DNA of 33,062 nucleotides from Oligoflexia bacterium (GTDB lineage Bacteria > Bdellovibrionota > UBA1018): the NCBI GenBank assembly GCA_014376785.1, contig JACMQW010000027.1, forward strand, positions 1-33,062, read 5' to 3'. Within the stretch, counting starts at the first letter, position 1. The number at the start of each line of letters is the position of its first letter. The position numbers and the translations under genes are program-made. Shown here piece after piece: positions 1-33,062 of this stretch. Under the pieces are notes generated by a model that saw only the letters and a list, made by a program, of their open reading frames with translations, was not told the origin of the DNA and made no database searches.

Positions 1-1
1 G

Positions 2-472
2 ATTGCGTTTGCGATCCCGGATCTCCTCCGCCATCGAAATTCTGAAAGCCCTAAACTCGAAGTGCTCGATTTTGGAAGTGGATCTGGAATTCTTTCGATT
101 GCCGCAGCCGCATTCGGTGCAGACGTCGACGGAGTCGAAATCGACCCGCTTGCCATCGATAATGCGACAGAAAACTTAAAGCTGAATTCTGTTTCGGGAA
201 AGGTGCGATTCGCCCGCACGGTGGACGAGCTCGCATCGGCGGAGAAGAAGTATCCGGTGATCATCGCGAATATTCTGCGGCCGGTGCTCATCGAATTCAG
301 TCATCTTTTGGTTTCGCGGCTTTCACACCCGGGCCGTATCGTTCTGTCCGGTTTGATCTCCACGGATCTTCCCGACGTCATCACCCGCTATTCCTCGCTA
401 CTCGGAGGACTGAAACCCCAAATTTTCGAGAGAGGAGAGTGGAGAGCCCTTGTTTTCGAAACTCCGCAGTGA
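2..472 (+). CDS. prmA: Ribosomal protein L11 methyltransferase, 3' part
   Basis: This is the C-terminal part of a SAM-dependent methyltransferase that matches PrmA, the enzyme that methylates lysines and the N-terminus of ribosomal protein L11 in the cytoplasm. The reading frame is open from base 2, so the start lies before the window. The SAM-binding motif I (VLDFGSGSGILSIAA) is followed by the acidic GVEIDPLAI strand. The IIANILRPVLIEF segment corresponds to the PrmA catalytic N-P/N-I-L region, and the late LSGLI strand is also typical. The gene ends at TGA 470-472 and faces the next gene tail to tail, with 30 bases between them. The family assignment is firm; L11 as substrate is inferred from the family. 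Confidence 0.88.
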   Translation: MAFAIPDLLRHRNSESPKLEVLDFGSGSGILSIAAAAFGADVDGVEIDPLAIDNATENLKLNSVSGKVRFARTVDELASAEKKYPVIIANILRPVLIEFSHLLVSRLSHPGRIVLSGLISTDLPDVITRYSSLLGGLKPQIFERGEWRALVFETPQ

Positions 473-502
473 GCGATTGTTGGATGTGACTCGGTACTTT
501 CT

Positions 503-2152
503 TTATTTGAAGTAAATAAAAGCATCCCAGCGCCCCCGTTGGCAGAGGTTTCGATTGGGTTTGAAATTAGGATCTCTCTGAAGTGTGTTTAGAAAATAGC
601 CTTCCCAATTCATCCAAACGCTTCTCGCTTCGGGATAATCGGTGAGCTTTCCTTCGGATGTTCTCTGGTCATGCCGATAGAATTCAGTGACGACCACTGC
701 GTCTACTTCCTTGCCATGAGCAAGGGCTAAATCTGAGCGGGAGGTGAAGTCATTCGTTCGCGTGAATTCCCATTTGGGATGTTTTCGGGAAAGCTCGATC
801 AAAATGTCTGGAAAAGTAGGTCCCCAAACCCTGAATTTTTCAGGGGCGCCTTTTCTGCGATGTTCCTGCACTAAAAAGCGATCGACGCAATTTACCCATT
901 CCCCGTAAGTATCCCATCGCCAAGTCGGATCTGCGGATAAACGCGCCGCCTGCGCGACGGTCTCGTAAAAAAAGAGGCCGCCTAAGAGAAGCGGAAAAAC
1001 GGAGAAGAGTTTACTGAGTTTCTGCCCAGGGAACGTGACGGGACTTTTCGAAATTTCGTGGAGAACCAATAATGCAAACAACCAATAGGCGAGGTGGAAG
1101 TAGCCGGTAAACCAGACTTCCGCTTTCGTGTGCCAGAGGTAGAGTGCGGAGAGTAACCAAGTGAAGCTGGCAGTCAAGGTGCGCACACGCGAGCGAGCTT
1201 GAGGGTGATCGTTTTTGGTTTTCTGAATGATCCTCGCTGCTGTTCCGACAAGAAGGGGGAGAGCCAAAACGCAAAACAAAAAGGCATTTTTTAAGACGTG
1301 CGGCCAGGGTTCTGGTGAGCCCATGTCCGGAATCAGCGCATTTTCGAAATCCGTCAGATTTGTGAGCCAAGGATTCTCATAGCCCACGAGTCGATTAAAC
1401 TGCAGAGCCATTTGAGTCTGGAATAAATCAAAATGAAGCGCGACGGTGCAGACCCAGGGGAGAAGCCCAGCCGCAGTCAATGCGCCGATTTTGAGTATTT
1501 TTCTCCAGTCGCCGAAATAAAGGACGATGACGATCGAGACCAAGTGGAGCGCATTGAAATGGAGCATCGCTCCGGTCCAAAGGGCGAGAGACGCGGGGTG
1601 AAAGTAACGTCGCTCACGCAGAAAATGTGGCCAACCGAATCGGTAACCGATCACCAAAAAAACACCCATCGCTCCGATCCATGACTCGGGCCTCATGAGA
1701 ACGGAGTGCCAACGTAAAACCGGATCAAACGTGAGCAGCAGGGCTGCTCCAATCAAAACAAAGCGATTTGCCCGGTCTCGGACGAGTGCATTTAAGATGA
1801 GAACCGTGGAACAGAGCCAGCCCGCGAGCGGAAGCAGTTTCAATGCGTGAGATCCATCGATGCCGACCGCACGAAAAATTCCGATGAGCACCGGAAAAAG
1901 CGGCATGGTGTTGAAGTTCCACTCTCGGTAAGTGGGTTCGAAAGGAGCTTGGGGTGTCATGATCCAGTGGGGGGGGTAACTGAAAAGGTCTTTTGCGGGA
2001 AAATAGAATGCGGAATCATCGGGCCAAGGAACCGGCACGAATGAAAGGGAGGAAGTCCAAACCCAAGCGATTCCCAGAAAAGGGATCAGCAAAAAGAGAG
2101 AATTTCTCTCTTTAGAAAAGAGATCAGCCCAGAAACCTTTAGGGGAGTTCAT
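503..2152 (-). CDS. Polytopic membrane protein, GT-C glycosyltransferase-like
   Basis: About 549 residues with many hydrophobic segments. It resembles integral-membrane GT-C glycosyltransferases (ArnT/PMT-like), which use polyprenyl-phosphate sugars on the outer face of the inner membrane. After the first membrane segment (residues about 17-38) there is an acidic WPDDSAFY motif (43-50), where GT-C enzymes carry their catalytic Asp pair. A soluble C-terminal region of about 150 residues follows the last membrane helices. I prefer the ATG at 2152, which has GGAG just upstream, although the spacing is short. An in-frame ATG at 2191 would add 13 residues but has no visible ribosome site. The gene is divergent from the acyltransferase at 2206. 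Donor and acceptor cannot be told from sequence. Confidence 0.6.
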   Translation of the reverse strand: MNSPKGFWADLFSKERNSLFLLIPFLGIAWVWTSSLSFVPVPWPDDSAFYFPAKDLFSYPPHWIMTPQAPFEPTYREWNFNTMPLFPVLIGIFRAVGIDGSHALKLLPLAGWLCSTVLILNALVRDRANRFVLIGAALLLTFDPVLRWHSVLMRPESWIGAMGVFLVIGYRFGWPHFLRERRYFHPASLALWTGAMLHFNALHLVSIVIVLYFGDWRKILKIGALTAAGLLPWVCTVALHFDLFQTQMALQFNRLVGYENPWLTNLTDFENALIPDMGSPEPWPHVLKNAFLFCVLALPLLVGTAARIIQKTKNDHPQARSRVRTLTASFTWLLSALYLWHTKAEVWFTGYFHLAYWLFALLVLHEISKSPVTFPGQKLSKLFSVFPLLLGGLFFYETVAQAARLSADPTWRWDTYGEWVNCVDRFLVQEHRRKGAPEKFRVWGPTFPDILIELSRKHPKWEFTRTNDFTSRSDLALAHGKEVDAVVVTEFYRHDQRTSEGKLTDYPEARSVWMNWEGYFLNTLQRDPNFKPNRNLCQRGRWDAFIYFK

Positions 2153-2176
2153 CTTCTCCGAGATTAAACTTGAGTG

Positions 2177-2189
2177 GGTCAGTCTGACC
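2177..2189. repeat. Perfect 6-bp inverted repeat at a divergent start region
   Basis: GGTCAG-T-CTGACC is a perfect palindrome with a single central base. It lies between the preferred start of the minus-strand membrane protein (2152) and the plus-strand acyltransferase start (2206). Its position between divergent genes fits an operator, but that role is inferred only from position and symmetry. If the longer minus-strand start at 2191 is used, the repeat is inside that coding region. Confidence 0.35.
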
Positions 2190-2205
2190 ATGATGAATTA
2201 CGACG

Positions 2206-3048
2206 ATGTGGATTTCGAAAAACATAGAACTTGGCGCTCCGTTGAAAGTCTCGCGGTGGCGTAAGATTTCCATGGCGTCTTGGAAAGTCACTCGAGACGC
2301 CAGTATCGTCTCTATCTTGGATCTCGATGTCGAACCCGCGCTTGCTTACCTTGCGAAATTGCAGACGACGAGTACGGCCAAACTCACCCTGACTCATTTT
2401 GCGGGTTACGTGTTGGGCAAAATGTTCGCAAAGTACCCGGAAATCAATTGCCTCATTCGCGGGGGCCGGCTCTATCCTCGCTTAACCGCGGACATTTGTT
2501 TTGTGGTGGGTTCAGGTAAGACCGGTGGCGAAGAAGATCTTGCTGGCCATGTTGTCCGTTCTGCTGACCAAGCGGGCGTCGTAAGAATCGCGGAAGAACT
2601 GACGCCGGGTGCGCTTCTGATTCGACAGGGTAAAGACATCACGTTTCGAGGGATCAAACAGTACATCGGCATTTTCCCAGGCTGGATTCGGGGGCCGCTG
2701 GTGAACCTCGCAGATTTTATTCTTCACGGTCTTAACCTTTGGTCTCCGATATTGGGTTTTGCTAAAGATTCTTTCGGAAGCGCCATGCTCACTAGCGTCG
2801 GATCTCTCGATATCGAATTTGCCATCCCTCGAATTTATCCCCAGTCTCGGAACGTGATGATGGTGTCCGTCGGGGCGGTTCGTGAAAAGCCGGTGGTCCG
2901 AAATGGCAAAGTCGTCGTGGGTAAGGTGTTGAAAATTGTTTTTGTTGCCGATCACCGCATCGTCGATGGTTTGCATGCGGCTTATTTACTGAAGGAGTTT
3001 CAAGCGTGGTTCGAGAATCCAGAAAGAGAGACCTCGCACTCGGCCTGA
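2206..3048 (+). CDS. Stand-alone 2-oxoacid dehydrogenase-type acyltransferase domain
   Basis: This 280-residue protein matches the catalytic (E2/CAT-like) domain of 2-oxoacid dehydrogenase acyltransferases. RKISMASW near residue 20 begins the fold. A THFAGYVLGKMFAKYPEIN segment follows, and the C-terminal active-site motif DHRIVDG is at 249-255 with the catalytic His (250) and Asp. No lipoyl or E1/E3-binding domain precedes it, so it is probably not part of a dehydrogenase complex, and its acyl acceptor is unknown. It overlaps the next membrane protein by 43 bases and diverges from another, so the neighbours suggest envelope glycan or lipid modification (inference). There is no clear ribosome site, and a plausible alternative N-terminus lies in another frame upstream (2190-2264). 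Confidence 0.75.
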   Translation: MWISKNIELGAPLKVSRWRKISMASWKVTRDASIVSILDLDVEPALAYLAKLQTTSTAKLTLTHFAGYVLGKMFAKYPEINCLIRGGRLYPRLTADICFVVGSGKTGGEEDLAGHVVRSADQAGVVRIAEELTPGALLIRQGKDITFRGIKQYIGIFPGWIRGPLVNLADFILHGLNLWSPILGFAKDSFGSAMLTSVGSLDIEFAIPRIYPQSRNVMMVSVGAVREKPVVRNGKVVVGKVLKIVFVADHRIVDGLHAAYLLKEFQAWFENPERETSHSA

Positions 3049-4232
3049 GCTTTTTATTTTTAGCCATTTCGGTCGCCTCAGCGCCGCATTTGACTCTGTT
3101 CTCGGGCCAGGTCATCAAGCAATTTGAAACGTACTCGCTTGCGGAATCCTTCGTGCGAGGAGGAGGCGATCCTTTCGGTACGATGATCCCTTGTGACGGG
3201 GGAATTCGCTGGGTGCTGGAGTTCCCGCTTTTCGTCGCGATGAGCTCGGCGTTCGTCTCCCTTTTCCCGTCGTGGCCAGCGCTTTTTCCCTTCGTCGTTT
3301 TCTCGCTTTTTCTGACGGCGCTCTATCGACTCAGAAAGACCCTAGACCCCGAAGGGGGTGTCCTCGCGTGGGTGGCAGTCGCAGCCACGCCCGTTTTTCT
3401 GAGATTTTCTACTCAATTTCTTCCCGATCCCTTCGCCCTGGTGCTGCTTATTTTTGGCGTCGATGCGTATTTGAATCGAAAGTGGCGCATCTCTTTTTTC
3501 TTTTTCATTCTGGCTTGTGCAGTGAAGCCGACCGTTCTTCCTTCCATACTTTTTTTTCGCTGGGCCTTCGAAACGGAGCGTGGCGAGCTTGAAATTTTTC
3601 CGAAACGAAAATGGAGCTGGATGCTGGGAGAGGCGCGGGCACTAGCTGCATTCGCTGCCCCTTTTGTCCTCTGGAGCTTCTTTCTGAAAATTAATAAGAT
3701 ATCGAGCCCGTTGCACGAAGGAGGGTTGTTGAATTTTACTTCCGACTTCGGGATTCTTTTAGATCCTAAATTTTACTCGAAATTTCTGGTGTGGACGGTT
3801 TTCAAGGGGATCGGGCCGATTTTGGCTGGACTTGGGATTTGGTTTTTCATTCGACGTCATCTGCTCTTAGAAAAGTGTCCAGATAAATGTTCAGAGCACC
3901 ATTCAGGATTGATCTTTCGGTTAAGCGCTTGGAGCTTAGGAATTTTTCCCTATTGGTTGATTGTTCGGCGGTTGAATTTCATCCACGATTATTACTCGCT
4001 GTCTTTTTTCTTGCCGCTCGCTCTGCTCGGCGCATTTTCTGCGCAAAGGTTTCTGCCGAGGTTCCGAGGCATTGTGACCATTCTGCTGACCGTCAGCATT
4101 CTTCAGGGTTTCGGTCTTTTCGTCCAAACCGCATTGCGCACGCCCCACCTTAAAGTTGAGGAGCGGCCGGTTTTCTGTGGGCACGAGTTCCGTGCGGATG
4201 CGTTGATGATGCACCCCTCTCGAGTGAAATAG
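3006..4232 (+). CDS. Polytopic membrane protein, GT-C glycosyltransferase-like
   Basis: This 408-residue protein is strongly hydrophobic, with about ten predicted membrane helices. The first begins almost at the N-terminus (residues 9-27). A C-terminal HDYYSLSFFLPLALL segment recalls the family-39/ArnT-like glycosyltransferases, which carry an H-x-Y-x-L/P motif at this place. The start is GTG at 3006, inside the 3' end of the acyltransferase gene; no ATG occurs until about residue 60, so a GTG start with translational coupling is likely. It converges on the TetR gene. The role is inferred as sugar transfer or lipid-linked glycan assembly at the inner membrane, but a transporter or other membrane protein cannot be excluded. 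Confidence 0.55.
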   Translation: MVRESRKRDLALGLSFLFLAISVASAPHLTLFSGQVIKQFETYSLAESFVRGGGDPFGTMIPCDGGIRWVLEFPLFVAMSSAFVSLFPSWPALFPFVVFSLFLTALYRLRKTLDPEGGVLAWVAVAATPVFLRFSTQFLPDPFALVLLIFGVDAYLNRKWRISFFFFILACAVKPTVLPSILFFRWAFETERGELEIFPKRKWSWMLGEARALAAFAAPFVLWSFFLKINKISSPLHEGGLLNFTSDFGILLDPKFYSKFLVWTVFKGIGPILAGLGIWFFIRRHLLLEKCPDKCSEHHSGLIFRLSAWSLGIFPYWLIVRRLNFIHDYYSLSFFLPLALLGAFSAQRFLPRFRGIVTILLTVSILQGFGLFVQTALRTPHLKVEERPVFCGHEFRADALMMHPSRVK

Positions 4233-4248
4233 GTTTTTGGAAATAACC

Positions 4249-4875
4249 CTAACGGGTGTTCGAAGCGGAGCGGCGTTTGTTTTTCTTATCCTCGATTAGA
4301 AAACTCCTCATCAGTCTGCGCAGAGCCTTTTGGACGCCTTCCGCATTCGTGATTTCGCCGAGTCCAAGAATCGAATAGCGATGGGCAAGCCCCATCCGCA
4401 CGCCATGAAGGACTTCCGCAAGAATTCGCGCATCGGGCGCCGAGAGTTTGAAATACTTTTCGAGCTGGAGGCGAACGGCTTGGAGGTATTTCTTTTCGAG
4501 TTGAGCGACTTTCACCCCGATGGGATTCGTTGTTCCGGCATATCGGTAATAAAGCGACATCAGAGATGGGTTTTCCGCTGTGGTACCCAGCATGTTGAAA
4601 GTACCCTGAAACAAGTTTCGGCGAACTTCGGCCGCAGAATCACGGCTGAGCAAGCCATCCACTTTTGCGAATTGCTCTCCGATTGCGTCGAGGCTGAAAG
4701 CGACCAAAGCGTCGTCGCTCTTCCCGATGTATTTATAGATCCAAGCGCGACTCACGCCTGAAACTTCAGCCACGCGGGTATGGGAAAGGTTTTCAACGCC
4801 TCCACGGATCAAAATTGAAAAAATTGCTTCCGCAACGTCGTGAAGTTTTTTCTGTTTATCGCGTTCGACGCTCAT
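4249..4875 (-). CDS. TetR/AcrR-family transcriptional regulator
   Basis: A protein of about 208 residues whose N-terminal helix-turn-helix (around 33-52, with VSRAWIYKYIGKSDD) is typical of TetR-family DNA-binding domains. The C-terminal two thirds are helical and unrecognised, as is usual for the ligand-binding part. I prefer the ATG at 4875 (MSVERDKQKK), which gives the family's usual short N-terminal arm. An upstream in-frame ATG at 4893 would add six residues. The gene is divergent from the SlyD-like PPIase and converges on the membrane protein upstream. A TetR repressor often controls its own divergent neighbour, but I see no clear palindromic operator in the 110 bp between the two starts. 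Confidence 0.82.
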   Translation of the reverse strand: MSVERDKQKKLHDVAEAIFSILIRGGVENLSHTRVAEVSGVSRAWIYKYIGKSDDALVAFSLDAIGEQFAKVDGLLSRDSAAEVRRNLFQGTFNMLGTTAENPSLMSLYYRYAGTTNPIGVKVAQLEKKYLQAVRLQLEKYFKLSAPDARILAEVLHGVRMGLAHRYSILGLGEITNAEGVQKALRRLMRSFLIEDKKNKRRSASNTR

Positions 4876-4986
4876 GAGGAGAGTGTAGCGCATCGTGGCG
4901 CGTTATTTCTGGGTTTTTCCCCGGTCGTTCCGCTTTTTCCGTGATACGAAAAAGGCATACTTTTTTGTAAACGAAGGAGAAGGCGC

Positions 4987-5478
4987 ATGTCTGAAGTCAT
5001 TGGATCCGGTAAAGTAGTGGGAATGTCGTACCGTTTAACCGACGATAAAGGTGTTCTATTAGATCAGGCTTCCCACGATGAGCCGTTCCTTTACATCCAG
5101 GGCGCGAGCCAAATCGTTCCAGGTTTAGAAAAAGCCCTGGAAGGCGTGAAAATCGGCGAAAAGAAAAAGGTTTCCGTCGATGCGGAAGAGGGCTACGGAC
5201 CCCTTCATGACGGTTTAAAGATGACCGTGAAAAAAGACCAATTTCCCGGCATCGAAGAAATTCAGCCAGGAATGCAGTTTCAAGCGCAGAGTCCAGAAGG
5301 GCACGGCATGGTCTTCACCATCACCGATGTGAAGGGCGACGATGTCACGATCGACGGCAATCATCCTCTCGCCGGTCAGACACTCCACTTCGCGGTCGAA
5401 ATTTTATCCATTCGCGAAGCGACAGAAGAAGAGATGTCTCATGGCCACGTTCACGGCGAAGGCGGCCACCACCACTAA
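4987..5478 (+). CDS. slyD: SlyD-like FKBP-type peptidyl-prolyl cis-trans isomerase
   Basis: A 163-residue cytoplasmic FKBP-type prolyl isomerase and chaperone. The split FKBP fold is visible: GMSYRLTDDKGVLLDQ, then YIQGASQIVPGLEKALEGVKIGEKKKVSV, an insert-in-flap chaperone region around 72-125, and HPLAGQTLHFAVEILSI closing the fold. The C-terminus is His-rich (His at 152, 154, 156 and 161-163), like the metal-binding tail of SlyD, so nickel or other metal binding is likely. AAGGAG lies upstream of the ATG. Only 15 bases separate it from valS, so the two may be cotranscribed. Confidence 0.9.
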   Translation: MSEVIGSGKVVGMSYRLTDDKGVLLDQASHDEPFLYIQGASQIVPGLEKALEGVKIGEKKKVSVDAEEGYGPLHDGLKMTVKKDQFPGIEEIQPGMQFQAQSPEGHGMVFTITDVKGDDVTIDGNHPLAGQTLHFAVEILSIREATEEEMSHGHVHGEGGHHH

Positions 5479-5493
5479 GATGAAAAGAGAGTC

Positions 5494-8352
5494 ATGACGA
5501 CCCAAAGCAGCTTTCTCGGCAAGAGTTACGAACCGAAGACTTTTGAAAATCAGCGTTATCAATTTTGGCTGAACGAGGGTTGTTTCATCGCATCGGATGA
5601 AAATGCTCCCGGTCAAAAGTCTTACTCGATCGTGATCCCGCCGCCGAATGTGACGGGACACCTTCACATGGGTCATGCACTTATGCTGACATTGGAGGAT
5701 ATCCTTATCCGATGGCATCGAATGAAGGGGTTGAACACTCTCTGGTTGCCGGGAACGGACCACGCGGGAATCGCCACGCAGACTCAGGTCGAAAAACAAA
5801 TTGCGAAAGAGGGGAAGGGACCGAGCGGCCGTCCCCTTACCCGGCATGACCTCGGTCGCGAAAAATTTCTCGAGCGAACGTGGAAGTGGAAAGAAGACCA
5901 TCACCACGTCATTACCGACCAGATGAAAAAAATGGGTTCGGCGCTGGATTGGTCGCGTGAGCGATTCACGATGGACGAGGGACTGTCGAAAGCCGTACGA
6001 GAAGTTTTTGTCCGACTCTATGATGAAAAGCTTATTTACAGAGGAGAACGCATCATTAATTGGTGCGTTCGATCTCAGAGCGCGCTTTCAGATCTAGAAG
6101 TCATTCCGACCGATCGGAAAGGACACCTCTGGCATCTCCAGTACGCGATCGTGGAAAAAGATGGCACGCCCGTAAAAGATCCAGCGACGGGCGAATCGAC
6201 TACCCTCACCATCGCGACCACGCGTCCGGAAACGCTTTTAGGCGATACTGCGGTTGCAGTTCATCCGGATGACGAACGGTTTACACACATTCACGGAAAG
6301 TTTGCGGTGCTGCCGCTGGTGGGAAGGCTGATTCCCGTCATCACGGATTCGTATGTGGACCGAGAGTTTGGAACCGGGGGGCTGAAGGTCACGCCTGCCC
6401 ATGATTTCAATGATTATGATCTCGGAGTGCGCCATCAGCTCCCGATGATTCAGGTGATGGGCCTGGATGGAAAAATCACGTCAGAGGGCGGGATCTATGC
6501 CGGCCTGAAATTCGCGGAAGCGCGCGAAAAAATCGTAGAGGATTTAAAAACTGCGGGTCTGCTTGCGAAAGTCGAAGAGCATTCGCACAAAGTCGGTCTG
6601 TCCGAACGGTATGGCGAAGTCGTCGAGCCGGTTCTGTCAAAACAATGGTTTGTGAAAATGGAGCCACTCGCGAAGCCAGCCATTGAAGCGGCCCGGACCG
6701 GCAAAATTGAATTTTCTCCAAAGATGCATGAGAAAATTTATTACGAGTGGATGAATAACATTCGGGACTGGTGCATCTCACGCCAACTCTGGTGGGGACA
6801 TCAGATCCCCGCTTGGCACTGTGCGGATTGTGAAGGCATCAGCGTCGGCCGGGAAGACCCGAAAGAGTGCGAGCATTGTCACTCAGCGAAGATCACCCGA
6901 GACCCTGACGTACTCGACACCTGGTTTTCCTCTTCACTTTGGCCGTTTTCCACACTGGGGTGGCCGGAAAAAACGAAGGCGCTAGAGACTTTCTATCCGA
7001 CGTCGGTGCTTGAAACGGGCTCAGATATTTTGTTCTTCTGGGTCGCGCGCATGATCGTCATGGGTCTTCACTTCATGGGTGAGATTCCATTCCACAAAGT
7101 TTACCTCCACTCGATGGTTCGCGATGAAAAGGGCGATAAGATGTCGAAGTCGAAAGGCAACGTCATCGATCCGCTTCCTTTGATCGAACAGCACGGTGCC
7201 GATCCCCTTCGCTTCACGCTCGCTTCGATGGCCGGGAATGGCCGAGATATCAAGCTTGCGGGCGACCGGGTGGAAAATTACCGCGCTTTCGCAAATAAAA
7301 TTTGGAACGCTACGAAGTTTCTTCATTTGCAGTTCGATGGAATGCCGGTAGCCGACGGTGCTGATCCAGGAACTCCGCCTCCGCCGAAGCCGGATCCCGT
7401 GAACGAACCGATCATCGCAGGCAAAGCAGATGCCGGAGCATGGTTGGAGGCGAACTTCGAGACCCTCCATCCGACGAATCGCTGGATTCTTTCTCGTCTA
7501 CAGACTGCAATTGAATCGGTCGAGCATGGGTTTGCGAACTGGGAGATAGACCGCGCTTCCATGGCGCTCTACGAATTTGCATGGCTCGAATTCTGCGACT
7601 GGTTCATTGAGTTTTCGAAACTTCCATTGCGAAAAGGCGGGACGCAAAGAGCAGAGAGCGTGATTACCCTCCATTACACGCTCGAAAGTCTGCTTCGATT
7701 GCTCCACCCGATCATGCCCTTCGTAACCGAAGAGCTTTGGGATTCCCTCCCTTGGAGAAAACCAACGAACTCGCCCGCACGAATCCGAGAAGGTAAACTA
7801 CCGGTAGCGACGTTGGCATTCGCAGAATTTCCACGGGTAAATCCGAAATTCCGTGATCCTAGGGCCGAGCTTGAGATGACTCGCTTGAAAGCAGTGATCG
7901 AAGCCGTTCGGAATTTCCGAGGTGAAAATAATCTTTCTCCGAAAAAAGAATTTGCGCTGAACGTTTTTATGAAAGACGCCGCTACTCGCGAATTCTTTTC
8001 GAAAAATGAGAGTGACATCCTTCAACTTGCGAAAATTTCCGCGATCCGTGAAATCAAAGCTGGAGAGAGTGCATCCAAATTTGAGTCGGTTATTTTGCTC
8101 ACTAATCCAGCGGCCGAGCTCCGAATTTCTCTCGAGGGTTTGGTGGACGTGGGCGAAGAAATGAAGCGCCTTCGAAAAGAAGTCGAGAAAACCAAAGTGG
8201 ATTTGGCGCATTTAGACGGAAAGCTCGGAAAAGAAAGTTTTATTGCGAAAGCTCCGCCTGAACTGATCGCAAAAACGAAATCAGATGCGGTGGCCTTCCG
8301 ATTAAAGTTGGACGGTTTCGAAGCGGCGTTAAAGAAATTAGGTGCGTCTTGA
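5494..8352 (+). CDS. valS: Valine-tRNA ligase
   Basis: A full-length (952 residue) class I aminoacyl-tRNA synthetase that charges tRNA-Val. The ATP-binding HIGH-type motif is HLHMGH (56-61), inside the ValRS signature PPPNVTGHLHMGHAL. The editing (CP1) domain contains TIATTRPETLLGDTAVAVHP, and the KMSKS loop is intact at 549-553 (DKMSKSKGNVIDP). A Cys pair cluster (CADCEG...CEHCHSA) in the middle suggests a zinc knuckle. The C-terminal about 65 residues form the usual ValRS coiled-coil arm. No T-box leader fits in the 15 bases upstream. The stop overlaps the next gene's TTG start by 3 bases. Confidence 0.98.
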   Translation: MTTQSSFLGKSYEPKTFENQRYQFWLNEGCFIASDENAPGQKSYSIVIPPPNVTGHLHMGHALMLTLEDILIRWHRMKGLNTLWLPGTDHAGIATQTQVEKQIAKEGKGPSGRPLTRHDLGREKFLERTWKWKEDHHHVITDQMKKMGSALDWSRERFTMDEGLSKAVREVFVRLYDEKLIYRGERIINWCVRSQSALSDLEVIPTDRKGHLWHLQYAIVEKDGTPVKDPATGESTTLTIATTRPETLLGDTAVAVHPDDERFTHIHGKFAVLPLVGRLIPVITDSYVDREFGTGGLKVTPAHDFNDYDLGVRHQLPMIQVMGLDGKITSEGGIYAGLKFAEAREKIVEDLKTAGLLAKVEEHSHKVGLSERYGEVVEPVLSKQWFVKMEPLAKPAIEAARTGKIEFSPKMHEKIYYEWMNNIRDWCISRQLWWGHQIPAWHCADCEGISVGREDPKECEHCHSAKITRDPDVLDTWFSSSLWPFSTLGWPEKTKALETFYPTSVLETGSDILFFWVARMIVMGLHFMGEIPFHKVYLHSMVRDEKGDKMSKSKGNVIDPLPLIEQHGADPLRFTLASMAGNGRDIKLAGDRVENYRAFANKIWNATKFLHLQFDGMPVADGADPGTPPPPKPDPVNEPIIAGKADAGAWLEANFETLHPTNRWILSRLQTAIESVEHGFANWEIDRASMALYEFAWLEFCDWFIEFSKLPLRKGGTQRAESVITLHYTLESLLRLLHPIMPFVTEELWDSLPWRKPTNSPARIREGKLPVATLAFAEFPRVNPKFRDPRAELEMTRLKAVIEAVRNFRGENNLSPKKEFALNVFMKDAATREFFSKNESDILQLAKISAIREIKAGESASKFESVILLTNPAAELRISLEGLVDVGEEMKRLRKEVEKTKVDLAHLDGKLGKESFIAKAPPELIAKTKSDAVAFRLKLDGFEAALKKLGAS

Positions 8353-9128
8353 GGAAAAAGTCCGAACCGGCTCCGTTGTCCGCCCCGATCTTTGTTCTCG
8401 TGGGACCGTTTGCCGATCCTAAGACACTATCAAAGTGGGCGCACGAGGAATTTAGAAAATCGGCGATGGTTGCTTTCATCGGTGTGGACGCGGGATTTGA
8501 ACCCTTGGTTGCTTCCGGTCTCCCGGCAACTTTACTCATCGGAGATCTCGATGGAATCGCCGACCCGGAAATGGCGTCGATGACTCCGACCATTCAGCTC
8601 CCCACGGGTAAAGAAAGGAGTGACCTTTCGTTCGCACTCAATTTTTGCGTAAAACAGAAGGCTGAGCACCTGTATGCTTACGGTTTTCAAGGCGGCCGCT
8701 CAGATCATGAATTTGCAGTGCATCTCGACTTAGCGGTCGCGAGTGAGCGAATTGCGCGGGTGGTGTCGCTTGGAGAGCGTGGAGTCACCGTGTATGTTTC
8801 CGCCAAATACACGGGCTCAAAAACCCCCCTGAGCTTGGCGCAGGACGATCTCGTCCGCTTGCGTGATTCATTTGCGCCCCGAATAAGGCTCACGAAGAAG
8901 TCAGATCGCAAGAACAAAAAAGCTGCCGTTCATCCGACCGATTGGATCAGTCTATTCCCGGTGAGTGGCCCAGCCAAAGGAGTGCGAGCGCAGGGTCTGA
9001 GATTTCCGGTACGTGATGGGGTTCTTTCCAGCAGTTCTCAAGGTCTGAGCAATGAATTCCGCGCGAAAAAAATGAAGTTAGAACTTCGACAGGGGAAGAT
9101 TGCCGTGTTCTTTCCCGCCCGATGTTAA
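8349..9128 (+). CDS. Thiamine pyrophosphokinase family protein
   Basis: This 259-residue protein matches thiamine diphosphokinases, which transfer pyrophosphate from ATP to thiamine to make thiamine diphosphate. The family motifs are present in order: GVDAGFEPLVASGLPATLL with IGDLDGI (64-70), the KERSDL motif (88-93), GGRSDHE (115-121), and a C-terminal beta domain ending in SSSSQGLSNEF, the usual thiamine-pocket segment. The start is TTG at 8349, sharing bases with the valS TGA, which suggests translational coupling; no strong ribosome site is visible. No TPP riboswitch is seen upstream. A basic segment around 185-195 is longer than in typical members. Confidence 0.85.
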   Translation: MRKKSEPAPLSAPIFVLVGPFADPKTLSKWAHEEFRKSAMVAFIGVDAGFEPLVASGLPATLLIGDLDGIADPEMASMTPTIQLPTGKERSDLSFALNFCVKQKAEHLYAYGFQGGRSDHEFAVHLDLAVASERIARVVSLGERGVTVYVSAKYTGSKTPLSLAQDDLVRLRDSFAPRIRLTKKSDRKNKKAAVHPTDWISLFPVSGPAKGVRAQGLRFPVRDGVLSSSSQGLSNEFRAKKMKLELRQGKIAVFFPARC

Positions 9129-9157
9129 GCCCTTTTCTATCGTTACGAGAGTTTTAG

Positions 9158-10828
9158 ATGGAAGACCTCCCTACTCATTCGCCCTTAGTTCATTTCAACG
9201 AAATCCGCCCGCGGGTGGTAGACGAAGTGGTTCGGAGGACTCTTTCCGAAGTACCGCCCGAAAAAGTGGAAAGTGAGCTCACCGCGGCACTTTACCTCGA
9301 GCGGCTGCGTCTGCAGAGGGAGCGTCCTAGCCTTTTCACTTTCAGGCGATTAAACCGAGACCGAAAGCTGTGGCGGGAAATCCAATCAGATCTTCTAAAA
9401 CCGAGTGCTCTTGCAGATCGGCAGGGGATGTTCAAGAACGTCGCTGCCAGGTATGCGGAAGAGATCGCGGGCCATTTCGATTCGAAAATTTATCGGTACG
9501 CAACGAAGATTCTTCCGTACGGATTTAATTGGCTCCTGAACGCAGCCAGCGTGAAAAGTATTTTGCCCTGGGGGATGACCGAAGATGTTCGCAATCGACT
9601 GAAGGTCGAAGGCGAAATTGCCCATTTGCGAAAGCTCACACAAATCGGAACCGTTCTCCTGGTTCCCACTCACCAGAGTAACATCGACAGCATTCTGATC
9701 GGGTACGTGATTTACCTCATGGGCTTACCGCCTTTCGCCTATGGAGCCGGGCTAAATCTCTTTTCAAATCCGCTCCTCAGTTTTCTCATGTCGAATCTCG
9801 GTGCTTACACCGTCGATCGTCAAAAAGGGAACCGGATCTATAAAGCGCTCCTGAAGAATTATTCGGTGAAAATATTACGCGAGGGAATCCACTCGATTTT
9901 CTTCCCTGCGGGTGGGCGGGTTCGAAACGGCGCGATCGAGAGTAAGTTAAAACTCGGGTTACTTGGAACAGCGCTCGAAGCGCAAATCGAAAATTTGCGT
10001 GCCGGAAAAACGAGTCCGAAAGTATTTATTGTTCCGATGACGACGAGTTATCACTTTGTGCTTGAGGCATCGACGCTGATTGATGATCACCTAGCGGAAG
10101 CCGGTAAACACCGTTTCATTATCACCGACGACGAGTCGTCGAAGTTTTCGAAAGTGGTTCATTTTTTTTGGAAGCTCTTCAAATCGCAATCTGGGATGAC
10201 GGTGAGGGTGGGGAAGCCCCTCGATATCTTCGGAAACTTTGTCAATGAGGAGGGAAATTCGATCGGGCCTAATGGAACGATGATTGCTCCTGAGAAGTGG
10301 CTGTCGAGTTACGGCGAGTTAAAGACTTCTCCTTCGCGAGATAATGAATACACCCGGATGCTGGGCGCGAGGATCGTCGAACGGTATCACGCTGAAAATA
10401 CCGTGCTCACTTCTCACTTGGTCGCATTCACTTTTTTCGAATCTCTTCGGAACCGGTACCCGGATTATGATCTTTACCGTTTGCTCCGCATGAGTCTTGC
10501 TCAGCGAACGCTCCCGATGGATGAATTTCTGAAAGAAGCCGAAGGAATGCATCGGAGGATTCTCGAAGCCGCGGATCAGCAACTCTTTCACATCACCCCG
10601 GAGCTTCGCACCGTCGATGTGAAGTCTTGGGTGAAAGATGGCATACGAAATTTGGGGCTTTTTCACGGCAATGCGGTTCTGAAGCGTGAGGGGAACGTCC
10701 TTTACTCTGAAGACATGAATCTTTTGTACTATTATCGTAACCGCCTTGCAGGCTACGGGCTGAGTCGTCTCGCTGATCCGAAGCGGCGAGTGCCCGGTGC
10801 TCAGGATGAAAAAGGATTCCTCATCTAA
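9158..10828 (+). CDS. PlsB-like glycerol-3-phosphate acyltransferase
   Basis: A 556-residue phospholipid acyltransferase (PlsC/PlsB superfamily) of the inner membrane or its surface. The catalytic H-x4-D motif is HQSNID at 172-177. The phosphate-binding block is FFPAGGRVRNGA, followed by KLKLGLLGTALEA, which resembles the glycerol-3-phosphate acyltransferase branch rather than the short PlsC proteins. The flanking N- and C-terminal domains also fit PlsB-like enzymes. The stop codon overlaps the gpsA ATG by one base (TAATG), and gpsA makes glycerol-3-phosphate, so the pair probably supplies and then acylates the same substrate. A lysophosphatidate acyltransferase role is the alternative. Confidence 0.82.
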   Translation: MEDLPTHSPLVHFNEIRPRVVDEVVRRTLSEVPPEKVESELTAALYLERLRLQRERPSLFTFRRLNRDRKLWREIQSDLLKPSALADRQGMFKNVAARYAEEIAGHFDSKIYRYATKILPYGFNWLLNAASVKSILPWGMTEDVRNRLKVEGEIAHLRKLTQIGTVLLVPTHQSNIDSILIGYVIYLMGLPPFAYGAGLNLFSNPLLSFLMSNLGAYTVDRQKGNRIYKALLKNYSVKILREGIHSIFFPAGGRVRNGAIESKLKLGLLGTALEAQIENLRAGKTSPKVFIVPMTTSYHFVLEASTLIDDHLAEAGKHRFIITDDESSKFSKVVHFFWKLFKSQSGMTVRVGKPLDIFGNFVNEEGNSIGPNGTMIAPEKWLSSYGELKTSPSRDNEYTRMLGARIVERYHAENTVLTSHLVAFTFFESLRNRYPDYDLYRLLRMSLAQRTLPMDEFLKEAEGMHRRILEAADQQLFHITPELRTVDVKSWVKDGIRNLGLFHGNAVLKREGNVLYSEDMNLLYYYRNRLAGYGLSRLADPKRRVPGAQDEKGFLI

Positions 10829-11883
10829 TGAGAAAAGAATTTTGGTCTAAATCGTCTGTCGCAGTCATCGGTGGCGGCAGTTGGGGGACAGTACTCGCGA
10901 AACTCGCCGCTCAGAATTGTGAACAAGTGAGGCTCTGGGTGCGGGACGAAGACCAGGCGCGCGCGATGAATTCGACCCGCTCGAATCCGACTTACGTAAA
11001 GGAAATGACGATTCCTGAAAACGTCAGGACGTTTACGGATATCGAGCGAGTGTTTGATCAGGGCGTCCAAGCGATAATTTGGGCTTTGCCTGCCAGCGCC
11101 TGTCGAGAAACGGCGCGGCGATTTGCGCCTCTTTTTCACGGTGATGAAATGGTTCTGCACGCAACCAAAGGTGTCGAAGAAGGTTCGATGAAGCGCATCT
11201 CGGTGATTCTTGCCGAGGAGCTTCCTTTGGCGCGTATCGGTGTTCTTTCCGGCCCAAACCTCGCGACCGAAATCGCAAGGGACGAGCCAGCCGCTACGGT
11301 GGTCGCGAGTGATTTTTTAGAAGTGGTTGAGGCCGGTATGAGTCTCTTTAACACCCCTCGCTTCCGGGTTTATGCCGGTGATGATGTGATCGGAGTGGAG
11401 TGGGCGGGAACCCTTAAAAACATTTACGCCATTGCGGCCGGTGCGCTGGATGCGCTCGAATTCGGTTGGAACGCGCGTGCACTTTTGCTCACTCGGGGAC
11501 TCGCGGAAATGGTCCGCTTCGGGGTTGCGATGGGCGCGAAGGAATCCACATTTCTCGGTCTGGGCGGAGCAGGAGACCTTTTCGCCACGTGCTCCTCGCC
11601 TCTTTCTCGGAATTACCGAGTGGGACAGCGTTTGGCGCGGGGAGAAGCTCTAGACCCTATTCTTTCGGAACTGGGAGCGGTGGCCGAAGGTGTTCGTACG
11701 GCTCAGATCATTTCCGCATTTGCGGTGGAGCGCAAAATCCCGATGCCGATCACCCAAGGAGTTTTCGAATTGATTCGAGGCACCACACCCGTGAACGACG
11801 TTCTGCGCATGCTCATGCAGCGGCCCGTCGGTTACGATGCCTCCGCCGAGCTCGGAGAGTTTGCTTCTCGTCGCAGGACTTAA
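10828..11883 (+). CDS. gpsA: Glycerol-3-phosphate dehydrogenase (NAD(P)+)
   Basis: A 351-residue cytoplasmic enzyme that reduces dihydroxyacetone phosphate to sn-glycerol-3-phosphate for phospholipid synthesis. The Rossmann motif is GGGSWG (15-20). Other family blocks are LSGPNLATEIA and EWAGTLKNIYAIAAGALD, which holds the catalytic Lys, followed by ARALLLTRGLAEM and the GLGGAGDLFATC stretch. Length matches the family, with about ten extra N-terminal residues. It starts inside the stop codon of the acyltransferase (TAATG), which implies translational coupling. It converges on hpt. Confidence 0.97.
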   Translation: MRKEFWSKSSVAVIGGGSWGTVLAKLAAQNCEQVRLWVRDEDQARAMNSTRSNPTYVKEMTIPENVRTFTDIERVFDQGVQAIIWALPASACRETARRFAPLFHGDEMVLHATKGVEEGSMKRISVILAEELPLARIGVLSGPNLATEIARDEPAATVVASDFLEVVEAGMSLFNTPRFRVYAGDDVIGVEWAGTLKNIYAIAAGALDALEFGWNARALLLTRGLAEMVRFGVAMGAKESTFLGLGGAGDLFATCSSPLSRNYRVGQRLARGEALDPILSELGAVAEGVRTAQIISAFAVERKIPMPITQGVFELIRGTTPVNDVLRMLMQRPVGYDASAELGEFASRRRT

Positions 11884-11922
11884 GTGCCCATCCGCGCGAG
11901 TCTGTCTCAGGAATTTTCCGAA

Positions 11923-12459
11923 TCAGTTCGGATATTTCAGATAATAAATATCGGGCAAGTTTCGACATTTTTCTTCAAGATCGAGCCCATAGCCCACTAA
12001 GAACTGATCATCGATTTCTCGGCCCACGTATTTTACGGGGACGTCAGTGACTCGTTTCGCTTTCTTATCGAGCAGGGTGACGATCTCCACTGATGCGGGT
12101 TCCGCAGATTTGAGTCGGTCATATAAAAACCGAAGGGTGCGTCCGCTATCGATAATCTCTTCGATGACCAGGACATGTTTATCCCGAATGTCGATGCTGA
12201 TGTCTTTGATGATCGTGACGGTGCCGCTGGACCTGAGGGCGCGGCCGTAACTCGAAAGCCGCACGAACTCGACATCCACTTCTAAGTCGAGTTGGCGAAC
12301 AAGATCCGAGCAGAAAACGAACGCGCCCTTGAGGACGCAAACGAGAACGACCTTTTTCCCTTTGTAATCTCGGTTCAGCTTTTCGGCCACTCCGCGCACG
12401 GCGACATCAATTTCGTGGCGATTCAAATACCGAGTGAAGTTCTTTTGATCGAGAACCAT
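11923..12459 (-). CDS. hpt: Hypoxanthine phosphoribosyltransferase
   Basis: A 178-residue purine-salvage enzyme that converts hypoxanthine (and guanine) with PRPP to IMP (and GMP). The PRPP-binding motif is VLVIEEIIDSGRTL, with EE where most members have ED. The flexible-loop segment contains RLSSYG, and the base-binding C-terminal region is KYVGREIDDQFLVGYGLD. Length is normal. It lies 16 bases downstream of tatA on the same strand and is probably cotranscribed with it. A short hairpin overlaps its 3' end (TCCGAA/TTCGGA at 11917-11932) but has no clear T-run. Confidence 0.95.
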   Translation of the reverse strand: MVLDQKNFTRYLNRHEIDVAVRGVAEKLNRDYKGKKVVLVCVLKGAFVFCSDLVRQLDLEVDVEFVRLSSYGRALRSSGTVTIIKDISIDIRDKHVLVIEEIIDSGRTLRFLYDRLKSAEPASVEIVTLLDKKAKRVTDVPVKYVGREIDDQFLVGYGLDLEEKCRNLPDIYYLKYPN

Positions 12460-12475
12460 CTTTTATACCGCCGAT

Positions 12476-12757
12476 TCAGGTGCTTTTTTTAGTGGGATCG
12501 TCGATTCCAGGCGAAGCGACGACTGGAACAGGTTTCTTTTCTTCGTTGACCGGCGTTTTCGTCTCGGAGACGACCTGAGCGCGATCGGATTGATCATCGA
12601 GATTCCGATATTTTGCGTCTTGGACGCCGTTGATCGAATCTTTGAAATTCCGGATCGCCTTTCCTAGGGTATTTCCTAGCTCAGGGAGCTTCCGGGGTCC
12701 GAAGATTAAGAGAATAATCAGTAAAATGACGACGTGTTCACCAGAAAGTCCAAACAT
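12476..12757 (-). CDS. tatA: Sec-independent translocase subunit TatA
   Basis: A small (93 residue) inner-membrane protein of the twin-arginine translocase, which exports folded proteins. The N-terminal membrane helix (residues about 8-19) ends in the conserved FGP hinge, followed by the amphipathic helix KLPELGNTLGKAIRNFKDSI. The C-terminal tail is charged and variable. The ATG at 12757 fits the usual MFGLSGEH beginning; a TTG two codons upstream is less likely. No tatB or tatC lies in the window. A Tat-type signal is present in ActB about 1.8 kb away, so at least one likely client is encoded nearby. Confidence 0.93.
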   Translation of the reverse strand: MFGLSGEHVVILLIILLIFGPRKLPELGNTLGKAIRNFKDSINGVQDAKYRNLDDQSDRAQVVSETKTPVNEEKKPVPVVASPGIDDPTKKST

Positions 12758-12797
12758 GCTCAAGGTTTACCAAAGTCGAGGATCTCGGTCAATTTTC

Positions 12798-13487
12798 ATG
12801 AGAGCGGTCCGCATGGGTGAGGTGGTCACCCTCCTTTTTTTCGGAGGCTGTCAGTGCTCATCCTCCAACAAGGATGTTCTTTCTCGCGGCGCGAATGTTT
12901 ACCAGAAGGTCACTGGGGATGATTCGGATTCGGACCGAAGTCAGTGGGACCAAGTTTTTGATCGAGGTGCTTACGTTTTCGGTAAGGAACCTGCCGATAT
13001 TCTCAAAGAGGTGGTCGATATTCTTCCCGTCGGGCGTGCGCTCGACATCGCCATGGCTGAGGGTCGGAACGCGGTGTTCCTTGCTCGCAAAGGATTCGTG
13101 GTCGATGGGGTCGATATTTCTGAGGTCGGGATTCGGAAAGCCAAACGTCTGGCCCGCGAAAATCACGTCGACATCACCACGATCAACGCGGATCTGAATA
13201 CTTACCAAATCAAGCCCGATAGCTATGAGGTCATTTTGAATATCCAGTACCTCCAACGCTCGCTTATTCCCCAAATGAAGAGGGGCTTGAAGAGGGGTGG
13301 GGTCGTGATTTTTGAAAACCACACGACCGCTCAGTTGTCGCTCCCGGGCTCGGCAGGGATGCGTCGCGATTTCCTGCTGAATCCCGGTGAGTTGAAAGAG
13401 GCATTCGCAGAGTTTAAAATTCTCTCCTACAAGGAAACAAACGACGGCAAAAATGCGAATGCGAGCTTGGTGGCGATGAAGCCCTAG
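12798..13487 (+). CDS. SAM methyltransferase-fold protein with lipoprotein-like N-terminus
   Basis: About 229 residues. Residues 80-115 form a class I SAM-methyltransferase motif I (ALDIAMAEGRNAVFLARKGF, then GVDIS), similar to the TehB-like group. The usual Gly-x-Gly of that loop is replaced by Ala-Met-Ala. LKRGGVVIFEN is the later motif-IV/VI strand. Before the domain there is a hydrophobic stretch, VVTLLFFGGC (9-18), followed by CSSSN, which looks like a lipoprotein signal peptide with Cys18 at the cleavage site. An exported or anchored methyltransferase would be unusual. ATG 12813 is an alternative start; longer in-frame starts run into tatA. Substrate unknown. Confidence 0.68.
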   Translation: MRAVRMGEVVTLLFFGGCQCSSSNKDVLSRGANVYQKVTGDDSDSDRSQWDQVFDRGAYVFGKEPADILKEVVDILPVGRALDIAMAEGRNAVFLARKGFVVDGVDISEVGIRKAKRLARENHVDITTINADLNTYQIKPDSYEVILNIQYLQRSLIPQMKRGLKRGGVVIFENHTTAQLSLPGSAGMRRDFLLNPGELKEAFAEFKILSYKETNDGKNANASLVAMKP

Positions 13488-13710
13488 AAATATCGCATTG
13501 CGTTCGAATGGGTTCGCGCGCCGAGCGAAGCAATCCGGATGTCCCGAGGAGTCGAATGCTGGTTTTACTTGCCAACAGTCGTGAAACTTTGTCAGATATC
13601 ATGGAAACCTAAATCCTTAATCATACCGCGCAGGGAGCGGGCATCGTTCGAGTCTGTCATGAGGCAGATTTGAGGGAGCCGAATCCCGCAGGTCGAAAAA
13701 CAGGTCCATC
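13488..13710. promoter_or_regulatory. Intergenic leader before the ACIII operon
   Basis: There is no convincing open reading frame in this 223-bp gap. It must hold the promoter of the act operon, but I see no confident -35/-10 pair. Close to actA is a foldable segment: TCGAGTCTG (13648-13656) can pair with CAGATTTGA (13665-13673) including two G-T pairs, enclosed by GCGGG (13637-13641) and CCCGC (13685-13689). CCGC at 13626-13629 could compete for the same GCGG. A weak AGG lies before the actA ATG. Confidence 0.4.
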
Positions 13711-14316
13711 ATGTCTAAGGGTCTCAGTGTCGTTGTGGGTGGTGTGGCTTTGGTGATCGTGGGCGCGGCGCTCATGTCAGCGATGCCGCGAACTTCGAAT
13801 CAAGGGTATGCTCCCACGCAGCCCATTCCTTTCAGTCACAAACTGCACGCCGGGGACAACCGAATCCCTTGTCAGTACTGTCACTCGGATGTGGAGAAGT
13901 CTCGGCATGCGTCGATTCCTTCCACGGCTGTTTGCATGAACTGTCACAAGGTCGTGAAGACGGACAGCCCGCTGATTAAGCAGGTAGCCGCTGCCTGGGC
14001 TGAGCACCGTGCGATCGAGTGGGTTCGGATCCACGAGTTGCCAGATTTCGTTTACTTCCCGCACAAACGCCACGTTGCCGTCGGAGTTTCCTGTCAGACG
14101 TGTCACGGCGAAATTCAAACCATGGATAAAGTTTATCAATTCGGCGCGCTCACGATGGGCTGGTGCATGGAATGTCACCGTGGCCGTTCGACCCCGAGTA
14201 ATGTCTTGGCGAATCTGCAGGCACGCACTGAGGCAAATCCTCACGCCGGCGAGCATGGCGAAGGTTGGGTAGAAGGACAAGTCGCTCCGACCCAATGCAC
14301 GACCTGCCATTATTAG
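13711..14316 (+). CDS. actA: Alternative complex III subunit A, pentaheme cytochrome c
   Basis: A 201-residue protein with one N-terminal membrane helix (residues about 5-24) and five CxxCH heme-c sites: CQYCH (54), CMNCH (75), CQTCH (128), CMECH (152) and CTTCH (196). One anchor plus five hemes is the known composition of ActA, which carries electrons from ActB toward the monoheme subunit or oxidase on the periplasmic side. It is the first gene of the act cluster, 24 bases before actB. Several nearby His residues (FSHKLH, FPHKRH) can serve as second axial ligands. Confidence 0.93.
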   Translation: MSKGLSVVVGGVALVIVGAALMSAMPRTSNQGYAPTQPIPFSHKLHAGDNRIPCQYCHSDVEKSRHASIPSTAVCMNCHKVVKTDSPLIKQVAAAWAEHRAIEWVRIHELPDFVYFPHKRHVAVGVSCQTCHGEIQTMDKVYQFGALTMGWCMECHRGRSTPSNVLANLQARTEANPHAGEHGEGWVEGQVAPTQCTTCHY

Positions 14317-14340
14317 ATCAAGAGAGAATAAGAGAATAAA

Positions 14341-17300
14341 ATGAGTGAAAATCTGAACTCAGGTCTGGAAGATAACGCAGCATTCATCCCACCGCGCCAC
14401 TGGCTGGGAGCCGAAGAGCTTTCGCCGACTTATTGGAACGATCCTAAAATTAAAGAGCGTCGTGCTCAGGAGTTTTACGACAAGCCCGTGGAGACGATCG
14501 ATCTCATCGATAAGATTGACACGAAAGGCATCAAGCGTCGGGATTTCCTGACCCTGATGGGAGCTTCGATGGCGATGGCGTCTTTTGCCTGCGCTCGTCG
14601 TCCCGTGCATAAAATTATCCCTTACGTCGTGAAGCCGGAAGAAATCACCGGCGGCATCGCCAACTACTACGCGACCGTTTGCCCAGAGACCGGTTACGGG
14701 CTTCTCGCGAAAGTGCGTGAAGGTCGCCCGATTAAGCTCGAAGGAAATCCAGATCACCCGATGAACCGCGGTGCTCTTTCTGCGCGCGGACAGGCTCACG
14801 TATTAGACCTCTACGACATGGACCGTGCGAAAGAACCGATGAAGGTCTCTCGCGGTAAAGGTTCGAAGGCGATGAAGTGGGAAGACGCAGACGCTGAAAT
14901 TTCTGCGAAACTGAAGCAAGTCGCCGCTGGCTCTGGCCGGATTCGGGTCCTCTCGGGTCGGATACTTGGAGACACCACTGAAAAACTGATGGGCGAATTT
15001 GTCGGCGCTTTTGCGGCCGGCGCTCACATCCAATTTGATGATGCGGTCATGGATGATCTGGCCACAGGGCAAGCCGAAAGTTATGGCACCGCCGTTATTC
15101 CTCATTACCGATTTGACCTTGCGGAAACCGTTCTCTCTTTGGGTGCTGATTTCTTGGGAACTTGGGGACCGTCCGAAGAATTCTCCGCCGACTGGGTGAA
15201 GAATCGCATCCCTGATCCGAAAAATCCGAAAGAAGCCAAACTTTCAAAACTCTTTGTCGTGGAAACGATGATGAGTGTGACCGGCGCAAATGCCGATGAG
15301 CGCTTTCCGGTCCGTCCGGATGGCGTTCTAAAAGTGGCCGCTGCGATCGCGGGCGAAGTCGCACGCAAGAAAGGAATTTCGGTTCCTTCTCAGCTTGCAG
15401 GATATTCTCTGGCAACCGTCGCAAATGACACCGGTGTTTCTGCGAAAAAAATCACGGAAATTTCGGACGCACTCGTCGCTTCCGGCTCCGGAAAAAGCTT
15501 AATTGTCGCCGGCGGGTTGTCTTCGAAAACCGAAAATGCGGTTGGACTCCAAGTCATTGCGAATTTCTTGAATTCGACCCTTGGAAACGACGGTTCGACG
15601 GTTGATGGCAACGGTCGTGCTTCGACCAAAGTCGGAAGCCGCACTTCAGAGCTTTCAAAACTGACGATGGATATGAACCGGGGAGCAGTGGACGCGTTGA
15701 TTATTTCAAACGCAAACCCACTTTTCTCCATTCCTCGTTCTCTCGGTTTTGCTCTCGCGATGGCAAAAGTTCCTTTGGTCATCGTGATTGGAGACCGCGA
15801 AGATGAAACGGTAAAGTTTTCAGATTACCTTCTTCCCGATCACCATTTTCTCGAAAATTGGGGAGATGCCCAACCTCGGGGGGGCGTGGTCGCCCTTCAG
15901 CAGCCGACGCTTGCACCGATTCACTCCTCACGCGCCCTCGGCGACACGCTTCTGACTTGGATCAAATCTGCGGATCTGAAAGCAAAAGGCCTAGCCGGTA
16001 CCGTCGCGCGTGCCGAAGAGGGAAAAAACACCTGGCACGATTATCTGAAGGCGAATTGGAAAGAGACTTACGCCAAAGGGGCTTCGTTTGAAGGATTTTG
16101 GGAAAATTCGCTTCGCGACGGAGTTCTGAAAAATACAGCGACCAAGAGTGGTTCGAGCCGTGCGTTCCGCTCTGGATCTTTCACTCAGGTTCCTTCTTTT
16201 CGTCCTGCTTCGACCGGATTCAGTCTCGCACTGTATTCGAAAGTCGCAATCGGCGACGGAAACCGCGCGAATAATCCATGGCTCCAAGAGATGCCGGATC
16301 CCGTCACCACGTCGACTTGGGATAACTATTTGAACATGAGCCCGAAAGCGGCCGAAAAACTCAGCATCAAACAAGATGATGTCGTGGAGTTTACTTCCGG
16401 ACCGGTTTCGATGGATCTTCCCGTGAATATCCAGCCGGGTCTTCACGAGGGAGTTGTCGCCGCTGCGATCGGTTATGGCCGGGAAGCTGCCGGTAAAGTG
16501 GGGAACGGCGTCGGTCGTGACGTAAAAATTTTCGTCGATACCGCGACGATGGCTTATTCCGGTGCGGCAGTGACGGTTAAAAAAACCGGCCGCCGCTATC
16601 AGCTCGCGATCACGCAGTGGCATAATTCGTCCGAAGATCGTCCGATCGTCAACGACATCACGCTGGCTGAATTCAAAGCGAATCCGAAGACGGCTAACCA
16701 CACCGACCCGCACCTCCGCATGGAAGAAGTTCCGACTATGTGGGAAAAGCATAAATACCCAGGCTACCGGTGGGGAATGACGATCGATCTGAACGCTTGT
16801 ACCGGTTGCGGATCTTGCATCATCGGCTGTCAGGCCGAAAATAATATCCCAGTCGTGGGACGAGATAACGTTCGCAAGTCTCGTGAAATGCACTGGATCC
16901 GGATTGACCGGTACTACAGCGGATCTCCGGAAAATCCGGACGTGATCTTCCAACCGATGCTCTGCCAACACTGCGAAAATGCTCCTTGCGAGACGGTTTG
17001 TCCTGTTCTCGCAACGGTTCACGACGATGAAGGCATGAACTCCCAGATTTATAACCGCTGCGTGGGAACGCGGTATTGCCAGAACAACTGCCCTTATAAA
17101 GTTCGAAGATTTAATTTCTTCGATCATTGGAAATCTTACGAAGGCACAATGAACCTCGCTTGGAATCCAGACGTGACCGTCCGGACGCGTGGGATCATGG
17201 AAAAGTGCACCTTCTGCGTGCAACGCATTCGTGATGTGAAAGACAAAGCGAAAGACGAAGGGCGTAAGGTTCGCGAAGTCGAATTGAAAACGGCTTGTCA

Positions 17301-17514
17301 GCAAACTTGTCCGACGGACGCGATCACTTTCGGAGACATCAACAACCCCGAAAACACGGTCACAAAACTTCGCAAAGATGCCCGCGCCTTCCGGGTGCTT
17401 GAAGTCTTGAATACTGTCCCTGCTATTTCCTACCTTTCGAAGGTACGAAATAAAGAAGGCGAAAAGCACCACGGCGGAGAAGCCGCCGCAAATGGAGGTG
17501 AGCACCATGGGTGA
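14341..17514 (+). CDS. actB: Alternative complex III subunit B, molybdopterin oxidoreductase-like Fe-S protein
   Basis: A 1057-residue periplasmic subunit. A Tat-type signal, KRRDFLTLMGASMAMASFAC, starts at about residue 65 after the N-terminal extension typical of ActB. Residues about 90-750 form the molybdopterin-oxidoreductase-like part, which in known ActB proteins binds no molybdenum cofactor. The C-terminal ferredoxin part has four Cys groups: CTGCGSCIIGC (820-830), CQHCENAPCETVC (from 875), CVGTRYCQNNC (from 907), and CTFC (956) with CQQTC (986); in the family these hold three 4Fe-4S and one 3Fe-4S cluster. The C-terminus is His- and Gly-rich. The gene ends inside actD (8-bp overlap), leaving no room for actC. 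Confidence 0.95.
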   Translation: MSENLNSGLEDNAAFIPPRHWLGAEELSPTYWNDPKIKERRAQEFYDKPVETIDLIDKIDTKGIKRRDFLTLMGASMAMASFACARRPVHKIIPYVVKPEEITGGIANYYATVCPETGYGLLAKVREGRPIKLEGNPDHPMNRGALSARGQAHVLDLYDMDRAKEPMKVSRGKGSKAMKWEDADAEISAKLKQVAAGSGRIRVLSGRILGDTTEKLMGEFVGAFAAGAHIQFDDAVMDDLATGQAESYGTAVIPHYRFDLAETVLSLGADFLGTWGPSEEFSADWVKNRIPDPKNPKEAKLSKLFVVETMMSVTGANADERFPVRPDGVLKVAAAIAGEVARKKGISVPSQLAGYSLATVANDTGVSAKKITEISDALVASGSGKSLIVAGGLSSKTENAVGLQVIANFLNSTLGNDGSTVDGNGRASTKVGSRTSELSKLTMDMNRGAVDALIISNANPLFSIPRSLGFALAMAKVPLVIVIGDREDETVKFSDYLLPDHHFLENWGDAQPRGGVVALQQPTLAPIHSSRALGDTLLTWIKSADLKAKGLAGTVARAEEGKNTWHDYLKANWKETYAKGASFEGFWENSLRDGVLKNTATKSGSSRAFRSGSFTQVPSFRPASTGFSLALYSKVAIGDGNRANNPWLQEMPDPVTTSTWDNYLNMSPKAAEKLSIKQDDVVEFTSGPVSMDLPVNIQPGLHEGVVAAAIGYGREAAGKVGNGVGRDVKIFVDTATMAYSGAAVTVKKTGRRYQLAITQWHNSSEDRPIVNDITLAEFKANPKTANHTDPHLRMEEVPTMWEKHKYPGYRWGMTIDLNACTGCGSCIIGCQAENNIPVVGRDNVRKSREMHWIRIDRYYSGSPENPDVIFQPMLCQHCENAPCETVCPVLATVHDDEGMNSQIYNRCVGTRYCQNNCPYKVRRFNFFDHWKSYEGTMNLAWNPDVTVRTRGIMEKCTFCVQRIRDVKDKAKDEGRKVREVELKTACQQTCPTDAITFGDINNPENTVTKLRKDARAFRVLEVLNTVPAISYLSKVRNKEGEKHHGGEAAANGGEHHG
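17494..17499 (+). promoter_or_regulatory. Ribosome binding site of actD within actB
   Basis: GGAGGT stands seven bases before the ATG at 17507. It decides the actD start over the in-frame ATG at 17492, and it shows that the actB/actD junction is a normal coupled gene boundary. Confidence 0.7.
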
Positions 17515-18160
17515 TCCATCCGTTTACACGCCGGTAACGAAAACAGCCAAAGCTCCCGTTCTGGCGGGAGTGGTGGGTTTTTTTGAAAATCCTCAGTCGC
17601 TCATGGAAGCGACCAAGAAACTGCGCGAAGCAAACTATCAGAGCTTCGATGCTTTCAGCCCTTTTCCCATTCACGGGCTAGAGAAGGCGCAAGGGTTGAA
17701 GCGGTCGGCTCTCCCGTTCGTGACGATGGGCGCAGGGCTGACCGGATTTATGTGTGCAGTTTTGCTCCAAGGTTGGACGAGCGTTGTGAGTTGGCCGCTG
17801 AACGTCGGTGGAAAGCCGTACTGGTCTTGGCCTGCGTTTGTTCCGATTTTCTTTGAGTTGACCGTGTTGTTCGCAGGACTCGCTACGGTAGCGGGAATGT
17901 TAATTGTGAATGGCCTGCCGAATTTGAACAAACGGGCGTTTGATAACAACATCACTCGAGACCGTTTCGCATTGATGATTGATGCGCCGAAATTAAAGAC
18001 CGCAGAAGAACTCGGCGATATGGACGACGATGAGATTCTGAAATACCGGACACGTTTAGCAAAATTTAAGGCCTTCGAAGAATCAGAAGCGAAAAGTTTC
18101 TTAACCAATCTCGGGGCAATCGATGTGAAAGCTGTCGAGCAGCGGGGATGGTTCGAATGA
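17507..18160 (+). CDS. actD: Alternative complex III subunit D (DUF3341)
   Basis: A 217-residue membrane protein of the DUF3341/ActD family. The N-terminal cytoplasmic part contains LAGVVGFFENPQSLMEATKKL and a DAFSPFPIHGLEKAQGL block characteristic of ActD. Two membrane helices follow (around residues 68-88 and 108-134), then a charged C-terminal tail. ActD is a structural subunit without cofactors. In other organisms it follows actC, but here it follows actB directly. The stop overlaps the actE start (ATGA). Confidence 0.93.
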   Translation: MGDPSVYTPVTKTAKAPVLAGVVGFFENPQSLMEATKKLREANYQSFDAFSPFPIHGLEKAQGLKRSALPFVTMGAGLTGFMCAVLLQGWTSVVSWPLNVGGKPYWSWPAFVPIFFELTVLFAGLATVAGMLIVNGLPNLNKRAFDNNITRDRFALMIDAPKLKTAEELGDMDDDEILKYRTRLAKFKAFEESEAKSFLTNLGAIDVKAVEQRGWFE

Positions 18161-18711
18161 ATAAACAATTCATGAGTGCGCTGCTCATCGCGCTTTCGCT
18201 CATCACTCTTTCATCTTGCGGGAAACACGAAAAGCCTCACTTCATCTACATGCCTGACATGTACTGGACGAAGGGTTTGAAGTATCAGCAACCTGGAATG
18301 AAACCTCCTGTGCCAGGCACGATTTCTCGCGGTTATTATCCGATGCCAGTAGCAATGACTCTCGAAGAAGCAGGCAAAGCGTATCCGAACCCTCTGCGGG
18401 CAACCGCAGCGGTTCTAGCGCGTGGCCAGCACGTCTTTAATAATAACTGCATCGTCTGTCACGGGCCCGGGGGAGAAGGGGACGGCTACATCGTTCCGAA
18501 ATACCCTCGTCCGCCGTCTCTCCTGAGTGATAAGATCCGAAATTACGCAGACGGAAACATCTACCACGTCATCACGAATGGTCAGAATCTGATGAGTTCG
18601 TACGCGGGCCAAATTCGCCAGGAAGATCGCTGGGCGGTTATTCATTACATTCGGGCTCTTCAGCGTGCAAAAAAACCGACCGCTGCAGATTTGAAAACAG
18701 TCTCGAATTAA
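18157..18711 (+). CDS. actE: Alternative complex III subunit E, monoheme cytochrome c lipoprotein
   Basis: This 184-residue protein has a lipoprotein signal (MNKQFMSALLIALSLITLSSC, Cys21 as lipidation site) and one heme-c site, CIVCH at 98-102, followed by GPGGEGDG. The methionine ligand is probably in the NLMSSYAGQI region. It matches ActE, the lipid-anchored monoheme subunit that passes electrons on to a soluble or oxidase-bound cytochrome c. ATG 18157 overlaps the actD stop; actF begins 30 bases downstream. Confidence 0.92.
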   Translation: MNKQFMSALLIALSLITLSSCGKHEKPHFIYMPDMYWTKGLKYQQPGMKPPVPGTISRGYYPMPVAMTLEEAGKAYPNPLRATAAVLARGQHVFNNNCIVCHGPGGEGDGYIVPKYPRPPSLLSDKIRNYADGNIYHVITNGQNLMSSYAGQIRQEDRWAVIHYIRALQRAKKPTAADLKTVSN

Positions 18712-18741
18712 AAAATTAGTTTCGAAAATAGGAAGAATCAA

Positions 18742-19953
18742 ATGGCCCAAGGTCACACCGACAATCACTCCACTGAAATTAAAAACCCAGGCAGCTGGAA
18801 GCTTGAGTCCTCTACGCGGGGGATTTTCATTGGGATGGCCGTCGTCGGAATCGTAGGGTTGGTCGCTTCGATCATCCTCTCGCCGGTTCGTGGCTGGTCC
18901 GCGCTTCTGATGAATCACTTTTTCTTCATGAGCCTTGCGCTGGGCGGGCTATTCATTACGTCCATCCAGTACGTGACGAATGCGATGTGGTCCGCACCGG
19001 TGCGGAGGATTGCAGAGAGTTTTTCGGCCTATCTTCCGGTTGTCCTTGTTGGTTTCCTGATCATCTGCCTTGGAATTCCGCACCTTTTCAGTTGGTCGCA
19101 TTCGGAAATTGTTCAGGGTGATCCCGTGCTCGAACACAAAGCATCCTATTTGAACGTGACGTTTTTTGTGATTCGCAACTTGGTGGCGATCGCAGTCTGG
19201 TTTCTGCTGGGCAGAAAATTGGTCGGTAATTCCGTAGCTCAGGATGCGGATGGTAACCCCGTTTACACACTTCGTAATCGGGTGCTTTCCGGTGCCTTCA
19301 TCGTTCTGTTCGCTTTGACCTACACCATGTCGTCAATCGATCTTCTCATGTCTCTCGATCCGCATTGGTTTTCGACGATGTTCGGAGTCTATGCATTCGC
19401 AGGACTCTTTACGTCATCCCTCGCACTCCTCACGATTTTTACGATCGTGCTCCTGAGAAAAGGATTGCTCAAAGGGATTGTGAACGACAATCATCTTCAT
19501 GATTTGGGCAAGTTCATGTTCGCCTTCACGATTTTCTGGGCCTACATCGCATTCTCCCAATACATGTTGATTTGGTACGCGAACCTTCCGGAAGAAACGA
19601 TGTACTTCATGCACCGTTTCGACGGCGGCTGGAAGGGGATTACGATCTTCCTTCTCCTCGGAAAATTCTTAGTTCCTTTTTTCGCCCTTCTGCCACGCGA
19701 GGCTAAGCGCGATGCCGGTCGACTAATGAAAGTCGCGATCTGGATTCTTTTCGCTCAATGGATCGATCTGATTTGGATCATCCAGCCTGAGTTTTTCAAA
19801 GACGGGCCTAAGATTGGATTTCCGGAAGTGGCGGGACTCTTGGCTTTCGGCGGGATCTTCTGTTTGATGGTTACTCGGTTTCTCGGGACGCATAACATCG
19901 TTGCGATTAAAGATCCGAAGCTTGCTGAATCCGTTCTTCATCATCATCAGTAA
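18742..19953 (+). CDS. actF: Alternative complex III subunit F (NrfD-like membrane subunit)
   Basis: A 403-residue polytopic protein with about ten membrane helices. The block NHFFFMSLALGGLFITSIQY, followed by TNAMWSAPVRRIAESF, is characteristic of ActF, the smaller of the two NrfD-like ACIII subunits. TYTMSSIDLLMSLDPHWFSTMFGVY is another family block. AGGAAG stands six bases before the ATG. ActF and ActC are related. I call this ActF from its motifs, its length (ActC is nearer 450-480 residues) and its place at the end of the cluster. The C-terminus ends in HHHQ. Confidence 0.9.
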   Translation: MAQGHTDNHSTEIKNPGSWKLESSTRGIFIGMAVVGIVGLVASIILSPVRGWSALLMNHFFFMSLALGGLFITSIQYVTNAMWSAPVRRIAESFSAYLPVVLVGFLIICLGIPHLFSWSHSEIVQGDPVLEHKASYLNVTFFVIRNLVAIAVWFLLGRKLVGNSVAQDADGNPVYTLRNRVLSGAFIVLFALTYTMSSIDLLMSLDPHWFSTMFGVYAFAGLFTSSLALLTIFTIVLLRKGLLKGIVNDNHLHDLGKFMFAFTIFWAYIAFSQYMLIWYANLPEETMYFMHRFDGGWKGITIFLLLGKFLVPFFALLPREAKRDAGRLMKVAIWILFAQWIDLIWIIQPEFFKDGPKIGFPEVAGLLAFGGIFCLMVTRFLGTHNIVAIKDPKLAESVLHHHQ

Positions 19954-20104
19954 TTACCATTAGTAATTTCAGTTCAGTATTTGGTGATCCTAACTACCTG
20001 CTTGATCGGTAGGAGATTGCATCCTCCACAAGGTTCGATTACGAAAAGAAGCTCGGTTTACTGGGCTTCTGAATATTAATCAGCTTTGAGCAGGGGATGT
20101 TTTC
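19954..20104. promoter_or_regulatory. Intergenic region after actF with hairpins
   Basis: No gene is visible. A short AT-rich inverted repeat (AATTAC/GTAATT, 19952-19968) overlaps the actF stop. A better stem, AGAAGCTC (20047-20054) with GGGCTTCT (20063-20070), lies upstream of the next gene. Neither is followed by a clear T-run, so I do not call a terminator. The next gene's ribosome site is probably GGGGAT just before 20105. Confidence 0.3.
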
Positions 20105-20533
20105 ATGTCGAAATGGATTTTGGTCGCCAGTTTATTTTCAGCCACTGTAGCTCAGGCATGTCCCGACCTCAGCGGTGAATACTCGCAGTGCCGTTCACAG
20201 ACCGGAGAGGCGGAAGTCTCTCGTGAGAGTATCTCGCAAAGGAGTCAAGACGGCACTGAAGTATACTCTGTAAGCTCCGATAATCTGGAACCCATGGAAT
20301 ATGTGGCGGACGGTGAGACTTATTCGGTGGACGCCCCAGATTCTAACCTGACTTACGATACGACTGCTACCTGCGAAGACGATGCCTTAGAGGTGGATAT
20401 CGTCGCTCGACTAGCGGGCTTCAAAGTCGGCAGTGGGCACGTCACCACCCGTAAGAATGGAAATCAGCTCACTCAAGAAATTCATTTTTCATCACCGGCT
20501 AAGAGTGTGGATGACACCGTCACCTGCGAGTAG
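20105..20533 (+). CDS. Small secreted protein of unknown function
   Basis: A 142-residue protein. Residues 1-18 (MSKWILVASLFSATVAQA) form a Sec signal peptide, and mature Cys residues begin at CPDLSGEYSQC. Four Cys in the mature protein (about 19, 29, 96 and 141) suggest two disulfides in the periplasm or outside the cell. The rest is acidic, Ser/Thr-rich and beta-prone, with a lipocalin-like feel (CPDLSG-Y at the N-terminus), but I recognise no family. It stands alone, upstream of a strong terminator shared with the convergent OmpA-like gene. Confidence 0.7.
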   Translation: MSKWILVASLFSATVAQACPDLSGEYSQCRSQTGEAEVSRESISQRSQDGTEVYSVSSDNLEPMEYVADGETYSVDAPDSNLTYDTTATCEDDALEVDIVARLAGFKVGSGHVTTRKNGNQLTQEIHFSSPAKSVDDTVTCE

Positions 20534-20571
20534 CCCTGAATGAGACGTCAACTTCGGAGAGCTCCGAAATT

Positions 20572-20611
20572 AAAAAAAGCCCCGGCTGTCAAAGACAGTC
20601 GGGGCTTTTTT
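20572..20611. terminator. Bidirectional rho-independent terminator
   Basis: A 12-bp stem, GCCCCGGCTGTC (20579-20590) with GACAGTCGGGGC (20594-20605) and one G-T pair, has an AAA loop and is flanked by seven A on the left and six T on the right. It can end transcription of the small secreted protein on the plus strand and of the OmpA-like lipoprotein on the minus strand. Confidence 0.93.
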
Positions 20612-20660
20612 AATGAAATTTATTTTGGAGAAGTTCGCGTTGGAAACATCCCCAAGAGGG

Positions 20661-22115
20661 TTAGTTTACAGACGTTCCCGTGTTAGCTGGAGTTTCATTG
20701 CGGCTCGTATTCTGGCCAGAGTCGGATTTCATTTCTGCTTTAGCAGGAGTGATGATGACGTCTACCCGGCGGTTCGTCGCGCGACCTTCTTTGGTTTTGT
20801 TCGAAGTGATGGGGCGAGTGAAGCCGTATCCTTTCGTTTCCAGGTGATCGCTCGTGATTGCATTGGTGCTCACAAGGTACTCGCCGACTGCTTTAGCGCG
20901 AGTGTCCGAAAGCTTCATGTTCGCATCTTTCGATCCTACGGAATCCGTGTGACCTTCAACCACGACGCTTTGGGCGCCCATGGTTTCCACGACGTCTTTC
21001 ACTTTCGAAAGCACATCTAAGGATTCTTTTGGGAGATCCGAACGGCCGGTAGCGAATTGCATCTTTTTCAAACGAATGAGGAGCTTGTCGCCTTGGCGAT
21101 AAACTTCAGCTTCGCTCTTATCGAAGTTCTGCTGAGCCGATTTGAACGCATCGTTGAAACGCTGATCTTCAGAAAGCTTCGCGTTCTCGGCGCTTACTGC
21201 TCCGATGACGGCAGACTGGTTGCGAACTGTTTGGCGAGAAGATGCGAGCTGGGCTGCGCGTTGTTCAGCCGTCAGATTTGCTGCGTTCGCTTCGTTTTGG
21301 CGTTTTTCCAAATCGAGGGCGATGGCTTCCGGGGTGCCTTCTTTAGCGCCCTTAGCGAGCTTCGTGATGTTCATCAAACGCTTCGCTTCGTTACGAGCGT
21401 CTTCCGAAGTACGGGAGATCGTCGCCATGTCGTGGCGATCGGTTTCGATGGCGCGTTCTGCGATCTGAAGCTTTGCTTCAGCCGAAATCAGAGTGTTCTT
21501 CGCAAGCTTTTCAGCTTTCATTTTTTTAGCAGATTCGATCAAAGCTTTTGAATCATCTAGATTCTTCGCTTTGATGGAGTCGAGTTCCACTGCGAGGTAC
21601 TTTTGTTGAAGTTCGCCGCGACGTTCGACCGAGAGTTTGTAGTCATTTTTTTCGAAGTCGTGAGTAACGTCAGTCAGTGCGCTATCGGCTGACTTCAGTT
21701 TGTCTGCACGAAGGCGTGGAGCATCCGCTGCAAGTGCATCGCCACGAGCTTTCACCACAGAAGGGATGGTTTCTCCAGCTCGAGCCGTGATCGCATTCGC
21801 TGCATCAAGGTGTGCTCGGGCATAGCCGAGGTCATCGAGGACGTCTTGGTTCGACTTGCGATTTTGATTTTCTTTTTTAGCGTCGGCTAGCTTCTCGCGT
21901 GCGTCTGCAAAGTGCCCTGGAGAAAGAACGTTTGCTTGATTTTTCATCGCAGCGTCCATTTCGCCGTCCAGACGAGTGATTTCGTCCGTAGCGGAAGTGG
22001 TAGAAGCGTAGTCGTATTTTTTGACACCGCTAGCGCAGCTTGCCAGAGTGATCATGGCGAGAAGAGCGGAAGTGGACATGAGCGCGAAGCTTCGTCCTAA
22101 TAGAGGCTTTTTCAT
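20661..22115 (-). CDS. OmpA-family lipoprotein with long helical N-terminal region
   Basis: This 484-residue protein has a lipoprotein signal (MITLASC, Cys27) and a C-terminal OmpA/Pal-like peptidoglycan-binding domain (about 345-462): FATGRSDLPKESLDVLSKV, VEGHTDSVGSKDANMKLSDTR and GRATNRRVDV are the standard motifs. The middle (about 40-340) is Ala/Lys/Glu-rich helix with repeated ADAREKLADAKKE-like and EAKLQIAERAI stretches, resembling DUF4398-type regions. It probably links the outer membrane to peptidoglycan. AAGGA is eight bases before the ATG. It lies 125 bp downstream of cyoE on the same strand and ends near the bidirectional terminator. Confidence 0.9.
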   Translation of the reverse strand: MKKPLLGRSFALMSTSALLAMITLASCASGVKKYDYASTTSATDEITRLDGEMDAAMKNQANVLSPGHFADAREKLADAKKENQNRKSNQDVLDDLGYARAHLDAANAITARAGETIPSVVKARGDALAADAPRLRADKLKSADSALTDVTHDFEKNDYKLSVERRGELQQKYLAVELDSIKAKNLDDSKALIESAKKMKAEKLAKNTLISAEAKLQIAERAIETDRHDMATISRTSEDARNEAKRLMNITKLAKGAKEGTPEAIALDLEKRQNEANAANLTAEQRAAQLASSRQTVRNQSAVIGAVSAENAKLSEDQRFNDAFKSAQQNFDKSEAEVYRQGDKLLIRLKKMQFATGRSDLPKESLDVLSKVKDVVETMGAQSVVVEGHTDSVGSKDANMKLSDTRAKAVGEYLVSTNAITSDHLETKGYGFTRPITSNKTKEGRATNRRVDVIITPAKAEMKSDSGQNTSRNETPANTGTSVN

Positions 22116-22240
22116 GGAGTCATCCTTTCAAGAGATGGAGTCGAATACATTTTAGGTTTCCCACCTACTTATCAAGTTTTGCGCCACTATCTTGGGACAA
22201 TACGCCCCTTTCGCTCGATTCGCATTGGCGAAGTGAGCCC

Positions 22241-23161
22241 CTAGCGGGTCAGGTGTTGGATCAGGTAAATCGACCAGAGATCCGCAACCACCGCTCCGAT
22301 GAAGCCAATCAGCGAGAAGTTAATCCATAGGAAAAACCGGAGCCAAAACTTAGAAGTCGGATCGACGACCTGTTCGCCTCCGCGCGCGAAATGACGAAGC
22401 TCCCAGAGAAGCTTCGCACTTAAAAGAATGGCCACGGCGAGGTATCCCGATCCCACCGGCAGGAAGAGGGGGGCGCCCAAAGCGAGGCCGCAATAAGCGA
22501 GGCACCATACGACGATGTGGCCGATCGTCAGCTGTGTTCCTCGAGCTACGGGAAGGGTGGGCACTCCGCCTTTCAAATAGTCATCGGTAAAGCGCAGAGC
22601 CAGTACCCAGAAATGGGGCATTTGCCAAAAAAAGAGAATGAAGAAAAGATAGATTCCACCCGGCGCGAAAACCTCACCGCTTGCGGATGCATACCCCATT
22701 AGAATAGGGAGTGCTCCCGGCAGGGCGCCCGGGATCGCAGCAAACGGCATCGTCCGTTTCCACCAAAGCGTGTAAAGCAGGTTGTAAGAAAAAACAGCGA
22801 GCGCCCCTAGGATCACTAGATTCCAAGAAAGGGTAGCGAGCAGCGCTAAGCCGATGATTACCGTAAGGCAAGAAAAGATCAGCACGTGTCTTTCGGAAAT
22901 CCGTCCGGAAGGTAGGGGTCTCTTTGCCGTGCGAGGCATTCGGGCATCCATCTCTCGGTCTTGCCAGTGGTTGAGTGCGCTCGATCCTGAAGCCACAAAA
23001 AGAACACCGAAGAGAGTGACGACCAGTCGCCCCCAATTCATCGGTTGTTCAAAGGGGTGGCCCGCAAGGTACCCGCCTAAAACACTGATCAGGACGAGGG
23101 CGACGATACCCGACTTCGAGAGCTCGCGGTAAATCGAGAAAGTGGATCGGAAAGGGTGCAT
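22241..23161 (-). CDS. cyoE: Heme O synthase (protoheme IX farnesyltransferase)
   Basis: A 306-residue UbiA-family inner-membrane prenyltransferase that adds a farnesyl group to heme b to make heme O, the precursor of heme A for the neighbouring caa3 oxidase. The first Asp-rich motif is NHWQDREMD (64-72), followed by ARMPRTAKRPLPSG. The second is RFTDDYLKGG (about 190-199), then PTLPVARG. About eight or nine membrane helices are visible. It is divergent from the SCO gene, with 104 bases between the starts. The heme A synthase gene (ctaA) is not in this window. Also named ctaB. Confidence 0.95.
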   Translation of the reverse strand: MHPFRSTFSIYRELSKSGIVALVLISVLGGYLAGHPFEQPMNWGRLVVTLFGVLFVASGSSALNHWQDREMDARMPRTAKRPLPSGRISERHVLIFSCLTVIIGLALLATLSWNLVILGALAVFSYNLLYTLWWKRTMPFAAIPGALPGALPILMGYASASGEVFAPGGIYLFFILFFWQMPHFWVLALRFTDDYLKGGVPTLPVARGTQLTIGHIVVWCLAYCGLALGAPLFLPVGSGYLAVAILLSAKLLWELRHFARGGEQVVDPTSKFWLRFFLWINFSLIGFIGAVVADLWSIYLIQHLTR

Positions 23162-23265
23162 CTCTTTCGAATTACCTTAGTCTGGACCGCCTTTCCACGG
23201 AGTTATCTGAAGCCGGATGAAAACGGAGAGTGTTTTTCGTCATCAGCAGGAGTAAAAAGACGCGT

Positions 23266-24138
23266 ATGAAAACTCACCGGAATCGGAAGCTGAAAGAACT
23301 CTTCGCTGCAGGTCTGGTTATTCTAATGGGATGTTGTGCTCTTCCCATCGTTGCTAGCGCCGACGGGTACGTGAATGCGAAAGCAGTGGGTAATCAAACC
23401 CTTTCGGAAAAGGGACCGGATACCAAGGGAATCGGGATTACTGAAAAATTAGGGGATTCGATCGATCTGAATTTGCACTTCTCCGATGAGACGGGAAAGA
23501 CCGTTCGACTGGGAGAATTCTTTGAAAAAAAGAAGCCCGTCATCGTTAGTATGGCGTACTACCAATGTCCAATGCTGTGCGGCATTGTCTTGAACGGGTT
23601 AGTGGATGGCATGAAGGGCATGAGCTGGGTGGCCGGAAAAGAGTTCACGCTGGTGAATGTGAGCTTCGACCCGCGAGAGAAACCAACGCTCGCGGCGACC
23701 AAAAAAAAGAACCTCATCGAAGCGCTCGGAAAACCCGAAGCAAGCAGCGGCTGGCATTTTTTGACCGGTGAGGAGAGTCAGATTAAAACTCTCGCAAGCC
23801 AGTTAGGATTCGGTTATCGTTGGGATGAAAACGAAAAGCAATTTGCGCATGGCGCGGGCATTTTTGTCCTGACTCCCGAAGGGAAACTCTCCAGAGTCCT
23901 CTACGGAATTCAGTACAGGCCGTCCGACTTGCGTCTATCGCTCCTCGAGGCTTCGAACGGAAAAGTAGGGACGATTATCGATCGAATCGTACTTTTTTGT
24001 TACAGCTACAACCCGAAAATGCGTCAGTATTCCGTGACGTTAACTCGGATTGTTCAATTGGGCGCAGTCGTAACGATGTTGATTTTGGGTGGGTTCATTG
24101 CGGCTTCTTTGAAGCGGGACCGCCGCAGCAGTTCTTAA
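23266..24138 (+). CDS. SCO1/SenC-family copper chaperone
   Basis: About 290 residues with an N-terminal signal or anchor sequence (residues about 10-31) and a thioredoxin-like SCO domain. The copper ligands are CPMLC (Cys101 and Cys105) and His195 (FAHGAGIFVLTPEG). A C-terminal membrane helix (about 262-281) anchors it in the inner membrane. SCO proteins deliver copper to the CuA site of subunit II, and coxB starts only 13 bases downstream. I prefer ATG 23266, preceded by AGGAG at 23248-23252, over the GTG at 23230. Confidence 0.9.
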   Translation: MKTHRNRKLKELFAAGLVILMGCCALPIVASADGYVNAKAVGNQTLSEKGPDTKGIGITEKLGDSIDLNLHFSDETGKTVRLGEFFEKKKPVIVSMAYYQCPMLCGIVLNGLVDGMKGMSWVAGKEFTLVNVSFDPREKPTLAATKKKNLIEALGKPEASSGWHFLTGEESQIKTLASQLGFGYRWDENEKQFAHGAGIFVLTPEGKLSRVLYGIQYRPSDLRLSLLEASNGKVGTIIDRIVLFCYSYNPKMRQYSVTLTRIVQLGAVVTMLILGGFIAASLKRDRRSSS

Positions 24139-24151
24139 TACGGAGTGGGTT

Positions 24152-25177
24152 ATGCTAAATCAGATCTACACCAAGGGAGCCGGGTTACCATTACAGGGTT
24201 CCGACGTGGCCGTCGCCTGGGATGGACTTTATTGGTTCCTCTTTTGGCTGAGTGTCTTCTTTTTTGTCCTAGTGGTTGGCGGGATGATTTATTTCGCGAT
24301 CGTCTATCGCCAGCGCGAAGGAAAGAAAGCAAAATACATCGTCGATAATCACTTGCTTGAAGCGACTTGGACGGTCATCCCGACGGTTCTGCTTCTGGTG
24401 ATTTTCGCTTGGGGCTGGAACGTCTACAAGCGCATGGTCCAGCCACCTTCCGACGCAATGGAAGTCCGAGTGATCGGGAAGCAGTGGCTCTGGAATTTCC
24501 AATATGAAGACGGACGACTCGAGACCAATAAACTCGTTGTCCCGATTCATAAGCCGGTAAAACTTCTGATGACGTCTGAAGACGTTCTGCATTCTTTTTT
24601 CATTCCGAACTTCCGCGTGAAGTCGGACGTCGTTCCCGGCATGTACACGACCGTTTGGTTCGAAGCGAAAGTTCCGGGCGAGCACCAAGTTTTCTGTACT
24701 GAATACTGCGGAACCTCTCACTCCGGTATGCTCGCTAAGATCGAAGTCCTTGAACCGGCTCAGTACGAACTTTGGAAGGCGAACAAGCCTTATACCTTGA
24801 GCGGTGTGAGAACCATTTCCAGCGATATCTTCGCGGCTAGACGAGCGGCTGGGGAAAGCACTCAACTGAAGTCTGAAACGATTCCACTTCCCGAGCAGGG
24901 GAAGAAACTCGTCGAAGCGAAAGGTTGCACCGCTTGCCATTCCGCGGATGGTTCTGCTCGCATCGGCCCGAGCTACAAAGGAATTTTCGGGCATGAAGCC
25001 GAGCTGGCCAACGGTGAAAAGGTCACCGTTGATGAGAATTACATTTCCGAATCGATTCGGAAGCCGCAAGCAAAAGTGGTCAAAGGCTTTAACCCGGTCA
25101 TGCCTCCTTACACGAAGGAAATGATCAGTGAGACTGAGATGAATGCGATCATCGCTTACATCAAAAGTCTAAAATAA
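24152..25177 (+). CDS. coxB: Cytochrome c oxidase subunit II with fused cytochrome c (caa3 type)
   Basis: This 341-residue subunit has two N-terminal membrane helices (about 25-48 and 70-90), then the CuA domain: HSFFIPNFRVKSDVVPGMY and FCTEYCGTSHSGM (Cys182 and Cys186) with the ligand His and Met. A C-terminal cytochrome c domain carries CTACH at 259-263, with the Met ligand near VMPPYTKEM. The fusion defines a caa3-type oxidase, which accepts electrons directly from a donor such as ACIII. CGGAG precedes the ATG. The stop codon falls within a short tandem repeat that fills the gap to coxA. Confidence 0.97.
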   Translation: MLNQIYTKGAGLPLQGSDVAVAWDGLYWFLFWLSVFFFVLVVGGMIYFAIVYRQREGKKAKYIVDNHLLEATWTVIPTVLLLVIFAWGWNVYKRMVQPPSDAMEVRVIGKQWLWNFQYEDGRLETNKLVVPIHKPVKLLMTSEDVLHSFFIPNFRVKSDVVPGMYTTVWFEAKVPGEHQVFCTEYCGTSHSGMLAKIEVLEPAQYELWKANKPYTLSGVRTISSDIFAARRAAGESTQLKSETIPLPEQGKKLVEAKGCTACHSADGSARIGPSYKGIFGHEAELANGEKVTVDENYISESIRKPQAKVVKGFNPVMPPYTKEMISETEMNAIIAYIKSLK

Positions 25178-25217
25178 CGGTTTGAGATAACAGTTCAAAT
25201 AACGGCTTGAAATAAGG
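25174..25217. repeat. Short degenerate tandem repeat between coxB and coxA
   Basis: Three units with a partial fourth: ATAACGGTTTGAG, ATAACAGTTCAA, ATAACGGCTTGAA and ATAAGG. The units are 12-13 bases long and the first contains the coxB stop codon. The array fills most of the 58-bp gap before coxA. Confidence 0.75.
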
Positions 25218-25235
25218 ATAGGGGAGACCCACCGA

Positions 25236-26858
25236 ATGTCACACTCCAACACCGCAACTCTGTCGAACGAAATTCACGGTGATAACTACCTCAACCATTC
25301 CAAGGGACTGAAGTCTTGGCTGACCACGCTCGATCACAAGCGGATCGGGTTGATGTACTTAGCGACGGTCCTTTTCTTCTTTTTGTTGGGCGGGATTTTC
25401 GCCCTCATCATGCGGCTGAACCTGATGAGCTACGGGCATCCGGTAGTCGACGCAAACACCTACAACAAGCTGATGACTTTTCACGGCGCGATCATGGTGT
25501 TTCTCGTGATTATTCCGGCCATCCCGGGAGCGATTGGTAACTTCGTACTCCCGATGATGTGCGGAGCGAAAGATGTCGCGTTCCCGCGGTTAAACCTCGC
25601 ATCATACTACATCTATCTGTTCGGAGCGCTTTTCGCGACCGCGGCCTTAATTGGTGGTGGAGTGGATACGGGCTGGACCTTTTACACTCCTTATTCGATT
25701 CGGACTTCGGGTCCTGTCATTCTGGTGCTTCTCGGTGCATTCATCGCCGGATTCGCTTCCATTCTGACCGGCTTAAATTTCATCGTCACATTGCACAAGC
25801 TTCGGGCTCCCGGTCAGAGTTGGTCGCGGCTCCCTCTGCTTTGTTGGGCGCTCTATGCCACGTCGATCATCCAAGTGCTTGCTACTCCGGTGCTTGCAAT
25901 CACTCTGGTGCTTTTGATGATGGAGCGCGTATTCAAAATCGGAATTTTCGATCCGGCTCTGGGCGGAGATCCGATTCTATTCCAACACTTCTTCTGGTTC
26001 TATTCCCATCCGGCCGTGTACATTATGATTTTGCCGGCGATGGGCGTCTTCTCTGAAATCATTCCGGTCTTTTCTCGAAAGCCGATTTTCGGTTATCGAG
26101 CGATCGCACTGGCTTCGTTCGGAATCGCTTTGGTTGCCTTCATCGTCTGGGGTCACCACCTTTTTGTGTCGGGCCAATCCGAACTCGCAAACTTTATCTT
26201 TTCGCTGCTTACGATGTTCGTCGCGGTACCGACCGGCGTGAAAGTGTTCAGTTGGGTCGGCACTATGTACAAGGGTTCGATTCGCTTTAATGCTCCGATG
26301 CTTTATGCATTCGGATTTATCGAGCTATTCACCATCGGCGGTCTCACGGGAGTGTTTCTCGCAACGCTCGCGATCGACGTCCACATGACGGATACCTATT
26401 TCGTCATTGCTCACTTTCACTATGTGATGGTCGGCGGCTCGATCATGGGTCTCGTGGGTGGGATGCACTACTGGTTCCCAAAGGTTACCGGACGCATGTA
26501 CAACGAAACGATCGCAAAGTGGTCTTTCGGCTTCATCATCTTCGGATTTAACCTGACTTTCTTTCCCCAGTTCATTGCGGGTTCTCAGGGTATGCCGCGC
26601 CGTTACTGGTCTCAGCTGCCCGAGTTCGATCTCTGGAACCGACTCTCAACCGTAGGCTCTTGGTTCTTGGCCGTGGGATTTGTGATGGTCGCATACGACA
26701 TGATTCGCAGTGCCCGGAAGGGACCGATTGCCGGTCCGAATCCTTGGGAGGCTTTGACCCTAGAGTGGCAGACACCTTCGCCTCCTCCGCATGAGAACTT
26801 CATAGAAACGCCCGTCGTGACTTCTTGGCCCTACGAATACAAGCCTTCTCGAGGATAA
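25236..26858 (+). CDS. coxA: Cytochrome c oxidase subunit I, A2-type
   Basis: A 540-residue heme-copper oxidase catalytic subunit with twelve or so membrane helices. Heme a ligand His83 is in [10 protein letters not shown]. The CuB and cross-linked Tyr site is YSHPAVY (256-262), with CuB His pair HH (307-308, WGHHLF). HFHYV (393-397) holds the heme a3 and second heme a ligands. The YSHPxVY sequence in place of GHPEVY lacks the helix-VI Glu and is the mark of A2-type oxidases such as the Rhodothermus and Thermus caa3 enzymes. The stop overlaps the first ATG of coxC. Confidence 0.98.
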
Positions 26859-26863
26859 TGAAA

Positions 26864-27517
26864 ATGTCTCAACCTCTTAACACCACTGGCGTTCATCACC
26901 ACGCTCATCACTTTGATAGCGCGGACCACGAGTTCCAAGCCTCGAAGCAGGGGATGTGGATCTTCATGGTGACCGAAGTTCTGATGATCGGCGCGATTTT
27001 CGTCGGTTATCTCATCATGCGTGCTCGCTACCCGGAGGCGTTCCATGAAGCACACAAACTTCTGAACGTGAAGCTTGGGGCATTAAACACAGCGGTGCTG
27101 ATTCTGAGTTCCTACACCATGGTGCGTGGAGTGAGTGCCGCTCAGCGCGGGAATAACAAGCTCACGATCCGCATGCTCATGACGACGATCGCCCTAGCGC
27201 TCGTCTTCTGCGTCGTGAAATACTTCGAGTATTCGCATAAAATTCACGAGGGGACGTTGCCAGGGGGGAACTACACCTACGCTGAACTTTCCATGCCTCA
27301 TGTGCCTTTATTCTTCTCTTTTTACTTCATCATGACCGGGATTCACGCTTTCCACGTTCTCGTCGGAATCGGATTGATGACCTGGATGATTAAGCGAGTG
27401 AAGAGTGGAGAAATCACCCCAGAGTTCTTCACTCCTGTCGAGCTCGTCGGATTTTATTGGCACTTCGTCGACTTAGTTTGGATCTACCTCTTTCCACTGC
27501 TCTATTTGCTTGGATAA
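26864..27517 (+). CDS. coxC: Cytochrome c oxidase subunit III
   Basis: This subunit of about 217 residues has five membrane helices. Family blocks include KQGMWIFMVTEVLMIGAIF, ITGIHAFHV-like TGIHAFHVLVGIG, and the C-terminal VELVGFYWHFVDLVWIYLFPLLYL. The N-terminus is His-rich (VHHHAHHFD). Length is that of the short five-helix form usual beside caa3 subunit I. GAGGA at 26851-26855 is eight bases from ATG 26864; the ATG at 26858 that overlaps the coxA stop is only two bases from it and less likely. Confidence 0.96.
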   Translation: MSQPLNTTGVHHHAHHFDSADHEFQASKQGMWIFMVTEVLMIGAIFVGYLIMRARYPEAFHEAHKLLNVKLGALNTAVLILSSYTMVRGVSAAQRGNNKLTIRMLMTTIALALVFCVVKYFEYSHKIHEGTLPGGNYTYAELSMPHVPLFFSFYFIMTGIHAFHVLVGIGLMTWMIKRVKSGEITPEFFTPVELVGFYWHFVDLVWIYLFPLLYLLG

Positions 27518-27556
27518 CCGCTCAGATACTTCCACTCGGACCCATCGAGGATTTAA

Positions 27557-28495
27557 ATGGCTGATCAGAAAAATACGAACCATCCACAGACCGGGCATGA
27601 GCCAGACGTGAACGCAAACCAAGGCGATCACGGACATTACATTTTACCGGATAGCGTCGCATTGAAGACACTGCTCGCGCTCGCGGGGCTGACGATCATC
27701 ACGGTCGGTTTATCTTACGTTCACCTGGGGCCATGGAATTTCGTGGTCGGAATGATTGTCGCGACGATTAAAGCGGCATTGGTTGCGGGCATCTTCATGA
27801 ACTTGAAGCATGATGACCGCGCGAACGCGGTGATCTTCGGGAGTGGATTTCTTTTCTTAGGGATCTTCTTTTGTCTCACCGCACCGGATGCCTTATTCAG
27901 GGGCGATGTTTATGTAAACGGACGCCCACTCACTCTGCCCGTGAAGGGAGTCGCGAAGTTTAAAAAGGCGTGGGAACCCACTCCGGAGATCGTGGCTCAC
28001 GGTAAAGCACTTTTTGCACAAAACTGCGTGACTTGTCATGGCGAGGCCGGTCTGGGAAATGGTCCGGCCGCTGCAGCATTGAATCCTAAACCGCGGAATT
28101 TTACGGCCGATGTCGGTTGGAAAAACGGCCGTCATCCAGCCGGAGTGTTTAAAACCTTGAAGGAAGGGATTGCGGGTGGCGGGATGGCTTCTTTCGCAAC
28201 TCTGCCGGCCGAAGATCGCTGGTCACTCGCCCATTACGTGATTTCGATTGGTCCGAATGTCGTGAAAGACACGAATGCGGATCTTGCAGCCGTTGGGATT
28301 GCGGATCCTACGAAAGAGGAGACCGGTTCAGACGAAACTCCTTCCATTCCCGTGAATCGCGCCATGGAGTTTATTGCAAATGAAGAGGCCGCCTCTGGAA
28401 CGGGTTCTGCAAACGTGAAAGCAGGGGTTGGTCAGTCCGATCTCAGTGGCTACGATCGTCGCCTCGAAGCCCATACTTTTGCTCCGTCGCTTTAG
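27557..28495 (+). CDS. Oxidase subunit IV-like protein fused to cytochrome c
   Basis: This 312-residue protein joins two parts. Residues about 28-115 resemble the bacterial oxidase subunit IV: three membrane helices with VGMIVATIKAALVAGIFMNLKHDD, the family's hallmark. Residues about 145-235 form a class I cytochrome c domain with CVTCH at 157-161, GLGNGPAA after it, and a likely Met ligand in GGGMASFATLP. The last 70 residues or so are acidic, low in hydrophobics and unassigned. It closes the cox operon. The second c-type heme on the oxidase could be an entry point or relay from ActE, ActA or a soluble donor; this role is an inference. Confidence 0.85.
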   Translation: MADQKNTNHPQTGHEPDVNANQGDHGHYILPDSVALKTLLALAGLTIITVGLSYVHLGPWNFVVGMIVATIKAALVAGIFMNLKHDDRANAVIFGSGFLFLGIFFCLTAPDALFRGDVYVNGRPLTLPVKGVAKFKKAWEPTPEIVAHGKALFAQNCVTCHGEAGLGNGPAAAALNPKPRNFTADVGWKNGRHPAGVFKTLKEGIAGGGMASFATLPAEDRWSLAHYVISIGPNVVKDTNADLAAVGIADPTKEETGSDETPSIPVNRAMEFIANEEAASGTGSANVKAGVGQSDLSGYDRRLEAHTFAPSL

Positions 28496-28519
28496 GCCTA
28501 TTTTCCTGAGAGCATTTTG

Positions 28520-29041
28520 ATGTCTATCCGAATCGGTATGATGGCCCCTGAGTTCAAAACCAAAGCTTACGTTGGCGGAGACTTTAAAGACGTCGCTTTG
28601 AAAGATTATCAGGGGAAATGGGTTTGCCTGTTTTTCTACCCGATGGACTTTACGTTTGTGTGCCCGACTGAAATCTTAGCCTTCAGTGAGCTTGCTCCGA
28701 AATTCAAAGAAGCCGGCTGTGAAATGCTCGCTTGTTCAACCGATTCTCATTTCGTTCACAAAGCATGGTTTGAGCGAGACCTCGCGGCAGTGAAGTTTCC
28801 CGTGCTCGCCGATTCGAATCACGAGATTTCGAAGGCTTACGGGGTCTTGCTTGAGAATGAAGGCATCGCGCTCCGTGGAACGTTTTTGATCGATCCTAAA
28901 GGCGTGCTAAAGCACATGTCCGTGAACGCCCTCGATATCGGCCGCTCACCGGATGAGACTCTCCGCACTCTCCAAGCCGCGAAAACGGGCGAGCTCTGCC
29001 CAGCGAATTGGAAGCCTGGCCAAGCCACTCTCAAAACCTAA
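28520..29041 (+). CDS. Typical 2-Cys peroxiredoxin (AhpC/TSA)
   Basis: A 173-residue cytoplasmic thiol peroxidase that reduces hydrogen peroxide and organic peroxides. The peroxidatic Cys48 lies in FYPMDFTFVCPTEILAF, and the resolving Cys is in GELCPANW near the C-terminus. The active-site Arg is in LRGTFLIDPKG. I chose ATG 28520 over the TTG one codon before. It follows the oxidase operon by 24 bases and shares its stop with the next gene's ATG (TAATG), so it may be expressed with either or both. Confidence 0.94.
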   Translation: MSIRIGMMAPEFKTKAYVGGDFKDVALKDYQGKWVCLFFYPMDFTFVCPTEILAFSELAPKFKEAGCEMLACSTDSHFVHKAWFERDLAAVKFPVLADSNHEISKAYGVLLENEGIALRGTFLIDPKGVLKHMSVNALDIGRSPDETLRTLQAAKTGELCPANWKPGQATLKT

Positions 29042-29541
29042 TGGTAACCAACGGGCAGTTTTCAGCTGAATCGAATCTTCCCGTCGCTCCCATTCTCACT
29101 CCCGTTTATGCGGGATTTTGGATCCGCGGGATCGCATCGCTCATCGACGATGTGATTGTTTTCGCGGGATCGACGGCACTTTCTTATGCCGCGCTTTACT
29201 TCATCTATCTCATCTCTGGCAGCGGGAAGTCTTTTGGGGACTCGTTCACGGGTGGGTTCATCCAAACGGTGAATTTAGCGGCGATGACTTTTTTCTCTCT
29301 CCCATACTTCATCGGTTTTCACTGGAAGTTCGGTTGCACGCCGGGGAAAAAGATTTTCGGAATCGTGGTTGTTCGAGAATCGAATGGGGGATCCCTTTCG
29401 TTCGGGCGTTCCTGCGGTCGGTATTTTGCACAAGCCCTCTCGGCGCTTCCGTTCGGTGCCGGTTTTTTGATTGCCGCATTTGATGAACGCAAGCGTGCCC
29501 TTCATGACCGAATCGCGGGCACGGTCAGCATTGTCATTTGA
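29041..29541 (+). CDS. RDD-family membrane protein
   Basis: A protein of about 166 residues with the RDD signature: FWIRGIASLIDDVIV near residue 23 (here R..D-D) and the C-terminal HDRIAGT. Three or four membrane helices are visible, and GCTPGKKIFGIVVV before the last ones is the family's second conserved block. The function of RDD proteins is poorly defined; some act as Na+/H+ antiporters. The start overlaps the peroxiredoxin stop by one base, which indicates coupling. It converges on the DCC protein. Confidence 0.85.
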   Translation: MVTNGQFSAESNLPVAPILTPVYAGFWIRGIASLIDDVIVFAGSTALSYAALYFIYLISGSGKSFGDSFTGGFIQTVNLAAMTFFSLPYFIGFHWKFGCTPGKKIFGIVVVRESNGGSLSFGRSCGRYFAQALSALPFGAGFLIAAFDERKRALHDRIAGTVSIVI

Positions 29542-29575
29542 GAATCCTTTCGTAGGATGAAACGGGTGTCTTCCG

Positions 29576-29989
29576 TTAACGGTAGTCGCAGCTTCCGTCA
29601 TCGCAGATCCGTCCGGAGCGCCGGGGAAGGAAGGGCCTAACGAGAACGAAGCCCGCGTAACCAAGCTCCATCAGGCCATGAACGGGGCTGAGTCGCGCCA
29701 ATCGGGCAGCGCGGAGTGAAAACGGAGTCGCAAGCGTTTCCCAAATTTCGATGAAAGCGTCGACTCCGGCGATGACTTTTCCGTCCGGAGTCATCACATG
29801 GAAATACTTTCTGACCTGATTCGCGTCGAGACCGTATCGACCGGCATCGAAGTTCGGTGCATTAATGTCCGTGAGAAGGAGGCGACCGTGCGGATCAGCT
29901 TTCTGATATTTTTCGACTTCCCAAGCGCAAACTCGGCAGCCGCCATCATAGAGGATTCTGAGCGGAGTTTTTTGGTCCATGAGAGGCAT
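29576..29989 (-). CDS. DCC-family (DUF393) thiol protein
   Basis: A 137-residue protein of the thiol-disulfide oxidoreductase-like DCC family. The defining N-terminal motif is YDGGCRVCAWEVEKYQKAD (14-32), whose two Cys form a thioredoxin-like CxxC. Further family blocks are TDINAPNFDAGRYGL, the MTPDGKVIAGVDAFIEIW core, and a C-terminal hydrophobic segment. The end is Cys-containing (ICDDGSCDY), with two more Cys five residues apart that could form another redox or metal pair. An ATG at 29980 is an alternative start. The cellular partner is unknown. Confidence 0.85.
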   Translation of the reverse strand: MPLMDQKTPLRILYDGGCRVCAWEVEKYQKADPHGRLLLTDINAPNFDAGRYGLDANQVRKYFHVMTPDGKVIAGVDAFIEIWETLATPFSLRAARLARLSPVHGLMELGYAGFVLVRPFLPRRSGRICDDGSCDYR

Positions 29990-30017
29990 ACTAACTTTTT
30001 ATCTGAATAACGCCTAA

Positions 30018-31472
30018 TCAGTAAATAACGAGCGCGGCTCTAAAGTCAGAAAAATCTTGTTCGAAGACGTGCTCTTCGATTTTCAAATTGCGAACAAAGT
30101 GGTCGGTTACTCCGGGATGTTTGAAAAAAGCGAGGAGTGACGGCGTGGCATCATGGTGAGCAACTGCGAGAATAAGCGGCATCAGGAGCTTCGATTTCAA
30201 AACGAAAGAATCGAGAATGGTCTCACTCCGTCTCAATTCTTCATACACAGTCTTCGAGTCGAGTCGCCCGTCCCAGAGCAGATCCAGTGCGTGTCCGAGG
30301 ACCGCCTGCCGTATGACTGGATCTTTTCTAGGATCCACGCCAGGAAAGTCTTTCTCAATTCGCGAAGTGAACTTCGCCATGTCCGAGTAGCGGAAAATCC
30401 AGCGGTAGTCTTCCGCGAACATTTGCTTCTGTGAGCTTTTCACCTCTCGAAAAAGAGAGAGGGAAGATGCTGCCCATTTTTCGAGTTCACCGTCTGCTAG
30501 ACTGAGGTCCAAGATTTTTTTGCGAATTTCGGGCAGGGTGCTGAGGTCTGTTCCTAAGAGTGACTTGCCAAATTTTTCTTGGAGAAACACTTCGGTTTCG
30601 AGAATGCGAACCGTGCGACTCGCCTCTCTCTTCCCTTCCTGAACGCTTTTCGTTGCCATCTGAGAAAGAGGCATCTGACATGAAACACGGTCTAATTCAG
30701 AAAGAGCATCTTTCAGCTGCAAAAGTTTAGAATTCAGATTTTGGAGTCGTCGCTCGAAAGGAGCGCCATTATTAATGCAGGAGAAAACTTCAATCACCGA
30801 GCCGTCGATGATGCCGGAAAAAGATTCATAGTGTTCTAGAGTTGTGATCGATGGAGCACGATCCAGGGTCTGACTGAAAAAATCTCTGACTCGGCCATGT
30901 GCGAGCAGATTCACGCCGTGGTAACTGACTTCGGAACTGAAGTGGGATCCAGTTTGGACAAAAGGGATGCCAGATTTCGAACGAATGGTTTCGCGAACGA
31001 CGTCCCGTAAATCTTTCGAATCCGGATAACGAATGATGTGGGTTGAAAGATTCGGCGGCGTCGGTTCGCTTTCGGGAATGAAAACGATCGCATCTTCGGG
31101 CAGGACGAAACTTCCTAAAATGAAAGTGTCGTGCGGTAAAATGTTCAAGAGTTGGGGTGTCAGTTTTTTAAAGGGAACCATCACAGCGTATTTGCTTTTT
31201 TCCCATGAGCCGAAGGAGTGATCCTCGACAGGGCCCCCGAGAGAGAAGTGAAGCGTGGCCCCCAGACGGTGTCGATCTTTACTTACGGCGTGAATCACTC
31301 CATCGGTCGGGAGGTACTGGGTCAGGTGCACGGCGAAGAGGTGCTCATCGATCTCTGCTGCCGCTGGGAATCCATTTGAATGAGCGAGCAACTCGACGCA
31401 ACGGGCGGCGTAGCTCGGAGCAGGGGTGGAAAGAAGAACGAGGAGCGCGAGTGCGATTGTCGATTTCGTCAC
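30018..31472 (-). CDS. Large secreted protein of unknown function
   Basis: This 484-residue protein starts with GTG and has a Sec signal peptide, residues 1-22 (MTKSTIALALLVLLSTPAPSYA). The first half (about 25-240) is mixed alpha/beta with several His; the second half is mainly helical and charged. Mature Cys are few (CVELLAH, FSCINNG, SCQMP). I recognise no catalytic motif and no known domain. A His-rich N-terminal part (HLTQYLP, HAVSKDRH, LGATLHFSLGG, EDHSFGSW) has an ART- or metal-hydrolase-like look, but this is not enough to assign a family. It lies 28 bases upstream of the DCC gene on the same strand, so the two may be cotranscribed. Confidence 0.6.
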   Translation of the reverse strand: MTKSTIALALLVLLSTPAPSYAARCVELLAHSNGFPAAAEIDEHLFAVHLTQYLPTDGVIHAVSKDRHRLGATLHFSLGGPVEDHSFGSWEKSKYAVMVPFKKLTPQLLNILPHDTFILGSFVLPEDAIVFIPESEPTPPNLSTHIIRYPDSKDLRDVVRETIRSKSGIPFVQTGSHFSSEVSYHGVNLLAHGRVRDFFSQTLDRAPSITTLEHYESFSGIIDGSVIEVFSCINNGAPFERRLQNLNSKLLQLKDALSELDRVSCQMPLSQMATKSVQEGKREASRTVRILETEVFLQEKFGKSLLGTDLSTLPEIRKKILDLSLADGELEKWAASSLSLFREVKSSQKQMFAEDYRWIFRYSDMAKFTSRIEKDFPGVDPRKDPVIRQAVLGHALDLLWDGRLDSKTVYEELRRSETILDSFVLKSKLLMPLILAVAHHDATPSLLAFFKHPGVTDHFVRNLKIEEHVFEQDFSDFRAALVIY

Positions 31473-31520
31473 TCTTTAAGGATAAATCGTGCGAGCTCGG
31501 CTGTCTGGGGAAATTTTAAT

Positions 31521-31781
31521 TTATTCGACGTGTTTAATCGGCCCCGTCGCGCTCGGGATTTGGCCGAGAGATACTCGCCAGAGTTCGCGTGAAAAAGCGC
31601 GTACTTCTTCGAGGTAAGCGTAGAGATCGGCTTTATAGCCGTCGCGTCCTTCGAAGGTTTCAAACTCCATGCGTTCAGAATCACGATGGAGCGCGGTGAG
31701 CGCCGCAGGCAACCCTTCAGCTGCGACGATATCCAGGTACTTTACGCGATCAAGTTTCATTTCTGAGGCGGTATCGGACAT
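31521..31781 (-). CDS. Small hypothetical protein
   Basis: An 86-residue cytoplasmic-looking protein, acidic and helical, with no signal peptide, Cys or recognised motif. Regular codon use, its own ATG, and its place between a terminator-like hairpin and the large secreted protein on the same strand support it as a gene. ATG 31760 is an alternative start. No clear ribosome site is visible at either start. Function unknown. Confidence 0.5.
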   Translation of the reverse strand: MSDTASEMKLDRVKYLDIVAAEGLPAALTALHRDSERMEFETFEGRDGYKADLYAYLEEVRAFSRELWRVSLGQIPSATGPIKHVE

Positions 31782-31797
31782 GGAAAAACTGTAACAT

Positions 31798-31841
31798 AAA
31801 AAAAGCCCGAATCCAGTCTTCAGCCGGGAGTGGACTCGGGC
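31798..31841 (-). terminator. Rho-independent terminator of the small exported protein gene
   Basis: GCCCGAATCCA (31805-31815) pairs with TGGACTCGGGC (31831-31841) with one mismatch. On the minus strand the hairpin is followed by seven T (A-run 31798-31804), so it ends transcripts of the gene at 31852-32202. Confidence 0.85.
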
Positions 31842-31851
31842 AAGAAATTTT

Positions 31852-32202
31852 TCATTCGGCCCGGATGTCGATCACGCGGAGCGAATCACCCTGGATCGTC
31901 CCGGTGGCAACGACTTCGGTTTTTCCGTCCGTGTAGAGGCGCATCGCGGAGCTCGACCCGCTAATTCGTAAGTTTTTCCCATTTTCTCGGTTCGTGAGGG
32001 AAAGAGAGCACGCTTCGCCGTTATTTTCTGCGGCCACTAGGCACCTGAGCGTGCCGATCACCGATACTCGAGAAGACTGCTGAGACTCCATTCGGGCGAG
32101 TCCTGCAGGGCCTCGGTCGGAACGATCCGATCCTGCCCAAGCAACGGCGCCTAAAACAAAAGCCTGCCAAATGACAACATGCATAAATAATGGTCGACCC
32201 AT
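31852..32202 (-). CDS. Small exported protein of unknown function
   Basis: About 116 residues. I chose ATG 32202 because it is preceded, on the minus strand, by AGAAGGAG with good spacing. It also places a signal peptide at the N-terminus (residues about 5-23, VVIWQAFVLGAVAWA). The mature part is short and beta-prone: SRVSVIGTLRCLVAAENNGEAC, LRISGSSSAMRLYTDGKTEV and ATGTIQGDSLRVIDIRAE. This recalls small OB-like or beta-barrel periplasmic proteins, but I assign no family. Two Cys could form a disulfide. A terminator follows directly. Confidence 0.7.
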   Translation of the reverse strand: MGRPLFMHVVIWQAFVLGAVAWAGSDRSDRGPAGLARMESQQSSRVSVIGTLRCLVAAENNGEACSLSLTNRENGKNLRISGSSSAMRLYTDGKTEVVATGTIQGDSLRVIDIRAE

Positions 32203-32247
32203 GAAAGAACTCCTTCTCGTTCGTTGGGTGAGAGACCACCTGGCGAG

Positions 32248-32266
32248 TTTACTCATCCTGAGTAAA
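32248..32266. repeat. Perfect 8-bp inverted repeat upstream of the exported protein
   Basis: TTTACTCA-TCC-TGAGTAAA is a perfect palindrome 46 bp before the start at 32202 on the minus strand. It could be a protein-binding site or a 5' leader hairpin. Confidence 0.5.
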
Positions 32267-32447
32267 ACCACGCGGCATCCCTAATGTGACGTAACCAAAT
32301 TGTAGCGGGTGTTTTAGCGGTACCGGAGGAGGGGCTTCCGGTGGAACCAGGAGGGATTATTTAAGTCCCCCGATAGATTAATGATGACCGGTTCGAGAAA
32401 CCCCGTCAATCGGTGTTTTTATGGCATTTTCCGTCCATTCCCTAATT

Positions 32448-32476
32448 TTGACAGAGAGACTTTGGGCCCGTAAACT
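32448..32476 (+). promoter_or_regulatory. Sigma-70-type promoter
   Basis: A perfect -35 TTGACA (32448-32453), a 17-base spacer and a -10 TAAACT (32471-32476, four of six consensus bases) lie about 70 bases upstream of the small gene at 32548. Confidence 0.65.
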
Positions 32477-32547
32477 TTGAGGAATCACAGAATTTTTACC
32501 GTAGAATTCGGGGACTCAGCCAGTCCTTCAAAGAAAGAGAGACACGT

Positions 32548-32874
32548 ATGGCGACCTCAGGGAAGTTGTCTAGTTCAGGTGAAGTCGGAGCGCTGTTTAC
32601 GGAGCTAATGACGTCGTTTGAAAAGGAGCGGTGGTCGGACGTTCTCGACAGTCTCAAGCGCGTCGCCGAAGTGGGTGAAAAGAATGGGAAGCGTGAGCTG
32701 TCCATTCAAGCCCAGTCTCTGAGTGCTTCGATCACGACTCGTACAAACCGTTCTGACGCGACGCCTTTCCGCGAGTTGACAGATCAGTACGAGATGCTCA
32801 TGACGAACTTAAAAGATCAGCTGAGCCACCTGATTTGGACAAAAGAAGTTTCCGTTTTGCCAAAAATCGGTTAG
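32548..32874 (+). CDS. Small helical hypothetical protein
   Basis: A 108-residue soluble protein without signal peptide or Cys. It is predicted to be almost all helix, with Ser/Thr-rich segments (ATSGKLSSSGE, QSLSASITTRTNRSD) between charged helices. A purine-rich AGAAAGAGAGA stretch before the ATG may serve as the ribosome site, and a good promoter lies about 70 bp upstream. It has a four-helix, HPt-like outline, but the conserved phospho-His motif is not visible, so I leave it unassigned. tRNA-Pro follows 38 bases downstream. Confidence 0.65.
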   Translation: MATSGKLSSSGEVGALFTELMTSFEKERWSDVLDSLKRVAEVGEKNGKRELSIQAQSLSASITTRTNRSDATPFRELTDQYEMLMTNLKDQLSHLIWTKEVSVLPKIG

Positions 32875-32912
32875 CTCTAGTTCTCCGACCCGCAAGGTGA
32901 GGAAAGATCGAT

Positions 32913-32990
32913 CGGGATGTAGCGCAGCCTGGCTAGCGCATCTGCTTTGGGAGCAGAGGGTCGTAGGTTCGAATCCTACCATCCCGACCA
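32913..32990 (+). tRNA. tRNA-Pro (anticodon TGG)
   Basis: A full cloverleaf of 78 bases. The acceptor stem is CGGGATG/CATCCCG. The D stem is GCGC/GCGC. The anticodon stem is TCTGC/GCAGA around TTTGGGA, with TGG at 32948-32950. The T arm is GTAGG-TTCGAAT-CCTAC. Discriminator A and CCA are encoded (32987-32990). Confidence 0.98.
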
Positions 32991-33000
32991 ATTAATGAAA

Positions 33001-33030
33001 GCCGCGGAAGAGATTCCGTGGCTTTTTTTT
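33001..33030 (+). terminator. Rho-independent terminator after tRNA-Pro
   Basis: GCCGCGGAA (33001-33009) pairs with TTCCGTGGC (33014-33022), including one G-T pair and a GAGA loop, and is followed by eight T. No gene is visible in the remaining bases to the window end. Confidence 0.9.
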
Positions 33031-33062
33031 ATTCTAAGTACTTAAAATCACTGGAGGGCGCC

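Follow-up and report, generated by a model that had tools for sequence, protein, structure and literature searches.

The question raised by this locus is what a cytochrome c would do on subunit IV of a caa3-type oxidase whose subunit II has a cytochrome c domain of its own, and whether it could pass electrons to the oxidase from ACIII, whose genes lie upstream. The locus belongs to an Oligoflexia bacterium (contig JACMQW010000027.1 of assembly GCA_014376785.1), and the window denotes here the whole stretch of DNA analysed, 33,062 nucleotides long. The initial annotation had read the gene as an oxidase subunit IV fused to a c-type cytochrome, and had taken the tethered second heme to suggest a built-in relay from ACIII.

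The fused gene and the clusters around it

Subunit IV and a class I cytochrome c were confirmed to be continuous in one frame (Table 1), and a domain search of the two halves matched each to the family that the initial annotation had named for it. In the N-terminal half (residues 28-115), COX4_pro PF03626 covered residues 37-104 (48.2 bits, curated cut-off 28.9) and TIGR02229 (caa3_sub_IV) residues 29-113 (55.3 bits, curated cut-off 37.25), while in the C-terminal half, which carries the CVTCH motif, Cytochrome_CBB3 PF13442 covered residues 146-228 (47.5, cut-off 27) and Cytochrom_C PF00034 residues 146-229 (42.7, cut-off 21.3). Three transmembrane helices were predicted in the subunit IV half by hydropathy and by an AlphaFold2 model (40 aligned rows, mean pLDDT 77), which was confident for the cytochrome c domain, weak in blocks at residues 111-130, of low confidence in the linker and mostly so in the tail. 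The domain was assigned to class I by its CxxCH, the cytochrome c fold of the predicted model and a distal Met, the role of Met210 being presumed from class I cytochromes c. The tether, from R115 to the first heme Cys, measured 39-47 residues in 39 of the 40 rows and 55 in the remaining one.

Table 1. Features of the window (positions within the window; residue numbers are those of the fused protein unless CoxII is concerned)
Feature	Position	Strand	Basis
ActA, pentaheme cytochrome c of ACIII	13711..14316	+	5 CxxCH
ActB of ACIII, molybdopterin-like and FeS	14341..17514	+	profile matches
ActD of ACIII	17492..18160	+	PF11821, 195.3 bits
ActE, monoheme cytochrome c of ACIII	18148..18711	+	position and clade
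ActF of ACIII	18742..19953	+	position and weak match to ActC; no Pfam match
CtaB-like heme o synthase	22241..23161	-	name given from the sequence; used as BLAST query
Sco/SenC copper chaperone	23230..24138	+	profile match
CoxII	24152..25177	+	CuA domain and own heme-c motif CTACH (residue 259); TIGR02866, PF00116, PF00034
CoxI	25236..26858	+	TIGR02891, 679.8 bits (cut-off 670.75); YSHPAVY motif
CoxIII	26825..27517	+	match confined to positions 76-256 of 258 in the COX3 model, its later part
Subunit IV and cytochrome c fused gene	27557..28495	+	ATG start, 312 aa, stop included, no internal stop
Subunit IV domain, residues 28-115	27638..27901	+	PF03626 and TIGR02229 above cut-off; predicted helices 32-54, 60-84, 88-114
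Flexible linker, residues 116-142	27902..27982	+	low pLDDT; length kept among aligned rows
Class I cytochrome c domain, residues 143-232	27983..28252	+	PF13442/PF00034; fold match 6h5l_B
Heme attachment motif CVTCH, residues 157-161	28025..28039	+	Cys157, Cys160 and His161 invariant in 40/40 rows
Met210, expected distal heme ligand	28184..28186	+	invariant in 40/40 aligned rows
C-terminal tail, residues 233-312	28253..28492	+	second CxxCH here in 11/30 fused proteins

Fold matches of the cytochrome part, which took up the fold listing, were found with 6h5l_B (Z 13.9, rmsd 1.9, 97 residues), CcoP 8snh_G (Z 11.2, rmsd 2.0, 93 residues) and ActE 6lod_E (Z 10.0, rmsd 4.2, 105 residues) and, among the matches listed, the closest solved one by sequence and by fold was the Kuenenia HAO-complex cytochrome. 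CcoP of the cbb3 oxidases resembles the fused protein in its membrane anchor with one or more tethered c hemes as well as in this fold; however, the fused protein fell far below the TIGR00782 cut-off (34 vs. 179.95 bits) and was rejected as a member. Membership of cytochrome 579 was rejected too (NF033864, 42.9 bits against a cut-off of 280), as was an ActE identity of the fused domain, which lay outside the separate branch formed by the 10 ActE rows (SH-aLRT 96, 97 columns).

Moreover, dN across six pairs was 0.12-0.24 for the cytochrome, 0.20-0.33 for subunit IV and 0.42-0.66 for the tail, with dS mostly saturated; judged by these rates, the cytochrome domain is constrained at least as much as subunit IV, and the tail evolves faster than any other part of the protein. 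A genome-wide profile search gave no second PF03626 match in the own genome, and no repeats were found inside the fused gene. In a scan for promoters and terminators, promoter-like sites numbered 3, against 4.7 expected, and terminator-like ones 13, against 8.7. In the plasmid collection, 29 records matched the fused protein, none covering 80% of the query; the 20 of these 29 that were listed hit the cytochrome part and mostly fell within cytochrome c/FTR1 iron permease genes.

The genes follow the order ACIII-Sco-CoxII(c)-CoxI-CoxIII-IV, with the fused gene last and directly 3′ of CoxIII, as in the other fused loci mapped. The oxidase was assigned to the caa3 type by a CoxI of the A family and a CoxII with both a CuA and a cytochrome c domain. 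Since one heme-c motif lies on CoxII and another on subunit IV, the oxidase would have two tethered c hemes, a prediction already made in the initial annotation and in agreement with the motifs. The fused protein is like the known caa3 subunit IV (TIGR02229/PF03626) in its matching residues 29-113, its three predicted helices and its gene position after CoxIII, but unlike it in that the unfused frames of the phylum, among the matches listed, mostly have about 90-150 aa and stand alone. Likewise, subunit IIc of caa3 oxidases (CoxII with a C-terminal cytochrome c) also tethers a cytochrome c to an oxidase subunit, and the window encodes one as well, whereas its second tethered heme is on a different subunit and the CoxII cytochrome domains form a branch of their own (SH-aLRT 95). 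About 20 bases after the fused gene lies a peroxiredoxin gene (AhpC-like, named by eye; 28517-29041), matches to which also occurred near the fused gene in four other loci (L183, L191, L199 and L200).

The ACIII set ActA-ActF was present, with A, B, D, E and F in the window and ActC on another contig, where an intact protein of 467 aa is encoded (L112:1252-2655; G000:C51). Its gene is missing from the usual place between actB and actD, which overlap at 17492-17514 of the window. The actC gene was also away from the cluster in G001, G003, G023 and G025 (in G025 on the same contig, more than 400 kb off), beside actF in G022 and in the normal place in G004, while no ActC was found in G020.

Distribution of the fusion and of its second heme

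A full-length fusion was found in 51 of 368 genomes of the window's phylum, including the own genome, when a profile of 30 aligned fused proteins (A1, which includes the window's) was required, among the matches listed, to match from position 20 or earlier to position 262 or later; each of the 51 was one open frame in the fetched locus. These genomes belonged to families f1-f8 of the window's class and to f20 and f28. Two further phyla had the fusion in 10 of 46 and 5 of 5 genomes (frames checked), and none was seen among 195 genomes of Archangium's phylum at E 1e-20, where the four longest frames matching subunit IV (L223-L226) had no CxxCH. The best 38 records of the named collection with the fusion (L032-L069) were all MAGs, and the two sets of fetched loci overlap in organisms, their counts being kept apart. 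The fusion is thus common to relatives in several bacterial groups and not a one-off, and chance or misassembly as the source of the fused frame was ruled out by its full-length conservation across those 51 genomes. The survey proposed in the initial annotation, of how often the fusion occurs next to ACIII, found it usually, though not always, beside ACIII genes. On a CoxI tree limited to loci with a CoxI frame of at least 450 aa, the fused and unfused states needed 6 changes (one of them at L156, cut by a contig end), which is compatible both with one origin followed by losses and with several origins.

The tail, described in the initial annotation as acidic, of about 70 residues and with no recognised domain, was only mildly acidic (13 D/E against 6 K/R in residues 232-312). 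Nor did the notion of a mystery domain hold: in 11 of the 30 fused proteins, the region aligned with it runs on to a second heme-c motif. Those 11 have 338-389 aa and 13 others are shorter (261-288 aa), while in the remaining six, the window's included, the tail is a loosely shared stretch around Y..R(L/V). No remnant of a second heme domain was seen in the window's tail on inspection of the alignment by eye. As read from this alignment, the window's tail is a weakly conserved, mildly acidic stretch where the second heme domain is missing.

In the heme-domain tree, which has few columns, one branch (SH-aLRT 90) held the second heme domain of 19 among 20 fused proteins, drawn from several families and from two phyla, and also that of the free cytochrome of Zixibacteria. 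According to a program warning, the Zixibacteria row joins another long branch here and may be falsely placed; 18 of the 19 grouped together at SH-aLRT 89. This single branch suggests an early origin of the second heme in the fused proteins, with several later losses, one of them in the window's lineage. On the CoxI tree, the two-heme and one-heme states needed 9 changes, so repeated gain or transfer of the second heme may account for the pattern as well. In family f23, subunit IV is followed by a shrunken cytochrome domain, which keeps CTACH in L148, while in L149 and L150 the CxxCH of the first heme motif is gone and the end of the fold is still conserved.

ACIII and free cytochromes in relatives

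ActD was found in 48 of the 51 fused genomes of the window's phylum, those giving no match (G009, G054 and G044) being 86, 84 and 72% complete, respectively. Cytochrome b (PF00033) was unmatched in 47 of the 51, and none of the four matches was convincingly bc1: G001, and weak ones in G012, G036 and G363 (9e-16 to 2e-12; two of them lie in frames some 700 aa long). The match in G001 (C14:4248-4802) contains 7 in-frame TGA, looks mitochondrial and is likely a contamination of the MAG; the other two genomes of the genus had no match. Given that ActD is nearly universal and bc1 nearly absent, these fused genomes appear to have no quinol:cytochrome c reductase other than ACIII. An instructive exception is G019, a genome of the window's family that is 98% complete, with no ActD match, an unfused subunit IV and a bc1-like cytochrome b-c frame, in which cytochrome b is joined in frame to cytochrome c (L154:6070-7575, 502 aa). 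A strict rule is opposed by G035, where act-cox linkage goes with a cytochrome b and with a subunit IV that is not fused.

Neither the presence of ACIII nor the absence of bc1 could be kept as a marker of the fusion, because the unfused family f11 (Bdellovibrio-type) mostly had ActD and matched cytochrome b in only 3 of 66 genomes; bc1 absence is therefore not specific to fused genomes. In those f11 genomes for which ActD and cox genes were both listed, the two lay far apart (e.g. G209, 3247643 vs. 3455660). Linkage was then counted over 81 loci, from which five cut by contig ends (L156, L158, L170, L185 and L199) and seven without a subunit IV BLAST hit were dropped, and act genes lay within the fetched stretch in 47 of 50 fused loci vs. 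4 of 19 unfused ones, with L235 entered as lacking act genes although its contig starts at CoxII. On the CoxI tree, however, the association between act-cox linkage and fusion came down to three independent pairs (sign test, P 0.5-1), so that kinship alone could explain it. In this comparison, linkage would fit the fusion better than ACIII presence or bc1 absence does, with no significance after the correction for kinship. Furthermore, act and cox genes were linked beside an unfused subunit IV in L153, L070, L223 and L224, and the fusion occurred with no act genes nearby in L195 and L202; hence neither the fusion nor the linkage needs the other.

Where Bdellovibrio-type and other relatives have an unfused subunit IV, a separate gene for a monoheme cytochrome c (180-205 aa) opens the cox operon, and Sco, CoxII, CoxI, CoxIII, IV and CtaB come after it. 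This arrangement was found in L143, L144 and L163, in L145 and L146 together (across a contig break) and in L147 (IV by PF03626 only), while no free cytochrome c of this type was recognised next to the cox genes in 41 mapped fused regions of the window's phylum, several of which are cut by contig ends. The free protein is of the same domain class as the fused domain and sits in the same operon, but it is encoded by a separate gene and has an N-terminal hydrophobic segment of its own (by eye). A descent of the fused domain from this free cytochrome was not supported, since the heme-domain tree (97 columns, 202 rows) gave no supported sister relation of the two.

Other clusters distribute their hemes differently. 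In the Zixibacteria locus L071 (2 CxxCH) and in L240, L241 and L242 (3 CxxCH each), a free multiheme cytochrome separates the act genes from a CoxII that has no heme motif; the CoxII of these four loci has 229-277 aa, and the heme seems to be placed on a separate protein instead of CoxII. In L097 (5321-7063), a cytochrome with 3 CxxCH and an OmpA-like end (by eye) lies between actF and coxII. In the phylum of five genomes, the clusters L094, L236, L237 and L238 carry extra free cytochrome genes, either next to the fused one or in the interval from actF to Sco, and so exceed the window's cluster in their number of tethered or free c hemes. The idea that each cluster has a single cytochrome module, whether free or joined, accordingly fails in that phylum, where the fusion is not a stand-in for a free cytochrome.

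A proposed tethered relay and its alternatives

A tethered relay from ACIII to the oxidase is the best explanation of the fused gene, to which we give a probability of roughly 0.57. A monoheme class I cytochrome c joined in frame to caa3 subunit IV would be held by its three-helix half in the membrane with the oxidase core. From the topology of the subunit IV family, and because the charged LKHDDR loop between helices 2 and 3 suits the inside, the C-terminus would exit on the periplasmic side, where c hemes attach, and would hold the cytochrome by a tether about 40 residues long. The subunit IV heme would be reduced by the last heme of the ACIII next to it (on ActE or ActA) and would in turn reduce the heme c or CuA of CoxII, so that electrons would reach oxygen without a diffusible cytochrome c. 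In this role, the fused domain would substitute for the free cytochrome c with which the cox operon of relatives begins, and would act like the extra mobile heme domain of Flavobacterium ActA. The fusion, its conservation, its gene surroundings and, within the window's phylum, the rarity of bc1 in genomes that have it are direct results of the analysis; we infer heme insertion, the topology, the presence of the protein in the purified oxidase and the donor and acceptor of the subunit IV heme; the relay is deduced from the gene order, the presence of ACIII and the free counterparts in relatives. Overall, the fusion probably wires two respiratory enzymes directly together.

In the parts of the literature available, ACIII and caa3 of Rhodothermus associate, ACIII feeding caa3 directly with ActE near subunit IIc (PMC5928083), while in Flavobacterium the mobile sixth heme of ActA was proposed as the shuttle to aa3, with ActE dispensable (PMC8552683), and ACIII contacts the oxidase via CoxIII, whose first two helices are missing (PMC8361435). 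The CoxIII of the window resembles that of Flavobacterium, as described in the accessible text of that report, in that the start of the COX3 model is unmatched. Given these published arrangements, a heme on a tether of about 40 residues could swing between ACIII and CoxII. As far as the available parts of PMC8552683 and PMC5928083 go, the ActA heme of Flavobacterium johnsoniae is likewise an extra tethered heme proposed as an ACIII-oxidase bridge, but it sits on ACIII and replaces the cytochrome domain of subunit II, whereas ActA of the window has 5 CxxCH and the extra heme is on subunit IV. A survey of fused COX subunits listed COX2-cytochrome c, COX1-3 and COX1-COX4 and, in the part available, made no mention of subunit IV with cytochrome c (PMC4013037); no description of such a fusion was found in the titles, abstract openings and text passages of the literature searched, which covered few subscription papers.

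Several points weigh against the relay: the mere three independent pairs behind the association with act-cox linkage, the loci in which fusion or linkage occurs without the other, the scarcity of bc1 in unfused f11 as well, the heme-domain tree without a supported sister relation of fused and free domains, the free cytochromes kept beside the fused gene in the phylum of five genomes and the domain that f23 keeps after the loss of CxxCH (L149 and L150). The last two each favour a different alternative. The tethered cytochrome might serve as a port through which other dehydrogenases or soluble cytochromes c of the periplasm deliver electrons, with ActE feeding CoxII directly. ActE is encoded in the window and, in the portion of PMC5928083 available, is reported as the direct donor to caa3 in R. 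marinus; being already a plausible donor to CoxII, it may make the extra heme of subunit IV dispensable. Fused genomes without act genes next to cox (L195 and L202), the extra free cytochromes of L094 and L236-L238 and the nearest solved match, among the matches listed, to the Kuenenia HAO-complex cytochrome point the same way, yet ActD in 48 of 51 fused genomes and the absence of cytochrome b in 47 of 51 speak against such a port, which we regard as unlikely.

Less probable still is that the domain mainly holds an ACIII-oxidase supercomplex together or aids assembly, electron transfer being minor. The fold kept in L149 and L150 after the loss of CxxCH, beside the CTACH of L148, would agree with such a scaffold, as would the III-IV contacts of known supercomplexes, which, in the accessible part of PMC8361435, involve subunit III in Flavobacterium and CtaE/CtaF in mycobacteria. 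Against it stand the invariance of Cys157, Cys160, His161 and Met210 in all 40 rows and the second CxxCH of 11 among the 30 fused proteins. It is hardly credible, finally, that the protein is not part of the oxidase or that the frame is an assembly error joining two genes: no support for either was found in this analysis, and both are opposed by one-frame fusions in three phyla (51/368, 10/46 and 5/5 genomes), by the gene position directly after CoxIII in the mapped fused loci and by the fact that this is the sole PF03626 match of its genome.

For the tethered relay, the handover from ACIII to the oxidase is where the finding matters, as it is unsettled in the available parts of the reports, with ActE the proposed donor in Rhodothermus (PMC5928083) and dispensable in Flavobacterium (PMC8552683). 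Subunit IV would be a third place for a bridging heme, and the natural one-heme, two-heme, heme-less and unfused versions offer a comparative series for finding which face of the subunit meets ACIII and for testing whether a tether replaces diffusible cytochrome c. A match to subunit IV can, moreover, hide a redox subunit, which is a warning for annotation. We put forward only tentatively, as possible rather than probable, a stronger form in which caa3 makes up an obligate unit with ACIII, apparently the sole quinol:cytochrome c reductase of these lineages, as a hard-wired chain with a cytochrome c of one or two hemes permanently on subunit IV. If this is true, the fused protein would be on the side of the oxidase what the mobile ActA heme of Flavobacterium is on that of ACIII, the repeated gain, loss and decay of its hemes would record how much relay each lineage needs, and its cytochrome would be the tethered form of a cytochrome c that other lineages have as a free protein or as part of a separate multiheme protein.
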